A stretch of 64,000 bases of DNA from an uncultured Prevotellaceae bacterium (GTDB taxonomy: Bacteria > Bacteroidota > Bacteroidia > Bacteroidales > Bacteroidaceae). Below, piece after piece: positions 1 through 64,000 of the stretch. The notes beneath the pieces are model-generated. The model had not been told where the DNA came from and searched no databases. It saw only the letters and a program-made list of their open reading frames with translations. The position numbers were made by a program, and so were the translations under genes. Every line of letters starts with the position of its first letter. The stretch's first letter is position 1. Location: assembly GCA_900321425.1 (NCBI GenBank), contig ONWA01000004.1:1-64000 (forward strand), given 5' to 3'.

Positions 1-111
1 TTCAACTTCTGCCAGGGATAAGGATTAAGGTACCAAACAGGCATTCAACCTATGGCAGGGTTAAGGTAAAAACCATTCAACTTTTTCTAGGGTAGTACAC
101 TTTTTTGTATG

Positions 112-137
112 CAATGACAAATGACAGATGACAGTTT
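112..137 (+). repeat. 7-bp-unit repeat, copy 1
   Basis: Three contiguous 7-bp units ATGACA(A/G) preceded by CA and followed by TTT. The same 26 bases recur in the same orientation at 8168-8193, 25 of them recur inverted at 316-340, and an 18-base part recurs at 6249-6266. The two full direct copies enclose almost all the accessory genes. The unit structure resembles iterons or protein-binding arrays, but no function can be read from sequence alone. Confidence 0.85.
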
Positions 138-315
138 AGAACAGAGACTGATTATTATGGGTTGAGATGAGTATTCTCAAATAATTAGATTAGATAGATA
201 ATAAATATAATTTTATATGAATTTATTTATATATGTATATAGTTATAGTATAATATATATTTATTTCTACACAATTAATAATCGAAGACATTCTTGATCC
301 TACCGCTCATATTTG

Positions 316-340
316 AAACTGTCATCTGTCATTTGTCATT
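316..340 (-). repeat. 7-bp-unit repeat, inverted copy 2
   Basis: Exact reverse complement of 113-137. With copy 1 it forms a 25-bp inverted repeat around a 178-bp AT-rich core. The core contains no TAnnTTTG promoter in either orientation that I can see, so an invertible promoter is not supported. Confidence 0.85.
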
Positions 341-452
341 TTCTCACCTCGAAGTCCCACATCAATATGCATACTGCCAACATACTGAAGTTTAAAGAGA
401 AATGGTAAAATTCAGTTGTTAAGTATTTCTTAACTACTTTTCCAACGGAATT

Positions 453-483
453 TTTGTTTTCTCAGAAATAATTACTATCTTTG
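453..483 (+). promoter_or_regulatory. Promoter of structured RNA / methyltransferase unit
   Basis: TTTG at 453-456, a 19-nt spacer and TATCTTTG at 476-483 match the Bacteroidetes primary sigma consensus. Transcription would start near 487-490, about 300 nt ahead of the methyltransferase start codon, so a long structured leader or separate RNA is made first. Confidence 0.75.
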
Positions 484-487
484 CCAT

Positions 488-772
488 CGGTTCGGGGAGA
501 AATCCGGACTAATAAATAAAGCATTCGCTATTATTTCGCGTTCAGCCAAAAGCCTCGGAAACTTATTGGAAATAAAACGCAACGAGATAATACGTGGTAA
601 GGTGGTCATAATGGGCATCTTGCGCAATCTTAGTAAGACGAATGCATTCACACTTAGGTGTGGTGCATACTTGTAAGATTGCCGGGGTTTCCATCCGAGG
701 CTGCCTCGAAGCTGAACGCAAAAGGTGCATCACGCCTTTCTTGCGTCTTGGCGTGATTGATAGTCGGTGCCA
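488..772 (+). ncRNA. Candidate structured RNA of unknown class
   Basis: Five helices can be drawn by eye, nested in order. 538-546 pairs with 711-719 (9 bp, GCGTTCAGC/GCTGAACGC). 551-558 pairs with 695-702 (8 bp), extended by 559-562 with 687-690. 624-632 pairs with 674-682 (9 bp). 642-646 pairs with 664-668, capped by 649-653 with 658-662. A separate 8-bp hairpin joins 729-736 and 750-757. This much perfect long-range pairing over 220 nt is not expected by chance. A canonical promoter lies just upstream and the methyltransferase begins 24 nt after the end. It could be a leader element or a free RNA. It does not match tmRNA, RNase P or group II domain V motifs that I know. Confidence 0.7.
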
Positions 773-795
773 TAAACTTAAAACTATCAATTGAA

Positions 796-1764
796 ATGGC
801 AAATAAAAATACGAATCTACATCAAGCTAAAGAGGCAAAGAAAGATGAATTCTATACTCGCCGTGAAGATATTGAACACGAACTCTACCATTACCGTCGC
901 CAATTTGAAGGTAAAACTGTTTTATGTAACTGCGATGACCCACGTGTCAGCGAATTCTTTCAATATTTTGCACTAAATTTTGAGTGGTTAGGACTAAAAC
1001 GACTTATTTGTACATGCTACAAGAATAATGACATTGACCTATTTAGTCAGCATGATAAGGAACAGGCTGTATATCTCATATATGAGGGGGACAAGAACGG
1101 TAATAATCGTATAGATCCTGAAGAGATAGGAATTCACCCGTTGAAGGGAGATGGTGACTTTCGTTCGAAAGAGTGTATAGAGTTACTTAAACAGGCTGAT
1201 ATTGTTGTAACAAACCCGCCGTTTTCCCTATTCCGCCAATATGTGAAACAACTGATGGACTATAACAAACAGTTCCTCATCATTGGACACCAGAACGCCA
1301 TAACATATCAAGAGATATTTCCTTATTTCAAAGATAATCGTATGTGGCTTGGCTATGGTTTTAACCGAAACTGCGCACACTTTATCAGCCCGAATTACGA
1401 AGATACGGCAAGTGATGCAGACCATCGTGAGGGTATGATAAGAGTGTCGGGTGTAATGTGGTTCACAAATCTTAGGGTGAAGAAACGCGAAGATGAAATG
1501 GAATTTATCAAAAAATATAATTCCAAGGAATACCCTAAATACGACAATTATGATGCTATTGATGTTTCTAAGACACAGGATATTCCAGAAGACTATTATG
1601 GTGTTATGGGAGTACCCATTACGTTTATGACTAAATACAACCCAAATCAATTTGAAATAGTTGGGCTAATGGCTTCAACAACAGTCAGTGACATTAACTT
1701 TGGCTATCCATTTGTTAATGGCGAAAGGAAATACGCAAGAATATTAATCCGACATAAAAGATAA
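796..1764 (+). CDS. EcoRI-family adenine-specific DNA methyltransferase
   Basis: 322 aa, close to the length of EcoRI methylase (about 326 aa). It would transfer a methyl group from SAM to N6 of adenine in DNA. The amino end has the family-typical stretch KKDEFYTRREDIEHEL (residues 16-30), followed by a SAM-region segment CNCDDPR (44-50) and the catalytic NPPF motif at 140-143. An in-frame extension to a TTG at 757 would run into the last RNA hairpin, so the ATG at 796 is preferred. The gene lies 6 nt ahead of a DUF262-HNH gene, suggesting a restriction-modification or related defence pair. It appears intact to its C-terminus. Confidence 0.88.
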   Translation: MANKNTNLHQAKEAKKDEFYTRREDIEHELYHYRRQFEGKTVLCNCDDPRVSEFFQYFALNFEWLGLKRLICTCYKNNDIDLFSQHDKEQAVYLIYEGDKNGNNRIDPEEIGIHPLKGDGDFRSKECIELLKQADIVVTNPPFSLFRQYVKQLMDYNKQFLIIGHQNAITYQEIFPYFKDNRMWLGYGFNRNCAHFISPNYEDTASDADHREGMIRVSGVMWFTNLRVKKREDEMEFIKKYNSKEYPKYDNYDAIDVSKTQDIPEDYYGVMGVPITFMTKYNPNQFEIVGLMASTTVSDINFGYPFVNGERKYARILIRHKR

Positions 1765-1770
1765 TGCCCT

Positions 1771-2874
1771 ATGAAAATCCAATTAAAAGAAGTAACAATA
1801 GCTGAATTGTACGACGGCTATGAATATGATGAGTTGAGCGACATACTTGGCTATGGTGGCAAGTTGAACATTCGCCCAGCTTATCAGCGTGAGTTCATCT
1901 ATAAGCCCGAACAAGAACAGGAGGTCATTCGTTCGGTGATGCAGGAGTTTCCATTGAATGTTATGTATTGGAGCGATGAGGGCGACCACTACGAGCTACT
2001 GGACGGACAGCAACGCACCCTCTCCATTTGCCGCTACCTTGACCGTGCTTTCAGTGTTGATAAACTATATATCCACAATCAGACACCAGATATGCGTAAA
2101 CGCATTATGGATTACAAATTACTGATATATGTCTGCAAAGGCACAGTGTCAGAGAAGTTGAAATGGTTTAATGTTATCAACATCCAAGGAGAACGTCTTA
2201 GCGAACAAGAAATGAGAAATGCCGTATTTACAGGTGCATGGCTTACTGATGCAAAGAAACGTTTCTCAAAAGCTACTGGTAAAGGTGTCCTACTTGGTAC
2301 ACGTTATCTTGCTGGTGACCCAAAACGTCAGAAGTATCTGGAGACTGCCATCAAATGGGCAGCAAACAGTGACAAGGAACGATTTGGTGGAGAAATTGAG
2401 ACATACATGGGAATCTACCAAGACAAGCCCAATGCTAACGACTTGATGCTTTACTTCCAGAAAGTCATCAACTGGGTTGAAGCTACATTCCCTAAATACG
2501 ACCCACTGATGAAGGGTTTAGACTGGGGGAATATCTATGAGACCTACAAGGATAAGGAAAATATAGATACCGATGCACTTCAACAGGAATTAGAACGCTT
2601 ATGGATGGACGATGACGTCACGCACAAGGCAGGTGCCTATGAGTATGTCCTTGGCGGTGACGAAAAGGTTTTGAATATACGTAAGTTCTCGACTGCAATG
2701 GCAAAGGCAGCATATACACGTCAACAAGGAATTTGTCCGATTTGCGGAAAGCATTTTGAGTTGTCAGAAATGGAAGCAGACCATATTACTCCATGGAGTC
2801 AGAATGGCCCTACAAATGCCGAGAACTGCCAGATGCTATGCAGAGAGTGTAATAGAAGAAAGGGAGCTAAATAA
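1771..2874 (+). CDS. DUF262 and HNH endonuclease domain protein
   Basis: 367 aa. The N-terminal half is DUF262 (GmrS-like, ParB/sulfiredoxin-related fold): IRPAYQREFIY around residues 35-45 and the hallmark LLDGQQRTLSI near 77-87, which in relatives binds and hydrolyses nucleotide. The C-terminus is an HNH nuclease: paired cysteines at 322/325 and 357/360, with DH at 337-338 and the final CNRRKG. Such proteins cut DNA, often modified or phage DNA. The short spacing to the methyltransferase argues for one transcription unit. Whether it is the restriction partner or a type IV-like enzyme cannot be told from sequence. Confidence 0.85.
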   Translation: MKIQLKEVTIAELYDGYEYDELSDILGYGGKLNIRPAYQREFIYKPEQEQEVIRSVMQEFPLNVMYWSDEGDHYELLDGQQRTLSICRYLDRAFSVDKLYIHNQTPDMRKRIMDYKLLIYVCKGTVSEKLKWFNVINIQGERLSEQEMRNAVFTGAWLTDAKKRFSKATGKGVLLGTRYLAGDPKRQKYLETAIKWAANSDKERFGGEIETYMGIYQDKPNANDLMLYFQKVINWVEATFPKYDPLMKGLDWGNIYETYKDKENIDTDALQQELERLWMDDDVTHKAGAYEYVLGGDEKVLNIRKFSTAMAKAAYTRQQGICPICGKHFELSEMEADHITPWSQNGPTNAENCQMLCRECNRRKGAK

Positions 2875-2898
2875 AAAATAATTTAAGCATTTACGACT

Positions 2899-3240
2899 AT
2901 GGATAATGAGAAAAAACTGCCAGATGAGTTGAAAGATTATATTTTAGACCCATCAAAAGACTATCGACAGACATTAACAATGTGGCGCGTGGATAAGAAA
3001 GGGAACCTGATATGGGTAAAGACCAAGAATGGAACCAACAAATCGTACTACATCATCGAAAAGAGTCAACTGACGGAAGATGATTGGCTGACCCACATGC
3101 GCGGTAAGATGGATGCCGATGAGTTTGGCGAGTTTGCATGTGCATACTTCAAGGCATGTGAAATGGCTGGTATCAAAGAACTGAAGGTAAAGTTACGTGG
3201 AGAGTTCAACCGAGCTTTCAAATTTGCCGATGAAGAGTGA
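2899..3240 (+). CDS. Hypothetical protein of the methyltransferase/HNH cluster
   Basis: 113 aa, charged, with no signal peptide or membrane segment. I recognise no family. A middle stretch (around residues 45-60) rich in Lys and Tyr is followed by a predicted helical C-terminal half. It begins 24 nt after the HNH gene and shares its strand, so it is probably co-transcribed and may be an accessory or specificity factor; that role is inference from position only. Confidence 0.65.
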   Translation: MDNEKKLPDELKDYILDPSKDYRQTLTMWRVDKKGNLIWVKTKNGTNKSYYIIEKSQLTEDDWLTHMRGKMDADEFGEFACAYFKACEMAGIKELKVKLRGEFNRAFKFADEE

Positions 3241-3283
3241 GTTTATTATTTTTAGTTCATAAAATTAGAAATAGTTACGTTTT

Positions 3284-4129
3284 ATGGCACGAGGTAAAGT
3301 AATAACGACGCATTTGCGTACCGGCGACCCCAACGGGATTCGCACCGTGTTCATCAGCAACAAGATTTGCGAGATGATAGTATTTCCCAAGTCGGAATTT
3401 GATGCGGTGAGCAAGATGGAAGAGAGTTCGCGCCCTGCACTCTACATTCTGCTGGGTGAGGACGAGAACGGCAGCGCACAGGCTTACATCGGAGAATCGA
3501 CCAATGGCGTGAAGCGTATCTATAACCATAAATCGCATAAGCTGTTTTGGAACAAATGTCTGATGTTTGTGGCCAAGGACGAGAGCATCAATAAAGCCGA
3601 CGTGCAATACTTGGAGCGCAAGGCTATCGACTTGGCAACGGATTGTGCTCAGTATGGCGTAATGAACGAGCAGTCGGGCAAGGAAATTTCGCTGTCGAAC
3701 TATCAGATAGACATTATGGAGGAATTCTTCGATGATGTCCGTCTGTTGGCATCGTTCATTGGCTGTCCCATCTTCGAGAAACAGGAGAAGGCGAAGATGA
3801 AGAACGGCGAGAACCTGTTTCATATCAAAGTGCGTGACGCTAAAGCTCATGCCATCTTCAACGAGACCGATCACTCGATGCGTATTCTGAAGGGCAGTCT
3901 GCTGCCACAAAGCACGGTTCCCTCGTACAGAGACGGCGAAAAGCGTAATGCCATCATAGCTGCCATATCGAAGCCTACCAAGGACGGTTTCTGGGAGTTG
4001 CAGCAAGACTATGTGCTGGCCAGTCCCAGCACGGCAGCCAGTTATTGTTCAGGTCGCAGCACCAACGGATGGGAGCATTGGATCAACGATGCGGGAAAGT
4101 CGCTCGATGAATTATTTCGAAGCGAGTAA
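3284..4129 (+). CDS. GIY-YIG nuclease family protein with C-terminal DUF4357
   Basis: 281 aa. A GIY-YIG-like core spans about residues 50-140: ALYILLG (52-58), AYIGES (67-72), the arginine in GVKRIY and a later LERKAI that would carry the catalytic glutamate. The C-terminal part (about 190-270) contains HSMRILKGSLLP, typical of DUF4357, a domain often fused to restriction-related nucleases and methylases. It follows the 113-aa gene by 43 nt. Codon use is more GC-rich than the genes on either side, hinting at a different origin. A DNA nuclease role in defence is likely but not proven. Confidence 0.78.
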   Translation: MARGKVITTHLRTGDPNGIRTVFISNKICEMIVFPKSEFDAVSKMEESSRPALYILLGEDENGSAQAYIGESTNGVKRIYNHKSHKLFWNKCLMFVAKDESINKADVQYLERKAIDLATDCAQYGVMNEQSGKEISLSNYQIDIMEEFFDDVRLLASFIGCPIFEKQEKAKMKNGENLFHIKVRDAKAHAIFNETDHSMRILKGSLLPQSTVPSYRDGEKRNAIIAAISKPTKDGFWELQQDYVLASPSTAASYCSGRSTNGWEHWINDAGKSLDELFRSE

Positions 4130-4255
4130 ATATATATAAATGTAAAAATTATTTACCGTTCAAAAATTTAAAAACTACAAAATAGGACTTATAGGGAATA
4201 GCTCAAATTTTGTAAAGATTTAAAAAACGCGTGTAAAAAAATTTTTGCGCATATG

Positions 4256-4286
4256 TGTGATACTCATCGAGTATCACATTTTTTTT
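4256..4286 (+). terminator. Rho-independent terminator
   Basis: A perfect 10-bp stem TGTGATACTC/GAGTATCACA with a 3-nt ATC loop is followed by eight T residues. It lies about 125 nt after the GIY-YIG gene and closes the first block of the island. The 170 bases around it are AT-rich and otherwise featureless. Confidence 0.85.
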
Positions 4287-4322
4287 GCGACATTTTTCTG
4301 TTTCAGACGGGATGACTTGCCC

Positions 4323-4353
4323 TTGACAAGCCGAATCAAAATGCTTACCTTCG
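4323..4353 (+). promoter_or_regulatory. Promoter of the 4430 gene
   Basis: TTG at 4323-4325, a 20-nt spacer and TACCTTCG at 4346-4353 give a one-mismatch Bacteroidetes promoter. It starts a new unit after the terminator, leaving a leader of about 70 nt. Confidence 0.55.
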
Positions 4354-4429
4354 TAGAAGGCGGGTAAACCCCTGCATACAAAATCCTAGTATCTCGTAGC
4401 GATTGCACTAATTGCGTCGCTTCGAGATT

Positions 4430-4840
4430 ATGACAAAACAAATAAAAAAATTTAAGCGAACCAAAGCGTTCTACGACATCATCAAGCGACGTAAGCAATG
4501 TCGCGAGTATTTTATTCGTTGGATGGAAGACAATGCCGACATCATGAACTTAAACAAGGGAAGTGAGTTGGCGAAACTGTCCTATATCGAATTTAATTTT
4601 GTTCCTCATGGGCGACGTTCCCAAGGAGACATTACGAAAAGTGTAATTTATGAGCGTTTAGCCATTCTCTTCTTAGGTGTAGGAATGGCTGATGGATTTG
4701 AGTATGGAGCAGAATCATTTTTTCGTTACATTACGAGCAAAGACCATTCAAATCTTGCAACGAGACCAAGTGTCTTGAAACGCGAGATAATGCGATATAT
4801 TCAGTACAATCGAGAGAAGAAAAAACTGGTGGGAATTTAA
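4430..4840 (+). CDS. Basic hypothetical protein
   Basis: 136 aa from the ATG at 4430; an in-frame TTG 18 nt upstream is a weaker start. The first 40 residues are very basic (KKFKRTKAFYDIIKRRKQC), then mixed helical sequence follows, and the C-terminus is again basic. No signal peptide or membrane segment is seen and I recognise no family. Its own promoter and the isolated position between a terminator and another promoter suggest independent expression. A nucleic-acid-binding function is suggested only by charge. Confidence 0.6.
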   Translation: MTKQIKKFKRTKAFYDIIKRRKQCREYFIRWMEDNADIMNLNKGSELAKLSYIEFNFVPHGRRSQGDITKSVIYERLAILFLGVGMADGFEYGAESFFRYITSKDHSNLATRPSVLKREIMRYIQYNREKKKLVGI

Positions 4841-4894
4841 TATTTAATTATGTGAACAATCTGAAAATATTTGACGTTTTTGGCAAAATAATTA

Positions 4895-4923
4895 TTGATG
4901 TATTGATATTCTTAATACATTTG
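4895..4923 (+). promoter_or_regulatory. Promoter of the 58-aa gene
   Basis: TTG at 4895-4897 and TACATTTG at 4916-4923, with an 18-nt spacer that is slightly short. The start codon of a 58-aa frame lies 22 nt downstream. Confidence 0.5.
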
Positions 4924-4945
4924 CACCGAGCAATCCAAATCGGAT

Positions 4946-5122
4946 ATGTCTCAAGTGTTCTTTCACATATTTGAAAGTATAAATTGTTGGGCTGACGAGC
5001 CCAAAGATCGTATGGCTCCTGTTTGTGAACATCGAGCCAATTCTCTATGCAAGCTGCAAGGTAATAGGAAAGACCAGCTGGATTTTCATGCCTCAAAGCT
5101 ATATGTTAGAAATTTTGTATAA
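4946..5122 (+). CDS. Small hypothetical protein, 58 aa
   Basis: An ATG-to-TAA frame of 58 codons begins MSQVFFHIFESINCWADEPK and is read without interruption. It has a promoter just upstream and ends 17 nt before the next gene, so it fills the gap between two genes in a consistent operon arrangement. It has three cysteines and no membrane segment. No family is recognised. The support is contextual only. Confidence 0.45.
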   Translation: MSQVFFHIFESINCWADEPKDRMAPVCEHRANSLCKLQGNRKDQLDFHASKLYVRNFV

Positions 5123-5139
5123 TCATAATTCATAAAATT

Positions 5140-5454
5140 ATGAAGAAACAAATAAAAACACCTTGTGCGACCATTATTTGTAACGGTTGCCCGGCTCTCT
5201 CTCGTAGGGCAAAGTATTTGATCAAGTTTCTGAAAGGTCTTGTTCCAAACGATGCCCTTACTTATCTGGAATGCGAGTTCTGTGCTGAGACTCGCCACTA
5301 TCAGAACATGATGGCTGAGAGAATATTCGCTATATTGGTTGATTCTTTGAAACCCAGTAGCATTGAAGACTCGCGACTGTCGATGAAAGTGAACGAACTC
5401 GCACGGATACTTATAGGGTATATCAACCCATTCCAATTCGATAGAGACGAGTAA
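5140..5454 (+). CDS. Hypothetical protein with two CxxC pairs
   Basis: 104 aa. It contains CNGC near residues 14-17 and CEFC near 45-48, a spacing that could bind one zinc ion, embedded in a helical protein with no signal peptide. No family is recognised. It lies directly upstream of the replication-like genes and has similar AT-rich composition, so it probably belongs to the same mobile unit. Confidence 0.6.
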   Translation: MKKQIKTPCATIICNGCPALSRRAKYLIKFLKGLVPNDALTYLECEFCAETRHYQNMMAERIFAILVDSLKPSSIEDSRLSMKVNELARILIGYINPFQFDRDE

Positions 5455-5468
5455 GATGTAGTAAACCC

Positions 5469-5505
5469 GGTGCGCGCTTTTGCAATATATGTAGAGGCGC
5501 GTACC
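5469..5505. promoter_or_regulatory. Stem-loop after the 5140 gene
   Basis: GGTGCGCGC at 5469-5477 can pair with GGCGCGTACC at 5496-5505 with one mismatch, around an AT-rich loop of 18 nt. No T-run follows, so this is more likely a leader or processing structure than a terminator. Confidence 0.4.
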
Positions 5506-5535
5506 TATTTAAGAATTTATAATAAAGTCAACAAT

Positions 5536-5688
5536 ATGGAAAAATTTATTTTTGCCAGACCTCGAAGACTGCTCTTTTCTGGAACAGGGATATCGCTTAA
5601 ACGGTTCTGTACAACTACTACGCAGTGGATGGTGCTCTTCGTAGCCGACAGAATTACCGATGTAAGTAACCATAAAACAAATATATAG
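5536..5688 (+). CDS. Possible small protein, 50 aa
   Basis: A 50-codon frame from an ATG at 5536 ends 4 nt before the BT4734-like gene. It begins MEKFIFARPRRLLFSG and has no recognisable domain. Another frame through the same DNA reads equally plausibly as protein but lacks a start codon, so this stretch may instead be an eroded gene. Low confidence. Confidence 0.25.
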   Translation: MEKFIFARPRRLLFSGTGISLKRFCTTTTQWMVLFVADRITDVSNHKTNI

Positions 5689-5692
5689 TATT

Positions 5693-6268
5693 ATGAGTAG
5701 GATGGATTTTGAAATGTCATTTTTCAAGGCGCCAATTACCAACAAGACGCCAGAGAGAACAGTTACTTTGCTTGAGGTGTCTAAGGCCATCAAGAGCATT
5801 TGGTTGGAACCACAGACACAGGCTTTGCGTAAAATCACCGATGAGGTGGAAGCACGTCGCTACAAAGGCCAAAACTTCCCTTATGTAACTCCTGCTGGAG
5901 TGTTCCGCTATTGTAATGATCAATCACTCATCTGCCATTCCGGAGTGCTCTGTATGGATCTGGATCATATTCAGGATGTAGACGGGTTGAAACATCGCTT
6001 GATAGCAGATAACCTGTTTGAGACACTGATGGCTTTCCGTTCACCTTCCGGCGATGGATTGAAATGGTTCATTAAGATTGATCTCGCAAAGTGTGGGCAT
6101 CGTCAGTGGTTCGATGCTGTTCGCAACTATTTGATATCACCTGCTTATGGGCTTACTCCCAAACAAGCCGACCCGTCGGTACGGAATGAATCGAGAGCCT
6201 GTTTCCTCTGTTATGACCCTGAGGTCTATGTAAATCCTATGTTATTGACAATGACAAATGACAGATAA
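5693..6268 (+). CDS. BT4734/VirE N-terminal domain protein
   Basis: 191 aa, the size of a stand-alone BT4734-like N-terminal domain. Typical features are MSFFKAPITNKTPERTVTL near the start, the acidic motif GVLCMDLDHIQD around residue 85-96 and SPSGDGLKWFIKI near 117-129, resembling the active-site region of archaeo-eukaryotic-type primases. In Bacteroidales this protein commonly precedes PriCT-2 and DUF3987 genes in mobile or phage-like loci. Its 3' end overlaps the next gene by 11 nt and contains a copy of the 7-bp-unit repeat. A DNA primase-like role is inferred from family and neighbours. Confidence 0.8.
   Translation: MSRMDFEMSFFKAPITNKTPERTVTLLEVSKAIKSIWLEPQTQALRKITDEVEARRYKGQNFPYVTPAGVFRYCNDQSLICHSGVLCMDLDHIQDVDGLKHRLIADNLFETLMAFRSPSGDGLKWFIKIDLAKCGHRQWFDAVRNYLISPAYGLTPKQADPSVRNESRACFLCYDPEVYVNPMLLTMTNDR
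6249..6266 (+). repeat. 7-bp-unit repeat, partial copy 3
   Basis: CAATGACAAATGACAGAT is identical to the first 18 bases of the repeat at 112 and 8168. It covers the last codons of the BT4734-like gene and the first codons of the PriCT-2 gene, so it is coding in two frames. Confidence 0.75.
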
Positions 6269-6728
6269 AATGGACACACAGAATACTTCCACATTCGACC
6301 CTCTGGCTTGGTTAGGACAGCAGGGTAATAGCGACAACAAAAACAGTCAAGCGATGGTTACCCCAAGTCGTCAACCATCGGTCAGCCATCCTCTTTCTCA
6401 CACAGAAGAACTGGAAAAGGCCACTGCTGTTGCTCAGGAGCTCATCAAAAGGAATGCCAACATAGCTGAGTCATATTATGACTATGTCAGGCTGGGGTTC
6501 GCTTTGGTCAACGGTCTTGGCTGTGATGGCCGTGACATCTATCACATGTTGTGTGCACATAGCACAAAATACCGCATGGCAGAATGTGAACGAAAGTGGC
6601 AGGAATGTCTTCGGAAGGCCGATGGGCGTACCAGTATTGCCACTTACTACCATATGGCCCAACAAGCAGGAGTAGACATCAGTGAAGTGGTTCGCAATTA
6701 TAGAAAAAATCATATTTATTCATATTAA
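6258..6728 (+). CDS. PriCT-2 (primase C-terminal 2) domain protein
   Basis: 156 aa from ATG at 6258; a second ATG at 6270 is also possible. After a Ser/Gln-rich amino-terminal linker (1-50), residues 60-145 match the PriCT-2 pattern: SYYDYVRLGFALVNGLGCDG, then WQECLRKADGRTSIATYYHM. This domain normally follows a primase catalytic domain; here it is separate and overlaps the BT4734-like gene by 11 nt, suggesting a two-part primase. The next gene starts 12 nt after its stop. Confidence 0.72.
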   Translation: MTDKMDTQNTSTFDPLAWLGQQGNSDNKNSQAMVTPSRQPSVSHPLSHTEELEKATAVAQELIKRNANIAESYYDYVRLGFALVNGLGCDGRDIYHMLCAHSTKYRMAECERKWQECLRKADGRTSIATYYHMAQQAGVDISEVVRNYRKNHIYSY

Positions 6729-6740
6729 ATTTTTAAAACA

Positions 6741-8180
6741 ATGAAAGAAATTAAAGTAGAAAAAAAGGTCGCTAAGACCACAAAGGAGAAAAAAGTATCT
6801 TCAAAGAAAGAAGTCAACAACCGTAGCACGTATCGCAGTTCAGCGGTAAAAAAGGGAAAACCTATCTACAAGCCGTTGACGTGGTCAGAAGTGTTTGCAA
6901 GCGAACAATTGCCTCCGCTACCAACGATGTTACCCAAACTGATAGAGATGACTATCTCGCAGACACCTGACCTGCTGAAAGGTACTGTGGCTCAAGCTGC
7001 TCCCGTTCCTTACTCTGTCTATCCGCGCAAGTTGTGTTTTGTCTACATCGACAACCGAACTCGCGAACTCCGTATGAATTGTCTGTTAGTAGCCAAGGAA
7101 GGAGGCGGTAAGGAGTGTATCACGTTGCCCTTCAAACGCATTATGGCAGAAATCAAGGCCAACGACAAACGAAACCGTCGCAGGTTAAAGGAGTTTAACG
7201 AGAAATACAACAGTGCTCGTACAGACGCAGACAAGCCTCAAAGACCCCACGATCTCATCATCCAATGGCTTCATCCTGACATTACGCGTCCTCGACTGGG
7301 CCAGGCTATGGAGGATGCCCAGGAGGCATTCCTGATCTTAAAACTCAATGAGATTGAAGACTGGGATCGTGTGGAAGGTCAGAGAGGTAAAGCCAACTCG
7401 TTTAGCATCATGAAGCTTGTGGATGACGAAGATAACGACTTCGGCCAGGACAGAGTGGGCTCGCAAAGTGTAAATGCCGACGGGTGTCTTCGACTGAATT
7501 GGCTGGCTGATACAACAGAGCCAAAACTAAAGAAGTATTTCCGTTATATTCATGGAGAAGGACCAATCTCACGTATTACTATGGGTGGTATTCCTACTGT
7601 AGAAATTGGAGCTCCTATCCCCGTCTTTGGCGATTACGACAAGAAGTACGACGATAGCATTCGTCCTTTTATTGAGAACCTGAAAAAAGCTACAGGAACC
7701 ATCGTTTGCAAAGAGGCTCAGAAGATGATAAAGAAGTTGAAAGCCGAGATTGATGAGTTCACGTCGATGACGCAAGATAGAATTCTTGATTCTCTCTCAC
7801 ATCGCAGTCTAGTTGCCGCTTTTAGGCGAGCTTGTCTCATCTACGCTGCCAATGGTATGGTTTGGGAGCGCGAAATAGAAAATTATTGCCGTTGGTCTAT
7901 GCAAGTTGATCTCTTCTTAAAATACAAGCTTTTTGCCGACGACATCATTTCGGCCACAAATGGAATCCAATTGGATAAACCCGGTCCACAAATTCTGCTG
8001 GAGAAGGTCAAGGTCGACGAACAGGGTTTCTTCAGCTTTGACGAAGTGGTACGTGTCTATACAGAAAGCGGGAAGAGCCCCGATGAGAAAAAGGTTAAGA
8101 ATATGGTAAGCCAATGGAAATCAAGGAAATATATTGAAGAAACCTCTGATGGCAAATACCGAAGAATCAATGACAAATGA
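6741..8180 (+). CDS. DUF3987-like primase/helicase-associated protein
   Basis: 479 aa. The first 40 residues are Lys-rich and probably disordered. The central part resembles DUF3987 proteins that sit beside BT4734/PriCT-2 genes, with LLVAKEGGGKE near residues 115-125 in the position of a Walker A loop, though the canonical GKS/T is replaced by GKE. A C-terminal stretch from about 400 looks like a winged-helix module. If the loop is degenerate, ATP hydrolysis is doubtful. The stop codon lies inside a full copy of the 7-bp-unit repeat. It is probably the last gene of the island's replication-like operon. Confidence 0.7.
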   Translation: MKEIKVEKKVAKTTKEKKVSSKKEVNNRSTYRSSAVKKGKPIYKPLTWSEVFASEQLPPLPTMLPKLIEMTISQTPDLLKGTVAQAAPVPYSVYPRKLCFVYIDNRTRELRMNCLLVAKEGGGKECITLPFKRIMAEIKANDKRNRRRLKEFNEKYNSARTDADKPQRPHDLIIQWLHPDITRPRLGQAMEDAQEAFLILKLNEIEDWDRVEGQRGKANSFSIMKLVDDEDNDFGQDRVGSQSVNADGCLRLNWLADTTEPKLKKYFRYIHGEGPISRITMGGIPTVEIGAPIPVFGDYDKKYDDSIRPFIENLKKATGTIVCKEAQKMIKKLKAEIDEFTSMTQDRILDSLSHRSLVAAFRRACLIYAANGMVWEREIENYCRWSMQVDLFLKYKLFADDIISATNGIQLDKPGPQILLEKVKVDEQGFFSFDEVVRVYTESGKSPDEKKVKNMVSQWKSRKYIEETSDGKYRRINDK

Positions 8181-8193
8181 CAGATGACAGTTT
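8168..8193 (+). repeat. 7-bp-unit repeat, copy 4
   Basis: Identical over 26 bases to 112-137 and in the same direction. It covers the last codons of the DUF3987-like gene. With copy 1 it marks the two sides of the AT-rich island. Confidence 0.85.
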
Positions 8194-8230
8194 GTAATAC
8201 GTGGACAAGCACAAAATAATAGGGACAAGA

Positions 8231-8266
8231 AGCACTCTCATGACCAAAAACATGAGGGTGCTTTTT
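8231..8266 (+). terminator. Rho-independent terminator of the island operon
   Basis: AGCACTCTCATG pairs with CATGAGGGTGCT (12 bp, one G-U) around an 8-nt loop and is followed by five T residues. It lies 50 nt after the DUF3987-like gene. The remaining bases to 8437 are AT-rich and show nothing else. Confidence 0.85.
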
Positions 8267-8437
8267 CGAATGTGTCGTCTTCCAATAAATTCTCAATTTA
8301 TTTTTAGATTTTCACCTCAAAAAGGTGGTGAATTCCTAAAAATTTCGTACTTTTTTCTGATTTCTCCAACAATCTCCGGAAAAACAACTACAATTATCTT
8401 CAACTTTTTAACCAAAATGATGGCGGCGCGAGTAATT

Positions 8438-9436
8438 CTATTCCCCTGCAAGTTCGAGAGCCATGAGGTTCATCTGCTGGCAGTCAGAGGCTGTAAGCGG
8501 CAGGCGTTCGTTAGAATGCTCCCAGGCGGAAAGTATCAGTAGGCGCCCATCGGCACAGGCATCAAACTGTTCTCCCTTAGGTTTGGACAACGGGGTGAAG
8601 CCGTTGCGGACTATAACAACAACGGGTAGATGCTGGTTAAAAGCCTGGCGCATGACTTCTTTCTCGCCTGGGGATATGGCTGGGGATATGAGTACTGCAC
8701 CATTGTGCGCAGCATCGATGTATCGGGCTGCTTCGACTTGTAATTGCTGGCCTGTTATGCGTCGCGATATGCGAACGGCCATGCGGCATGGAACGGAGAG
8801 CAACGCGCGGTTGCCGATACCGTTGTAGGTATGGGAGCCATGCTTCAGTTCAAAGAAAGGTTTTAATAGTTCTGGGCGCTCGCGCTTCATAAGCAACCGT
8901 CGGGGATTGTCTCGCAGATAGCGTTTCCAGCGCTGATACTCGTCATTGTCGCGTAGCACCAGGTCGTTGAAGCCTGGCTCAAAGAGCAGTCCGTGCTGAG
9001 GGTGGCTCCCCTTCATGGTTCGTTGCGACTGAGTCGCAACAGACTGTGGAGCTATCAATTGACGGTAATACCGCCCGCAGCCGGTCTTGAAGCCCCTGAT
9101 GATACCACTTAGTCCGCAGCTAAGAGGCTCGCTGATGAAAAGGATGCCATGCAGATGGTCGGGCATCATTTGGAGCTCAAATATTTTGACTTCTGGATGG
9201 TAACTGGGGATGTTCCACCATTCATCTCTGACGGCGCTGCCCAGAGGGGTCAATTCTATACGGGGATCGTTGCTGCTGCCATAGACACGGCCAAACAAGT
9301 TCTTGCGCCCTTCAACGGTAAGCGTCACCATGTAAATTCCACGCCTGGTGTAGTCGTGTCCCGCAAAGCGCCGTTTCATAGATGGTTTCTTTTCGCCGGC
9401 AAAGGCTTTTCGTTTCTCGTAGGTCTCCTTATCCAT
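8438..9436 (-). CDS. RAYT-like HUH transposase with C-terminal SLOG/DprA-like extension
   Basis: 332 aa from ATG at 9436. Residues 20-205 form a Y1/TnpA-REP domain: GIYMVTLTVEGRKNLFG, the metal-binding HUH motif MPDHLHGIL (H94, H96) and tyrosines at 123-124 in GCGRYYRQL as nucleophile candidates. Such enzymes nick and rejoin single-stranded DNA at palindromic repeats. Residues from about 215 on (GAVLISPAISPGEKEVM, later GRLLILSAWEH) look like a Rossmann-type nucleotide-binding domain of the DprA/SLOG kind, which RAYTs usually lack. The gene has its own promoter almost touching the ATG. No terminal repeats are obvious beside it. Confidence 0.75.
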   Translation of the reverse strand: MDKETYEKRKAFAGEKKPSMKRRFAGHDYTRRGIYMVTLTVEGRKNLFGRVYGSSNDPRIELTPLGSAVRDEWWNIPSYHPEVKIFELQMMPDHLHGILFISEPLSCGLSGIIRGFKTGCGRYYRQLIAPQSVATQSQRTMKGSHPQHGLLFEPGFNDLVLRDNDEYQRWKRYLRDNPRRLLMKRERPELLKPFFELKHGSHTYNGIGNRALLSVPCRMAVRISRRITGQQLQVEAARYIDAAHNGAVLISPAISPGEKEVMRQAFNQHLPVVVIVRNGFTPLSKPKGEQFDACADGRLLILSAWEHSNERLPLTASDCQQMNLMALELAGE

Positions 9437-9441
9437 ACCTG

Positions 9442-9472
9442 CAAAGATAAGCACTATTTCTGATATTTGCAA
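9442..9472 (-). promoter_or_regulatory. Promoter of the RAYT-like gene
   Basis: On the minus strand TTG (9472-9470), 20 nt, TATCTTTG (9449-9442). Only 5 nt separate the element from the ATG, so the transcript would be leaderless or nearly so. Confidence 0.75.
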
Positions 9473-9522
9473 TTTGTCCGAAGTATTTTCATCCCAAAGT
9501 GGTTTTATTCCCTAAGATTTTG

Positions 9523-9530
9523 TATCTTTG
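9523..9530 (+). promoter_or_regulatory. Minus-7 element of the 9536 gene
   Basis: TATCTTTG ends 5 nt before the ATG at 9536. It is divergent from and close to the RAYT promoter. Confidence 0.6.
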
Positions 9531-9535
9531 CAATC

Positions 9536-10081
9536 ATGAAGCAACGAACTGAAGAAGACTACTATGTCGAGAGCAAACGTATCCGTAAAGAGGTGCTGGA
9601 AATGGCAGAAGTTTTAAAGGAGTGCCCTTTGCGTTTTACCATTACCAATGGCATCACTATGGATGTTGAGATTACCAAGTCTGATTTAAAAACGGTGCTT
9701 GGCAAAAATGCTGGTACAGGAGTTAATAATGCGGAAAATAACGGCAGATTCCGGGTGGGGGGGGCTGCCGTTATTAATGATTTCCTGTCACGCAAAAGTC
9801 AGAATCTTCTGATTTTCTGTTTCAGTCGCAGGATGCGGCGCACGCTCTGGTTGATGCGCTCCTCGCTGATGGTGCCGTTGTTGACTGCCTTCACGACAGC
9901 ATCGAACGCCTTGACGAAGTTCTGCGGTCCGAGCACGATGTCAATGCCCGCCTGGATACATCCCACAGCTGCCTTGAAAGTCACCATCTCACTATCATGG
10001 GAGCAACCGACAATCCGCAGGTGGTTTGCTTACGGTAACGTTTTTCAACAAGTTTCGCACGGATTGTTTGGAGGGAAATAA
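9536..10081 (+). pseudogene. Truncated gene of unknown function running into foreign sequence
   Basis: A frame from ATG at 9536 has a good promoter and about 60 natural-looking codons (beginning MKQRTEEDYYVESKRI and ending near LKTVLGKN). After that it passes through a run of eight G residues inside an 11-bp hairpin (9737-9747/9765-9775) and continues antisense to a GH3 remnant, where its composition no longer looks like a protein. I interpret the first 190 bases as the real gene start and the remainder as accidental read-through. The family of the first part is not recognised. Confidence 0.5.
9799..10020 (-). pseudogene. Remnant of a GH3 glycoside hydrolase
   Basis: The minus strand encodes about 70 residues that match the end of the catalytic domain of family 3 beta-glucosidases/hexosaminidases: an AGIDIVLGP segment, a spacing, then NNGTISEERINQSVRRILRLK before a stop. 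Relatives have this pattern directly after the catalytic Asp region. Nothing upstream encodes the rest of the enzyme, so this is a 3' fragment left by deletion. The exact 5' edge is uncertain. Confidence 0.6.
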
Positions 10082-10116
10082 AAAAGTTTGTAATTTTGCC
10101 ACAAAATGATTTTGTG
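10067..10116 (+). promoter_or_regulatory. Promoter with palindromic operator of the truncated permease
   Basis: TTTG at 10067-10070, 20 nt, TAATTTTG at 10091-10098. Bases 10100-10116 form a perfect 17-bp palindrome CACAAAATGATTTTGTG directly over the expected transcription start, a good position for repressor binding. The promoter is intact although the gene behind it is broken. Confidence 0.65.
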
Positions 10117-10124
10117 ACAAGCGT

Positions 10125-10333
10125 ATGCTACAGAAACTTTTTGGGTTTGATCCCACACAAAACAAGGTGCGTACCGAGATCTATGCGGGCATTACCACCT
10201 TTCTCACCATGGCCTATATCCTGGCCGTGAATCCTGGCATCTTTAGTGTGCTCGAGCCGTATGGGAGATTAGTCCCACGATGTGGGTGCTGTTCGTACTG
10301 TTCATACTGCGCTATGTGCAAAGGAGTCTGTAA
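10125..10333 (+). pseudogene. Internally deleted NCS2/AzgA-type purine permease
   Basis: The first 43 codons encode the start of an AzgA-family hypoxanthine/guanine permease (LFGFDPTQNKVRTEIYAGIT, then TFLTMAYILAVNPGIFS). Near 10255 the reading frame breaks. In another frame the sequence resumes as EISPTMWVLFVLFILRY and ends VQRSL, stop at 10333, which is how these permeases finish. Roughly 1.1 kb, most membrane helices, is missing. The normal reading frame instead ends at 10346 with a Cys-rich tail that is meaningless. The promoter and ATG remain. Confidence 0.8.
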
Positions 10334-10401
10334 AAGTTTCGAATAATCCATAAGATTTGCAGAAAAACATCAAAATATGATGTGAATAGGAGAATTATTA
10401 C

Positions 10402-10409
10402 TATTTTTG
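10402..10409 (+). promoter_or_regulatory. Minus-7 element of the cupin-ManA gene
   Basis: TATTTTTG ends 7 nt before the ATG at 10417. No clear minus-33 TTTG lies at the right spacing, so the promoter is weaker or activator-dependent. Confidence 0.45.
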
Positions 10410-10416
10410 CATCCGT

Positions 10417-11790
10417 ATGAAGAGGTCGTTAAACAAAATAAAAGCGGTATCTACGTCGCATGATGTCGGTCTGAAACGGGTATTGCTGGCTGCTAATGAG
10501 AGCGGTTGCTCGCTGACGCAGATAGCAGTAACGGAACTGGCGGCAGGCGAGGTGGCACAGGCACATATCCACCCAGATATGCAAGAGGCGTTCTACGTAT
10601 TGGAGGGAATGCTCGACGTGAAGTTGGATGACGAGGTGCAGCATTGCCAGAAGGACGACTTCGTATATGTGAAGAGTCTGACGAGTCATGAGCTGAGAGC
10701 CGTCACCGACGTGAAAATCATGACGATAGGCTGTGTGATAGAGTCGCAACGGTCGAAATTATACCCATTATTGTTCGAGCCCAACCTACACAAGGTGGTG
10801 TGGGGCGGAAAGAAGCTGACCCAATGGAAAGGGCTGGCAGAGAAAGACCAGATAGGAGAGAGCTGGGAGGTGAGCTGTGTGGAGAGTTCGCCATCGGTCA
10901 TCGCCAACGGAACCTGGACGGGTTACACGTTGAATGAGGTCATCAAGAAACTGCCGGAAGCTATCCTCGGACGTGAGGTGAGCAGGAGATACGGTGGGGA
11001 AATGCCACTACTGGTGAAGTTCATCGATGCCCAGAAAGACCTCTCCATCCAGGTGCATCCCGATGATGAGATGGCCAGACGCCTGCACAACAAGAACGGG
11101 AAGAGCGAGATGTGGTATGTGCTCGACGCTGAGCCAGGAGCTTATCTGTATTCGGGATTCAAGGAAGAACTGAGTCCTGAGGCCTATAAGAAAAAGGTGG
11201 CCGACGGGAGTATCATCGAGTCGCTCGCCAAACATGAGGTGAAGCCTGGGGATGTGTTCTATCTCCCCGCAGGAAGGGTGCACGCCATCTGCAGCGGTAT
11301 ACTGCTGGCAGAGGTGCAACAGTCGAGTGATGTGACCTACAGAATCTATGACTATAACCGACCAGGACTGGACGGGAAGCCGAGAGAGCTGCATACAGAA
11401 CTGGCGGCAGAGGCACTGAACTATCAGGTGGAGAGGGAATACCGGACGGAATATTCGTCTGCCAGCAACCGGACCAATAGTGTGGTGGAATCACCATACT
11501 TTAGTGTGAAGGTGACGGAGTTTGACGAGACCTTCCACCGCAACCTCATCAAGTACGACAGTTTCGTCATCTGTATGTGTCTGAAGGGCGACTGTAAGAT
11601 CAGAATACGGAGTACAGGCGACGAGATCAAATTGCGCGAGGGATACAGTTGTCTGATTCCTGCCGCGATAGCCGACTATGACATCTCGCCGGTGAAAGGC
11701 AGCAGTAAGGTGCTGGATGCCTATATCGACAATATGGATAAGAGTCTGCTGCACAAGGTGAGCAGGTTCTTGCATATCACTACCCAATAG
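10417..11790 (+). CDS. manA: Cupin-mannose-6-phosphate isomerase fusion
   Basis: 457 aa. Residues 115-450 are a type I phosphomannose isomerase that interconverts mannose 6-phosphate and fructose 6-phosphate with bound zinc: WGGKKLTQWKG, the metal-site segment IQVHPDDEMA, KSEMWYVLDA, and FYLPAGRVHAI. Residues 20-108 form an additional cupin barrel (AHIHPDMQEAFYVLEG), giving a total well above the roughly 320 aa of the short bacterial ManA. The gene starts 84 nt after the broken permease and is followed by fprA with a 36-nt gap. The extra cupin may sense or bind a sugar, which is inference. Confidence 0.88.
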   Translation: MKRSLNKIKAVSTSHDVGLKRVLLAANESGCSLTQIAVTELAAGEVAQAHIHPDMQEAFYVLEGMLDVKLDDEVQHCQKDDFVYVKSLTSHELRAVTDVKIMTIGCVIESQRSKLYPLLFEPNLHKVVWGGKKLTQWKGLAEKDQIGESWEVSCVESSPSVIANGTWTGYTLNEVIKKLPEAILGREVSRRYGGEMPLLVKFIDAQKDLSIQVHPDDEMARRLHNKNGKSEMWYVLDAEPGAYLYSGFKEELSPEAYKKKVADGSIIESLAKHEVKPGDVFYLPAGRVHAICSGILLAEVQQSSDVTYRIYDYNRPGLDGKPRELHTELAAEALNYQVEREYRTEYSSASNRTNSVVESPYFSVKVTEFDETFHRNLIKYDSFVICMCLKGDCKIRIRSTGDEIKLREGYSCLIPAAIADYDISPVKGSSKVLDAYIDNMDKSLLHKVSRFLHITTQ

Positions 11791-11826
11791 AAAGTGCATG
11801 ATAATACTTTAAAACAAATAAAAAAT

Positions 11827-12990
11827 ATGATCAACGAAAACATCAAGTATATCGGTGTTGATGACCTCGACATCGATCTCTTTGAAAGTCAGTATGTGGT
11901 GCCCGAGGGCATGAGTTATAACTCCTATCTCATCGACGACGACAAAATCGCGGTGATGGATACCTCCGACCAGCGGAAGGGAGAGGCATGGAAAGAGAAT
12001 CTGAAGGCAGCCCTCAACGGAAGACAGCCCGACTATCTGGTGGCTCACCACATGGAACCCGACCATGCGGCACTTATCGCATGGGCGCTGGAGACCTATC
12101 CCACCACACAACTGGTTTGTAGTGCACAGGCAGCAAAGATGTTGCCTAACTTCTTCGACGGAATGAACTTCGAAGGACGTGTCATCACAGTGAAGGAGGG
12201 CGACACCCTGGAACTGGGGCATCACACCCTGCACTTCATCGCAGCGCCGATGGTACACTGGCCAGAGGTTATCATGAGCTACGAGAGTACAGACAAGGTA
12301 CTGTTCAGTGCCGATGGCTTTGGTAAGTTTGGTGCGCTGGTGAACGACGATCCCAACGACTGGGCTTGCGAGGCGCGTCGTTACTATTTTAATATCTGTG
12401 GTAAGTACGGTATTCAGGTGCAGAGCGTGATGAAGAAGATGGCAGGCATCGACGTGCAGACCATCTGTCCGTTGCACGGACCGGTACTCAAAGGCGAGGC
12501 GCTGGCAGAGGCAGTACGTCTCTACGATATCTGGAGTCGTTACGAGCCGGAGAGTGAGGGAGTCCTGATTGCTTATGCCAGCATTCATGGCGGTACGGCA
12601 AAGGCTGCCGAGCGACTGGGTGAACTGCTCCGTGAGAAAGGTGCGAAGAAGGTGGTGGTCAGCGACCTGAGCCGTGATGATATGGCGGAGGTGATAGAGG
12701 ATGCTTTCCGCTATCCCACATTGGTGGTGGCTGCATCCAGTTACGATGCCGGAGTGTTCCCAGTGATGCACGACTTCCTGTATCACCTGCAGATCAAGAA
12801 CTATCAGAAACGTCGTTTCGCTATCATCGAGAATGGCAGTTGGGCTCCTTCTGCAGGTAAGGTGATGCGCACAATGATTGAGGCGATGAAAGACTGTGAG
12901 ATAGTAGAGCCGATGGTGTCTATCCGTTCACGAATGAAAGCTGCCGATGAGGAGCAGCTGGCATTGTTGGCAGAGAAACTCGTATCATGA
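11827..12990 (+). CDS. fprA: Type A flavoprotein (flavodiiron protein)
   Basis: 387 aa from ATG at 11827; an upstream in-frame ATG at 11794 sits only 4 nt after manA and would add an unusual tail. Residues 1-250 are a metallo-beta-lactamase-like diiron domain with the H75-M-E77-P-D79-H80 ligand cluster and a later HW ligand pair. Residues 255-385 form a flavodoxin domain that binds FMN (YASIHGGTAKAAERL, then SSYDAGVFPVMHDFL). These cytoplasmic enzymes reduce O2 to water or NO to N2O, useful for an anaerobe meeting oxygen. Confidence 0.9.
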   Translation: MINENIKYIGVDDLDIDLFESQYVVPEGMSYNSYLIDDDKIAVMDTSDQRKGEAWKENLKAALNGRQPDYLVAHHMEPDHAALIAWALETYPTTQLVCSAQAAKMLPNFFDGMNFEGRVITVKEGDTLELGHHTLHFIAAPMVHWPEVIMSYESTDKVLFSADGFGKFGALVNDDPNDWACEARRYYFNICGKYGIQVQSVMKKMAGIDVQTICPLHGPVLKGEALAEAVRLYDIWSRYEPESEGVLIAYASIHGGTAKAAERLGELLREKGAKKVVVSDLSRDDMAEVIEDAFRYPTLVVAASSYDAGVFPVMHDFLYHLQIKNYQKRRFAIIENGSWAPSAGKVMRTMIEAMKDCEIVEPMVSIRSRMKAADEEQLALLAEKLVS

Positions 12991-13029
12991 TCATAGGAAG
13001 AAATTCGTATCATTATTATTGGAAAGAAT

Positions 13030-14541
13030 ATGAAACGTTCCGAGCAAGTTCGTAAAGCAACAGGGTTGATTATTGGTCCCTTGTGTGCTGTCATACTATG
13101 GCTGATGCCTATTGCTGGTTTATCCGAACAGGCGCATCACCTGTTGGCTATCATGTCGTTGGTTGCTATCTGGTGGATTACCGAACCAGTGCCCATCCCC
13201 GTCACCTCGCTACTGGGGCCCACCTTGTGCGTGGTACTGGGCATCGCACCCATCAAGGACGCGTTTGAGCAGTTCTCCAATCCCATGATTTTCCTGTTCC
13301 TCGGAGGTTTCCTCTTGGCGAAGGGTATGATGGTCAACGGACTGGATAAGCGTTTTGCCTACGGTATCATGTCGATGAAGTGGGTGGGCGACTCTCCTAA
13401 ACGTATCTTCCTGGCCATCGGTTTGGCATGTATCCTCTGTTCAGGATGGATTAGCAATACCGCCACGGCAGCCATGATGTTTCCCATCGCCTTGGGACTC
13501 TTGGAGGCCATTCGCGAAATGATGGCAAGTAATGGGAAAATCATCGACCTGGCCAACTACAAGTATGCGACAGGATTGATGCTGATGACGGCCTATGCCT
13601 GTAGCATCGGAGGTGTGATGACACCTATCGGTACGCCTCCTAATATTATTATGATTGGCTTTGTGGACCAGCTGGCTCCCGACGCCCCCAAGATTTCATT
13701 CTTTCAATGGATGATATGGGGTACGTTAGCAATGGTGTGCTATTTCATCTTCACCTATTTCCTGCTATGGAGGATGTTCCCTGCCGATGTCAAACATATC
13801 AAAGGAGCCCGTGAGTTTATTCAGCAATCCGTCAACTCATTAGGAAAGTGGACACGCGCCCAGAAGAACACCATCTTTGCCTTCTCCGTTGCCATCGTGC
13901 TATGGGTGTCTCCCAGTGTGCTCAGTATCGTGTACGGCGCAGACTCAGAGGTGATGAAATACTACGACAGTCATTTCCCTGAGGCTATCGCTGCAATGGT
14001 GGGCGGTCTGTTGCTGTTCTTCTTACCCGTTGACTTCAAGAAAGGTGAGATGACGTTGAGCTGGAAGGATGGAATAGAAGGTATCGAATGGGGAACGCTG
14101 TTGCTCTTCGGTGGCGGACTGGCTATGGGAGCAATGATGTATTCGACCGGTCTTTCGGCATGGTTAGGTGCTGGTATCAAAGAAGCATTAGGTCAGCATC
14201 CATCGGAATGGTTCTTCATAGGCGTTTTCTGTATAGTGGCCTTGGTATTGTCAGAGCTCACCTCGCACACGGCATCCACCAACCTGATAGCGCCCATTGC
14301 CATCGGTACAGCCCTATCACTAGGGTTCAGTCCTATCCCTGTAGCTGTCGGTATCGCCCTGTCGTCATCGCTCGGATTCATGTTGCCAGTATCGACACCA
14401 CCGAATGCCATCGTCTATGCATCAGGTTATATCCCTATTACGAAGATGATGAAATCGGGTTTTATCATTGACGTGGTGGGTATCTTGGTAGTGACGATAC
14501 CTGTTGCCATGTTGCTGGTGAAATATGTGATGGGAATCTAA
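13030..14541 (+). CDS. DASS-family sodium/dicarboxylate symporter
   Basis: 503 aa, about a dozen hydrophobic segments. The two substrate and sodium-site motifs of the divalent anion:sodium symporter (SLC13) family are visible: SNTATAAMMFP in the first half and SHTASTNLIAP in the second, together with IWWITEPVPIPVTSLLGP near the start and LPVSTPPNAIVYASG near the end. It would import succinate, malate or related C4 acids with sodium across the inner membrane. It stands alone, closed by a strong terminator 3 nt after the stop. Confidence 0.88.
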   Translation: MKRSEQVRKATGLIIGPLCAVILWLMPIAGLSEQAHHLLAIMSLVAIWWITEPVPIPVTSLLGPTLCVVLGIAPIKDAFEQFSNPMIFLFLGGFLLAKGMMVNGLDKRFAYGIMSMKWVGDSPKRIFLAIGLACILCSGWISNTATAAMMFPIALGLLEAIREMMASNGKIIDLANYKYATGLMLMTAYACSIGGVMTPIGTPPNIIMIGFVDQLAPDAPKISFFQWMIWGTLAMVCYFIFTYFLLWRMFPADVKHIKGAREFIQQSVNSLGKWTRAQKNTIFAFSVAIVLWVSPSVLSIVYGADSEVMKYYDSHFPEAIAAMVGGLLLFFLPVDFKKGEMTLSWKDGIEGIEWGTLLLFGGGLAMGAMMYSTGLSAWLGAGIKEALGQHPSEWFFIGVFCIVALVLSELTSHTASTNLIAPIAIGTALSLGFSPIPVAVGIALSSSLGFMLPVSTPPNAIVYASGYIPITKMMKSGFIIDVVGILVVTIPVAMLLVKYVMGI

Positions 14542-14544
14542 CAA

Positions 14545-14574
14545 CAAAGCCCCGAGGTAATTCTCGGGGCTTTG
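14545..14574 (+). terminator. Terminator of the DASS transporter gene
   Basis: CAAAGCCCCGAG pairs perfectly with CTCGGGGCTTTG (12 bp) around a 6-nt loop, starting 3 nt after the stop codon. It could also act on the leftward tRNA-Ser transcript. Confidence 0.85.
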
Positions 14575-14578
14575 AATT

Positions 14579-14600
14579 CTGCGGAGAGAACAGGATTTCG
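14579..14600 (-). repeat. Partial duplicate of the tRNA-Ser 3' end
   Basis: Bases 14581-14600 repeat, with one inserted T, the last 19 bases of the tRNA-Ser gene (14632-14650). The preceding GCTTTGAAT is repeated as well (14568-14576 and 14609-14617), so a block of roughly 50 bp has been duplicated and then diverged. Confidence 0.7.
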
Positions 14601-14632
14601 CCTAAGAGCTTTGAATCCTATTCTAAGCTTCG

Positions 14633-14720
14633 CGGAGAGAACAGGATTCGAACCTGCGAACCGGTTTTGCCGGTTACACGCTTTCCAGGCGTGCCTCTTC
14701 AACCACTCGAGCACCTCTCC
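14633..14720 (-). tRNA. tRNA-Ser (anticodon GGA)
   Basis: 88 nt with a 7-bp acceptor stem (GGAGAGG with TCTCTCC), anticodon loop CTGGAAA giving GGA, a long variable arm (class II) built on ACCGG/CCGGT, and the T-loop GGTTCGAATCC. The CCA end is not encoded. Confidence 0.95.
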
Positions 14721-14733
14721 TTGTTTGCGGATG

Positions 14734-14765
14734 CAAAGGTACAAAGAAGAATGTACATCACCAAA
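14734..14765 (-). promoter_or_regulatory. Promoter of tRNA-Ser
   Basis: Minus strand TTTG (14765-14762), 20 nt, TACCTTTG (14741-14734): an exact consensus match 13 nt before the tRNA. Confidence 0.8.
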
Positions 14766-14796
14766 TACTTCCGCGATTTTTTTATCAAAAAAAAGA

Positions 14797-14831
14797 GTAG
14801 GGGATGACGGTATCTGACCGCATCCTCCTAC
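14797..14831 (-). terminator. Terminator of proS
   Basis: On the minus strand a 15-bp imperfect stem starting GTAGGAGGATG and ending CATCCCCTAC, with a short loop, is followed by TC and eight T residues. It begins 6 nt after the proS stop. Confidence 0.85.
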
Positions 14832-14836
14832 ATTAT

Positions 14837-16318
14837 TTAATAGCTACGTGCGATGATGACACGTGCCTTCGCAGGCTTGCCTGTCACCATATCAACACCT
14901 GGCGTCTGTTCTACACCAAAAGGTATACAACGGATGGTGGCCTGTGTCTCTTCTTTGATCTTGGCCTCGGTCTCTGCCGTTCCGTCCCAATGACAAAGGA
15001 AGAATCCGCCGTCCTTCACCTTCTCCTTGAACTCCTCGTAGTTCTCGCACTCGAAAATATGGGCATCACGATAGTCCTTTGCTTTCTTGTAGATATTAGC
15101 CTGGATATCGTCCAACAGTTGCTCAACATATTCGGTAATACCCTCCAATGGACGGGTCTCCTTCTCCAATGTGTCACGACGCATCACCTCGATGGTGCCA
15201 TTCTCTAAGTCGCGGGCACCTAAAACGAGTCGCACGGGAACACCCTTGAGCTCATAGTCGGCAAACTTAAAGCCAGGACGCTTATTGTCGGCATCATCGA
15301 ACTTCACGGTAATACCTTTCTGACGCAGAGTTTCGATGATAGGAGTAACCTCCTTGTTGACCTGCTCGAGTTGTTCGGGCTTGTTGGCAATAGGAATGAT
15401 GACGACCTGTAGAGGTGCCAGTTTAGGAGGCAGCACCAGTCCGTTGTCGTCGGAGTGGGTCATAATCAGCGCACCAATGAGTCGGGTAGAGACGCCCCAT
15501 GAGGTGGCCCATACATACTCGGGCTTGTTCTCCTTATTCAGATAGGTCACCTCGAAAGCCTTCGCGAAGTTCTGACCCAGGAAGTGAGAAGTGCCGCTCT
15601 GTAGCGCCTTTCCGTCCTGCATCATCGCCTCGATGGTATAGGTATCAAGGGCACCGGCAAAACGCTCGGTCTCACTCTTCACACCCTGTACAACGGGTAC
15701 GGCCATCCATTCCTCAGCAAACTTGGCATATACCTTCAGCATCTTCTGTGCTTCCTCTTCTGCCTCCTCACGAGTGGCATGAGCGGTATGACCCTCCTGC
15801 CAGAGGAATTCAGAAGTGCGGAGGAAAGGACGGGTACGCATCTCCCAACGCATCACGTTACACCACTGGTTGCACATCAAAGGCAGGTCGCGCCAAGAAT
15901 GAATCCAGTTCTTATAGGTGTTCCAGATAATCGTTTCACTGGTAGGACGAACAATCAGTTCTTCCTCCAACTTAGCCGTTGGGTCGACCTCTACGCCACT
16001 CTTATCTTCCTTGGCACGCAGACGGTAGTGGGTCACCACAGCACACTCCTTGGCAAAGCCTTCTACATGCTCAGCCTCGCGCGACAGGAACGACTTGGGG
16101 ATGAGCAAGGGGAAATAGGCATTCTGTGCACCTGTCTCCTTGAACATCTTATCCAATTGCTGTTGCATCTTCTCCCAGATGGCATAGCCGTAGGGCTTGA
16201 TGACCATACATCCTCGCACAGCGGACTGCTCTGCAAGGTCAGCCTTGACAACCAGGTCGTTGAACCACTGGCTATAGTTGTCGGCTCTCTTTGTTAATTC
16301 TTTGAGTTCTTTAGCCAT
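14837..16318 (-). CDS. proS: Prolyl-tRNA synthetase, archaeal/eukaryotic type
   Basis: 493 aa, the length of the short archaeal-type ProRS without the bacterial editing insertion. It charges tRNA-Pro with proline using ATP. Class II motif 2 is clear in [21 protein letters not shown] region (motif shortened here: [10 protein letters not shown]), with RPTSETIIW before it and the anticodon-binding and C-terminal zinc-like domain after residue 290, ending in the typical [10 protein letters not shown] minus-7 element TAATTTTG lies at 16355-16348. Confidence 0.95.
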
Positions 16319-16397
16319 ATTACTTTGTTGTTATTCGTATTTTGCTGCAAAATTACAAAAAAAAATAATAAACGTACCATATTCTGAATAAAACCAT

Positions 16398-16405
16398 TAA
16401 CTTTG
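16398..16405 (+). promoter_or_regulatory. Minus-7 element of mtgA
   Basis: TAACTTTG followed by a leader of about 40 nt to the ATG at 16446. The minus-33 match is poor. Confidence 0.45.
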
Positions 16406-16445
16406 CCGCTTGAAACAAGTAAATTTAACAACAAACGGCCTACAA

Positions 16446-17147
16446 ATGATTGTCAAAAAGATACGAGCTTTCATCCGCTGGGTACTTGTAGCATTCTTCG
16501 GTTCCACGATTCTGGCAGTGGTGGCATTCCGTTTTATACCCGTATTTATCACCCCCCTGATGGTGATCCGTTGTGTGCAACAAGTGAAGATGGGAAAAGA
16601 AATCAAGATGCGACACGACTGGGTGCCCATCGATCAGATTGCCCGTCATTTGCCTATGGCTGTGATGGCCAGTGAGGATGCTCGCTTCCTTGAACATCAT
16701 GGTTTTGACTTCAAAGCCATCGAGCATGCGGTGGAAAGAAATGTCAAGCACCCAGAGAAACAAAAATTAGGAGCCAGTACCATTTCACAACAGACGGCAA
16801 AGAATGTGTTCCTATGGCCAGGCAGATCGTGGTTGCGGAAGGGGTTTGAAGTCTATTTCACTGGACTCGTCGAACTCATGTGGTCGAAGGAACGAATCAT
16901 GGAGGTTTATCTCAATAGTATTGAAATGGGAGATGGTATCTATGGGGCACAGGCGGTGGCCAAGGAACACTTCGGTTGTGAGGCAAAAGACCTAAGTAGG
17001 GCACAGAGTGCACTTATTGCCGTATCACTACCAAACCCCATCCGTTTCAATTCCCAGTCGCCCAGTCGTTATATGTACCGCAGACAATCTCGTATTCTTC
17101 GGGAGATGCAGTACTTAGAAAGGGTCAACTCAGAATTCCTGAAGTAG
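16446..17147 (+). CDS. mtgA: Monofunctional biosynthetic peptidoglycan transglycosylase
   Basis: 233 aa from ATG at 16446. One N-terminal membrane helix (about residues 9-32) anchors a GT51 glycosyltransferase domain in the periplasm: [16 protein letters not shown] carries the catalytic glutamate, [18 protein letters not shown] is the second hallmark, and [19 protein letters not shown] the third. It polymerises lipid II into glycan strands and lacks a transpeptidase domain. Its 3' end overlaps the convergent folK gene by 18 bp. Confidence 0.92.
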
Positions 17148-17504
17148 GCGTTTGACGTACTCCCTGTCCCAGTCGTTCAAATGTCGTCGTTGTCCATTGA
17201 AAGCGAGGATATCCAAATCGAGGGCCACACGTCCTGTCGTCTTGTCTTCTGGACGTCGACCGCAACAGTATTCTATCTCTTTGAGCAAACGGTTGAGAGT
17301 TCCTTCATCGTGGGGGGTAGTACCTCGTACCAGTTGATTGAGATACTGTTGGGACGACAAACTATTGACAGGAGTTGTCCACAGTTCTTTGGTGAGTTCC
17401 ATCTGATGGATATGTTCACGCAACATAGCAATGCCCTGAGCCAGATGTTGCTGAGCCTCGTGGTTGGAGGCAATACTGATGAGAACATTATTGGATGCGG
17501 TCAT
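17130..17504 (-). CDS. folK: HPPK-like 6-hydroxymethylpterin pyrophosphokinase
   Basis: 124 aa from ATG at 17504, slightly shorter than the usual 140-160 aa FolK. It would transfer pyrophosphate from ATP to hydroxymethyl-dihydropterin in folate synthesis. The signature [13 protein letters not shown] (near residues 92-104) carries the two metal-binding aspartates, and YLNQLVRG matches the pterin-side region. The start overlaps the end of the upstream GH25 gene by 17 bp, indicating one operon. The C-terminus overlaps mtgA. The shortened length leaves a little doubt about activity. Confidence 0.8.
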
Positions 17505-18855
17505 GCTCAATCAGGTCATTGAATTGCTGTTGGTAGCCATTGAACACGTTGATATCCACATCGCCGTGAATACCTTCGACCCTACCGTCGGGAGAGAGTT
17601 GCCAGTAAACCAGATGAACATCGGGACGAAACTCCCCATAACGGGCAATCCATATCTTATAGTCTTTCATCAAGTCAGGGGCTTCAGGAAGATAACGGTT
17701 GACGAACGACTGTCCCACATAAAGAATCGGTTTCACTCCAGTATATCGCTCCACATATTTGAGCCAGATACGAACACGCTTAAACATCTCCTCCGGACCG
17801 CCAATACGGGCAATTTGCGCATGTGTTGGTTCGACATCAAGTACCGGTGGGAAGTCTCCTTTTTTAAATAATGTGTTACGCGTGAAATAAAGGGCTTGTT
17901 GTGCAGCATCACTCTTCAGAGAGAGAAAATGATAGGCTCCTACCATAAAACCATGCTTACGGGCATCCATATAGTCTTGCACAAAGAACTTATTGCGGAT
18001 GGTGGTTCCCTCGGTTGACTTGATATAGACAAACGATACCGGATAATCCTCCTTACCCATGATGCGTTTTTTGGTCATACGTCCCAGATTGGTAATCCTC
18101 AAACGATCCCAGAGAATAGGGAATTTCTTTTTTCCCTTGCCATGCTGATAACGGGAGATGTCAATACCATAGATACGTTCTGTGGTGTAGTTCATGCGTT
18201 CACCACGGAATCGTCCTTCTTTCCATTCACCAGCCTTGATTTGACGAGCACCATGAACAAGGAAACCAAATCCGTGAGGTCGACCGTCATACCAGTTTCC
18301 CTCGTAATAGGTACCGTCGGGCGACTGTCGCCAACCAATTCCTGATGCATACAAGTGTTGGTTGAGCCCACCGCGATAATAACCTGTAGAGTCAATGCGT
18401 ACTCCCTCGGTAATGCTGTCCTGGCGCCAGATAACAGCTACCAAGGTGTTGGTACTGTCACACGTCATACCCAAGCCATCATGAGCAAGTCCCTGCCACC
18501 GTCCGATATTCCAGAGATGGAAGTCGGGTAGGTTGCGCATTTTCACACTGTCAGATACCAAACGAGTATAGTAGTTGGCTACCATCTCATAACCATCATC
18601 CCTTACATTATGGCGCGCAAGGTAATACTCCAGTTCTTCTCGTTCGGCTTTCTTTTCGGGTGTCAATAGAGAGTCGGTCTGTACACGAGGAATGGCTATC
18701 ACGAGTGGACGACTGGTAGAAATAATAGTATCGGCAGCAAAGAAACGATATTCCTGATATTTGTTCCATCCTTGAATGCCGGCAATTATTGATATGGTTG
18801 TCAGTACAAGGATGATACAATAGATGATGACAAAAGTCTTTCTAGTCTTATTCAT
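17488..18855 (-). CDS. Membrane-anchored GH25 lysozyme-like protein with MORN segment
   Basis: 455 aa from ATG at 18855. An N-terminal helix (about 8-28) anchors it. A middle part contains a MORN-type segment, GTYYEGNWYDGRPHGFGF. The C-terminal 210 residues are a GH25 muramidase: YGIDISRYQHGKG, FVYIKSTEGTT, VGAYHFLSL, FPPVLDVEP and KPILYVGQSF contain the DxE and Asp residues of the active site. It would cleave the MurNAc-GlcNAc bond in the periplasm. A MORN-GH25 combination is unusual. A second GH25 gene lies at 34103. Confidence 0.85.
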   Translation of the reverse strand: MNKTRKTFVIIYCIILVLTTISIIAGIQGWNKYQEYRFFAADTIISTSRPLVIAIPRVQTDSLLTPEKKAEREELEYYLARHNVRDDGYEMVANYYTRLVSDSVKMRNLPDFHLWNIGRWQGLAHDGLGMTCDSTNTLVAVIWRQDSITEGVRIDSTGYYRGGLNQHLYASGIGWRQSPDGTYYEGNWYDGRPHGFGFLVHGARQIKAGEWKEGRFRGERMNYTTERIYGIDISRYQHGKGKKKFPILWDRLRITNLGRMTKKRIMGKEDYPVSFVYIKSTEGTTIRNKFFVQDYMDARKHGFMVGAYHFLSLKSDAAQQALYFTRNTLFKKGDFPPVLDVEPTHAQIARIGGPEEMFKRVRIWLKYVERYTGVKPILYVGQSFVNRYLPEAPDLMKDYKIWIARYGEFRPDVHLVYWQLSPDGRVEGIHGDVDINVFNGYQQQFNDLIEHDRIQ

Positions 18856-18872
18856 CGTAACCAATATAAAAA

Positions 18873-18896
18873 AGCCACCTTGTAGGACAGGTGGCT
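18873..18896 (-). terminator. Terminator of the tRNA operon
   Basis: Minus strand AGCCACCT/AGGTGGCT (8 bp, 8-nt loop) followed by six T residues. It separates tRNA-Gly from the GH25 gene that starts 18 nt further on. Confidence 0.8.
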
Positions 18897-18916
18897 CATG
18901 TGCTTTTTCGGGGGAG

Positions 18917-18987
18917 AGCGGAATACGGGAATCGAACCCGCCTCCCAGGCTTGGGAAGCCCGTGCACTACCGATGTGCTAATTCCGC
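18917..18987 (-). tRNA. tRNA-Gly (anticodon CCC)
   Basis: 71 nt, acceptor GCGGAAT with ATTCCGC, anticodon loop TTCCCAA giving CCC, T-loop GGTTCGATTCC, discriminator T as usual for glycine. No encoded CCA. Confidence 0.93.
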
Positions 18988-19009
18988 ATGCTCGCAACCG
19001 CCTCGAAAG

Positions 19010-19082
<73 letters not shown>

Positions 19083-19103
19083 AAACGGCTTTCCCTTCCT
19101 TTG

Positions 19104-19176
19104 TACACCCGCAGGGGCTCGAACCCTGGACACCCTGATTAAGAGTCAGGTGCTCTACCAACTGAGCTACGGGTGC
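19104..19176 (-). tRNA. tRNA-Lys (anticodon CTT), copy 1
   Basis: 73 nt, acceptor GCACCCG with CGGGTGT, anticodon loop CTCTTAA giving CTT, T-loop GGTTCGAGCCC. Identical to the copy at 19220-19292. Confidence 0.93.
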
Positions 19177-19219
19177 ATCATAATATCTCAAAAAGAAAGG
19201 TGGTCACTGCCACCTCATG

Positions 19220-19292
19220 TACACCCGCAGGGGCTCGAACCCTGGACACCCTGATTAAGAGTCAGGTGCTCTACCAACTGAGCTACGGGTGC
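19220..19292 (-). tRNA. tRNA-Lys (anticodon CTT), copy 2
   Basis: Identical in sequence to the copy at 19104-19176 and first in the operon after the promoter. Such tandem copies raise gene dosage and can recombine. Confidence 0.93.
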
Positions 19293-19311
19293 ATCGTTTG
19301 TTAAGCGGGTG

Positions 19312-19343
19312 CAAAGGTAAACACTTTATTCGATATCACCAAA
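19312..19343 (-). promoter_or_regulatory. Promoter of the tRNA Lys-Lys-Thr-Gly operon
   Basis: Minus strand TTTG (19343-19340), 20 nt, TACCTTTG (19319-19312), a perfect consensus match 19 nt before the first tRNA. Confidence 0.8.
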
Positions 19344-19380
19344 CTTTTTCGGTTTTTTCTTCAAAAAAGTTTTCCACAGA

Positions 19381-19821
19381 CTACTCTTTCAGTAGTTTTT
19401 CGATGAAATTGTCCAGATCCTTATCGAGATCTTCCATTAAATCCGAGCCAATGATGACAGTATCGTCGTCGACTACATAGAGCTCAGCAATATTTTCCTT
19501 GTCGTCATTTTCCAATACGAAAGAGTAGGGCTTGAGAATCGACATATGGTCGGTAATCTCACTCAACTGTTCGATGCGCTTACGAATCACAGGGACAATC
19601 TCCTGATAGAAATGGTCACTCTTGTTGTCTATCCACTCGTCGATGACACAACGGTTGATCTCTTCGTCATCATCATCGTAGGCTAACAGCTCACCTGTAT
19701 CTTGATTTACACGCAGGTGGATGTCAGTAAGAAGGGTGGCCTCTTCAGAAGGAGGAAACTTGTCGGCTATCTTGCGGATCGCACGATCGATTTGTTGAAC
19801 AGTTTGTTCGCTGGCTTTCAT
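19381..19821 (-). CDS. Acidic conserved hypothetical protein
   Basis: 146 aa from ATG at 19821; an earlier in-frame start would add a Cys-rich tail unlike a protein. It is strongly acidic, with a DDDDEE run near residue 48-54 and many Asp/Glu in the C-terminal 40 residues. No signal peptide or membrane segment. I recognise no named domain; similar acidic single-gene proteins are common next to Rnf loci in Bacteroidales, but I cannot give a function. It is divergent from rseC. Confidence 0.7.
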   Translation of the reverse strand: MKASEQTVQQIDRAIRKIADKFPPSEEATLLTDIHLRVNQDTGELLAYDDDDEEINRCVIDEWIDNKSDHFYQEIVPVIRKRIEQLSEITDHMSILKPYSFVLENDDKENIAELYVVDDDTVIIGSDLMEDLDKDLDNFIEKLLKE

Positions 19822-19915
19822 GATGTTTGCTTTAAAATGACAGCTACAAAAGTATAATAAAGTTTTGGAACAACAAAAGAATCTGTGCATTTTTATAAAA
19901 ATATTGGTCGATTTC

Positions 19916-19946
19916 TTGTTTTAACCAAATAAAATCAGTACCTTTG
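19916..19946 (+). promoter_or_regulatory. Promoter of the rseC-rnf operon
   Basis: TTG at 19916-19918, 20 nt, TACCTTTG at 19939-19946, 14 nt before the rseC start codon. No further promoter is evident before rnfA. Confidence 0.75.
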
Positions 19947-19960
19947 CGAAGTTAATTAAC

Positions 19961-20380
19961 ATGAGTCATCAAATCAAACATGCAGGAGTTGTGGAATCTG
20001 TAGAGGATGGATGCATCCGTGTCCGTATTCTCCAGACCTCTGCCTGTGCCGGATGTAAAGTAGCGGGGCATTGTCATGCCTCGGAAGCAAAAGAAAAGAT
20101 TGTGGACGTCTATCAGATGCCGACGGGAATGGACTTGAAACCAGGTATGCCGGTGGTCGTCTGTGCCTCACCTCAAGTGGCTGCTCACGCCTTACTATTA
20201 GGCTTTGGCATCCCATTCTTGCTGTTGGTAGGTGTTGTGGTCCTCATGACGCTGCTAGGGGTAGATGAAGCCTGGGCAGCACTTGCAGGACTGACTGCGA
20301 TGATTCCATATTATATTATACTATATTTTCTGAGGGGACGTCTTCGTGAGAAGTTGGCCTTTACATTGGAAGATCGTTAA
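19961..20380 (+). CDS. rseC: RseC/MucC-family membrane protein
   Basis: 139 aa. The N-terminal part has the family's cysteine cluster, SACAGCKVAGHC, near residues 27-38, followed by two membrane helices (about 73-95 and 102-122). In proteobacteria RseC acts with Rsx/Rnf in reducing SoxR or in envelope stress signalling; here it leads the rnf operon, consistent with a maturation or electron-transfer accessory role. A gap of 31 nt precedes rnfB. Confidence 0.85.
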   Translation: MSHQIKHAGVVESVEDGCIRVRILQTSACAGCKVAGHCHASEAKEKIVDVYQMPTGMDLKPGMPVVVCASPQVAAHALLLGFGIPFLLLVGVVVLMTLLGVDEAWAALAGLTAMIPYYIILYFLRGRLREKLAFTLEDR

Positions 20381-20411
20381 ACAAATTTATAAACTAAAAC
20401 AAATTACAATT

Positions 20412-21368
20412 ATGGATTTCATCTTGATGGCAGTGATTGTGCTTGGAGCTATTGGCTTGATTGCAGCGCTTGTGCTGTATGTCTGCTCCAAGAAGTTCGC
20501 TGTGTATGAAGATCCCCGTATCGCACAGGTCAACGAGGTGTTGCCTGGTGCAAACTGCGGAGGATGTGGATTCCCTGGATGTGGCGGTATGGCTGATGCG
20601 CTGGTGAAAGGCGCTGATGCAGGAAGCCTCGATGGGTTGTTCTGTCCCGTAGGTGGACAGGCTGTGATGGGACAGGTTGCCGATTTGCTGGGAATGGCGA
20701 TTGCTAATTCCGAGCCGATGGTAGCCGTAGTAAGGTGCAACGGAACCTGTGAATTTCGTCCGAAGATTGCTGAGTACTCGGGACTGAGAAACTGTGCAGC
20801 CATGAATGCTTGTGGCGCTGGTGAGACAGCCTGTGGATTCGGTTGCTTAGGATGTGGAGACTGTGTGGAGGCTTGTCAGTTTGATGCTATCCACATCAAT
20901 CCCGAGACAGGACTCCCCGAGGTTGATGAGGAGAAGTGTACCTCGTGTGGTGCCTGCGTGAAGGCTTGTCCTCGTCATATCATCGAACTGAGGAAGAAAG
21001 GTGTCAAAGGACGTCGCGTCTTCGTCAGCTGTGTGAACAAAGATAAAGGTCCGGTGGCAATGAAGGCTTGTAAGTCGGCATGTATCGGTTGTGGAAAATG
21101 CGAGAAGGAGTGTGCCTTCGGTGCTATCACCATCGAGAACAATGTGTCGTACATTGACTTCAACAAATGTCGCCTGTGTCGTAAATGCGTGGCTGTTTGT
21201 CCTACGAAAGCTATCCATGCCGTGAACTTCCCTGCTCCTAAGCCAAAGCCTGAAGTTCCTGCTGAAGAGGCCCCGAAGGCTGCACCACAATCCCAATCAG
21301 AAACTCCGGTAATCCCGGAAAAGCCGGCAGAGCCGGTTCAACCTAAAGCAAAGGAGGAACAAGCATGA
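20412..21368 (+). CDS. rnfB: Rnf electron transport complex subunit B
   Basis: 318 aa from ATG at 20412. One N-terminal helix (1-25), then the 4Fe-4S motif ANCGGCGFPGCGG, then ferredoxin-type clusters with CTSCGACVKACP, CIGCGKCEKEC and CRLCRKCVAVCP. The last 40 residues are a Pro/Lys/Glu-rich tail. RnfB accepts electrons from ferredoxin and passes them to the rest of the Rnf complex, which pumps sodium or protons while reducing NAD+. Its stop overlaps rnfC by 4 nt. Confidence 0.95.
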   Translation: MDFILMAVIVLGAIGLIAALVLYVCSKKFAVYEDPRIAQVNEVLPGANCGGCGFPGCGGMADALVKGADAGSLDGLFCPVGGQAVMGQVADLLGMAIANSEPMVAVVRCNGTCEFRPKIAEYSGLRNCAAMNACGAGETACGFGCLGCGDCVEACQFDAIHINPETGLPEVDEEKCTSCGACVKACPRHIIELRKKGVKGRRVFVSCVNKDKGPVAMKACKSACIGCGKCEKECAFGAITIENNVSYIDFNKCRLCRKCVAVCPTKAIHAVNFPAPKPKPEVPAEEAPKAAPQSQSETPVIPEKPAEPVQPKAKEEQA

Positions 21369-22732
21369 TGAACGTTAGAACATTTAGAATTGGTGGTATT
21401 CACCCAGAGGAAAATAAACTCTCACATGAGGTGGCTACCCAAGTGGCTGCCTTGCCAAAGCAGGCTATATTCCCCCTTTCTCAGCATATCGGTGCTCCAG
21501 CCAAACCTATTGTTGCCAAAGGCGACAAGGTGAAGGTGGGTACAATGATTGCCGAGGCTGGCGGTTTTGTTTCTGCACCTATTTTCTCTTCCGTATCTGG
21601 AACAGTCTTCAAGATTGATACAGCGATCGATGCTACTGGCTATCGTAAGCCGGTGATTATCATTAATGTAGAAGGTGACGAGTGGGAAGAGACGATTGAT
21701 CGCTCTGATAAGCTGGAGTTGGTGAAAGACCACCCAGAACTGACACCTGAGGAGATTGTGAACCGTATTAAGAATGCAGGTGTCGTTGGTATGGGTGGTG
21801 CTTGTTTTCCCACCTTTATCAAACTCTGTCCTCCACCTACAGCAAAAGCTGAGTGCGTGATTATCAATGCAGTAGAGTGTGAGCCTTATATCACAGCTGA
21901 CTACCGACTGATGATGGAGCACGCTGATGAGATTCTCGTAGGTCTGGAACTGCTGATGAAGGGAGCGAAAGTGAGCACCGGTTATATCGGTATCGAAACT
22001 AACAAGCCCAAGGCTATCGAGCTACTCGATAAGAAATGCCAGGAAGTGTTCGGAAGTAGCGAATATCACGTGGAGGTGGTGCCTTTGAAGCAGCGTTATC
22101 CGCAAGGTGGTGAGAAACAGCTCGTGGATGCTGTGATTCGTCGTCAGGTTCCTGCTCCTCCTGCTATCCCTGTCAATGTGGGCGCCATCGTTCAGAATGT
22201 AGGAACGGCTTACGCTGTCTATGAGGCTGTGATGAAGAACAAACCGCTCTTTGAACGCTATACGACCGTGACAGGAAAGCGTCTGGCTAAACCTAGCAAT
22301 TTCCTCGTGCGTATGGGTACACAGATGAAAGACCTCATAGAGGTGTGCGGAGGGATGCCGGAAGGCGACAACAAAGTGCTTGCTGGAGGACCCATGATGG
22401 GTAAGGCACTGACCTCTATTGAGGTGCCAATTTGCAAAGGCACCAACTCCGTAACCATCATCTCTGGAGAAGAAGCCTTACGTAAGGAACCCGATCCCTG
22501 TATCCGTTGTGCTAAGTGTGTTTCAGCATGTCCGATGGGGCTGGAGCCTTACTTGTTGGCTACTGCTTCGTCCAAACATATGTGGGAGAAGGTGGAAGAC
22601 GAGATGATCACCTCTTGTATCGAGTGTGGTTCCTGTCAGTTTACTTGTCCTGCTCATCGTCCGTTGCTCGACAATATCCGTCTGGGTAAGTCGACTGTGA
22701 TGGGTATCATTCGTGCCAGAGCAGCCAAATAA
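21365..22732 (+). CDS. rnfC: Rnf electron transport complex subunit C
   Basis: 455 aa, cytoplasmic NADH-side subunit. It shows the N-terminal barrel-sandwich segment GGIHPEENK, the NADH/FMN-binding Complex I 51-kDa-like region GVVGMGGACFPTFIKL and VECEPYITADYRLM, and two C-terminal 4Fe-4S motifs, CIRCAKCVSACP and CIECGSCQFTCP. It starts 4 nt inside rnfB, which suggests translational coupling. Confidence 0.95.
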   Translation: MMNVRTFRIGGIHPEENKLSHEVATQVAALPKQAIFPLSQHIGAPAKPIVAKGDKVKVGTMIAEAGGFVSAPIFSSVSGTVFKIDTAIDATGYRKPVIIINVEGDEWEETIDRSDKLELVKDHPELTPEEIVNRIKNAGVVGMGGACFPTFIKLCPPPTAKAECVIINAVECEPYITADYRLMMEHADEILVGLELLMKGAKVSTGYIGIETNKPKAIELLDKKCQEVFGSSEYHVEVVPLKQRYPQGGEKQLVDAVIRRQVPAPPAIPVNVGAIVQNVGTAYAVYEAVMKNKPLFERYTTVTGKRLAKPSNFLVRMGTQMKDLIEVCGGMPEGDNKVLAGGPMMGKALTSIEVPICKGTNSVTIISGEEALRKEPDPCIRCAKCVSACPMGLEPYLLATASSKHMWEKVEDEMITSCIECGSCQFTCPAHRPLLDNIRLGKSTVMGIIRARAAK

Positions 22733-22763
22733 TCAAAGAAAAAAGTAAAAAGATAAAAATACA

Positions 22764-23768
22764 ATGGGAAAATTAATTGTTTCATTATCGCCACATGCAC
22801 ACGGAACAGATACCGTGGAGCGCAATATGTATGGTGTGATTATCGCCTTGCTGCCTGCGCTACTCGTCTCGTTCTTCTATTTTGGCATCGGTTCTGCCAT
22901 CGTCTGTGCAACGAGCGTGGCTGCCTGCGTCTTCTTTGAGTGGGCTATCAATAAATATATGTTGAAGAATCCCCGTACTACCGTCTGTGACGGTTCTGCG
23001 GTACTCACGGGTTTGTTGCTTGGCTTTAATATGCCTTCCAATCTCCCCATCTGGATCATCATCATTGGTGCACTATTTGCTATCGGTGTAGCAAAGATGA
23101 CTTTTGGTGGACTGGGATGTAACCTGTTTAACCCAGCCCTTGTGGGACGTGCTGCCCTGTTGGTAGCCTTCCCTGCACAGATGACCTCTTGGCCTAAAGC
23201 AGGTCAGCTGACAAACTATCTGGATGCTGAGACCGGTGCAACTCCTCTTTATATTATGAAGCAGGCCATCAAGGATGGTGATGTGTCGAAACTCAATCAA
23301 CTGCCCGACTCACTCTCTTTGCTGCTGGGTGATCATTCACTTGCTGGCGGTGCAGGTGCGTTGGGTGAGGTATGTGCTTTAGCATTGTTATTGGGTCTTG
23401 CCTATATGTTGTGGAAGAAGATAATTACCTGGCATATACCTGTAAGTATCCTTGGTACGGTGTTCGTGTTCAGTGGACTGCTACACGTAGCTAACCCTGT
23501 ATATGCCAATCCTATCGCCGTACTGCTCTCTGGTGGTCTGATGCTGGGTGCCATCTTTATGGCAACCGACTATGTGACTTCGCCTATGACAGCTAAAGGA
23601 CAGATTATCTATGGTGTGGCTATCGGTTTCCTGACAGTAGTCATCCGTAACTGGGGTGCCTATCCAGAAGGTATGTCGTTCGCTATTCTGATTATGAATG
23701 CGTTCACACCGCTTATCAACAATTATGTAAAACCCAAGCGCTTCGGTGAAGTGCCAGCAAAGAAGTAG
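22764..23768 (+). CDS. rnfD: Rnf electron transport complex subunit D
   Basis: 334 aa, NqrB/RnfD family with eight to nine membrane helices. The region PMTAKGQIIYG near residue 274 and GCNLFNPALVGRAALL near 119-134 are family features. In well-studied relatives a threonine in the segment DYVTSPMT carries covalently bound FMN, and that segment is present here near residues 269-276. It begins 31 nt after rnfC. Confidence 0.94.
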   Translation: MGKLIVSLSPHAHGTDTVERNMYGVIIALLPALLVSFFYFGIGSAIVCATSVAACVFFEWAINKYMLKNPRTTVCDGSAVLTGLLLGFNMPSNLPIWIIIIGALFAIGVAKMTFGGLGCNLFNPALVGRAALLVAFPAQMTSWPKAGQLTNYLDAETGATPLYIMKQAIKDGDVSKLNQLPDSLSLLLGDHSLAGGAGALGEVCALALLLGLAYMLWKKIITWHIPVSILGTVFVFSGLLHVANPVYANPIAVLLSGGLMLGAIFMATDYVTSPMTAKGQIIYGVAIGFLTVVIRNWGAYPEGMSFAILIMNAFTPLINNYVKPKRFGEVPAKK

Positions 23769-23776
23769 AAGAAGTT

Positions 23777-24367
23777 ATGAAGAAATTAGAATCATCTTTG
23801 ACGAATATGGTGCTGGCACTCACGGCAGTGGCAGTTATTATGGGCGGTGTTCTCGCCTATGTGAACCACTTAACCTCTGGTCCTATAAACGAACAGAAGG
23901 AGAAGGCACTGGCTGATGGTATCAAATCGGTGATGGGTGTCAGTGATCTGACTGTTGCGAAGACCGACGAGGTGAAACAGAACGATGCTAAGGGTAAGGA
24001 AATGACCTATATCATTTATCAGGTTAAAGACGCACAAGGCAACGATTTGGGCGCTGCCGTTCAGAGTACAACAATGGGCTTTGGTGGCGACCTGAAGGTA
24101 CTGGTGGGTTTTGACCCAGAGGGTAATATCCTTGGTTATACACTATTGGAGCATGCTGAGACTCCTGGACTGGGAGCTAAAGCAGACAAATGGTTCCAAA
24201 AAGGCGAGAAAGGCGATATCATCGGTAAGAATCCTGCTGAGGAACTCATTGTTTCCAAGGATGGAGGAAAAGTGGATGCAATCACTGCCTCAACCATCAC
24301 CAGTCGTGCGTTCCTTTTGGCGGTTAACAATGCTTATAAGGCCTATAAGAACACACCGGCAGAGTAA
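23777..24367 (+). CDS. rnfG: Rnf electron transport complex subunit G
   Basis: 196 aa with one N-terminal membrane helix (about 10-30) and an extracytoplasmic FMN-binding domain. The covalent flavinylation motif appears as DAITASTITSRA near residues 169-180, where the threonine of TASTIT is the expected attachment site; relatives usually read SGAT[VI]T, so the motif is slightly divergent. HAETPGLGAKADKWF is also typical. It starts 8 nt after rnfD. Confidence 0.94.
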   Translation: MKKLESSLTNMVLALTAVAVIMGGVLAYVNHLTSGPINEQKEKALADGIKSVMGVSDLTVAKTDEVKQNDAKGKEMTYIIYQVKDAQGNDLGAAVQSTTMGFGGDLKVLVGFDPEGNILGYTLLEHAETPGLGAKADKWFQKGEKGDIIGKNPAEELIVSKDGGKVDAITASTITSRAFLLAVNNAYKAYKNTPAE

Positions 24368-24410
24368 ATAGAAATGTGTAAAATTGAAGAATTGAAGAAT
24401 TGAAGTAATT

Positions 24411-24995
24411 ATGAGTTACGTAGATATCATTAAAAACGGCATCGTCAAGGAGAATCCTACGTTCGTCCTGATGCTGGGTATGTGTCCAACGCTGGCCACT
24501 ACCACCTCTGCCATGAACGGTATGTCCATGGGACTTGCCACAATGGCGGTGCTCATCTGCACCAACTTTGTGATTTCTAGCTTGAAGAACATGACTCCGG
24601 ATAAGGTACGTATTCCTGTCTTTATCGTTGTTATTGCTGCCTTCGTGACCATCCTGCAACTGGTGATCAAAGCATTCTTGCCTGATATTGATGCAGCCCT
24701 TGGCCTGTTCATTCCACTGATTGTAGTGAACTGTATCATCCTTGGCCGTGCAGAGGCCTTTGCAGCCAAGCAGTCACCTGTGGCTTCTCTTTTCGATGGT
24801 ATAGGTATTGGCCTCGGATTTACTTTGGGACTGACCTTGCTGGGCATCTGTCGTGAGATTCTCGGATCGGGATCCGTATTCGGTTTCACCTTACTTCCGG
24901 AGACTTATAACATCCTGCTGTTTGTACTGCCTCCTGGAGCATTTATCACACTGGGATTCTTAATTGCTATTGTCAACAAACTAAAGAAAGCATAA
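24411..24995 (+). CDS. rnfE: Rnf electron transport complex subunit E
   Basis: 194 aa, six membrane helices, NqrD/RnfE family. It shows the conserved VLMLGMCPTLATTTS segment with a cysteine in the membrane, and VNCIILGRAEAFA. With RnfA it holds a 2Fe-2S cluster inside the membrane. A 43-nt gap with two short direct repeats of GAAGAATT separates it from rnfG. Confidence 0.94.
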   Translation: MSYVDIIKNGIVKENPTFVLMLGMCPTLATTTSAMNGMSMGLATMAVLICTNFVISSLKNMTPDKVRIPVFIVVIAAFVTILQLVIKAFLPDIDAALGLFIPLIVVNCIILGRAEAFAAKQSPVASLFDGIGIGLGFTLGLTLLGICREILGSGSVFGFTLLPETYNILLFVLPPGAFITLGFLIAIVNKLKKA

Positions 24996-24999
24996 GATT

Positions 25000-25602
25000 A
25001 TGGAATATATATTGATTTTTATTTCCGCGATATTTGTGAACAACATCGTGTTGTCGCAGTTCTTGGGAATCTGTCCGTTCCTCGGTGTCTCCAAGAAAAT
25101 TGACACCTCGCTGGGTATGTCTGCTGCTGTTGCTTTCGTACTTACATTGGCTACTATCGTGACCTATCTTGTACAAAAGTTCGTACTTGACGCTTTCGAT
25201 CTGCAGTACCTGCAGACGATTGCCTTTATTCTGGTGATAGCCTCATTGGTACAGATGGTAGAGATTATCTTGAAGAAAGTGTCTCCAGCCTTGTATCAAG
25301 CACTAGGTATCTTCTTGCCTCTGATTACTACCAACTGTGCCGTGTTGGGTGTAGCTATCCTGGTGATTCAGAAAGATTTCAACCTATTACAATCGATTGT
25401 TTATGCTTTTTCTACTGCCATCGGTTTTGGCGTTGCTCTGACGGTGTTTGCAGGTATGCGTGAACAACTGGAACTGGTAAAGGTTCCTAAGGGTATGCAG
25501 GGTATGGCTATCGTCATGTTGTCTGCAGGTTTGCTGAGTCTTGCCTTTATGGGCTTCTCAGGTGTTGACGGTGGACTGAAGATTCTCTTCGGACTCGATT
25601 GA
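25000..25602 (+). CDS. rnfA: Rnf electron transport complex subunit A
   Basis: 200 aa, six membrane helices, NqrE/RnfA family: FVNNIVLSQFLGICPFLGVS near the start and ITTNCAVLGVAI in the middle supply the two membrane cysteines. It begins 4 nt after rnfE and is the last gene of the operon; a terminator follows within 25 nt. Confidence 0.95.
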   Translation: MEYILIFISAIFVNNIVLSQFLGICPFLGVSKKIDTSLGMSAAVAFVLTLATIVTYLVQKFVLDAFDLQYLQTIAFILVIASLVQMVEIILKKVSPALYQALGIFLPLITTNCAVLGVAILVIQKDFNLLQSIVYAFSTAIGFGVALTVFAGMREQLELVKVPKGMQGMAIVMLSAGLLSLAFMGFSGVDGGLKILFGLD

Positions 25603-25623
25603 CGTTTTGATATCCCATCAAAA

Positions 25624-25666
25624 AAGGGTGATTCCGTTGACAGAAAACTGTCGGGGAATCACCCTT
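25624..25666 (+). terminator. Terminator of the rnf operon
   Basis: AAGGGTGATTCC pairs with GGAATCACCCTT (12 bp) around a 19-nt loop that itself contains GACAG/CTGTC. It runs up to the 3' end of the convergent tRNA-Arg and can serve both directions. Confidence 0.8.
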
Positions 25667-25668
25667 CG

Positions 25669-25742
25669 TGATTCGGTTGGGGCTCGAACCCAAGACCTAC
25701 TGCTTAGAAGGCAGTTGCTCTATCCAGCTGAGCTACCGAACC
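25669..25742 (-). tRNA. tRNA-Arg (anticodon TCT)
   Basis: 74 nt, acceptor GGTTCGG with CCGAATC, anticodon loop CTTCTAA giving TCT, T-loop GGTTCGAGCCC. No encoded CCA. Confidence 0.93.
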
Positions 25743-25755
25743 AATTAATCGGCTG

Positions 25756-25787
25756 CAAAGGTAACTATTTTTTGTAAATTGGCCAAA
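25756..25787 (-). promoter_or_regulatory. Promoter of tRNA-Arg
   Basis: Minus strand TTTG (25787-25784), 20 nt, TACCTTTG (25763-25756), 13 nt before the tRNA. It overlaps the end of the upstream PP2C-like gene's trailer. Confidence 0.8.
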
Positions 25788-25789
25788 TT

Positions 25790-26623
25790 TCAGACTTGAA
25801 ATCTTATATATGTCCTATCATCGAACGAGTGATTGTCGGGGAAGAATCCTTTGGTAGCTTTGAATGTTCCAATATTCATGGGATCTTCACTTTTCTGCTT
25901 CATCAACAACTGCTCTGACTCTGTAAGAGTGGGACGAAGAAACGGATAACCATCACTTGCTAACACCAGTTCGTGCGACTGGAATCCTAAGGTGATAATC
26001 GGCACTTTGTGCTCAGGAATTGTAAAACCATCAATGACAGCATAGGTAGAATTCTGCTCTTTCATTGTTTCTAGCATCCGTGGAATCATCGCCTGACGAG
26101 CAGGATCGTCTCTCAGCATCTCGTCAATGGTCATCCCATTCGCCAGTAGTTGTTTGGCGCGCCTAGCACGTATTTCTGCCAACTCATCTTCATAAGGCTT
26201 GGGATTGTCGAAATATGCTCCATCAATTAAACAATGACAATCTCCAACGAGCCATATCTCTCTTCGTAACCTACTAAAAACCACAGCAGAAGCCGTCATT
26301 CTCTCTTCTGGATGTTGAAGTAGTTGTTGGAGCCTTTTTTCACGATGCCATGCATGAAATACTGGAGTGAGATAGTGCTGATATATCTTTTTTGTAACAC
26401 CCACACAGAACTCATGACAAGTAGATGGGGCTGGCATATGACGAATATAATCAGCCACTAAAGTCATTGCATATCGACCATTGCTCATTCGTGATGAATG
26501 GCGGCGAGTGGTCTTGGAAGTACTACCATCTATGACTGCAATGAAATCATTTGTGATGACGATTCCGTCCTCGTTTGCTTTCGTGGGGCTTTTGGGGATA
26601 CTTATTTGTTCGATGATATTCAT
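25790..26623 (-). CDS. PP2C-like phosphatase family protein
   Basis: 277 aa. Although divergent, it has the order of PP2C metal-site motifs: NEDGIVI near residue 17, FIAVIDGSTSK near 27-37, IWLVGDCHCLI near 122-132, LVLASDGYPF near 229-238 and a final FDDRTYI. The glycines and aspartates expected to bind two metal ions are present. A cytoplasmic phosphoserine/threonine phosphatase role is plausible. The 5' end overlaps the upstream ygiQ-like gene by 77 bp; a shorter start is possible but would cut the first motif. Confidence 0.7.
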   Translation of the reverse strand: MNIIEQISIPKSPTKANEDGIVITNDFIAVIDGSTSKTTRRHSSRMSNGRYAMTLVADYIRHMPAPSTCHEFCVGVTKKIYQHYLTPVFHAWHREKRLQQLLQHPEERMTASAVVFSRLRREIWLVGDCHCLIDGAYFDNPKPYEDELAEIRARRAKQLLANGMTIDEMLRDDPARQAMIPRMLETMKEQNSTYAVIDGFTIPEHKVPIITLGFQSHELVLASDGYPFLRPTLTESEQLLMKQKSEDPMNIGTFKATKGFFPDNHSFDDRTYIRFQV

Positions 26624-28454
26624 GTGTTGTTATGGAATGATTGTAGAGTCGTGGAATCAGATCACTACGACCTATGCGTCGAAGACTCTGTTCAATATTT
26701 CTTCGTTCCTCAGGTTTGTACCAAAAGAAATATTGACGTTGAGCAAGTTTTTCTTGTGGGCTCTTAGCACTAAATACAGGTTCGAGGGTATAAGGATCAT
26801 AGCCCGTATACCATGTCTCTGTAGAGACTGTCATTGGTGTTGGTGTGAAGTCCTGTACCTGTTCGAGATGAAAATCCATATTTTTAGTCATCACAGCCAG
26901 TTCCGCCATATCATTTTCATGACAGCCTGGATGGGAACTGATGAAGTAGGGGATAATCTGCTGACGAAGGTTCTCCTCACGGTTGATACGATCGAAGATA
27001 CGTTTAAACTGTTCAAACTGCCGAAAAGAAGGTTTACGCATCAATTTCAGTACATTATCGCTGGTATGCTCAGGAGCAACTTTCAGTCTTCCGCTGACAT
27101 GTTGACAAATGAGTTCATGGATATATTCTTTAGCGGCCTGATTTGTCTGTTCATCATCACTGCGATGTAACAACAGGTCGTAACGGACACCGCTACCAAT
27201 AAAGCTTTTTTTTATGCCCGGCAACGCATCAACGGCATGATAGATGTCCAGTAATTTCTGATGATTAGTGTTTAGGTTAGGACATATCTGTGGGTGAATA
27301 CAACTTGGACGCTTACATTTTTCACATATATTATTATTCTTCCCCCCCATACCATACATATTGGCAGAAGGTCCGCCTAAATCTGAGAGATATCCCTTGA
27401 AATCGGGGAGTGCCATCACTTGTTTTACTTCCTTGAGGATACTCTCTTTCGAGCGACATGAGATGAATTTTCCCTGGTGAGCAGAAATCGTACAGAATGC
27501 ACACCCTCCAAAACAACCTCGATGGATATTTACCGAGTGCTTAATCATTTCGTAGGCAGGTATCCGCTTATCCTTATATTTAGGATGAGGGAGACGAGTA
27601 TAGGGTAGGTCGAAGGAAGCATCCAACTCTTCTGTCGTCATTGGAGGATAGGGAGGATTGACTACAGTATACATCCCATCCACCTCTTGTAACAGACGTT
27701 GAGCATGCATCTTGTTTGATTCCTCCTCAATATGTCGGAAGTTCTCTGCCTGTGCCCGTTTGTCGCGAAGACAAGTAGCATGACTATGAAGTACAATGTC
27801 TTGGCTACCTATACCACCGGGAATCTCATCCTTACGAGAAAGATACACCGTCTGTGGGATATTTCGAATATCGTGGATGGGAGTCCCTTGTTCTAATTGT
27901 CGACAGATTTCCAAGATAGGTTTCTCTCCCATACCATAGATAATCATGTCAGCATGAGAATCGCAGAGGATACATTTGCGGAGACAGTCTTTCCAATAGT
28001 CATAATGGGTGAGGCGTCGTAGTGAGGCTTCGATACCGCCTAAAATAACTGGCACATCGGAGAAAAGTTTGCGAAGGATTTGTGTATAGACTATTGTCGG
28101 ATACTCAGGTCGCATATCATGACGACCGTCAGGGCTATAAGCATCTTCAGCCCGCAATCGTCTGTTTGCCGTATATTTATTGACCATCGAATCCATACAG
28201 CCTGGAGCGATACCGAAGAAGAGACGAGGCTTACCGAGTTTTTTGAAATCACGATAATCCCCGTGCCAATCGGGTTGAGGGACAATACCTACGCGATAGC
28301 CTGCAGCCTCAAGAGTACGACCGATGACTGCAGCACCAAATGAGGGATGATCGACATAGGCATCTGCACTGAAAAGGATGACATCAAGTTCCGTCCATCC
28401 ACGGAGCTCTACTTCCTTCTTAGTCGTTGGTAAGAAATCGGTCAGTTTGTACAT
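26547..28454 (-). CDS. YgiQ family radical SAM protein
   Basis: 635 aa. The N-terminal region binds cobalamin-like or substrate elements in relatives (VILFSADAYVDHPSFG). The radical SAM cluster motif CFGGCAFCTI lies near residues 322-331, preceded by NIHRG. The C-terminus after 590 is basic, as in YgiQ proteins, whose substrate is unknown. It lies in a leftward operon, 23 nt after the 110-aa gene, and overlaps the PP2C-like gene. Confidence 0.9.
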   Translation of the reverse strand: MYKLTDFLPTTKKEVELRGWTELDVILFSADAYVDHPSFGAAVIGRTLEAAGYRVGIVPQPDWHGDYRDFKKLGKPRLFFGIAPGCMDSMVNKYTANRRLRAEDAYSPDGRHDMRPEYPTIVYTQILRKLFSDVPVILGGIEASLRRLTHYDYWKDCLRKCILCDSHADMIIYGMGEKPILEICRQLEQGTPIHDIRNIPQTVYLSRKDEIPGGIGSQDIVLHSHATCLRDKRAQAENFRHIEEESNKMHAQRLLQEVDGMYTVVNPPYPPMTTEELDASFDLPYTRLPHPKYKDKRIPAYEMIKHSVNIHRGCFGGCAFCTISAHQGKFISCRSKESILKEVKQVMALPDFKGYLSDLGGPSANMYGMGGKNNNICEKCKRPSCIHPQICPNLNTNHQKLLDIYHAVDALPGIKKSFIGSGVRYDLLLHRSDDEQTNQAAKEYIHELICQHVSGRLKVAPEHTSDNVLKLMRKPSFRQFEQFKRIFDRINREENLRQQIIPYFISSHPGCHENDMAELAVMTKNMDFHLEQVQDFTPTPMTVSTETWYTGYDPYTLEPVFSAKSPQEKLAQRQYFFWYKPEERRNIEQSLRRIGRSDLIPRLYNHSITTHEYHRTNKYPQKPHESKRGRNRHHK

Positions 28455-28477
28455 GCAATTATCTCCAATGAGTCATA

Positions 28478-28810
28478 TTACTCAGCTGTAGAAGCTATTT
28501 CCTTGATTTCTTCGTTGACTTTATTCTTCCAATTGATAAACAAAAGCACCAGTTGCTGGAGCCCGAATGCTTTCATATTCTGATGATAGATAACATCAAG
28601 GCAGAGATTGAGCAGAGACTTATCGTTACCTCCATTAGACTCTAACAATGAACGAACATTCAACTTGAGTTTCTCTAGCACCTGCTCATCTACATAGCCA
28701 TTACTATCTATCAGATCACGAAAGAGTTGATAACGAGCGATAGTTTCCAAATGCTCGTCGGAAATCTCTATAGATCTTGTTCCTGAGGTGTTTGTTTGAA
28801 TCTTATACAT
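28478..28810 (-). CDS. Hypothetical protein, 110 aa
   Basis: A helical, soluble protein with no signal peptide; the amino end has TSGTRSIEISDEHLETIARYQ and the rest is rich in Leu, Asn and Glu. I recognise no family. It stands between the amidase-like gene (32 nt) and ygiQ (23 nt) in a tightly packed operon, which supports that it is real. Confidence 0.65.
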   Translation of the reverse strand: MYKIQTNTSGTRSIEISDEHLETIARYQLFRDLIDSNGYVDEQVLEKLKLNVRSLLESNGGNDKSLLNLCLDVIYHQNMKAFGLQQLVLLFINWKNKVNEEIKEIASTAE

Positions 28811-28842
28811 GTTATAATGATATTTTAAAGGGTTTGTAAATC

Positions 28843-31431
28843 TTATTTGCTGAGTAAGAAGTTGAGAATTCCCCGCATCATAGAGTGTCGCTTTTTAATC
28901 GACTTAACACATTCGAACGGAAAAGCCATCGTAAAGGTGCGATAGTCTTTTCCTTGATAGGCTACACAAGCAGACTCTCCGCTTGGATACTGCAATGCTG
29001 TAAAGGCTGGGGTGAGCGGACGAAGGATATCTGAACGTACGGCAGCATAGTGCTTGTCATTGATCTGACGATACACCTCAAATGTGGTTCCCATACCATT
29101 TATGGTCTCAGAGACAGAAGGATCCGTTCCACCAAACTGACATTTCAGTATACGATGAAGGAAAGCCATTTCAGGTTCGCGTGTCATATCAGAACCAATG
29201 TAGGCACCGCTGACCAGCAGACGACCTTTCTTCTTTGTGTATTCAGTCAACACATCCTGAATGGCGCCACCCATAGCCTTATAATACTGGAGACTATGAC
29301 CATCATAGCGCTCAAGTCCAAGAATCAAGTCCACCATATTATAATCGGATAATTTCACGGAATGTGACTCGATAGCCTGGCTAGAACAGCTGGAGATATT
29401 ATATACTTGAGCACTTTGAATAGCATCAGCATGAGTCCTTACATAATTAAAGTCATTGCCTGCCATAAAGTGTCCAGCCCATTCTGTACCACTATATCCC
29501 AAACCTGTCTCGCCTTCGTTCCCCGTTCCTGAAAGATCAAAATTAGTCTGTTGACCAGACCACCCGGCTGTCAGACCATAGCTTACACCAGGATCTTCCT
29601 GAAGGTCATAACCCTGTTCCTGGATATTGTTACGAACGGCTGGCGATGACAGACGATGGAATCCGTTAACAATCAGTACAGACTGTTTGGCATTGGGATT
29701 ATAATAGGCAGACATTACTTCAGATGGGAAACTCTTTCCACCCTTATTCACGGCTGCTATCCGAAAAGAATACAATACGCCTGGCTCCAGTTTCATGGAA
29801 TAGTGAGTAGACGCAGACCCCAATAGTTCTCCATTGTTGAAGTCGCCACTACCCACAGCTGTATAAAGAATATAATCTGTTGGAGTGGAGGAATTCTCAT
29901 GTGGATCCTCCACAGCCTGCCAACTAAGTTTCACCTCTCCGCGACGATTAACCACAGCTTTGAAATCTACAGGTGGTAATGGCTGTACTACACATCCTTC
30001 ACCGTGCATGTTGCTGATGAAACGCAGAATGGTCTTATAGATGCTTCGTGCGAGGGTGAAACGGAAGTTTGGATCTTGTCCATAGAGCATGTCTGGGAAG
30101 TTCTGATGTGACATTGTCTCAAGGATGGCACTAGGTACTGCCGGAAGGCGTGTCTCTGAGTAGTTACGGTCATATACTTCACGTGCATTCCATTTACCAT
30201 ACACCTGACTGAGGTCACGCTGTGTGTTACCTAACAGCATATTGGCAAAAGTGCGGGAAGCCTCGCGAGAAATACCCGCGTCGAGAAGACCATTATTGAA
30301 TCTGGTAGTACAGATGGTGAGTGATCCGATAAGATCTTGATGATTTTCTGCATAACCAGCATCGCTATGTACCGCCAATGAAAGTTCAATGGGTACTCGT
30401 TTCCCCTCTTGATGAGGCATATAACAAGAGCCGCCCCCCATATAATTGGTCATCAATGAACGAACATTGATATCATCTGCATAATCATCCTGTCCTTGTT
30501 TAGAGCTATAAACATTATAGGGCATACCCGACCATTGTGCAGTATATCGTGCACCTTCCAAGCAACGTGGCATACCACTGATAATACCTCCTCGTTCGAT
30601 ATTACCCATACCACCACCAAAGCGTACAGCATCGGTTGTTACGACTCCTTTTTTCTCACTTTGGTTGGTGACGACAACACGATTAAATTCATTTGAACCT
30701 TGATCAAATTCAAAGGTGCCCAAATAAACCCACGTATTACCTCCCATCTGTTGATTCACGTGGAAATGTGTCTCTTCACCCTTGTGCCATACAATATAGT
30801 GCACATTGTCAATACTATTGTCGTAAGTCTGATAACTCACATAAACTGCGTATCGTCCTTCTTCCGGAATTCGTGGTTGGTAAGAAGCCAACGTATAGTT
30901 GGTTTTGCTACTTGTGGTTTTAGCCATTCGAGCTGTTCCTTCTATAAAGGGATTCTCTCCGTCACTATAGCTACCTTTACGTAAGGCAAAACCTGGCATA
31001 GAGGTGGTCTCCCAATCATATTTCCCTGCTACCTCTAAATAGGACACACCAGCAGGATGGTTATCATTGTCGATGATCACCTCATGCTTCTGCCAGTCCC
31101 GTTCACGAGGGGTGAATACGATAGCTCCTGCATTTTCAAGCATTGGAATAAGATATGGTACAACAATTGTCTGTGTAAACAAATCTTCGGTAGTACTAAA
31201 CAGTTTTGGACGTTGCCATTTCCAGTAACCTTTGGCAATATCATAATAATAACCATGACTAGCCCAAAGAGAAACATGACGATTATAAAGCCCTTTCGTT
31301 ACCTGATTGGGCTGTGAGATATTGGTGACCCATGGTTGACCTTTGTAGTTAATACCGCCCCATGTCTGTTTTTGTGCGATAACTGGTAATACCGTCAGAA
31401 GAGCGAAGAGAAAATGAAGGATTTTTTTCAT
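28843..31431 (-). CDS. Secreted amidase-like protein with golvesin-type and Fn3 domains
   Basis: 862 aa with a signal peptide (1-19). Residues 40-135 and about 345-480 look like an N-acetylmuramoyl-L-alanine amidase of the Amidase_3 type (NRHVSLWASHGYYYD, LAVHSDAGYAE, AILETMSHQNFPD), interrupted by a golvesin/xanthan-lyase-type carbohydrate-binding module around 135-275. A fibronectin type III domain follows at about 490-580, and the C-terminal third is a further Bacteroidetes-type domain. It probably cleaves cell-wall peptides or binds polysaccharide at the envelope. The start overlaps the acyltransferase stop by 4 nt. Confidence 0.78.
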   Translation of the reverse strand: MKKILHFLFALLTVLPVIAQKQTWGGINYKGQPWVTNISQPNQVTKGLYNRHVSLWASHGYYYDIAKGYWKWQRPKLFSTTEDLFTQTIVVPYLIPMLENAGAIVFTPRERDWQKHEVIIDNDNHPAGVSYLEVAGKYDWETTSMPGFALRKGSYSDGENPFIEGTARMAKTTSSKTNYTLASYQPRIPEEGRYAVYVSYQTYDNSIDNVHYIVWHKGEETHFHVNQQMGGNTWVYLGTFEFDQGSNEFNRVVVTNQSEKKGVVTTDAVRFGGGMGNIERGGIISGMPRCLEGARYTAQWSGMPYNVYSSKQGQDDYADDINVRSLMTNYMGGGSCYMPHQEGKRVPIELSLAVHSDAGYAENHQDLIGSLTICTTRFNNGLLDAGISREASRTFANMLLGNTQRDLSQVYGKWNAREVYDRNYSETRLPAVPSAILETMSHQNFPDMLYGQDPNFRFTLARSIYKTILRFISNMHGEGCVVQPLPPVDFKAVVNRRGEVKLSWQAVEDPHENSSTPTDYILYTAVGSGDFNNGELLGSASTHYSMKLEPGVLYSFRIAAVNKGGKSFPSEVMSAYYNPNAKQSVLIVNGFHRLSSPAVRNNIQEQGYDLQEDPGVSYGLTAGWSGQQTNFDLSGTGNEGETGLGYSGTEWAGHFMAGNDFNYVRTHADAIQSAQVYNISSCSSQAIESHSVKLSDYNMVDLILGLERYDGHSLQYYKAMGGAIQDVLTEYTKKKGRLLVSGAYIGSDMTREPEMAFLHRILKCQFGGTDPSVSETINGMGTTFEVYRQINDKHYAAVRSDILRPLTPAFTALQYPSGESACVAYQGKDYRTFTMAFPFECVKSIKKRHSMMRGILNFLLSK

Positions 31432-31988
31432 TCGTTCACCTCCCCAATCACAAAATTCTCAGGCTTTTTGCCCTTAAAATTCTTGAAATATAATTTAATA
31501 TCACGCATATCTTTTTCAACATTACCTGAAGGAATGACGGTTTTGGTACATTGTATGAGTTTACGCTCATAATCAACGCCATAGAGTAGGATAGGTATTT
31601 CAGCTTTAAGCGCTATAAAATAGAATCCTTTCTTCCAATCCGGATTCGGAGATCGCGTACCTTCTGGTGTGACACATAGATGGAATGACTTAGATTGTTT
31701 AGCTGTATCAGCCATGTTATCAGTCATGCTTGTGTGTTTCTGACGATAGACAGGTATACCTCCACAACGCTTAAATATAGGGCCCAAAGGCCAGAAAAAC
31801 CATTCCTTTTTCATCAAGAAGTTACTTTTCATACCTTGTGCACCATTATACAACTGTCCGATTAAGAAGTCCCAATTACTCGTATGGGGAGCCAAACAGA
31901 TGATATATTTATCGGGATGAACTTCCGTCACATCAGTCGTCCATCCCATTATCTTATATAATAGCCAGCTACAAAACGATTGCCACAT
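31428..31988 (-). CDS. 1-acyl-glycerol-3-phosphate acyltransferase-like protein
   Basis: 186 aa, PlsC fold. The catalytic HxxxxD box appears as HTSNWD near residues 35-40 and the substrate motif as PEGTRS near 108-113. The length fits the short bacterial acyltransferases that act in phospholipid or lipid A remodelling at the inner membrane. It is second in the operon, 17 nt after the 90-aa gene, and its stop shares ATGA with the next gene. Confidence 0.85.
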   Translation of the reverse strand: MWQSFCSWLLYKIMGWTTDVTEVHPDKYIICLAPHTSNWDFLIGQLYNGAQGMKSNFLMKKEWFFWPLGPIFKRCGGIPVYRQKHTSMTDNMADTAKQSKSFHLCVTPEGTRSPNPDWKKGFYFIALKAEIPILLYGVDYERKLIQCTKTVIPSGNVEKDMRDIKLYFKNFKGKKPENFVIGEVNE

Positions 31989-32005
31989 GAGTTGATAACA
32001 GCAGA

Positions 32006-32278
32006 TTAATGTAAGTTATAAATATGGTCTATGATGTCGCTGACTTGTATGCTGAACTGTTCACGAAGTTCCTTAAAATATTTTTTTGCAGGCATACCTG
32101 GTTCCACATGAGAGATGCGACTAATGAAATCGGTCTCTAGATGAATAATGGAACGGAAGATGGTCTCAATGTCTTCATCAGGAACTTTTGCATCATAAAG
32201 TGAAACGGCCATGCATTCTGCAAAAAGATCACTACAAATTAAGGTAATGGAATGTTTTAAAGATTTTCTGTTTGCCAT
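32006..32278 (-). CDS. Conserved hypothetical protein, 90 aa
   Basis: All-helical, soluble, first gene of the leftward operon to 25790. No domain is recognised. Its translation start is preceded by an unusually perfect Shine-Dalgarno sequence, AAGGAGGA, at 32285-32292 on the minus strand, rare in Bacteroidetes where such sites are mostly absent. Confidence 0.65.
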   Translation of the reverse strand: MANRKSLKHSITLICSDLFAECMAVSLYDAKVPDEDIETIFRSIIHLETDFISRISHVEPGMPAKKYFKELREQFSIQVSDIIDHIYNLH

Positions 32279-32318
32279 AATAAATCCTCCTTTTTATTAA
32301 TTGTTCAAATTTCATCGT

Positions 32319-32326
32319 CAAAGATA
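32319..32326 (-). promoter_or_regulatory. Minus-7 element of the 32278-25790 operon
   Basis: Minus strand TATCTTTG. It lies 40 nt before the start codon of the 90-aa gene and about 140 nt before the divergent pfp. Confidence 0.6.
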
Positions 32327-32410
32327 CAGAAATAATTCGAATCTTCCTCACTTTCGAACAAAAAAAATATTAAATTGCCTCATTTCTTTCGTAAATTCAT
32401 GAAAATAAAG

Positions 32411-32418
32411 TATTTTTG
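32411..32418 (+). promoter_or_regulatory. Minus-7 element of pfp
   Basis: TATTTTTG, followed by a leader of about 38 nt to the ATG at 32460. Confidence 0.55.
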
Positions 32419-32459
32419 CATTCCAAAGACAATTTTCATTAATCAAATATATTATTTCT

Positions 32460-34097
32460 ATGGAAAAAAGTGCATTGCAGATTGCGAGAGCCGCTTATCA
32501 GCCTAAATTACCAAAGGCTCTTCAGGGTGCGGTAAAAGTAAAAGAGGGTGCTCCTACCCAGAGTGTTGGTGACCAGGAAGAAATCAAGAAGCTCTTCCCC
32601 AACACCTATGGTATGCCTATCGTTCAGTTTGAACCAGCTAGCGAGGCAAACACCAAGAAAATGAACGTTGGTATTATCCTGTCTGGTGGTCAGGCTCCTG
32701 GTGGTCACAACGTGATTACCGGTCTGTTCGATCAGATCAAGAAGCTGAACCCCGAGAACCGTCTCTTCGGATTCATCTTGGGTCCTGGTGGTCTGGTTGA
32801 CCATAACTACATGGAGCTCACCAAGGAGATCATCGACGAGTATCGCAACACCGGTGGCTTCGACATGATTGGCTCAGGCCGTACCAAGTTGGAGAAGGTT
32901 GACCAGTTCGAGAAGGGTCTCGAGATTATCCGCAAGCTGGATATCAAGGCTATCGTGATTATCGGTGGTGACGACTCTAACACCAACGCCTGTGTGCTGG
33001 CAGAGTACTATGCCGCCAAGAACTATGGTGTACAGGTTATCGGTTGTCCTAAGACGATTGACGGTGACTTGAAGAACTCACAGATTGAGACCTCTTTCGG
33101 TTTCGATACTGCCTGTAAGACCTACTCAGAGCTGATTGGTAACATTGAGCGCGACTGTAACTCAGCCCGCAAGTACTGGCACTTCATCAAGGTGATGGGT
33201 CGCTCGGCTTCTCATATTGCTTTGGAGTGTGCTTTGCAGACACAACCTAATATCTGTCTCGTTAGTGAGGAGGTAGAGGCTAAGGAGCAGAGTCTAGACG
33301 ATATTGTTACCTATATCGCTAAGACAGTAGCTGCAAGAGCTGCAGCAGGTAACAACTTCGGTACTGTTATCATCCCCGAGGGACTCATCGAGTTTATTCC
33401 TGCCATCAAGAAACTCATCGCTCAGTTAAATGATGTATTGGCATTGCCCGAGGCTAAGGGCCTGAACAGCGAGGAACAGATCGCCTTCGTCAAGGCACAT
33501 ATCTCTGCTGAGAACTTAGCTGTCTTTAACTCTCTGCCAGAAGGTGTGGCTCGTCAGTTGGCGTTGGATCGCGATCCTCATGGAAACGTACAGGTATCCC
33601 TGATTGAAACCGAGAAGTTGCTCTCCACGATGGTGGCTCAGAAACTGGAGCGTATGAAGAAGAACGGCGAATATGTTGGAAAATTCTCTGCCCTTCATCA
33701 TTTCTTTGGTTACGAAGGACGTTGCGCAGCTCCATCAAATTTCGATGCCGATTATTGTTATGCCTTGGGTACCTCTGCTGCTCAGCTGATTGCTAACGGA
33801 AAGACTGGCTATATGGCTATTGTAAAGAACACGACAGCTCCTGCCGACCAGTGGATTGCCGGTGGTGTTCCTATCACGATGATGATGAACATGGAGCGTC
33901 GTAACGGTGAAATGAAACCTGTGATTCGCAAAGCACTTGTAGAACTCGATGGAGCACCCTTCAAGACCTTTGCAGCTCAGCGCGAGACCTGGGCTAAGGA
34001 GACCTGCTACGTATATCCTGGACCTATCCAGTATTGGGGACCCTCAGAGGTTTGTGACCAGCCTACACGTACATTGTCTCTCGAACAGGCAAAATAA
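32460..34097 (+). CDS. pfp: Diphosphate-fructose-6-phosphate 1-phosphotransferase
   Basis: 545 aa, the long PPi-dependent phosphofructokinase type. It makes fructose 1,6-bisphosphate reversibly using pyrophosphate in cytoplasmic glycolysis. Visible motifs: [20 protein letters not shown] (phosphate-binding), GGDDSNTNA with Asp in the place that selects PPi over [13 protein letters not shown] (catalytic), and the fructose-site [14 protein letters not shown]25 gene follows after 5 nt. The window also holds a class III FBPase at 44380. Confidence 0.95.
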
Positions 34098-34102
34098 TCT
34101 GA

Positions 34103-35002
34103 ATGACGCAGAAGAGGAGAGTTGTCCGACGCAAAGGTGTCGGAACAAAACATATTTATCACGGCCCCGGGCGCAGAAAGCGTCCCGGAGTCGTGATTCG
34201 TTTACTCCAACTTCTGCCTTCTTGGGCCTGGTGGATAGGTGGAGCTACCATCATCTGTGGCTACATCTGGTTCTTCTATTATTTCTTTGTAGGACCGTTT
34301 GGCTTCCGATGGCGTGCACTCTATGGTGATGTGAATTATCCCAAGGGCTATGAGATTCATGGCATCGACGTGTCGCACCATCAAGGTCGGATCAATTGGG
34401 ATAAACTCAAGGATCAAGGACAAATTAATCATTGTCCTATCCGTTTCGTGATGATTAAAGCCACAGAGGGCGCCACACGAATTGATGAAAACTTCAAAGA
34501 CAATTTCTATCAAGCACGCGAATACGGTTTCACCCGAGGAGCCTATCATTTCTATAGTGTCCATTCGCCCGCCAAGGAGCAGGCGTTACATTTTATAAGA
34601 AATGTCAAATTGGAGAATGGCGATTTACCGCCAGTCTTAGATGTGGAGCATAAACCCAAGAATATTACTGATGAGCAGTTCAAAAATGACGTGCTCGAAT
34701 GGCTTCGCATCGTGGAGATGAGTTATCAGGTAAAGCCCATCATATATACCTATTATAAGTTTAAGACGCGATATTTGGGAGATTCCATTTTCAACCAATA
34801 TCCCTATTGGATTGCTCACTATTATGTGGACTCCGTAGAATATAAGGGAGAATGGAAATTCTGGCAGCACACCGATGCCGGTCGACTGCCAGGCATCAAA
34901 GGGAGTGTAGATTTCAATATCTATAATGGTTCCTATTATGATCTCAGGCAGATGACGATTGGCTCGCTTGAGAACATTGGCGAAGAAGCATATAAAGAAT
35001 AA
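34103..35002 (+). CDS. Membrane-anchored GH25 lysozyme-like protein
   Basis: 299 aa. A basic cytoplasmic start (KRRVVRRKG) precedes a single membrane helix (about 40-65). Residues 90-290 form a GH25 domain: YEIHGIDVSHHQGRINWDKL (split motif, Asp at the active site), FVMIKATEGATR, GAYHFYSVH, LPPVLDVEH and KPIIYTYYKF. It would hydrolyse peptidoglycan from the periplasmic side. It starts 5 nt after pfp. It resembles the C-terminal half of the gene at 17488 but lacks the MORN part. Confidence 0.86.
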   Translation: MTQKRRVVRRKGVGTKHIYHGPGRRKRPGVVIRLLQLLPSWAWWIGGATIICGYIWFFYYFFVGPFGFRWRALYGDVNYPKGYEIHGIDVSHHQGRINWDKLKDQGQINHCPIRFVMIKATEGATRIDENFKDNFYQAREYGFTRGAYHFYSVHSPAKEQALHFIRNVKLENGDLPPVLDVEHKPKNITDEQFKNDVLEWLRIVEMSYQVKPIIYTYYKFKTRYLGDSIFNQYPYWIAHYYVDSVEYKGEWKFWQHTDAGRLPGIKGSVDFNIYNGSYYDLRQMTIGSLENIGEEAYKE

Positions 35003-35025
35003 GTGAACAATATTTTGATATAAAA

Positions 35026-35069
35026 AGAGGTAATGATCAGCATGGTAGCTGTCATTACCTCTCTTTTTT
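35026..35069. terminator. Bidirectional terminator
   Basis: AGAGGTAATGA pairs perfectly with TCATTACCTCT (11 bp), with a T-run on the right and an A-run on the left. It ends both the pfp-GH25 unit and the leftward mmd operon. Confidence 0.85.
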
Positions 35070-35081
35070 ATCCGATAGTTG

Positions 35082-35510
35082 TTATTCAATCACAACGAGC
35101 GCATCATCTTCCATCACGCTCTCGCCAACACCCACACAGATGGCAGTCACCTTACCGGCTTTCTCAGCCGTCAGATTGTTGGCCATCTTCATGGCTTCCA
35201 ATACGATAACCACATCTCCCACCTGAACTTCATCACCTTCCTTGACGCGGATATCGGTAATGACTCCAGGTAGGGGTGCTTTGATGGCATTGGCTTTGTT
35301 GATGCCCGCCTTGGGAGCAGAAGCACCCTCAGTAGAAGCAGGTTTTGCTGCAGCTGCCGGTTTTACGACAGGCTTCTCTGGCTCAACAGGCAGTTCCATT
35401 TCAACCTTATAGTCCTCGCCATTCACCTTGACTTCAGCAATATTCTCTACAATATCACCAATGACAACTTCATATTTATTTCCGTTGATTGTATATTTGT
35501 ATTCTTTCAT
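35082..35510 (-). CDS. mmdC: Biotin carboxyl carrier subunit
   Basis: 142 aa from ATG at 35510. An Ala/Pro/Lys-rich flexible linker (about 45-75) leads into a biotinyl domain with the biotin-attachment lysine in VLEAMKMANNL near residues 107-117. It would carry CO2 between subunits of methylmalonyl-CoA decarboxylase or a propionyl-CoA carboxylase. It is last in a mce-mmdA-small subunit-biotin operon. No membrane beta subunit follows; a terminator does. Confidence 0.85.
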   Translation of the reverse strand: MKEYKYTINGNKYEVVIGDIVENIAEVKVNGEDYKVEMELPVEPEKPVVKPAAAAKPASTEGASAPKAGINKANAIKAPLPGVITDIRVKEGDEVQVGDVVIVLEAMKMANNLTAEKAGKVTAICVGVGESVMEDDALVVIE

Positions 35511-35517
35511 GATAAAA

Positions 35518-35670
35518 TCATTTTGGTACATTTGTCATTGTCTGGGCATAACCATTCCACTGAGTCGTATGCTCAGCGATGGTTATTTTAAATGATTCCA
35601 CATCGTGGACGTTATTTCCCAGATACTCGTGCAGAGCCATCGCAATGGCTGCATATACTTCATTCTTCAT
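35518..35670 (-). CDS. Small OadG/MmdD-like subunit, 50 aa
   Basis: A 50-codon frame on the minus strand begins MKNEVYAAIAMALHEYLG and continues with NNVHDVESFKITI, which resembles the soluble C-terminal stretch of OadG/gamma subunits of sodium-pumping decarboxylases. It has no membrane helix. It exactly fills the gap between mmdA and the biotin carrier (11 and 7 nt spacings), where such a subunit is expected. It is short enough that many gene finders would skip it. Confidence 0.7.
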   Translation of the reverse strand: MKNEVYAAIAMALHEYLGNNVHDVESFKITIAEHTTQWNGYAQTMTNVPK

Positions 35671-35681
35671 AAGCCCATCTT

Positions 35682-37247
35682 TTACATTGGGATATTTCCG
35701 TGCTTCTTGGCAGGAAGGGCATCGCGCTTAGTTGCCAACTGTGCCAGTCCGCGACAGATACGGAAGCGAGTATTGCGAGGTTCAATCACATCGTCGATAT
35801 AACCGAACTTAGCAGCCTGATATGGATTAGCAAACAGCTCGTTGTACTCATCCTCTTTCTCTGCGATGAATGCCTTGACGTCCTCACCTGCCTCTTTCTT
35901 TGCCTTTGCCTCTTTTGCATAGAGCACAGCAGCAGCGCCAGATGCGCCCATCACTGCGATCTCTGCAGAAGGCCAAGCATAGTTCAGGTCGGTGTGGAGC
36001 TGCTTAGATCCCATCACGATGTGAGAACCGCCATAAGATTTACGCAGCGTAATGGTAATCTTGGGGACGGTAGCCTCTCCGTACGCATAGAGCAACTGTG
36101 CTCCGTGCAGGATTACAGCATTGTACTCCTGACCGGTTCCAGGGAGGAATCCAGGTACGTCAACAAGACTGACGATAGGAATATTGAACGCATCGCAGAA
36201 ACGGACGAAGCGAGCACCCTTACGAGAAGCGTTCACGTCAAGGACACCAGCATAGCATGATGGTTGGTTGGCCACAATACCTACACTCTGACCATTGAAG
36301 CGAGCAAAGCCCACGATGATGTTTCTTGCGAAACGTGGCTGTACCTCAAAGAACTCATGGTCGTCGGTGATGGCCGTGATGACCTTATACATATCGTATG
36401 CCTCATTGGGGTTATCGGGGATCACCTCGTTCAGCATATCCTCCAAGCGGTCGATAGGATCGGTACACTTCTTACGTGGTGCAGTCTCCATGTTGTTGGA
36501 TGGGATATAACTCAAGAGAGTCTTCAACATCTCCATAGCCTCTTCCTCTGTTGAAGCGGTAAAATGGGTCACACCACTCTTCGTCGAGTGTACGCTGGCA
36601 CCACCCAGATGTTCCTGATCGATATCCTCGCCAGTGACGGTCTTCACCACCTTTGGACCAGTAAGGAACATATAAGATGTGTTCTCCATCATCAAGGTGA
36701 AGTCGGTGAGGGCGGGGGAGTATACAGCACCACCGGCACAGGGACCGAAGATACCTGAGATCTGAGGGATGACACCAGAAGCGAGGATGTTACGCTCAAA
36801 AATCTCTGCATAACCAGCCAGCGCGTTGATACCCTCCTGGATACGCGCACCACCGGAATCGTTGATACCGATGACAGGAGCACCCATCTTCATCGCCATG
36901 TCCATCACCTTACAGATCTTCTGGCTCATGGTCTCGGAGAGAGAACCGGCGTGAACGGTAAAGTCCTGTGCAAAGACAAACACCAGACGGCCGTCGATGG
37001 TACCACTACCAGCTACCACGCCATCACCTAGGAACTGTTTCTTCTCCATTCCGAAGTTATGGCAACGATGCTCTTTGAACATATCATATTCTTCGAAGCT
37101 ACCTTCATCGAGGAGCATGTGAATACGCTCACGGGCGGTATACTTTCCGCGTTCATGCTGTTTTTGGATTGCTTTTTCGCCACCACCAAGACGAGCTTGC
37201 TCGCGCTTGGCAATCAACAGTTTGATTTTTTCTAATTGCTTGCTCAT
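35682..37247 (-). CDS. mmdA: Methylmalonyl-CoA decarboxylase/acyl-CoA carboxylase carboxyltransferase subunit
   Basis: 521 aa from ATG at 37247. The crotonase-like carboxyltransferase fold is evident: [13 protein letters not shown], the oxyanion-hole glycines in [13 protein letters not shown] and [15 protein letters not shown], and [14 protein letters not shown] plus [10 protein letters not shown] in the second half. It moves CO2 between methylmalonyl-CoA or propionyl-CoA and biotin. It lies 48 nt after mce, linking it to the propionate/succinate pathway. Confidence 0.92.
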
Positions 37248-37295
37248 TTCTATTCTTTCTTCTATCAATTTACAAAATCAGTAACAAGAGTCGCA

Positions 37296-37700
37296 TTAAT
37301 GCTCACAGAGTTCAGTAAGAACACCTGCCGTTGATTTCGGATGGAGAAATGCGATATTCAGGTTCTCGGCACCCTTACGTGGAGCCTGATCGATCAGGCG
37401 GATACCCTTGCCGTCGCACTCTGCCAGTGCATTAGCGACACCGTCCTCGATACAGAAAGCTACATGATGTACGCCCTTGTTACCTTTATCCAACCATTTC
37501 TGAATAGTGCTCTCAGGTGATGTTGGCTCAAGAAGCTCAAGCTTCACCTCACCACATTTCAGGAAGGCTGTTTTCACTTTCTGGTCCTCAACGACCTCGA
37601 TGTTATAACACTTCAGTCCGAGCACGTTCTCAAAGAACGGCAGACTCTCTTCAATACTCTGGACAGCGATGCCCAGATGCTCAATGTGTGAAATCTTCAT
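37296..37700 (-). CDS. mce: Methylmalonyl-CoA epimerase
   Basis: 134 aa, two glyoxalase-like halves. IEHLGIAVQSIEESLPFFE at the start, LELLEPTSPESTI in the middle and GVHHVAFCIED give the metal-binding His and Glu residues. It interconverts the R and S forms of methylmalonyl-CoA. First gene of the leftward operon; a minus-7 element TACCTTTG lies at 37742-37735. Confidence 0.93.
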   Translation of the reverse strand: MKISHIEHLGIAVQSIEESLPFFENVLGLKCYNIEVVEDQKVKTAFLKCGEVKLELLEPTSPESTIQKWLDKGNKGVHHVAFCIEDGVANALAECDGKGIRLIDQAPRKGAENLNIAFLHPKSTAGVLTELCEH

Positions 37701-37790
37701 GTCAATCTTATTTTAAATGAACATAATTTGTGTACAAAGGTACGGATAATCATTTAAAATGACGAATGAAGACGGAATAATTAAACATTA

Positions 37791-40211
37791 TTAAAACTCA
37801 ACACGGATTTTACCGTTGATTTGGCGACCAGTGAGGTAGTTGGGCACAGCAAACTGATGATTCATCACATCGGTCACCCAATAGTAGGAATTCACGTTGT
37901 TGATGCCGAAGAGGTTCAGACAGTCGACACCGATCCATACTCGTTTCACACCAGCCCAGAAGCGTTTCTTGCTGTTTGGATGCTCAGGATCACCCACCAA
38001 CAGATAGCTCATACCGATGTCTGCACGCTTGTAGGCCGGAGCACGGAAGTTCTGGCGCTCGATACCCTTATGCGGAGCACCGAAGGGAAGACCGTCGGCG
38101 AAGGCGAACTTCAGCGTCATCAGCCAGCGCTTGCTACCGGGGAAGTAGTCGCTGAAGTGCAGGTTCACGGCATAGCGCTGGTCGGTTGGGAGGGGTACAG
38201 ACACATCACCAAACTTCTGATTGGTTTTCATCCACGAGAAGGTCAGCCACGAGTCGGTGCCTGGCACGAACTCACCGAAGAGCTTTAAGTCGATTCCGGT
38301 AGCATAACCACTACAGAGGTTCTCTCCGTAATAGGTGATCTTCATGTTGTTGACATTGTAGGGATTGAGATTCCTGAGGATTTTGAAATATGCCTCTGCC
38401 GTAAACTTAAACGGACGCTCTGCCACCTTGAAACGATAGTCGAAAGCTCCGACGATATGAATAGACTGCTGTGACTTGAGTTTGTTGTTCAGTGTCACGA
38501 TAGTTGTTCCGTTGAAGGATGTTGTATCGCGCAATTCTTTATAGAAAGGTGCCTGATAGTACAATCCCGCTGCCAGTCGGAAGGTCATGTTATGGTTGAA
38601 TTTCGGCACGAGGGCTACCGAGGCGCGGGGCGAGAAGATCAGTTCTTTCGTGAACGACCAATAGCCCATTCTGACACCAGCGTTCACCGTCCAGAACGAC
38701 CGGTTGTCGGCTTCTTCTTCCTCATCGCTTCCACCGGTCATGAAGTGGAAGGTGTCCATCGCGTACGCCTCGATACGATCGGAGCTGATCTCGTGGTCAG
38801 AGCTCAACGAATAGATGAGGTCCAGGCGGTCGGGAGTGTGTGGGATAGAGTAGCCGCTGGAGTCGCGCATCTCGTACTCACGGGAGTTTTCCGTCACCTT
38901 CTCCCGTTTATAGGTAAAGCCGGCCTCCAGTGCATGTTTCTTCCATGTCTGGTTCAGCATCAGCTTGATACTGGTTACATTCGCTTTCAGATAGTTGCGT
39001 GCGTGCTCCATATAGGTACCTACGCCGAGGTTCTCGCTCGTCTGGGTATCGTCCAGCCAGTATTGTCCCTGGATGTCGTAGGCCTCGCGCTCCTTGGTGT
39101 GGAAGGCCGACACCAGCAGCTTGACGGTGGTCGAGTCGCTGAAGTGGTGCGCCACGCTGAACGTTCCGAAGAGTGTGCGGAAGAGGTCTTTCTCCTGTCC
39201 GTCGAAATAAACCTTGAAGTTCTTGACGTTCTCGAGCGTACCAAAGGAGGTCTCGCGGTCTTTCGGCGTGAAGTTATAATGGTTCTCCGAGATATTCCCC
39301 AAGAACTCGAGCGTCCACCGCTTCGACGGTTTCCAAGAGAGGAATGTTTGATAGTCGACGAAGTTAGGCTTGTATTCGCCCTTGGTCTGCAGCGACCCCA
39401 AGAGATAGCGGTTGGTCTTATAGCGGATGCCGTGCGACATCGAGAATTTCTTATTACCGTAGCCCAGATAGCCTGTGGCACCGAGTAGCGATGCCGTCAC
39501 GTTGGCCTCAAACTGCTTCGGTCGTTTGTAAGTGATGTCGAGTGTCGACGACATCTTATCTCCGTATTTTGCCTCGAAGCCTCCCGATGAGAATGCTACT
39601 TTCTCCACCATGTCGCCATTGATGATACTCAGTCCTTCCTGCTGACCGCTTCTGATGAGCAGCGGACGGTATACTTCGACGTTGTTGATATAGACGGAGT
39701 TCTCGTCGAACGAGCCGCCTCGCACGTTATACTGCGACGACAGTTCGTTGTGGGTCGACACACCCGCCTGCTGTTGAATGAGTTCTTCGACGGCGTTGCC
39801 CGATGCCGACGGCGTGTGTTGCATGTTCTTGATATCCAACTGTTCCGTGCCGGTGGTCTGTCGGCGCTTCTCCGTCACCGTCACCTCGTCGAGCGAAGCC
39901 TGTGGCTGCATGGTGATGAGCAGCGTCTGCTTGCCCTGTGGTCGGCGGAGCACTCGGGTACGTGAGCGGTAGCCCACCATCGAGTATTTGATCTCCACGC
40001 TGTCGGCCGACTGCAGCGTCATACTGTACTCACCCTTCAGATTGGTCATCGTCACCTTGCCCTGTTTCACACAGGACACGGTGGCCCATTCTACGGGGTT
40101 TCCCTCATCGTCAAGCACTTTGCCTTTGAGTGTGAAGCTCTGGGCGTATGTCATCATACTCATCAGCAACAGGATGAGTACAAGAGGTAGTCGTTTATTC
40201 TTCTGTTTCAT
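37791..40211 (-). CDS. TonB-dependent outer membrane receptor
   Basis: 806 aa. Signal peptide (1-23), a carboxypeptidase D regulatory-like domain (about 25-110, LKGKVLDDEGNPVEWATVSC), a plug domain (about 120-230, beginning near LDEVTVTEKRR) and a beta-barrel ending in an aromatic residue (IRVEF). It would import a ligand across the outer membrane with TonB energy. No SusD-like gene is adjacent, so it is not a classical polysaccharide locus. It lies 24 nt after the GNAT-like gene. Confidence 0.9.
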   Translation of the reverse strand: MKQKNKRLPLVLILLLMSMMTYAQSFTLKGKVLDDEGNPVEWATVSCVKQGKVTMTNLKGEYSMTLQSADSVEIKYSMVGYRSRTRVLRRPQGKQTLLITMQPQASLDEVTVTEKRRQTTGTEQLDIKNMQHTPSASGNAVEELIQQQAGVSTHNELSSQYNVRGGSFDENSVYINNVEVYRPLLIRSGQQEGLSIINGDMVEKVAFSSGGFEAKYGDKMSSTLDITYKRPKQFEANVTASLLGATGYLGYGNKKFSMSHGIRYKTNRYLLGSLQTKGEYKPNFVDYQTFLSWKPSKRWTLEFLGNISENHYNFTPKDRETSFGTLENVKNFKVYFDGQEKDLFRTLFGTFSVAHHFSDSTTVKLLVSAFHTKEREAYDIQGQYWLDDTQTSENLGVGTYMEHARNYLKANVTSIKLMLNQTWKKHALEAGFTYKREKVTENSREYEMRDSSGYSIPHTPDRLDLIYSLSSDHEISSDRIEAYAMDTFHFMTGGSDEEEEADNRSFWTVNAGVRMGYWSFTKELIFSPRASVALVPKFNHNMTFRLAAGLYYQAPFYKELRDTTSFNGTTIVTLNNKLKSQQSIHIVGAFDYRFKVAERPFKFTAEAYFKILRNLNPYNVNNMKITYYGENLCSGYATGIDLKLFGEFVPGTDSWLTFSWMKTNQKFGDVSVPLPTDQRYAVNLHFSDYFPGSKRWLMTLKFAFADGLPFGAPHKGIERQNFRAPAYKRADIGMSYLLVGDPEHPNSKKRFWAGVKRVWIGVDCLNLFGINNVNSYYWVTDVMNHQFAVPNYLTGRQINGKIRVEF

Positions 40212-40235
40212 CAGATATAATAACGCTCCATCTGC

Positions 40236-41213
40236 CTAAATATTGTATAGCGACGATAATATACGGTTCAACCAGCCGAAAGGAAAGTAGAACCAGCGAT
40301 AGGTGCTGACGGGTTTTCCGCCAAAACTCAGGATGAAGTCGGCATAGGAATTTTTGCGATAGGGCAGTCCGACGTCCATGAAGTTGATGTGCTGATAGCC
40401 GTTCTTGTGGGCATACTGGATGGCGTGCCACACGGTGAGCAGGTCGGGGTGCAGCCGCACGTAACTCTTACGACGGAAGGCAGTGTACCACAGGAAGGCG
40501 TTATCGCCGCTGAATACGCACACCGAACAGCCGATGACGTGCTCTTTGTATTTCGTTACAAATAGTTTGCCGTTGCCGCTCTGCTGCAACTTATGAAAGA
40601 ACGAAGGGTGGGGAATGAATCGCTTGGGCTTGAGGAAATTATGCTGTTTTAGCAGTCGGGTGAGCGCTTTCTCCTCGGCGGCTGTCTCCACCTCCTTGGT
40701 GACAGCGCCCCGCTCGTACGACACAGTGATTCGTCGGAACATTTTTTCCGTGATGCGCTCTTCGGGCGTCTTACTGTGCAGCGAGTTGTAGATGTTCATC
40801 CACCTGACGGGGAAGAACCCCTGTCGGCGCAGTTCCTTGTAGCCGAACATCTTCTGACTGATGTTACTGATTTCGATATAGAGCAGGCGGCGCAACATCT
40901 TCTCCTTTAGCGTCGACAGCATCAGTTCGAACAGCTCCGTTTGCGCGTAACCCACTTCGTAGACGCCCTCGCCCAACATTCGACAGTGCATATAAAAATA
41001 TGGTGGAAACCAGGAGGAGCGGTAGCGCACCACGGCCAGCAGATGGGCCGCCACCTTGCCATCAGCAGTCTCCACCGTGATCATATAGGGCTTTTGTCCT
41101 TTGGTCTGTTCGCACATCTCAAAAAGTTGTCTGCTATGGAAAAACTGCCGGTTGTCCATCTCAGGCAAATCCTTTGAGCGTGTATAGATACGGGGATATA
41201 ATTGCTGATTCAT
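40236..41213 (-). CDS. GNAT/FemAB-like acyltransferase
   Basis: 325 aa, soluble. The C-terminal half contains GKLFVTKYKEHVIGCSVCVF and LHPDLLTVWHAIQYAHKNGYQHINFMDVG (segments of the acetyl-CoA/aminoacyl transfer fold found in FemAB and CelD-type proteins). The N-terminal half is a second, more divergent lobe. The substrate is unknown. It shares a transcript with the TonB-dependent receptor. Confidence 0.7.
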   Translation of the reverse strand: MNQQLYPRIYTRSKDLPEMDNRQFFHSRQLFEMCEQTKGQKPYMITVETADGKVAAHLLAVVRYRSSWFPPYFYMHCRMLGEGVYEVGYAQTELFELMLSTLKEKMLRRLLYIEISNISQKMFGYKELRRQGFFPVRWMNIYNSLHSKTPEERITEKMFRRITVSYERGAVTKEVETAAEEKALTRLLKQHNFLKPKRFIPHPSFFHKLQQSGNGKLFVTKYKEHVIGCSVCVFSGDNAFLWYTAFRRKSYVRLHPDLLTVWHAIQYAHKNGYQHINFMDVGLPYRKNSYADFILSFGGKPVSTYRWFYFPFGWLNRILSSLYNI

Positions 41214-41217
41214 AGTG

Positions 41218-41225
41218 CAAAGATA
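41218..41225 (-). promoter_or_regulatory. Minus-7 element of the GNAT-like gene
   Basis: Minus strand TATCTTTG, only 4 nt before the ATG, predicting an essentially leaderless mRNA. Confidence 0.6.
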
Positions 41226-41362
41226 TAAATTTTCGTCGACATCCGCAACTTTATTTGATATTTTCCTTTAAATAAAGGTGTTTCCGAGCGAAATGTGAAA
41301 ATCCGAATGGTTATTGCTGACCTACAACAGCCCTCCATTTCGACTTTTCGGTATAAACTTTG

Positions 41363-41392
41363 TTGATATTTCCTCCCTTTTTCGTACCTTTG
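41363..41392 (+). promoter_or_regulatory. Promoter of the nitroreductase operon
   Basis: TTG at 41363-41365, 19 nt, TACCTTTG at 41385-41392, 22 nt before the ATG. Confidence 0.65.
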
Positions 41393-41414
41393 CAGAAAAT
41401 TCAACGAAGATATT

Positions 41415-41942
41415 ATGACAGATTTCAAAGATTTGGTGCAGTTGCGCCGCAGCCACCGTAAGTTTACGACCGAAGAGATGAACCCCGACGACCTGAAGAT
41501 GATTCTCCGTGCGGCCCTGATGTCGCCCACGTCGAAGAGTCAGCGTGCCTGGCAATTTATCGTAGTCGACGACCCTGTCGCCATCGAGAAGCTTGCTGAT
41601 GCCAAGGATATGGGTTCGCAGTTCCTCAAGGGCGCACCCCTGGCCATCGTGGTACTGGGCGACCCCGTGCAGAACGACTGTTGGGTGGAGGATGGCTCCA
41701 TCGCTGCCATCTCTATGCAGTACCAGGCTGAGGAGCTCGGCTATGGCACCTGTTGGATTCAGATGCGCGGTCGCGGACTGGCCGACGGCACTACGGCTGA
41801 TACCGTCATCCGCGGCATCCTTAATATCCCCGACAACATGAACACGTTGTGTGTGCTCGCCCTGGGCTGCAAGGCTGAGGAGCGCAAGCCGCAGAACGAG
41901 GAGAAACTGAAATGGGAGAACGTTCATCTGAACGAGTATTAA
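41415..41942 (+). CDS. Nitroreductase family protein
   Basis: 175 aa, FMN-dependent. The start LRRSHRKFTTEEM carries the phosphate-binding arginines, LMSPTSKSQRAWQF the central loop, and the end GCKAEERKP the typical cofactor-contact tail. It probably reduces nitro compounds, quinones or flavin with NAD(P)H. Its end is followed by a 20-bp duplication and then the DUF2520 gene. Confidence 0.88.
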   Translation: MTDFKDLVQLRRSHRKFTTEEMNPDDLKMILRAALMSPTSKSQRAWQFIVVDDPVAIEKLADAKDMGSQFLKGAPLAIVVLGDPVQNDCWVEDGSIAAISMQYQAEELGYGTCWIQMRGRGLADGTTADTVIRGILNIPDNMNTLCVLALGCKAEERKPQNEEKLKWENVHLNEY

Positions 41943-41998
41943 GCGATGAACAACCAGTATTAAGCGATGAGCATTTACAGATTAATGATGATGTGCCG

Positions 41999-42775
41999 AT
42001 GAAAATTATTCTGATAGGAGCCGGCCGGTTGGCCACTCATCTGGGTAGTGCCCTGCACCGTGCCGGTCACGATATTCTGCAGGTGTACAGCCGAACACAG
42101 GCTTCGGCCTCTGCACTCGCCGATAAGTTCGGCACCGAGGCGGTCACCGACCTTCATTTATTACGAGACGACGCCGAGGTGTATATCTTCTCCGTGAAGG
42201 ACCAAGTGCTGGATGAGCTGATTCCGCAGGTATGCAAGGGTAGGGAACAGGCGCTGTTCGTCCACACCGCCGGATCGATGCCGCTGGACATCTTCCGCGA
42301 TGCCGCCCGTCGCTATGGTGTGCTTTATCCGATGCAGACGTTCTCGAAGGAGCGGGCACTCGACTTCTCCATCATCCCCTGTTTCGTGGAGGGCAGCGAC
42401 GAGGCGACGCTCCGCACCGTCACGCTGCTGGCCGAGAGCGTGAGCAACCGGGTGATGGCGCTCTCTACCGACTGTCGCCGCTACCTGCATCTAGCGGCCG
42501 TGTTCGCCTGCAACTTCGCCAATCACTGCTATCATCTGGCTGAGGATATCCTGGCGCAGCACGACATCCCCTTCGACATGATGCTGCCGCTCATCGATGA
42601 GACCGCCGCGAAGGTACACGAGCTGTCGCCCGAAAAGGCACAGACCGGTCCGGCGGTGCGCTACGACGAGAATGTCATCCACCGACAACTGCAACTGCTC
42701 GACGGCGACGACCTCCTGCAGGACGTCTATCGCCTGATGAGCCAGAGTATTCACCAAACAGCTACGAAGCAATGA
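41999..42775 (+). CDS. Rossmann-fold DUF2520 protein
   Basis: 258 aa from ATG at 41999, preferred over a frame start at 41912 that overlaps the nitroreductase gene. [16 protein letters not shown] is a dinucleotide-binding loop as in 6-phosphogluconate/pyrroline reductase relatives; the helical DUF2520 domain starts near residue 125 ([14 protein letters not shown]). The substrate is unknown. Its stop overlaps the next start by 4 nt. Confidence 0.85.
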
Positions 42776-43290
42776 TACCTTATGACTTACAGAAGATTCG
42801 CGCCGTAATCTTCGACATCGACGGCGTACTGAGTACCGAGACCGTCGTGCTCCATCCCTCGGGAGAGCCCCTGCGCTCGGTGAGTACCAAGGACGGCTAT
42901 GCTATACAGCTCGCCATGAAACTGGGACTGCGCATCGCCATCATCACCGGCGCCGACACGGAGAGCATCCGTCGGCGGTTCACCGGTCTGGGTGTGGAGG
43001 ATGTCTACACCCGTTGCTCGGTAAAGATTGTCACCTACGAGGCGTTCCTTCGCAAGTACGGCCTCAGCGACGAGCAGGTGATGTATATGGGCGACGATAT
43101 TCCCGACCTCGAGGTACTGCGTCGCGTGGGATGCCCCGTGTGTCCGAAGGATGCTGTCAGCGATGTGAAGGAGGCCTGCATCTATGTGAGCGACCGTGAG
43201 GGCGGTCACGGTTGCGGTCGCGACGTCATCGAACAGGTGTTGCGGGCACAGGGCAAATGGCTGTCGAGCGATACAGCGTTCGGCTGGTAA
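42772..43290 (+). CDS. kdsC: KdsC/YrbI-type HAD phosphatase
   Basis: 172 aa. The HAD nucleophile loop is [10 protein letters not shown] (residues 14-23) with both Asp present, motif II is ITGADTES and motif IV MGDDIPD. This family removes phosphate from KDO 8-phosphate in lipopolysaccharide core synthesis. Absence of a cap domain fits. No other KDO gene is adjacent, so the substrate rests on family resemblance. Confidence 0.83.
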
Positions 43291-43346
43291 GCGCAACACG
43301 ACAGATACACATTTATCCTCAACGACAACTCACTTTTATACTCACG

Positions 43347-43373
43347 ATGATATTAGACAATCTGAAGAATTAA
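43347..43373 (+). other. Eight-codon reading frame duplicating the start of maf
   Basis: ATG to TAA, encoding MILDNLKN, 38 nt before the maf ATG whose product begins MLDNLKKY. The DNA of the two starts is similar over about 24 bases, so it is a diverged tandem copy of the 5' end of maf that now ends early. Confidence 0.5.
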
Positions 43374-43384
43374 CCCCAACAGTT

Positions 43385-44020
43385 ATGTTAGACAACCTCA
43401 AGAAATATCACTTGATACTGGCCAGCAACTCCCCCCGTCGTCGTGAGCTGCTGAGCGGTCTGGGCATTGAGTTCGAAGTGCGTGTGATGCCCGGTATCGA
43501 CGAGTCCTATCCCTCGATGCCTGCCAGCGACGTGGCGGGGTTCATCGCAGAGAAGAAGGCGCAGGCCTATCTGCCGCACTTACGTGACGACGAGCTGCTG
43601 ATCACTGCCGATACGGTGGTGATTGTTGATGATGAGATCCTTGGCAAGCCCGCCGACGCTGTCGACGCCCACCGAATGCTCCGGCAGTTGAGCGGGCGCA
43701 CACATCAGGTGATCACCGGCGTGTGTATCGCCACCAATAGAGATGCTAGATTTTCTAGAAATTCTAGAGATTCTAGAGATTCTAGAGAGTCTGGAGATTC
43801 CAAAGTATCCTTCAGCGTGAGCACCGACGTCACCTTCAAGCAACTTTCCGACGAGGAAATCGATTATTACATTACCCACTACCGCCCGTTCGACAAGGCC
43901 GGCGCCTACGGTATTCAGGAGTGGATCGGCTATATCGGTGTGACGGGGCTCCGCGGCAGCTATTTCAACGTCATGGGCCTTCCCGTGCAACGTATCTATC
44001 AAGAACTGACAAAGTTCTAA
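43385..44020 (+). CDS. maf: Maf-like nucleotide pyrophosphatase
   Basis: 211 aa from ATG at 43385. The Maf motif LASNSPRRRELLSGLG and the catalytic TADTVVIVDDEILGKP region are intact, as is FDKAGAYGIQEW. Maf proteins hydrolyse non-canonical or modified dTTP/UTP/CTP-type nucleotides in the cytoplasm. A stretch rich in Arg, Ser and Asp (about residues 122-138), encoded by a 9-bp tandem repeat, is inserted between two strands and is absent from typical family members of about 190 aa. Confidence 0.88.
   Translation: MLDNLKKYHLILASNSPRRRELLSGLGIEFEVRVMPGIDESYPSMPASDVAGFIAEKKAQAYLPHLRDDELLITADTVVIVDDEILGKPADAVDAHRMLRQLSGRTHQVITGVCIATNRDARFSRNSRDSRDSRESGDSKVSFSVSTDVTFKQLSDEEIDYYITHYRPFDKAGAYGIQEWIGYIGVTGLRGSYFNVMGLPVQRIYQELTKF
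43745..43800 (+). repeat. 9-bp in-frame tandem repeat in maf
   Basis: About five copies of a unit close to GATTCTAGA, imperfect at the ends. The period of nine keeps the frame and codes for the RDS/RNS tripeptides in the Maf insertion. Confidence 0.8.
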
Positions 44021-44041
44021 ATCCCAACCGCTTTTTCTATT

Positions 44042-44318
44042 GGACACGTCCGATTCCTCAACTGGACGTGTCCGATTATGCAATTGAGGCGCCTCGATTC
44101 CCTAACTAGTAGTAACCAATTTCTCAACTGGTAGTAACCAATTTCTCAACTGGTAGTAACCAATTTCTCAACTGGTAGTAACCGATTTCTCAACTGGTAG
44201 TAACCAATTTCTTAACTGGTAGTAACCGATTTCTTAACTGGTAGTAACCGATTTCTTAACTGGTAGTAACCGATTTCTTAACTGGTAGTAACCGATTTCT
44301 TAACTGGTAGTAACCGAT
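44042..44318 (+). repeat. 22-bp modular tandem repeat array
   Basis: About 12.6 units of exactly 22 bp. Each has a 10-bp box followed by a 12-bp linker close to (A/G)ATTTCT(C/T)AACT. Boxes in order: GGACACGTCC, GGACGTGTCC, GAGGCGCCTC, AGTAGTAACC, then nine of GGTAGTAACC. Boxes 1 and 2 are reverse complements, box 3 is a perfect palindrome, and the others keep GGT...ACC ends. Linkers change from CAACT to TAACT along the array. Bases 44020-44041 may be one more degenerate unit. The array fills the gap between maf and fbp; 22 is not a multiple of 3, so it is not coding. Confidence 0.93.
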
Positions 44319-44327
44319 AAAACAATA

Positions 44328-44359
44328 GTCCACGGAGAATGACGAGACTCTCCGCGGAC
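44328..44359 (-). terminator. Terminator of fbp and the leftward operon
   Basis: Minus strand GTCCGCGGAGA pairs with TCTCCGTGGAC (11 bp, one G-U) followed by TATTGTTTT. It lies 20 nt after the fbp stop. Confidence 0.75.
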
Positions 44360-44379
44360 CATTATATGATTGTATTGCT

Positions 44380-46368
44380 TTACTGTCGGCTCTCTTTCAG
44401 AATACCGTGACGATAAGCATAGAGCAGCATCTTCAGGTCGGCCACCTGTTCGCGCAGCTCGTCGCCCTTGTCGGTATCGGCCACGAGCATACGATGCGCC
44501 GACATCTCCACGATCTGCGTGGTCGACTTGATGTCCGTGCCTCGCAGGATAGCGTCGGCAGCACTGGTAAACGGTTCATGCTGCACAAGCTGGAAACCGC
44601 GGCTGTGGTACACCAGCGTATAGCCGGCAATGCCCGTCTCGGAGTGATAGGCCTCGGAGAATCCGCCGTCGATGACCATCAGCTTACCGTTGGCCTTGAT
44701 GGGGTTCTCGCCCTTGGAGGCATGCACGGGCACATGACCGTTGATGATATGACGGTTGGTGCCTTTCACCTCGAAAGCATCGAGAATCCGGTCGCACACC
44801 TGCTCATTGTCGCGCAGTTTGAAGTAAGCACCCTTCTCCTCCTTATACATCTCCTTGTCGGTGAGGAAATAGCGCTCGAAGGTGGCCATCTTCGACTTGT
44901 TGAACAAGGGAGAGTCCTTGCCACACCAGAGGTAGAGGAAATAGTCGATGGCATACTTCCGTTCGTCCTCCTCGGTATCGTTCTGGAAGGCCGACCGCAC
45001 CACCATACCTATCTGGTGGAACAGTTCCTTGCCCACATAGTTGTTACCGTAGACCTCCACCTCGCGAAGCGTACCGTCGTCGTTGAGTGGCACACTGGCG
45101 TGGAACAGCAGGTTGGAGTTGCAGACGTTGAACATACATCCGTGACTGAAGATGGCGCGAATGTGCTTGCGCAGTTTCTCGCAGACGATGAACGAGTGGG
45201 TGAGTTTCTGCATGAGCAACTCTTCCTCAGGTGTCAGTTTGTTGGGATCGGCAGGGTCGACGGTGGGGAAGTGGCAGGAACGCATCTCATAGTCCTTGCC
45301 GTCAATGACGCACACCCGACGCTCCTGGTCGATAGTGCCAAGCAGCATGCGGTCTTGCATGCCCCACTCAGGACGGCGGCTGAAGATACGAGCCTCCTCC
45401 TTGAACTGCAAGATCGTAATGGCCTTGTGCATCTTCGCCGTGAGCTGCAGGGTCTTCTCATCGATCTTCGTATCCTTCATCAGTTTGGGCATAAACTCCT
45501 CGCAGGGGTCATCGCCATAGGTATCGAGGGCGAAGGTGGCCAGCGGCACGAGGTTGATGCCGTAGCCCTCCTCGAGTGTCGCCATATTGGCATAGCGGAG
45601 GGATAACCGCAGCACGTTACAGATACAGGCCCGGTTGCCTGCCGAAGCACCCATCCACAGGATATCGTGGTTGCCCCACTGGATGTCCCACGAATGATAC
45701 TGTCGCAGCGTGTCCATGATGATATGTGCACCGGAGCCGCGGTCGAAAATATCACCGAGGATGTGCAGCTGGTCGATGGCCAGTCGCTGGATGACGACGC
45801 AGAGGGCACTGATGAAGTCGTCGGCGCGGCGAGTCTCGATGATGGTGTCGACGATCACGTTGACGTAGGCCGCCTTATTCATATCATCGGGACGCTCATG
45901 CAACAGTTCCTCGATGATATAGCTGAAGTCCTCGGGCAGCGACTTGCGTACCTTCGAACGGGTATATTTGCTCGACACGTCGCGGGCGATGCGCACCAGT
46001 TGGTGGATCGTGATATGATACCAGTCGTCGATATCGGGCTCAGCCGCCTTCACCAGTTCCAGTTTGCGGTCAGGGTAGTAAATGAGGGTGCAGAGCTCTT
46101 TCTTCTCCGACTCACGCAGTTCGTTGCCGAAGAGCTCGTTCACTTTTCGTTTGATATTTCCCGAAGCGTTCTTCAGCACATGCTGGAAGGCCTCGCTCTC
46201 GCCGTGGAGGTCGGCCAGGAAATGTTCGGTACCTTTCGGCAGGTGCATGATAGCTTCAAGGTTAATGATTTCGGTGGAAGCATCGGCAATCGTAGGAAAC
46301 GACTGTGCCAAAAGGGTCAGGTAATGCTTCTTCTCCTCCGTAATCTCATAGTGTTTCGTTGGTGTCAT
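44380..46368 (-). CDS. fbp: Fructose-1,6-bisphosphatase, class III
   Basis: 662 aa, the large class III type of Firmicutes and Bacteroidetes. It removes the 1-phosphate from fructose 1,6-bisphosphate in gluconeogenesis. Metallophosphoesterase motifs are visible: FLADLHGE near residue 50-57, LGDIFDRG near 200-207, WGNHD near 231-235 and a late GHVPVHASKGE. Its start overlaps the glycosyltransferase gene by 4 nt, placing it at the end of a long operon. Confidence 0.93.
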   Translation of the reverse strand: MTPTKHYEITEEKKHYLTLLAQSFPTIADASTEIINLEAIMHLPKGTEHFLADLHGESEAFQHVLKNASGNIKRKVNELFGNELRESEKKELCTLIYYPDRKLELVKAAEPDIDDWYHITIHQLVRIARDVSSKYTRSKVRKSLPEDFSYIIEELLHERPDDMNKAAYVNVIVDTIIETRRADDFISALCVVIQRLAIDQLHILGDIFDRGSGAHIIMDTLRQYHSWDIQWGNHDILWMGASAGNRACICNVLRLSLRYANMATLEEGYGINLVPLATFALDTYGDDPCEEFMPKLMKDTKIDEKTLQLTAKMHKAITILQFKEEARIFSRRPEWGMQDRMLLGTIDQERRVCVIDGKDYEMRSCHFPTVDPADPNKLTPEEELLMQKLTHSFIVCEKLRKHIRAIFSHGCMFNVCNSNLLFHASVPLNDDGTLREVEVYGNNYVGKELFHQIGMVVRSAFQNDTEEDERKYAIDYFLYLWCGKDSPLFNKSKMATFERYFLTDKEMYKEEKGAYFKLRDNEQVCDRILDAFEVKGTNRHIINGHVPVHASKGENPIKANGKLMVIDGGFSEAYHSETGIAGYTLVYHSRGFQLVQHEPFTSAADAILRGTDIKSTTQIVEMSAHRMLVADTDKGDELREQVADLKMLLYAYRHGILKESRQ

Positions 46369-47462
46369 ATTTCTAAGTTTTTAGCTAATACATTTCTTAA
46401 TTTCTCGGTATATCGGTCGTCGACGGGCGCTACGGGCATATAGCCTTCGCTCAGTCCGGTCTGTTCTTCGAGCAGGGGCATGAGGTGTTCCAACAGCGTA
46501 TATACCTTTTTATCTCTCAGCGTATTGAGGAGCGGCTCTTCGGTGAGTCGTGGGTTACGCAACTCGGCAGAGAGTTCCACCAGATGGAGTAGGGGTAACC
46601 GGTTGTGGGCGATGTCGCGTGCAATCCCTTTCAGGAGAATCAACACCATATCGTTGGACGTTCCGCGCCGCTGACTGAGAATCTTCTGCGGTAGCACGTA
46701 GTTGTTTGGGAAGAAACTGTCGATGGCCTTAGTGTTGATGCTGGGCACTCGTTTGTTGAGCACCAGCAGACCGCGGTCGACCAACTCACGGACATGTTCG
46801 TGCTCGGCATAGAGCAGGATACGTCGCCATACCTGGTTGTCGGTCACACGGTCAATTCTTTCCGTCTCCTCCTGACTCAGCCATCGCCTGTCGCCCGTGA
46901 TATACGCTTTCAGCAGCGAGGCCAGCACCAGTTGGTCGTCATCGCTCAACTGTTTCAGCACATCACTATCCTGTATCTTCTGATAGAGCTGCAGCATCTC
47001 GTGGGCAATCTCGTTCTCGTTGACACTACTCGTCATCAGCGGATTGCGGATAATGGTCAAACGAGGGTTCCATCCTAAGCGTTTCAAACTGTTTTCCTCC
47101 ATCTGTCCCATCACGACGACAGCATAGGCGTTACTCACCATCCTGCGCTGGAAGAGCACCAGTTTGGGGAGTTTCTCTTTCCACAGCCGTTCCTTCATGA
47201 TCCAGGGCTCCAGTTGTCCGTGTGTGGTAATCACCACTCGGGCACCGTGCCGACGGGCATAGTTGACCGCTCTGTAGGTCCATGCCGACCAGCAGCCATG
47301 AACGTGAACGATCTGAGGCACCTGTTCGGTGAAGACGGCCTTCATCTCGCGGAGACTCCCCACCATCTTACTATCAATATATTTATCCATGATACCCTGA
47401 AGCATGGTGGCATAAGCTGTCACCGCACTGTCATTTCCCGGATCAATATACAATACCCTCAT
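46365..47462 (-). CDS. Glycosyltransferase-like protein with only the N-terminal GT-B half
   Basis: 365 aa. Residues 1-140 look like the acceptor-side domain of GT4 enzymes (MRVLYIDPGNDS, HVHGCWSAWTYRAVNYARRH, ITTHGQLEPW). The nucleotide-sugar side with the usual EX7E motif is not found; from residue 150 the sequence is helical and of no family known to me. It could be a divergent glycosyltransferase or a regulator built on such a domain. It lies 3 nt after the GT2 gene. Confidence 0.65.
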   Translation of the reverse strand: MRVLYIDPGNDSAVTAYATMLQGIMDKYIDSKMVGSLREMKAVFTEQVPQIVHVHGCWSAWTYRAVNYARRHGARVVITTHGQLEPWIMKERLWKEKLPKLVLFQRRMVSNAYAVVVMGQMEENSLKRLGWNPRLTIIRNPLMTSSVNENEIAHEMLQLYQKIQDSDVLKQLSDDDQLVLASLLKAYITGDRRWLSQEETERIDRVTDNQVWRRILLYAEHEHVRELVDRGLLVLNKRVPSINTKAIDSFFPNNYVLPQKILSQRRGTSNDMVLILLKGIARDIAHNRLPLLHLVELSAELRNPRLTEEPLLNTLRDKKVYTLLEHLMPLLEEQTGLSEGYMPVAPVDDRYTEKLRNVLAKNLEI

Positions 47463-47465
47463 CGT

Positions 47466-48494
47466 TTAGCGTCGGATTAGTTTGTCTTTACTCGTACGGT
47501 AATACTGGATGATATAGAAGAGCTTTTGCCAGAACACACGAATCTCCATCAGGGGAATCGCCCAGAAGGGGAGGTGCTCACCACATCTGCCAGCCACTCG
47601 GCGTACACGATATATACGATAGCCTGACAGCAGAATCAAGCCCACAGCCATCGCTGCCGTCAGTAGCCAGTCTTCAACGATGATGGCATAGACCAGTGAT
47701 ACCAGCAACAGTCCGTATGTCAGGTGGAGCGCCAAGGTGTCGAAGAACGGTTTCACCTGATAGCCCCAGGAACGATCGAGATGACGTCGCGTTTCCTGAT
47801 AATAGATTTGTGTCATCAGCCATTTCTTGTTTTGGGGAGCATCCTGCACCACCGTACCGTCGGCATCGTTGAAGGCGGCCGTGCGATGCGGTTGCGCATA
47901 CTCGTTGACCATGAAGTCGTACTCACCACGCAGATAGCGAAGATTCGTCAGGAACCCGTTGTGCTCCATGAACAGCTGTCGGCGGACGGTGAGATTACAA
48001 CCGTTATAGGCATAAGGTTGGCGACGCACCGCCTTGAGATACTGATAGTTCCATTGGCGCATACGCTCATAGCGGTAGTAAAGTGAGGTCTTGTCTGCAT
48101 ATCGGGTATAGCCACATACCATATCGGTGTCCTCATGAATATACGCTGCGATCGTTTCCAACCAGTGACTGGTGGCTGGCTGACAGTCGGCCTCCGTAAA
48201 CACCACCCAGTCGTAATGGGCTGCCTTCACCCCAATCGTCAGTGACAGCTTCCGCCGGCTCAGGTAATGACTGCCTTGAGGAATGAAGGTGACATAGAGC
48301 TTAGAATAATGGCTCTTCATGACATCCAAAGCGTCCTGCATATCCTGTCCGGGTGATTCGTTGACGACAATCACCTCGAAACCCGGTTCATACTGCTGAG
48401 CCATCAAGGTAGGAAGGTGTTCTTTCAACGGTTCGATGCTGTCTTCGTTGACAGACAATACGATCGAGAACTGAGGTTTTTCTGTCGTACTCAT
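47466..48494 (-). CDS. Family 2 glycosyltransferase
   Basis: 342 aa from ATG at 48494. GT-A fold: FSIVLSVNEDS at the start, VVFTEADCQPATSHW with a DxD-like acidic pair, and two C-terminal hydrophobic segments (about 252-272 and 275-293). It probably adds sugars to lipid-linked or surface polysaccharides at the inner membrane. It starts 4 nt after lysA and precedes the GT-like gene. Confidence 0.85.
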   Translation of the reverse strand: MSTTEKPQFSIVLSVNEDSIEPLKEHLPTLMAQQYEPGFEVIVVNESPGQDMQDALDVMKSHYSKLYVTFIPQGSHYLSRRKLSLTIGVKAAHYDWVVFTEADCQPATSHWLETIAAYIHEDTDMVCGYTRYADKTSLYYRYERMRQWNYQYLKAVRRQPYAYNGCNLTVRRQLFMEHNGFLTNLRYLRGEYDFMVNEYAQPHRTAAFNDADGTVVQDAPQNKKWLMTQIYYQETRRHLDRSWGYQVKPFFDTLALHLTYGLLLVSLVYAIIVEDWLLTAAMAVGLILLSGYRIYRVRRVAGRCGEHLPFWAIPLMEIRVFWQKLFYIIQYYRTSKDKLIRR

Positions 48495-48497
48495 CAT

Positions 48498-49661
48498 TTA
48501 TTCATATAAATCTTCATTCATATAGCCTTTGGGCAGCTGTCGACAGTTATAGCCCGAAGCCATAATCTCACCGTAGGCGCCAGCCGATCGGATTGCTAAC
48601 AGGTCGCCACGATGACAACAATTCAAGTCGATCTGTTTGCAGAAGACATCGCTCGACTCACAGATCGGTCCTACTACGTCATAGGTCTCTTTCTCCTCGT
48701 CGCTGCTCATGTTCTCTATCTTATGATACGCCTGATAGAGTGCAGGCCGAATGAGGTCAGTCATACCGGCATCAACGATGGCGAACTGTTTGGTTGCACC
48801 TTTTTTAATATATAATACGCGAGTGATCAGCGAACCCATCTGTGCCACCACTGCCCGTCCTAGTTCGAAGTGGAGCGTCTGTCCCGGACGCAAGCGCAGC
48901 TTCTTGGCATAGGTATTGAAATAAGCGTGGAAATCGGCGATGGGAACCCTGTTCGGGTGCTGGTAGTCGATACCCAGTCCACCGCCCACGTTGATATGTT
49001 CAACAGTGATCTGGTGGCGTTCCAACTGGTTCTGCAGGTCGTTGATACGATTACAGAGCGCCTCGAAGTCGCCCATGTCGAGTATCTGCGAACCGATATG
49101 GAAGTGCAGTCCCACGAACTTCACATGTTTCATCTTGACAGCCTCAGCGATGACATCTTCCATATCCCTCATGGCAATGCCAAACTTATTCTCTGCCAGA
49201 CCCGTCGTGATGTTGGCATGGGTATGAGCGCCCACGTCGGGGTTGATGCGAAAGGCCACACGGGCGGTTTTACCCGAAGCGCCAGCCAGTGAATTGATGA
49301 CCTCCAGTTCGGGAATACTCTCCACATTAAAACAGAAGATTTCTTTTTCCAGTCCCAGGTTGATCTCCCAGTCGCTCTTGCCCACACCGGCATAGACAAT
49401 CTTGTCGGCAGGGAAACCGGCTCTGAGTGCGGCTTCTATTTCGCCACCGCTCACACAGTCGGCACCCAGGCCAGCCTCACGGATGATGCGCAGCACTCGC
49501 GGATGGGCATTCGCCTTCACCGCATAATGCACACAGAATCCCTGATGCTTGTTGGCCTCGTCATTGATGGTCTGCAACGTCTTCCGCAACAGATCGGCAT
49601 CGTAATAGTAAAAGGGCGTACGTATTCCCTCGAATTGCTGTATCGGGAAAATTCCTTTCAT
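48498..49661 (-). CDS. lysA: Diaminopimelate decarboxylase
   Basis: 387 aa, PLP-dependent alanine-racemase fold. The PLP lysine is in VHYAVKANAHP near residues 44-54; the glycine loop is HINVGGGLGIDY and the dimer-interface active-site CESSDVF (cysteine near 329) is present. It makes lysine from meso-diaminopimelate. It lies 6 nt after lysC, so two steps of the aspartate-lysine pathway are joined. Confidence 0.94.
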   Translation of the reverse strand: MKGIFPIQQFEGIRTPFYYYDADLLRKTLQTINDEANKHQGFCVHYAVKANAHPRVLRIIREAGLGADCVSGGEIEAALRAGFPADKIVYAGVGKSDWEINLGLEKEIFCFNVESIPELEVINSLAGASGKTARVAFRINPDVGAHTHANITTGLAENKFGIAMRDMEDVIAEAVKMKHVKFVGLHFHIGSQILDMGDFEALCNRINDLQNQLERHQITVEHINVGGGLGIDYQHPNRVPIADFHAYFNTYAKKLRLRPGQTLHFELGRAVVAQMGSLITRVLYIKKGATKQFAIVDAGMTDLIRPALYQAYHKIENMSSDEEKETYDVVGPICESSDVFCKQIDLNCCHRGDLLAIRSAGAYGEIMASGYNCRQLPKGYMNEDLYE

Positions 49662-49667
49662 CGCTGT

Positions 49668-50984
49668 CTATTTAAAGAGTGTATCACTCAGACTCTGAAG
49701 AGCACGTTTCTTATCCTCTCCCTTGATCAGGAAGGAGATATTGTAATTACTGCCGCCGTACGAGATCATACGGACAGGGATATCCTTGAACGCTTCTGCG
49801 GCGAAGCTCTCGAAACCGATATTGTTCCATTCGAGGTCGCCCACCACACAGATGATACACATATTCTTGTCGACGGTCACGGTACCGTATTTCTTCAGCT
49901 CGTCGAGAATATCCTCCAGATGGGCATCATTATCGATACTCATGCTGACACCTACCTCGGAGGTACACACCATGTCAATAGGTGTCTGGTAGCTCTCGAA
50001 GATCTCGAAGACCTTACGCAGGAAACCCGTAGCCAGGAGCATCCGACTGGACTTGATCTTGATGGCTGTGATATTGTCCTTGGCAGCAACAGCCTTGATC
50101 TTGCCTGTCTCGGTCTCGTTACTGATGGTCGTACCCTCTGCATCGGGCTCCATCGTGTTCAATAACCGTACAGGGATACCGGCATATTTGGCTGGCTGCA
50201 CACAGGTAGGATGCAGGATCTTCGCACCGAAATAAGCGAGCTCGGCAGCTTCCTCGAAATGCAACTGATGGACGGGTTCTGTCTTCTCAACTACGCGAGG
50301 GTCGTTGTTGTGCATACCGTCGATATCGGTCCATATCTGAATCTCATCCGCATGGATAGCGGCACCAATCAGTGAGGCGGTATAGTCACTACCACCACGC
50401 TGCAGGTTGTCAACCTCGCCATAGGCATTGCGACAAATGAATCCCTGGGTGATGAACACCTGAACACCCTCTTCCTTCTCCATAAGGGCTGTCAGCTTCT
50501 CACGGATATAGACAGGATCGGGTTCTGCATTCTTGTCCGTACGCATGAAGTCGAGCGCATTCAACAGCGTCGCATGAATACCCTGTTCCTTCATGTAGTT
50601 GACGACCATATTGGTAGACATCAGCTCACCTTGTGCCACGATATTCTTCTCCTCAAAACTGGTGAACAGCTCTTTCGTGAACGACCGCAGGTAGTTGAAT
50701 TCTCCCTTCAGGAACTCACGGGTGGCGCTCTTCATCTCGTCAGTAGAGTAGAGCTCCTCCACGTGTTTTTTATACTTACGCTCCAGTTGGTTGATTACCT
50801 CATTGGCTCCATCGGGATTCTTCTTATAGAGATAATCCGAAATCTCTACCAGCGAATTGGTGGTTCCCGCCATTGCAGAGAGCACAACGAAGACAGGTTC
50901 GCCCGACTTCGTGACCAATTTTGATACCTCCTTCATTCTCTGAGGAGTGCCGACGGACGTACCGCCGAATTTCATTACTTTCAT
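49668..50984 (-). CDS. lysC: Aspartate kinase
   Basis: 438 aa, monofunctional. MKVMKFGGTSVG at the start is the kinase signature; GGSDYTASLIGAAI carries active-site residues; two ACT domains occupy about 300-438 and probably mediate feedback by lysine or threonine. It phosphorylates aspartate as the first step to lysine, threonine and methionine. Downstream of ftsE by 18 nt. Confidence 0.94.
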   Translation of the reverse strand: MKVMKFGGTSVGTPQRMKEVSKLVTKSGEPVFVVLSAMAGTTNSLVEISDYLYKKNPDGANEVINQLERKYKKHVEELYSTDEMKSATREFLKGEFNYLRSFTKELFTSFEEKNIVAQGELMSTNMVVNYMKEQGIHATLLNALDFMRTDKNAEPDPVYIREKLTALMEKEEGVQVFITQGFICRNAYGEVDNLQRGGSDYTASLIGAAIHADEIQIWTDIDGMHNNDPRVVEKTEPVHQLHFEEAAELAYFGAKILHPTCVQPAKYAGIPVRLLNTMEPDAEGTTISNETETGKIKAVAAKDNITAIKIKSSRMLLATGFLRKVFEIFESYQTPIDMVCTSEVGVSMSIDNDAHLEDILDELKKYGTVTVDKNMCIICVVGDLEWNNIGFESFAAEAFKDIPVRMISYGGSNYNISFLIKGEDKKRALQSLSDTLFK

Positions 50985-51002
50985 TGTCGTATGTATTTTG
51001 AT

Positions 51003-51758
51003 TTATAATTCTTCTCGAGTGGTATATTCCACATTCTTGTTCTCTACGGGATCTTCATCATCCTCAACAAGGCTCATCTTGTTGTAGTCATTCGTCACCT
51101 CCGTGATTTGACTGTCCTTACAGCGGTATACGATACCAGGATACTTATCAAGCAGGGGGATATTGTGGGTACTCATCACGACGGCCGTACCTTTCTGTGA
51201 GATATCCCTAAGCAACTCGATAATGGCGTTGGCGGTCTCGGGATCCAGATTGCCAGTCGGCTCATCGGCAATGATGATCTTCGGGTTGTTTAGGATAGAA
51301 CGGGCGATGGCGATGCGCTGCTGCTCGCCACCCGACAGCTCGTGGGGCAGACGGTCTTTCCTGTCGAGCATACCTACTGCTTCGAGCACATCATCAATGC
51401 GTTTGTCGATATCCTGATTCTTCTTCCATCCCGTCGCTTTCAATACGAAACGAAGATTCTTATAGACCGTTCGGTCACCCAACAGTTGGAAATCCTGGAA
51501 GATGATACCCATCTGTCGACGAAGGGCCGGGATATGTCGACGTTTCAGCGTACGGATATCGTTACCCAGCACCATCGCAGTATCAGCCTCCTCTACGTCA
51601 TTCTCAAAATAGAACGACTTCAGCAGGGAAGATTTTCCTGAACCCACTTTTCCAATCAGGTAGATAAACTCACCTTCGTCAACATGGAAGTTGACGTTCT
51701 GCAATACAGGAACTCCCCCCTGTACGTAAATATTGACATTCTTATAATCTATCAGCAT
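51003..51758 (-). CDS. ftsE: FtsE-like ABC transporter ATP-binding protein
   Basis: 251 aa. Walker A GKVGSGKSSLL, signature LSGGEQQRIAIARS, Walker B KIIIADEPTGNLD and the switch histidine in MSTHNIPLL are all intact. Length and sequence fit FtsE, which works with FtsX at the division septum to control cell-wall hydrolases. ftsX is not adjacent. It sits between hisIE and lysC in the leftward operon. Confidence 0.88.
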   Translation of the reverse strand: MLIDYKNVNIYVQGGVPVLQNVNFHVDEGEFIYLIGKVGSGKSSLLKSFYFENDVEEADTAMVLGNDIRTLKRRHIPALRRQMGIIFQDFQLLGDRTVYKNLRFVLKATGWKKNQDIDKRIDDVLEAVGMLDRKDRLPHELSGGEQQRIAIARSILNNPKIIIADEPTGNLDPETANAIIELLRDISQKGTAVVMSTHNIPLLDKYPGIVYRCKDSQITEVTNDYNKMSLVEDDEDPVENKNVEYTTREEL

Positions 51759-51774
51759 AGCTATTGTTGTTTCA

Positions 51775-52422
51775 TTATTTCATCTGTCCGGCAGCCTTCG
51801 CCTGACGACGCTTGCTGTCCCAGTTCGGGTCATGACGTTTCTGTAGTTCCTCAGCGATATCCTCGATACGCAACCCCTTGCTAGTAAGCATCACGATCAG
51901 GTGGTACATCATGTCGGCAGCCTCATAAACGAGTTTGTCGTCCTCACCATTGGTAGCCTCAATGACGGTCTCCAGTGCCTCCTCGCCAAATTTCTGTGCC
52001 ATCTTATTGATACCCTTCTGAAACAGGGAGGTGGTATAGCTCCCTTCGGGCATCTCTTTGTGGCGCTTGTCGATAAAGTCCTGCAACTCCTGGAGAAAGC
52101 GTAGAGGACTGCCTTCGTTGACGTCGCCCCAACAAGTATCTGTACCCGTATGACAGGTAGGACCGTGAGGAATCGCTTGAATCAGCAGGGTGTCCTCGTC
52201 GCAGTCGACCTTGATATCGACCAGATCTAGGAAGTTTCCCGATGTCTCACCTTTCGTCCACAGACATTGTCTGCTACGACTCCAGAACGTCACTTTCTTC
52301 GTTTGTAGCGTCTTCTCATACGCCTCTTGGTTCATATATCCAAGCATCAGTACTTTTCGGGTGTTAACATCCTGGATGATAGCGGGAACAAGTCCTCCTT
52401 GTTTTTCAAAATCTATTTTCAT
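51775..52422 (-). CDS. hisIE: Bifunctional phosphoribosyl-AMP cyclohydrolase/phosphoribosyl-ATP pyrophosphatase
   Basis: 215 aa. Residues 1-110 are HisI, with the zinc and substrate cluster in DCDEDTLL and [12 protein letters not shown]; residues 115-205 are HisE, with [11 protein letters not shown] and [12 protein letters not shown]. They carry out steps 3 and 2 of histidine synthesis. Its start overlaps the hisF stop by 4 nt. Confidence 0.94.
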
Positions 52423-53177
52423 CTTCTTATATTTATTCCTTCGTGATACAAGTACGTTTTCAGTTCGGGTAGGGGTATCTCTCCGAAATGGAACACACTG
52501 GCGGCGAGTGCTGCATCCGCATGTCCTATCGTGAACACATCTTTGAAATGCTCCTTACATCCTGCACCACCACTGGCAATGATGGGTATGGACAACTCCT
52601 CCGATAGTTGACAGAGCGCTTCGTTGGCATAGCCATTCTTCACACCGTCGTGGTTCATGCTGGTGAACAGAATCTCACCGGCTCCTCGTTCCTGAGCCTC
52701 GTGGGCCCATTCCATCAACCCTCTTTCCGTCCGTTCCCGACCGCCTTTGAGATAACAGTGCCAACCGTCTTCGTCGTAGCGGGCATCGATGGCACAGACG
52801 CAGACCTGTGAGCCGAAACGCCGTGTGATGTCGCTGATCAATTCGGGACGACGGATAGCCGCACTGTTGACACTCACCTTATCGGCACCCGCATACAACA
52901 GTCGTTCTACGTCGGCCAGTTCGTTGATACCTCCTCCCACTGTGAAGGGGATATTGATCTCCGCAGCCACACGGGTCACCATCTCGGTAAAGGTCTTTCG
53001 TCCTTCGAACGAGGCTGTGATGTCGAGGAACACGAGCTCGTCAGCTCCTTGTTCACTATAGGCTTTTCCTAAGGCGACAGGGTCACCAGCCTTCCTCAGG
53101 TTGACGAAGTTCGTTCCTTTCACCGTCTCGCCGTCCTTGACGTCCAAACAGGGTATGATTCTTTTGGCTAAACCCAT
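52419..53177 (-). CDS. hisF: Imidazole glycerol phosphate synthase cyclase subunit
   Basis: 252 aa TIM barrel. [16 protein letters not shown] holds the catalytic Asp 12-type residue, and FTVGGGINE and [13 protein letters not shown] the phosphate loops. With HisH it makes IGP and AICAR. It overlaps hisA by 10 nt. Confidence 0.95.
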
Positions 53178-53881
53178 AATCTATTCAAATCAATTTTTCC
53201 TTCATAGATGGCTTTCCCGAAGACAACGGCAGGGATGCCTGCTGCTTCGAGCGCCTCGATATCTTCGTAGGACGATACCCCACCACTGGCGATGAGATGG
53301 AGCTGCGGATAGGCCCGCATCACCTCACGGTAGAGGGCTATAGCCGGCCCCGCTAAGGTACCGTCTTTTGAGATTTCCGTACACAGCACGTTGACGACAC
53401 CTTTCTCGATATAGTATTGGAGAAAGGGTAGGAGGTCTTGCTCCGAATCCTCTTTCCATCCGTTGATGCTGATCTTCCCTTGTCTGACGTCAGCACCGAG
53501 GATGATCCGTTGAGCACCGAATGCCTCCAACCAATGGGTGAACCGTTCTGGTTCGGTTACGGCCACAGAACCGATGGTGACCATCGCTGCACCGTTGTCG
53601 AAAGCCTTTTCCATATCCTCATCGGTCTTGATACCTCCACCGAAATCGACCACCAGTCGTGTCTGTGTAGTGATCTCACGGAGCACCCGTTCGTTGACGA
53701 TATGTTTCGATTTTGCACCGTCGAGGTCGACGACATGCAACCGTTGGGCTCCTAACTGTTCAAACTCCTTAGCCACCTCTACAGGTGATTCGTGATAAAC
53801 AGTCTTCTGCGCATAATCACCTTTGGTGAGTCGTACGCATTTGCCGTCAATAATATCAATCGCAGGAATCCGTTCTATCAT
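53168..53881 (-). CDS. hisA: Phosphoribosylformimino-AICAR ribotide isomerase
   Basis: 237 aa TIM barrel related to His[38 protein letters not shown] and LIASGGVSS give the two catalytic aspartates and phosphate sites. It overlaps hisH by 4 nt. Confidence 0.95.
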
Positions 53882-54468
53882 AGCTCTAAGAAATTTTTGA
53901 GAATGGTTTCACCCACCTTCCCGCTCTTTTCAGGATGGAACTGGGTGGCATAGAAATTATCCTTGTGTAGGGCAGCGCTATAAGGGAGGATATAATCAGC
54001 AGTAGCGATGGTTGATGTGCATAGCGGCACATAGTAGCTATGGACGAAATACACGTAGGGATGGTCGCCCAGGTGCTGCATCAACGGACTTTTCAAGTCT
54101 GTCAGTTGATTCCAACCCATTGCCGGCACCTTGTCTTCATGACGGGTGGGGGAGAATCGTTTCACTTCCGCATCGAAGATACCGATACAATCCACATCTC
54201 CTTCCTCCGAATGCTTACAGAGCAGTTGCTGTCCGACACAAATCCCTAAGACAGGCTGTTGCAAATGACGGATAACATCATCTAACCTTCTGGCTTTCAG
54301 ATATTCCATCGCACTTTTTGCCTCTCCTTGACCAGGAAAGAGCACGCGGTCGGCCTTAGAGAGTTCTTCTGCACGGTCCGTGATCAGGGGGTCTATTCCC
54401 AGTCTGCGTAGCGCATTCACCACGGAGTAGATGTTGCCTGCATTATATTTGACGATGGCAATGTTCAT
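53878..54468 (-). CDS. hisH: Imidazole glycerol phosphate synthase glutaminase subunit
   Basis: 196 aa class I glutamine amidotransferase. The nucleophile elbow is GICVGQQLL (cysteine near residue 79) and the His/Glu pair sits in ATQFHPEKSG near the end. It supplies ammonia to HisF. The usual neighbours hisG, D, C and B are not in the window. Confidence 0.94.
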   Translation of the reverse strand: MNIAIVKYNAGNIYSVVNALRRLGIDPLITDRAEELSKADRVLFPGQGEAKSAMEYLKARRLDDVIRHLQQPVLGICVGQQLLCKHSEEGDVDCIGIFDAEVKRFSPTRHEDKVPAMGWNQLTDLKSPLMQHLGDHPYVYFVHSYYVPLCTSTIATADYILPYSAALHKDNFYATQFHPEKSGKVGETILKNFLEL

Positions 54469-54485
54469 AATCGACTATCCAATGG

Positions 54486-55349
54486 TTAGGAGAAAATAAT
54501 CGTCTTATTGTGGAACGTCAGGATCTTACGCTCAATATGTTTCGAAACGGCTCTTGACAACACAATCTTTTCCAGGTCTTTGCCTTTAAGCACCAGACTC
54601 TCTGGTGTGTCCTTATGTGTGATACGTGCCACATCTTGCTCAATAATAGGACCGGCATCCAAGTCGGCAGTCACATAATGGCTGGTGGCACCGATAATCT
54701 TCACGCCGCGCTCATAAGCCTGATGATAGGGGCGTGCACCGATGAATGCAGGCAGGAACGAATGGTGGATGTTGATGATATGGTTAGGATATTGCTCAAT
54801 CATATCGTCACTGATAATCTGCATATAACGAGCCAGCACGATAAATGTGACTTTTTCTTTTTTTAACAATTCCATCTCAGCAGCTTCGACTTCAGCCTTA
54901 TTGGAATGGTCTTTTTTGATGGACCATACGTAATAGGGAATGTCAAATTGTTCAGCTACATAGCGCAAATCCTCATGGTTACTCACAATACAGGGAATGT
55001 CGCATTCAAATTCTCCAGCTTTCCAACGAGCCAGTAAGTCGTAGAGACAGTGACTCATCTTGCTGACAAATATCGCCATTCGTGGGCGCTGGTCGCTGAA
55101 ATACAGATTGCACGTCATCTGATAACGCTGTGCATAGAGCGTATTGATATATTCCTTGATTTTGTCTTGCGGAATCAAAAAATGGTCGAGCGACCATTCG
55201 ATACGCATAAAAAACATGCTGTCTTCTTTGTCGACATACTGATCGAGATAGACAATATTTCCTTGGTTATCCGTGATAAACTTTGTCACTTCCGATATGA
55301 TTCCTGGTTGATCAGGACAATGGAGAAGCAAAATAGCAGTTTTATTCAT
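54486..55349 (-). CDS. purU: Formyltetrahydrofolate deformylase
   Basis: 287 aa from ATG at 55349; an ATG 9 nt earlier is also possible. An N-terminal ACT domain (about 1-80, LLHCPDQPGIISEVT) precedes a formyltransferase-like domain with the catalytic segment NIHHSFLPAFIGARPYHQAY and the Asp in TADLDAGPIIEQD. It releases formate from 10-formyl-THF for purine synthesis. First gene of the leftward run; a minus-7 element TACCTTTG lies at 55411-55404. Confidence 0.94.
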   Translation of the reverse strand: MNKTAILLLHCPDQPGIISEVTKFITDNQGNIVYLDQYVDKEDSMFFMRIEWSLDHFLIPQDKIKEYINTLYAQRYQMTCNLYFSDQRPRMAIFVSKMSHCLYDLLARWKAGEFECDIPCIVSNHEDLRYVAEQFDIPYYVWSIKKDHSNKAEVEAAEMELLKKEKVTFIVLARYMQIISDDMIEQYPNHIINIHHSFLPAFIGARPYHQAYERGVKIIGATSHYVTADLDAGPIIEQDVARITHKDTPESLVLKGKDLEKIVLSRAVSKHIERKILTFHNKTIIFS

Positions 55350-55403
55350 TTCCTTCAATCGTCTGTTTTGTTTCCTAAATGTTCGTCTTTTTTATTCAAG
55401 ATG

Positions 55404-55411
55404 CAAAGGTA
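55404..55411 (-). promoter_or_regulatory. Minus-7 element of the purU-his-lys-fbp run
   Basis: Minus strand TACCTTTG, 54 nt before the ATG at 55349. No other convincing promoter is seen before 44380, and most genes overlap or are spaced by less than 20 nt. Confidence 0.55.
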
Positions 55412-55561
55412 AGCATTTTATTTCATTAATCACCTTATTTATTTGTAATTTTCACCAATAATTTCATTGAAAACACTCTATTTATCATAATACGTATTCT
55501 CATAAATTTAATAAAGAATAAAAATAAGTGTCCTTTTGCTACGCATTTCAATAAAAAGTAT

Positions 55562-55569
55562 TATCTTTG
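55562..55569 (+). promoter_or_regulatory. Minus-7 element of carB
   Basis: TATCTTTG, 52 nt before the carB ATG. The best TTTG lies 23 nt away, longer than usual. The leader holds a small CGATTT/AAATCG hairpin. The rest of the 270-base divergent gap is AT-rich without other features. Confidence 0.5.
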
Positions 55570-55621
55570 TCGCCGATTTGAAAAAATCGAAAACTTATAG
55601 ATTTAATAAACTCCAATTAAA

Positions 55622-58600
55622 ATGAAAAAGAAACTATCAAAGGTACTCGTTTTGGGAAGCGGCGCATTGAAGATCGGACAAGCCGGTGAGTTCGACTATT
55701 CAGGATCACAAGCACTGAAAGCATTACGTGAAGAAGGAATCTCATCCGTATTGGTCAATCCAAACATCGCCACCATCCAGACATCTGAAGGAATTGCCGA
55801 CAAAGTGTACTTCCAACCTGTCAATACTCATTTTGTGACAGAAATTATCAAGAAAGAGCGACCTGACGGAATTCTCCTTGCCTTTGGTGGTCAGACAGCC
55901 CTCAACTGTGGTACAGAGCTTTATCAGACGGGCGTTTTAAAGGAATATGGTGTTGAAGTGCTGGGTACATCCGTAGAAGCCATCATGTACACCGAGGACC
56001 GCGATTTGTTCGTCAAGAAACTCGATGAAATTCAACTGAAAACGCCTGTTAGTCAGGCTGTTGAGAATATGGACGATGCTTTGAAGGCAGCCCATCGTAT
56101 TGGTTTCCCCGTGATGATTCGTTCAGCTTATGCTTTAGGCGGTCTGGGTTCCGGTATTTGTCCTGATGAGAAAGCCTTCAAGGAACTGGCAGAGAGCGCC
56201 TTTACGTTTGCTCCACAAATCCTTGTAGAAGAATCGCTTAAGGGATGGAAAGAAATTGAGTTTGAGTGTATTCGCGACGCCAACGACCATTGTTTTACGG
56301 TCGCTTCAATGGAGAATTTCGACCCATTAGGCATCCATACTGGTGAATCGATTGTGGTCGCACCTACCTGTTCGCTGACCGACGAGCAGGTAAAAATGCT
56401 TCAGGAAATCACCATCCGATGCGTTCGTCACCTGAATATCGTCGGAGAATGTAATATCCAGTTTGCCTTCAATGCTATAACCAACGACTATCGTATCATT
56501 GAGATCAATGCCCGACTGTCGCGTTCATCGGCGCTCGCCTCGAAAGCAACGGGCTATCCCCTCGCCTTTGTGGCCGCCAAGATTGCCTTAGGCTATACCC
56601 TCGACCAGATTGGTGAGATGGGAACACCTAACTCCGCTTATGTGGCTCCTCAGCTCGACTATATGATCTGTAAGATTCCTCGTTGGGACCTGACAAAATT
56701 TGCAGGTGTCAGTCGTCTGATTGGTTCGTCCATGAAGTCGGTTGGCGAAATCATGTCCATCGGTCGATCGTTCGAGGAAATGATTCAAAAAGGTCTGCGA
56801 ATGATTGGTCAGGGTATGCACGGATTCGTAGGAAATGATCATACAAAATTCGAGAACCTCGACGAGGAACTCTCCCACCCCACAGACCTTCGAATCTTTG
56901 CAATTGCACAGGCCTTGGAGGAGGGTTACACGGTGGAGCGTATTGAAGAATTGACCAAGATTGATGTGTGGTTCCTCGAGCGCTTGAAGAATATTGTAGA
57001 CTTAAAGAATAAACTTTTGAAATTCAGTAGGTTGGAAGATATTCCTGACGAACTGCTTAAAGAAGTGAAGTGCGCTGGATTCAGTGATTTCCAGATTGCT
57101 CGTTTCGTGCTGAAACCCAAAGATGGCAATATGCTCAAGGAGAATTTAGAGGTTCGTAAGTACCGTAAGAGTCGTCAGATTCTGCCCGCTGTTAAGCGCA
57201 TTAACACCGTCGCCAGTGAGCATCCTGAACTTACGAATTATCTTTACATGACATATGCCGTCAATGGTCACGATATCGAATATTATAAGAATGAGAAATC
57301 GGTGGTTGTCCTGGGTTCAGGCGCCTATCGTATTGGTTCGTCCGTTGAGTTCGACTGGTGTTCTGTCAACGCCATCAATACGGCCCGAAAGTTGGGTTAC
57401 AAATCCATCATGATTAACTACAACCCAGAGACGGTATCTACCGACTATGATATGTGTGATCGTCTCTACTTCGACGAGCTCACCCTGGAGCGTGTGCTTG
57501 ATGTCATCGATCTCGAGCAGCCTAAGGGTACTATCGTGAGTGTGGGTGGACAGATACCGAATAATCTGGCCATGAAGTTATATAAACAAGGTGTACCTGT
57601 CTTGGGCACCTCTCCTGTTAATATCGACCGCGCTGAGAACCGTGATAAATTCTCGGCGATGCTCGATAAACTGGGTATCGACCAGCCTGCATGGCGCGCG
57701 CTGACGTCTCTTGACGACATCAAGGAGTTTGTCAATGAGGTTGGCTTCCCCGTTCTCGTGCGTCCTTCGTACGTACTCTCTGGTGCAGCGATGAATGTAT
57801 GTTACGACTACGAAGAGCTGGAGCGCTTTCTGAAGATGGCCACCGAGGTGTCTAAGGATTACCCCGTGGTAGTGAGCCAGTTTATGCAGGAAACCAAGGA
57901 GATCGAGTTCGATGCCGTTGCGGATAAGGGTGAGATTGTTGAGTATGCCATCAGCGAGCATATTGAGTATGCCGGTGTTCACTCCGGTGATGCGACGATG
58001 GCGTTCCCTGCACAGAACATCTACTTCTCGACGGTTCGTCAGATTAAGAAGATTGCCCGTAAGATTGCGACAGAGCTGAATATCAGCGGACCGTTCAATA
58101 TCCAGTTCCTGGCTAAGAACCGCGATGTGAAGGTCATCGAGTGCAACCTGCGTGCCTCACGTTCATTCCCCTTTGTATCGAAAATCCTCAAGCGCAACTT
58201 CATCGAGACGGCCACGAAGATCATGCTCGATGCACCTTACGAGCGTCCTGACAAGTCGGAGTTCGATATCGACCGCATCGGCGTGAAGGCCTCACAGTTC
58301 TCTTTCGCCCGTCTGCAGAATGCCGACCCAGTGCTGGGTGTGGATATGTCGTCAACGGGTGAGGTTGGCTGTCTGGGCGACGATTTCAATGAGGCACTGC
58401 TCAATGCCCTGATTGCTACGGGCTACAAATTGCCTCAGAAGAATATCCTGATCTCCAGTGGTGGTGTAAAAGGAAAGGTCGACCTGTTAGAGCCTGCCCG
58501 CGACTTGGTGAAGAACGGCTATCAGATCTTTGCTACTGAAGGTACGGCCAGATTCTTCGCTGAGAATGGCGTACCTGCCACGAAGGTATCATGGCCTGAT

Positions 58601-58843
58601 GAGTCGGGCGACAACAATGTGATGGACATGATCGCCCAGCATCAGTTCGAGTTGATTGTCAATGTGCCGAAGAACCACTCCAAGCGCGAGCTGACCAATG
58701 GTTATCGTATCCGTCGTGGGGCTATCGACCACAATATCCCACTGATGACCAACGTACGACTGGCCAAAGCGTTCATCGAGGCGTTCTGTGCCATGAAACT
58801 CAATGACATTAAAATTAAGAGCTGGCAAGAGTATAACGCGTAA
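55622..58843 (+). CDS. carB: Carbamoyl phosphate synthase large subunit
   Basis: 1073 aa, the full length of CarB, with two homologous ATP-grasp halves (1-400 and 550-930), an oligomerisation region between, and a C-terminal regulatory MGS-like domain (about 940-1073). KKLSKVLVLGSGALKIGQAG at the start and VVVLGSGAYRIGSSVEFDW near 556 mark the two halves. It makes carbamoyl phosphate from bicarbonate, glutamine and ATP for arginine and pyrimidines. carA is not adjacent, unlike in many bacteria. Confidence 0.96.
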   Translation: MKKKLSKVLVLGSGALKIGQAGEFDYSGSQALKALREEGISSVLVNPNIATIQTSEGIADKVYFQPVNTHFVTEIIKKERPDGILLAFGGQTALNCGTELYQTGVLKEYGVEVLGTSVEAIMYTEDRDLFVKKLDEIQLKTPVSQAVENMDDALKAAHRIGFPVMIRSAYALGGLGSGICPDEKAFKELAESAFTFAPQILVEESLKGWKEIEFECIRDANDHCFTVASMENFDPLGIHTGESIVVAPTCSLTDEQVKMLQEITIRCVRHLNIVGECNIQFAFNAITNDYRIIEINARLSRSSALASKATGYPLAFVAAKIALGYTLDQIGEMGTPNSAYVAPQLDYMICKIPRWDLTKFAGVSRLIGSSMKSVGEIMSIGRSFEEMIQKGLRMIGQGMHGFVGNDHTKFENLDEELSHPTDLRIFAIAQALEEGYTVERIEELTKIDVWFLERLKNIVDLKNKLLKFSRLEDIPDELLKEVKCAGFSDFQIARFVLKPKDGNMLKENLEVRKYRKSRQILPAVKRINTVASEHPELTNYLYMTYAVNGHDIEYYKNEKSVVVLGSGAYRIGSSVEFDWCSVNAINTARKLGYKSIMINYNPETVSTDYDMCDRLYFDELTLERVLDVIDLEQPKGTIVSVGGQIPNNLAMKLYKQGVPVLGTSPVNIDRAENRDKFSAMLDKLGIDQPAWRALTSLDDIKEFVNEVGFPVLVRPSYVLSGAAMNVCYDYEELERFLKMATEVSKDYPVVVSQFMQETKEIEFDAVADKGEIVEYAISEHIEYAGVHSGDATMAFPAQNIYFSTVRQIKKIARKIATELNISGPFNIQFLAKNRDVKVIECNLRASRSFPFVSKILKRNFIETATKIMLDAPYERPDKSEFDIDRIGVKASQFSFARLQNADPVLGVDMSSTGEVGCLGDDFNEALLNALIATGYKLPQKNILISSGGVKGKVDLLEPARDLVKNGYQIFATEGTARFFAENGVPATKVSWPDESGDNNVMDMIAQHQFELIVNVPKNHSKRELTNGYRIRRGAIDHNIPLMTNVRLAKAFIEAFCAMKLNDIKIKSWQEYNA

Positions 58844-58872
58844 GCGTCCTGCCGACTCCCCTATCCTACGCT

Positions 58873-59340
58873 ATGGACAAGTTTGAATATATGTCTCAGG
58901 AAGGCTACGACCAGCTGGTGGCTGAGCTCCGCGAGCTGGAGACCGTAGAACTTCCTCGTATCAAAGAAGCTATCGCTGAGGCTCGCGACAAGGGCGACCT
59001 CAGCGAGAACTTTGAGTACCATGCAGCCAAACGTGAACAGGGTCGACTGCTAAGTCGTATCCGTTTCAAGCAAAGGGTGCTGGAACATGCACGAGTACTC
59101 GACAAATCCCTGCTGAGCAACGACCGTGTCAGTCTGCTGTCCAAGGTCGAAATGACCAACCTGTCTAACAACAGCAAGATGATTTTCACCATCGTCAACC
59201 CACATGAAGCCAACCTGCGCGAAGGAAAAATCTCCATCAAGTCCCCCATTGGTGAAGCTCTTCTCAACAAAAAGGTTGGCGACATCGTTGAAGTCAAAGT
59301 GCCTGTAGGCATTCTCAAACTCCGTATCGACCATTTTTAA
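58873..59340 (+). CDS. greA: Transcription elongation factor GreA
   Basis: 155 aa. N-terminal coiled coil with the acidic tip motif DKGDLSENFEYHAAK (Asp and Glu that activate RNA polymerase cleavage), and C-terminal FKBP-like domain ending VKVPVGILKLRIDHF. It rescues backtracked RNA polymerase. It begins 29 nt after carB, probably on the same transcript. Confidence 0.94.
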   Translation: MDKFEYMSQEGYDQLVAELRELETVELPRIKEAIAEARDKGDLSENFEYHAAKREQGRLLSRIRFKQRVLEHARVLDKSLLSNDRVSLLSKVEMTNLSNNSKMIFTIVNPHEANLREGKISIKSPIGEALLNKKVGDIVEVKVPVGILKLRIDHF

Positions 59341-59498
59341 CCACCTTGCTTTTGTCAATACTTTTCGCAGTATAGGCGCTGCCCATTAACCTGTCGTTTG
59401 CAAGACGATTATTTGCGCGCTGGGCAGCGAGAAAATTCTTGTAGGCCTACCAATTATTTTTCCCTGCCCGGGGAGCAAATTTTTATCTCTCCTTTGAC
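59341..59498 (-). ncRNA. Candidate leftward small RNA downstream of greA
   Basis: A perfect promoter (see next entry) points left into about 155 nt with no real gene but clear structure: the 10-bp palindrome GTAGGCCTAC (59441-59450), a 9-bp stem TGGGCAGCG/CGCTGCCCA (59421-59429 with 59377-59385) enclosing a small TCGT/ACGA hairpin, and CCTGCCCGGGG. Only a 15-codon frame starts near the predicted 5' end. It is antisense to nothing and ends at the greA stop. A mobile repeat carrying its own promoter is the main alternative. Confidence 0.5.
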
Positions 59499-59502
59499 CA
59501 TG

Positions 59503-59534
59503 CAAAGGTACAAAAATTTCATAGCGCTTACAAA
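59503..59534 (-). promoter_or_regulatory. Promoter of the leftward RNA
   Basis: Minus strand TTTG (59534-59531), 20 nt, TACCTTTG (59510-59503). No annotated gene on that strand uses it. Confidence 0.75.
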
Positions 59535-59586
59535 TAAATCCTCAAAAAAAGCACGCAAATAAGCACGCTCAATTATTTTCAACATT

Positions 59587-59692
59587 TGCTACAGTGCTAC
59601 AGTGCTACAGTTGAAAATACAACCCTTCTCCTTGGAGAGCAAAAGAAAGTTCTATTATAGTTTTTGAACTGTAGCACTGTAGCACTGTAGCA
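59587..59692. repeat. 26-bp inverted repeat of GCTACAGT units
   Basis: 59587-59612 and 59667-59692 are perfect reverse complements of 26 bp, each containing three GCTACAGT-type units, with a 54-bp centre. The RNA would fold into a long hairpin. It could be a MITE-like element or a protein-binding palindrome. Confidence 0.9.
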
Positions 59693-59718
59693 CTTGTCTG
59701 AAAATTATTCATCATTTC

Positions 59719-59749
59719 TTTGTACTATCAAAAATAATCGTTATATTTG
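59719..59749 (+). promoter_or_regulatory. Promoter of the 59756 gene
   Basis: TTTG at 59719-59722, 19 nt, TATATTTG at 59742-59749, 6 nt before the ATG. This predicts an almost leaderless mRNA. Confidence 0.75.
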
Positions 59750-59755
59750 CACCTG

Positions 59756-60604
59756 ATGAAACAGTTACTGACTGGAGCACTGCGATGGCTCCCCACTCTC
59801 CTACTCGTTCTCTTCACAGTACAGCCTGTGCAAGCCCAGGATGATGATGATGACGACGATATCGCCTACTCGCTCAAATTAGACGAGGTGGTGATATTGG
59901 CCGATGGTATGACCTTTGAGGAATACCTGCTGAAACAAGTGCTGGCACACGCCAAACCGCTGAAGTCGTATGTACAGACCCTGCGCTATTCAGTAACCTG
60001 CCAACTGGAGAAAGATATCGACCTGACAAAGTTCCCACACCGCAGAACCATTACCTTCGCCGCTCGTCTGGCAGGCTACGGACAGATACTGAGTGCACTG
60101 AGAGAACATAAGCATTTCGGCATTACGATGGCTGAGGACGTGCTCTACAACAAAGGGAAGATTACGACCTCGAACATCCGGATGGTAGAGATGAAGCAAG
60201 AGCTCACCCCAAAACAGATTGCCTCGTTCCTAAAACACGACGGGATGATGAGCGCCAACGTGTACGACAAGTTCTATAAGAAAGTGCGCGAAAAGGTGAA
60301 AGAACTCCAGAAGAAATACAAGAAGAAACAGGAGACGGGCATGAAATACAGCGGTAGCTATACAGCGGGCAACAGAACCTACTATGTGGTGAAGCTCGAG
60401 AATATGCGCGTACATATTGCCGACGGTTGCTGGCAGATTGCCCGTATCAGCTATAACGAAGGACAGAATCATATGCAATACGAATTCAAGGAGATCAAAC
60501 CCGGTCTTTTCGTGGCGAGTCAGGGGAAAGCCAAATTCTACCTCGACAAAGCAAAATGGCCCAAGGGCTACGTCTCTATGAAGATGAACTATACCTATCC
60601 ATAA
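59756..60604 (+). CDS. Secreted protein of unknown function
   Basis: 282 aa from ATG at 59756. A signal peptide (about 1-27, ending VQAQ) is followed by a run of seven aspartates. The remainder has alternating beta-type and charged helical segments, including a basic KEKVKELQKKYKKKQE stretch near 183-198. I recognise no family. It ends 1 nt before the SGNH gene, which is in the same unit. Confidence 0.7.
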   Translation: MKQLLTGALRWLPTLLLVLFTVQPVQAQDDDDDDDIAYSLKLDEVVILADGMTFEEYLLKQVLAHAKPLKSYVQTLRYSVTCQLEKDIDLTKFPHRRTITFAARLAGYGQILSALREHKHFGITMAEDVLYNKGKITTSNIRMVEMKQELTPKQIASFLKHDGMMSANVYDKFYKKVREKVKELQKKYKKKQETGMKYSGSYTAGNRTYYVVKLENMRVHIADGCWQIARISYNEGQNHMQYEFKEIKPGLFVASQGKAKFYLDKAKWPKGYVSMKMNYTYP

Positions 60605-60605
60605 A

Positions 60606-61757
60606 ATGATGAAGACCGACAACAACAAATGGGTGGCCTGCTGGGGCAACGCCACCTCGATTACCAACCGTTGCGAGGCAATCTATGCCAAAGACCTCAC
60701 CCTCCGCTACCCCATCAGAATGTGTTTCAGCGGTACGATGCTCCGTTTCCGGTTCTCGAACCTGACAGGCACCGAACCCGTCACCCTCACGAAGGTATTC
60801 GTGGGTCATAGCCCCATCACCTTTGGTGGAGAGACCAGCGTCACCCTACAGCCCGGCAGAGAGACAGAGAGCGACGCCATCACCTATACCGTACATCGTG
60901 GCGACACCATCGAGGTGAGCTTCTACCTGGCCGACTATACCCAGATGAACAGCGGCACACTCGTGACAGGCCCCCTCTCCAAGGGCATGTATGCCTATGG
61001 CGACTATGCCGAGGATGACGAGCTCCCCATCAAGTTCAGTCGGCACACCAACTGGTTCTACTTCCTCAACACCATCGATGTGCTGACAGCAGCCGAGAAT
61101 CATGCTATCGTGTGCTACGGCGACTCCATCACGGCACAGTCGTGGCCCGACTATATGGCACAGCACGCCTTTGGAACGAATGCTGCGATCATCCGTCGTG
61201 CCGTCAGTGGAACACGCATCCTCCGACAGTATGACTGCATCACCTATCAGGCCTACGGACTGAAAGGAGCCACCCGTTTTCCCATCGAGATGAACGTCGC
61301 CGGAGCGACCGACGTGATCATCCAGCACGGCATCAACGATATTATCCACCCCGTAGGCACCGACGTGAACCCCTTCCGTCCGTGGAGCGACCTGCCCACC
61401 GTCGAGGAGCTGAAGCAAGGGATAGAGAGTCTCTATGTACGTCCTGCCAAGACAATGGGACTGAAAGTATGGAGCGGTACGCTACTCCCCATCTACGGAT
61501 GGCGTACCTACAACGAGGACCGTGAACAGATGCGTCAGCAACTGAATGAGTGGTTGCGCACCTCACCTATCTTCGACGGATGTATCGACTTCGATGCAGC
61601 GGTACGAAGCGTCACCAACCCCAAGGCTTTTGCCGACGGGTTCGATAGTGGCGATCACCTGCACCCCAGCGAAAAGGCCTACGAGGCTATGGCACAGGCA
61701 GCTATCCACAAGCTCATCCGTCGGATGCCGAGATACGACCACGAAGAATTTTATTAA
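60606..61757 (+). CDS. SGNH/GDSL hydrolase
   Basis: 383 aa. An N-terminal beta-sandwich (about 1-160) precedes an SGNH esterase domain: catalytic serine in YGDSITAQSW (S174), QHGINDII (block III) and GDHLHPSEKAY with D350 and H353. There is no signal peptide, so it is cytoplasmic unless exported otherwise. Such enzymes remove acetyl or other esters from sugars. It starts 1 nt after the secreted-protein gene. Confidence 0.87.
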   Translation: MMKTDNNKWVACWGNATSITNRCEAIYAKDLTLRYPIRMCFSGTMLRFRFSNLTGTEPVTLTKVFVGHSPITFGGETSVTLQPGRETESDAITYTVHRGDTIEVSFYLADYTQMNSGTLVTGPLSKGMYAYGDYAEDDELPIKFSRHTNWFYFLNTIDVLTAAENHAIVCYGDSITAQSWPDYMAQHAFGTNAAIIRRAVSGTRILRQYDCITYQAYGLKGATRFPIEMNVAGATDVIIQHGINDIIHPVGTDVNPFRPWSDLPTVEELKQGIESLYVRPAKTMGLKVWSGTLLPIYGWRTYNEDREQMRQQLNEWLRTSPIFDGCIDFDAAVRSVTNPKAFADGFDSGDHLHPSEKAYEAMAQAAIHKLIRRMPRYDHEEFY

Positions 61758-61783
61758 AGCATGTTTTTTTGCGTGCTTTTTTT
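61756..61783 (+). terminator. Terminator of the SGNH gene
   Basis: AAAGCATG pairs with CGTGCTTT (8 bp, one G-U) around a T-rich 8-nt loop and is followed by T residues. It overlaps the SGNH stop codon. Confidence 0.75.
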
Positions 61784-61792
61784 GATGGGAAA

Positions 61793-61824
61793 TTTGGTGA
61801 ATAGACAAGAAAAATGTATCTTTG
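61793..61824 (+). promoter_or_regulatory. Promoter of the histidine-kinase-like gene
   Basis: TTTG at 61793-61796, 20 nt, TATCTTTG at 61817-61824, 20 nt before the ATG at 61845. Confidence 0.75.
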
Positions 61825-61844
61825 CACGAAATTAAAAAAAACAT

Positions 61845-63344
61845 ATGATGTATAAAAAATTTTTAACTCTCATGCTCTGTCTGTTTTGTGCCCTCGTCGT
61901 GAGTGCACAGAGTCAGAAGAGTAGTTTGCAGCAGAAGGCCGAAAGCGAGCTGGAGGACAGCCATCTGGGTACAGCCCGCTCGCTGTTTATCCGTGCTTAT
62001 CAAGACTATGTGAATCATGGTAAGGTACGCCAAGGTGTGGAGTGTGCCGCTCAGGCCGCCACGTTATATTATAAGGAGAACGAGTATCAGGAGGCGTTCG
62101 ACTTCCTCAGGGAGGTGGACCAGCTGATCAATAATAAACTCGGCTCGTCCAGCGAGCGTGCCGCTGCCCACTACTACACCTCGAAGGTGCGTATGCAGAT
62201 GTATGTCAAACTGAAGCGCGGTGCCAGTGCACAAGACCATCTGAACGCGATGTCTACACACGCCGCTCAGTCGGACGATGAGGAGATAAAGAACGATATG
62301 CTCTACAACAAAGCCATCTATTACTACACCTTCGGACAGACCACCAAGGGCAACGAGGTGTTCCGTGAGATGGCAACCAAGCTCACCGCACAGAAAGAGT
62401 ACGACAAGGTGGACGAGGTGTACAAGACCCTTATCGCCAACGGCAGGAAAAGCAATAGTGCCAGTCTGGTAGACCAGTCGTATAAGAGCTACCTGCACTG
62501 GAAGGACTCCATTCAGGCGCTGAAGACCGCCGAAGAGGTCAATGCACTGAAGAAGCAGATTGCCGACGACAAGACAGCCATCGACGAGAAGGACAGTTCG
62601 CTCACCGTCAGGATGGCTATCATCATCGGACTGGGAATCCTCTCGGCTGTCTTGGCCATCGCCCTCGTGGTGGGCGGTATCATGCTGCTCCGCTATATCC
62701 TCCTGACACGCCGACAGGAAAGAACGATTACAGAGGCCAACGAGAACATCGCACTTAAGGCGAAGTTCATCAGCAATATCTCAGCACAGCTGGAGCCCAC
62801 CTTCCGTAAGCTCGACAGCAAACAGCCTGAGGTGAAGGCACTGCTCAACTTCTCGCAGCACATACAGACCCTCTCAGCACTGGAGAGCAGCGAGGAAGAG
62901 ATTGTCCTCGAGGATACACAGGTACAACAGTTCTGTGAGTCGATAGCCGAACAGGTACGTGGCCGCATCAAGGACGGTATCACCTTCAATGTCAATGCCC
63001 CCAAGATGACCGCCAGTATGAACCGTGAATACGTTTCACAGATTCTGCTCCACCTGTTGGAGAATGCCATCCAATACACCCCCAAGGACGGAACCATCAC
63101 CCTGGAGTTCAAGAAGAAGAGTCCGAAGTCCTACCAGTTCCTGGTATCCGACACAGGCGAAGGCATCCCCGAAGAGAAGCGCGATAGCGTGTTCAGACCA
63201 TTCGTGGAAGTACACGACCTCACTAAGGGCGACGGCCTCGGACTGCCTATCTGTCGACAGATGGCGCTGAACATGAAGGGTGAGCTCAGTCTCGATCCAC
63301 AGTATACCAAGGGCACACGCTTCGTACTCGACCTACAGGCATAG
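61845..63344 (+). CDS. TPR sensor kinase-like protein lacking the phosphoacceptor histidine
   Basis: 499 aa. Signal peptide (1-21), TPR-like helical repeats (about 28-225), a coiled coil (225-255), a membrane helix (about 257-285), a DHp-like helix and a HATPase domain. The ATP-binding motifs are intact: LLENAIQYTP (N407), DTGEGIP (436-442), GDGLGLPICRQ (462-472). The H-box reads FISNISAQLEPTF, so residue 314 is alanine where the phosphorylated histidine normally follows NxS. It may act as a pseudokinase or phosphatase. No response regulator is adjacent. Confidence 0.87.
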   Translation: MMYKKFLTLMLCLFCALVVSAQSQKSSLQQKAESELEDSHLGTARSLFIRAYQDYVNHGKVRQGVECAAQAATLYYKENEYQEAFDFLREVDQLINNKLGSSSERAAAHYYTSKVRMQMYVKLKRGASAQDHLNAMSTHAAQSDDEEIKNDMLYNKAIYYYTFGQTTKGNEVFREMATKLTAQKEYDKVDEVYKTLIANGRKSNSASLVDQSYKSYLHWKDSIQALKTAEEVNALKKQIADDKTAIDEKDSSLTVRMAIIIGLGILSAVLAIALVVGGIMLLRYILLTRRQERTITEANENIALKAKFISNISAQLEPTFRKLDSKQPEVKALLNFSQHIQTLSALESSEEEIVLEDTQVQQFCESIAEQVRGRIKDGITFNVNAPKMTASMNREYVSQILLHLLENAIQYTPKDGTITLEFKKKSPKSYQFLVSDTGEGIPEEKRDSVFRPFVEVHDLTKGDGLGLPICRQMALNMKGELSLDPQYTKGTRFVLDLQA

Positions 63345-63389
63345 CCCGCAAACCTTTACGTGGATTTTACAATTCATTAATATTTAATT

Positions 63390-63421
63390 TTTGGTCAGTT
63401 CACAAAAGAATCGTAACTTTG
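63390..63421 (+). promoter_or_regulatory. Promoter of uxaB
   Basis: TTTG at 63390-63393, 20 nt, TAACTTTG at 63414-63421, followed by a leader of about 37 nt. Confidence 0.75.
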
Positions 63422-63458
63422 CAGTCAAATTACAAGAAATATACTAAAACATTAAGAA

Positions 63459-64000
63459 ATGAAACCATTAAACAAACAATTTGCTCCTAAGAGCGTGATG
63501 CCTGAAAAGGTTATTCAGTTTGGTGAGGGTAACTTCCTCCGCGCATTCGTAGATTGGATTATCTGGAACATGGATCAGAAGACCGACTTCAACGGTTCTG
63601 TCGTTGTCGTACAACCTATTGAAAAAGGTATGGTCGACTGGCTCAATGCCCAGGACTGTCTCTACCACGTTAACCTGCAGGGACGCGAGAATGGTAAGCC
63701 CGTGAACACACTGGAGCGCATCGACGTCATCAGTCGTGCACTGAACCCCTATACGCAGAATGCTGCTTTCTTGGCACTTGCCGATCAGCCAGAGATTCGT
63801 TTCGTCATCTCTAACACGACAGAGGCAGGTATCGCCTTCGATCCCGCTTGTAAGCTCGAGGATGCTCCCGCATCATCATACCCAGGCAAACTGGTTCAGC
63901 TGCTCTATCGTCGTTATCAGACATTCAACGGCGATCCTACCAAGGGTCTGATTATCTTCCCTTGTGAGCTGATCTTCCTTAACGGTCACGTACTGAAGGA
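63459..64000 (+). CDS. uxaB: Tagaturonate reductase, 5' part
   Basis: 180 codons, open at the window edge (family length is about 480 aa). The start MKPLNKQFAPKSVMPEKVIQ is followed by the Rossmann-like IQFGEGNFLRAFVDWIIW and then the conserved FVISNTTEAGIAFDP. It reduces tagaturonate to altronate with NADH in galacturonate catabolism. It carries no sign of a frameshift to the edge. Assignment to altronate versus mannitol dehydrogenase relatives is by the N-terminal motif. Confidence 0.9.
   Translation, partial: MKPLNKQFAPKSVMPEKVIQFGEGNFLRAFVDWIIWNMDQKTDFNGSVVVVQPIEKGMVDWLNAQDCLYHVNLQGRENGKPVNTLERIDVISRALNPYTQNAAFLALADQPEIRFVISNTTEAGIAFDPACKLEDAPASSYPGKLVQLLYRRYQTFNGDPTKGLIIFPCELIFLNGHVLK

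What the first reader, a model, noticed from the sequence alone, without database searches (positions are those of the whole stretch)
488..772. Large structured RNA placed directly before a methyltransferase/HNH gene pair
A consensus promoter starts a transcript that can fold into a nested helix set with perfect arms of 9, 8, 9 and 10 bp (the last split 5+5) plus a separate 8-bp hairpin, then reaches the methyltransferase ATG after 24 nt. It looks like a defined noncoding RNA family or a complex leader, not a short attenuator. Its link to a modification enzyme and an HNH nuclease invites comparison with RNA-linked defence or mobile systems, but no IscB, RT or Cas gene is present.
Basis: partly seen in the sequence, partly recalled or inferred. 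Interest (0 to 1): 0.78.

Follow-up and report, generated by a model that had tools for sequence, protein, structure and literature searches.

The report
Shared RNA switch before defence genes
The start of this window's transcript is a large folded RNA of a family not listed in Rfam that stands in front of many different DNA-restriction genes, and of some cell-surface genes, of gut Bacteroidales, where it most likely works as an on/off switch for making the protein that follows.

Summary
In detail: window 488-772 folds far better than shuffles (z -5.9), starts at a Bacteroidetes-type promoter, and the fold continues to the start codon (hairpin 754-793). It is a real RNA family. A covariance model found it in 155 of 398 genomes of the same genus and 82 of 301 of the family. 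In 79 distinct copies 97.6% of cells pair and 37 of 45 pairs show two-sided changes, including a pseudoknot and a long-range pairing that the search model did not contain. No Rfam 15 family reached its threshold.

It is a 5' leader, not a guide RNA. Of 89 copies of the window's class, 62 precede an EcoRI-type methyltransferase, 13 other restriction or candidate defence genes, 6 envelope-modifying enzymes. Near-identical leaders stand before different genes. A second class precedes mainly secreted or surface proteins; a short relative occurs across Bacteroidales.

Best reading: a cis-acting switch. One strand (758-763) can pair with the RNA's 5' end or within a hairpin that ends 2 nt before the AUG; another (657-667) has two co-evolving partners. 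The signal is unknown, and nothing was tested by experiment.

The parts
453..483 (+). Bacteroidetes-type promoter: TTTG (453-456), 19-bp spacer, TATCTTTG (476-483)
   Evidence: Sequence. TAnnTTTG lies 30-120 nt upstream of the core in 46 of 51 class-1 and 26 of 28 other copies (the 79 with enough upstream DNA), against 88 of 1600 control windows. The consensus is recalled.
489..510 (+). P0: 5'-terminal hairpin GGUUCGGG-GAGAAA-UCCGGACU; in part of the copies replaced by other sequence
   Evidence: Fold; UCGGGGAGAAAUCCGG recurs upstream of many copies with changed flanking pairs (by eye).
521..533 (+). 5' strand of P1 (GCAUU 521-525, CUAUUA 528-533)
   Evidence: Pairs when the RNA ends at 772; CUAUUA/UGAUAG invariant in the 17-copy alignment, so no covariation for these six pairs there.
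538..719 (+). Core: P2 538-546/711-719, P3 551-559/694-702, P4 567-572/688-693, P5 624-632/674-682
   Evidence: helices 99.7, 99.7, 96.5 and 95.5% paired, double changes at 8 of 9, 8 of 8, 2 of 4, 8 of 8 pairs (alignment fitted to these helices); a covariation scan without structure ranks P2, P3 and P5 pairs first.
642..653 (+). Y1, local partner of Y (apical hairpin of P5)
   Evidence: Own Y1:Y duplex better than the mean with other copies in 68 of 78.
657..669 (+). Y, strand with two partners: Y1 (642-653) or X (726-736)
   Evidence: Y:X own better than cross in 75 of 78; control Y1:X 43 of 78.
684..707 (+). Pseudoknot PK1: GGGG 684-687 with CCUC 704-707
   Evidence: 98.0% paired, 3 of 4 pairs with double changes, not part of the search model.
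721..739 (+). P6 hairpin (721-725/735-739) whose loop holds most of X (726-736, complementary to Y)
   Evidence: Y-X columns 95.9% paired, 3 of 7 with double changes; P6 itself by eye.
741..752 (+). P2'': possible alternative partner of the P2 3' strand (711-719)
   Evidence: Own better than cross in 60 of 78 copies; weakest of the alternative pairings.
754..793 (+). Start-site hairpin: P1' 754-764 with W 783-793, ending 2 nt before the ATG; competes with P1
   Evidence: Fold. A stem scoring >=9 near the ATG (any hairpin counted) in 69 of 89 class-1 against 8 of 32 class-2 copies; W motif in 73 of 89 against 1 of 34.
796..1764 (+). EcoRI-type adenine methyltransferase (322 aa)
   Evidence: PF13651 E 6e-130; PADLOC MTase_II E 1e-116.
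1771..2874 (+). GmrSD_N/HNH protein, predicted type II restriction enzyme (367 aa)
   Evidence: PF03235, PF01844; PADLOC REase_II E 1e-114.
2899..3240 (+). 113-aa protein of the same gene row, no family
3284..4129 (+). DUF4357 protein, candidate defence family PDC-S14 (281 aa)

Best explanation
Window 488-793 is the 5' leader of a predicted type II restriction-modification operon and belongs to a large, unlisted family of cis-acting structured leader RNAs of Bacteroidales. The transcript starts at about 488 (inferred from the promoter) with a hairpin and folds into a pseudoknotted core (P2-P5, PK1, P6; shown by covariation). The core can close itself with P1, which pairs the RNA's 5' end (521-533) with the strand just after the core (758-770). 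The same strand (P1') can instead pair with W (783-793), which places a hairpin directly before the methyltransferase start codon (mutual exclusion follows from the sequence). Inferred: when the core is folded and P1 is closed, the start site is free and the operon is translated; when it is not, the P1'-W hairpin blocks initiation. A second exchange inside the core (Y with Y1 or X) presumably couples a signal, a small molecule, a protein or the rate of folding, to P1. The leader is a module: it stands in front of different restriction, defence and envelope genes.
For: Family and structure: (97.6% paired; covariation 0.599 against 0.048-0.075 for slid partners), covariation scan, 141 G-U against 22 A-C cells, as expected of RNA read on this strand. 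Leader position: 123 of 128 distinct copies have an ORF on their strand starting within 260 nt; in 89 class-1 copies a median 25 nt downstream (the other strand was not used as a control). Own promoter. Start-site hairpin in class 1, seldom in class 2, with compensated variants such as GGATAATAG/CTATTATCC (L062) and AGTGATAGGT/ACCTATCATT (L077). Mutually exclusive partners with co-evolution on both sides. Folding energies of the two states differ by a median 4.5 kcal/mol, start-site hairpin favoured in 35 of the 41 copies that carry the exact motifs, a gap a bound ligand could pay. Modularity: leaders 95% identical before a MmeI-type and a DUF4268 gene, 92% before an N6/N4 and an EcoRI-type methylase.
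Against: No RNA or expression data. The six P1b pairs never vary in the 17-copy alignment, so P1 rests on complementarity, on the P1a pairs and on differently spelled P1 helices in relatives seen by eye. 20 of 89 class-1 copies lack a strong start-site hairpin by the test used; in several of them the called ATG is an earlier in-frame one. Class 2 mostly lacks P1' and W, so the translation step cannot be the core's general job. Of 17 short relatives before defence-type genes three have a start-site stem that few of 50 shuffles match (L195 2, L171 4, L168 6); for the other 14 it is 9 to 50. In the short class Y1:Y co-evolves (38 of 43) but Y:X does not significantly (27 of 43, p 0.10). The duplex tests treat related copies as independent. 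Folding energies ignore pseudoknots. R1 and R2 were trained on copies that recur in later counts.
Confidence: 0.72

Rival explanations
1. Constitutive leader: the RNA is a stability and spacing module (5' hairpin plus compact fold) that raises or evens out expression of whatever it precedes, without sensing anything. The alternative pairings are by-products of repeated motifs.
For: It precedes very different genes; the core is kept in class 2 without the start-site hairpin.
Against: Y keeps two partners that co-evolve (68 of 78 and 75 of 78 better than cross, control 43 of 78), and P1' also has two partners; a passive module needs neither.
Confidence: 0.2
2. Trans-acting RNA: the 250-285-nt RNA is cut off or terminated and acts on its own (regulator, decoy or ribonucleoprotein of the defence genes); its place before the gene is only co-transcription.
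For: Own promoter, compact pseudoknotted core, size typical of large noncoding RNAs (recalled).
Against: No terminator found at 400-900; the start-site hairpin ties the RNA to the AUG of the next gene in class 1; partners range from restriction enzymes to surface proteins, so a common protein partner is unlikely.
Confidence: 0.1
3. Guide or scaffold RNA of an HNH nuclease (OMEGA/IscB-like) or retron-like element.
Against: The HNH protein shares only the HNH patch with IscB/Cas9d (25-29 bits, cut-offs 175 and 375) and is a REase_II by PADLOC; no RT among the nine ORFs scanned; the leader also stands directly before MmeI, HsdM, HsdR, Tsp45I and acyltransferase genes.
Confidence: 0.02
4. DNA-level element: a recombination or replication site whose inverted repeats act as cruciforms, spread by gene exchange.
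For: Near-identical leaders before different genes; repeated copies on one strand exist (L061, L239).
Against: G-U far exceeds A-C among the pairs (141 against 22); promoter at a fixed distance; an ORF follows on the same strand.
Confidence: 0.03

Closest known systems
Translation-controlling riboswitches (general class, recalled)
   Same: Large covarying core with pseudoknots, P1-type closing helix that competes with a hairpin at the start codon, several genes under one RNA class
   Different: No ligand known; genes do not share a metabolic pathway; partners are restriction, defence, envelope and surface genes
DUF805 RNA, Rfam RF03081 (cis-reg)
   Same: Leader element of Bacteroidota; lies 13, 22 and 104 nt downstream of the short relative in L155, L156 and L163
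   Different: A separate 68-nt element; not found in the window; it is a neighbour, not the same RNA
Candidate structured RNAs of PMC2864571 and PMC8040213 (passages seen)
   Same: Some are Bacteroidales or Prevotella elements
   Different: In the passages seen none is tied to restriction-modification genes; motifs that are in Rfam do not match the window; supplements were not read (none allowed), so an unnamed candidate there could overlap
Control of restriction-modification operons by C proteins and antisense RNA (recalled)
   Same: Regulation of a restriction-modification operon at its start
   Different: Here one RNA family serves several types of system; no ORF of 60 aa or more lies in window 1-488

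Membership tests
Any Rfam 15 family | Score above the curated gathering score | tested here: not met
   Window: only six tRNAs; 1-1000 at E<=10: L13_leader 22.2 of 44 bits and two weaker matches. 40 loci of short relatives: only DUF805 beside it, one tRNA, one group II fragment. Two short relatives at E<=5: best pntA, 28.5 of 54 bits, E 0.014, partly over the RNA of L218; the rest E>1.
Riboswitch | Conserved structured receptor domain supported by covariation | tested here: met
   (structure; that it is a receptor is not shown)
Riboswitch | Expression platform mutually exclusive with the closed receptor | tested here: inconclusive
   Present by sequence in class 1; mostly absent in class 2; no functional data
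Riboswitch | Specific binding of a small molecule without protein | not testable with these tools
   needs in-line probing or SHAPE
OMEGA RNA of IscB/TnpB | Linked IscB or TnpB gene | tested here: not met
   (window genes up to 8177)
Retron ncRNA | Linked reverse transcriptase | tested here: not met
   no RT among the nine ORFs scanned at 796-8177
Transcription attenuator | Intrinsic terminator between RNA and gene | tested here: not met
   0 found at 400-900; in the short class a U run follows strand X, not tested further
DUF805 RNA | RF03081 match over the element | tested here: not met

The most novel reading that the evidence does not exclude
A new class of riboswitch (or protein-sensing leader) that puts different restriction-modification and other defence systems of gut Bacteroidales, together with envelope-modifying and surface genes, under one common signal, such as a nucleotide messenger, an infection-derived metabolite or a host state, so that defence and surface identity are set together; it travels as a module with the genes.
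Probability: 0.3. Interest if true: 0.93.

Novelty: new variant of a known kind. Interest (0 to 1): 0.8.

Why it matters
How restriction-modification genes are controlled is known mostly for single systems (recalled). Here one RNA module sits before about ten different families of restriction and candidate defence gene, so one experiment (what opens the switch?) would bear on many systems at once. The leader also serves as a handle: genes without a known family behind a class-1 leader (the L100/L117/L123 look-alikes, the L047/L057 pair) become candidates for unknown defence genes. The family is large and nothing in Rfam 15 matched it.

Tried and rejected
Conserved protein: rejected, no + frame open in 78 of 78 copies; on the - strand 6 frames in all are open. 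Chance fold: rejected. Guide RNA or retron: rejected. Terminator/attenuator for the window: none found. Phage or plasmid origin: no DNA match at E<=0.01 in the phage or plasmid collections (near relatives of the window's genome may be left out there) and no exact hit of a 21-base 5' signature in viral contigs. The first RNAalifold structure paired Y with X but missed most of P2-P5 because the alignment was wrong in the variable arm; replaced by hand-set helices on nine copies and a search-based alignment. RNAalifold did badly on the short class (11 pairs), so model R3 is mainly a sequence profile. Paper searches turned up no description of the family; the library holds open-licence papers and no bioRxiv; of PMC8040213 and PMC2864571 I saw passages, of all others only listings.

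Counting limits: when many genomes are searched only 5-11 candidates per genome are scored, and lists were cut, so copy numbers are lower bounds; E-values are rough. Class 1 was defined by GATTGATAGT (up to 2 mismatches) near the RNA's end; seven class-2 members have methylase genes (L062, L064, L079, L108, L138, L142, L150) and L166 looks like one, while L069 in class 1 has a TAT-type signal by eye. 5 of 128 distinct copies had no ORF and were left out (L007, L098, second copy of L061, minus copy of L067, L135). The 30 methyltransferase loci are those handed out of 56 listed matches. The named-genome pattern sample (80 of at least 118 stretches shown; 69 usable, of which 49 have an EcoRI-type start by motif) overlaps the model-based sample and is no independent test. 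In it two loci (L271, L301) have glycosyltransferase-like first ORFs by eye.

Full report
What is there. The finding at 488-772 is real. A Bacteroidetes-type promoter (TTTG 453-456, TATCTTTG 476-483) is followed by a 285-nt stretch with MFE -108 kcal/mol, z -5.87, none of 200 shuffles as good. Extending to 830 gives z -6.48 and shows a hairpin 754-764/783-793 that ends 2 nt before the methyltransferase ATG at 796. The genes behind it are an EcoRI-type methyltransferase and a GmrSD_N/HNH protein that PADLOC calls a type II restriction enzyme (E 1e-114), then a 113-aa protein and a DUF4357 protein of candidate defence family PDC-S14. So the operon is a predicted type II restriction-modification system.

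A family. A DNA search found relatives in 26 of 100 related genomes (some of these hits cover only the promoter and 5' part). Nine well-aligned copies gave covariance model R1, which matched 155 of 398 genomes of the same genus, 62 of 175 among the better assemblies. R2, built on 81 rows, matched 82 of 301 genomes of the family (18 of 30 genera; E<=0.01), 26 of 295 of the order (E<=0.001) and 2 of 296 of the phylum sample, one being the window's own genome. Some weak R2 hits are a short relative of about 185 nt; R3, built from 28 of these and mainly a sequence profile, matched 83 of 228 genomes of the order and 25 of 228 of the phylum. Record titles among the named hits include Prevotella, Xylanibacter ruminicola, Paludibacteraceae, Muribaculaceae, Bacteroides rodentium JCM 16496 and Marseilla massiliensis. 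No Rfam 15 family reached its gathering score over the RNA; below it, L13_leader (E 1.6, window) and pntA (E 0.014, partly over the RNA of L218) are the best.

Structure. On A3 (81 rows, 79 distinct) the named structure has 97.6% standard pairs, 37 of 45 pairs with changes on both sides, and a covariation score of 0.599 against 0.048-0.075 with slid partners; none of 500 shuffles reached any measure. The alignment was fitted to the nested helices of R1, so these lean towards the structure; the pseudoknot GGGG/CCCC (98.0% paired) and the Y-X pairing (95.9%) were not in R1. A scan without any structure ranks P2, P3 and P5 pairs first. Within pairs there are 141 G-U and 22 A-C cells over 78 copies, so the constraint is on RNA of this strand. 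No + frame is open in any of 78 copies.

Position and partners. Of 129 model hits (128 distinct), 123 have an ORF of 60 aa or more on their strand, starting between 15 nt before and 260 nt after the end of the model match; the other strand was not used as a control. Class 1 (89 copies, defined by GATTGATAGT near the RNA's end) starts its ORF a median 25 nt downstream. By Pfam the first gene is EcoRI_methylase in 62, N6_N4 methylase in 3, DUF4268 in 2, HsdR_N in 2, and one each Tsp45I, HsdM/N6_Mtase, MmeI, ResIII, RNase_T and PLD/NgoFVII, together 75 of 89; 4 are acyltransferase-3 and 2 sulfatase/EptA-like; by subtraction 8 have none of these. Of the last 8, L027 is a 101-aa ORF in front of an N6_Mtase ORF. 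The DUF4268 and RNase_T proteins tested (L045, L054) match candidate defence families, and the Bacteroides rodentium copy precedes a type III methyltransferase. Class 2 (34 copies): about half have secretion signals by eye (BspA-type LRR, CsgG, OMP, lipoproteins among those scanned), seven have methylase genes, the rest are mixed or without family. In the other direction, of 30 loci with PF13651 genes (handed out of the matches in 37 positive genomes of 100), 19 have a leader at E<=1e-16 directly upstream, 5 more a weak match (E 0.00014 to 0.87, mostly not significant alone) at the same place, one has no upstream DNA and 5 show none.

A module. Leaders are 95% identical before a MmeI-type and a DUF4268 gene and 92% before an N6/N4 and an EcoRI-type methylase, while the median identity of class-1 pairs in that set is 60%. 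One locus (L332) carries an acyltransferase-like protein whose first residues look like those of the methyltransferase (by eye).

How it may work. The strand 758-763 is complementary both to 528-533 (P1) and to part of 783-793. In class 1 a stem scoring 9 or more close to the ATG is found in 69 of 89 copies, against 8 of 32 in class 2; the W motif in 73 of 89 against 1 of 34, and compensated variants occur. Without pseudoknots the start-site hairpin is favoured over P1 in 35 of 41 copies that carry the exact motifs, by a median 4.5 kcal/mol over all 41. Strand Y (657-667) pairs with Y1 or X: each copy's own duplex beats the mean of duplexes with other copies in 68 of 78 (Y1:Y) and 75 of 78 (Y:X), the control Y1:X in 43 of 78. 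The P2 3' strand has a weaker second partner (60 of 78). I infer a switch: core folded and P1 closed, start site free; otherwise the start site is blocked. Which signal decides is open.

What does not fit. The start-site hairpin is not general: class 2 mostly lacks it, and of 17 short relatives before defence-type genes 14 show little beyond shuffles. In the short class Y1:Y co-evolves (38 of 43) but Y:X does not significantly (27 of 43). The P1b pairs do not vary among 17 close copies. All tests treat related copies as independent. There are no expression data.

Verdict. As a kind it is a cis-regulatory leader, but one shared by different defence and surface genes.

Noticed in passing
L019, minus strand, from about 1544 downwards (G004): The same type of promoter and 5' hairpin P0 (CGGGGAGAAAUCCGG) stand before a leader that looks different; other leader classes may share this 5' end.
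   Followed up: no
window 113-137 and 316-340; also upstream of the leaders in L047 and L055: A repeat (AAACTGTCATCTGTCATTTGTCATT and its inverse) lies upstream of the leader here and, in part, before two other leaders.
   Followed up: no
L155 1700-1765, L156 1410-1478, L163 1790-1855: Rfam DUF805 RNA lies 13, 22 and 104 nt downstream of the short relative.
   Followed up: partly
L332 around 2372-3057: ORF starting MTSKNLNAAKAAKK then an acyltransferase-like sequence (by eye): methyltransferase-like start joined to another gene, perhaps a trace of cassette exchange.
   Followed up: no
L239 1280-1475 and 1501-1676; L061 643-891 and 4385-4638: Tandem or closely repeated copies of the RNA on one strand.
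   Followed up: no
L100, L117, L123 and L047, L057 (first genes): Two protein groups behind class-1 leaders. L117 and L057 match no Pfam, PADLOC or NCBIfam model; L100 none in Pfam and PADLOC (NCBIfam not run); candidates for unknown defence genes.
   Followed up: partly
G000:C56:35603-35850, C19:2181-2381, C32:14316-14518: The window's own genome holds three more matches (one class 2 by R2, two by R3, the last weak).
   Followed up: partly
window 18917-19292: Cluster of four tRNA genes on the minus strand.
   Followed up: no
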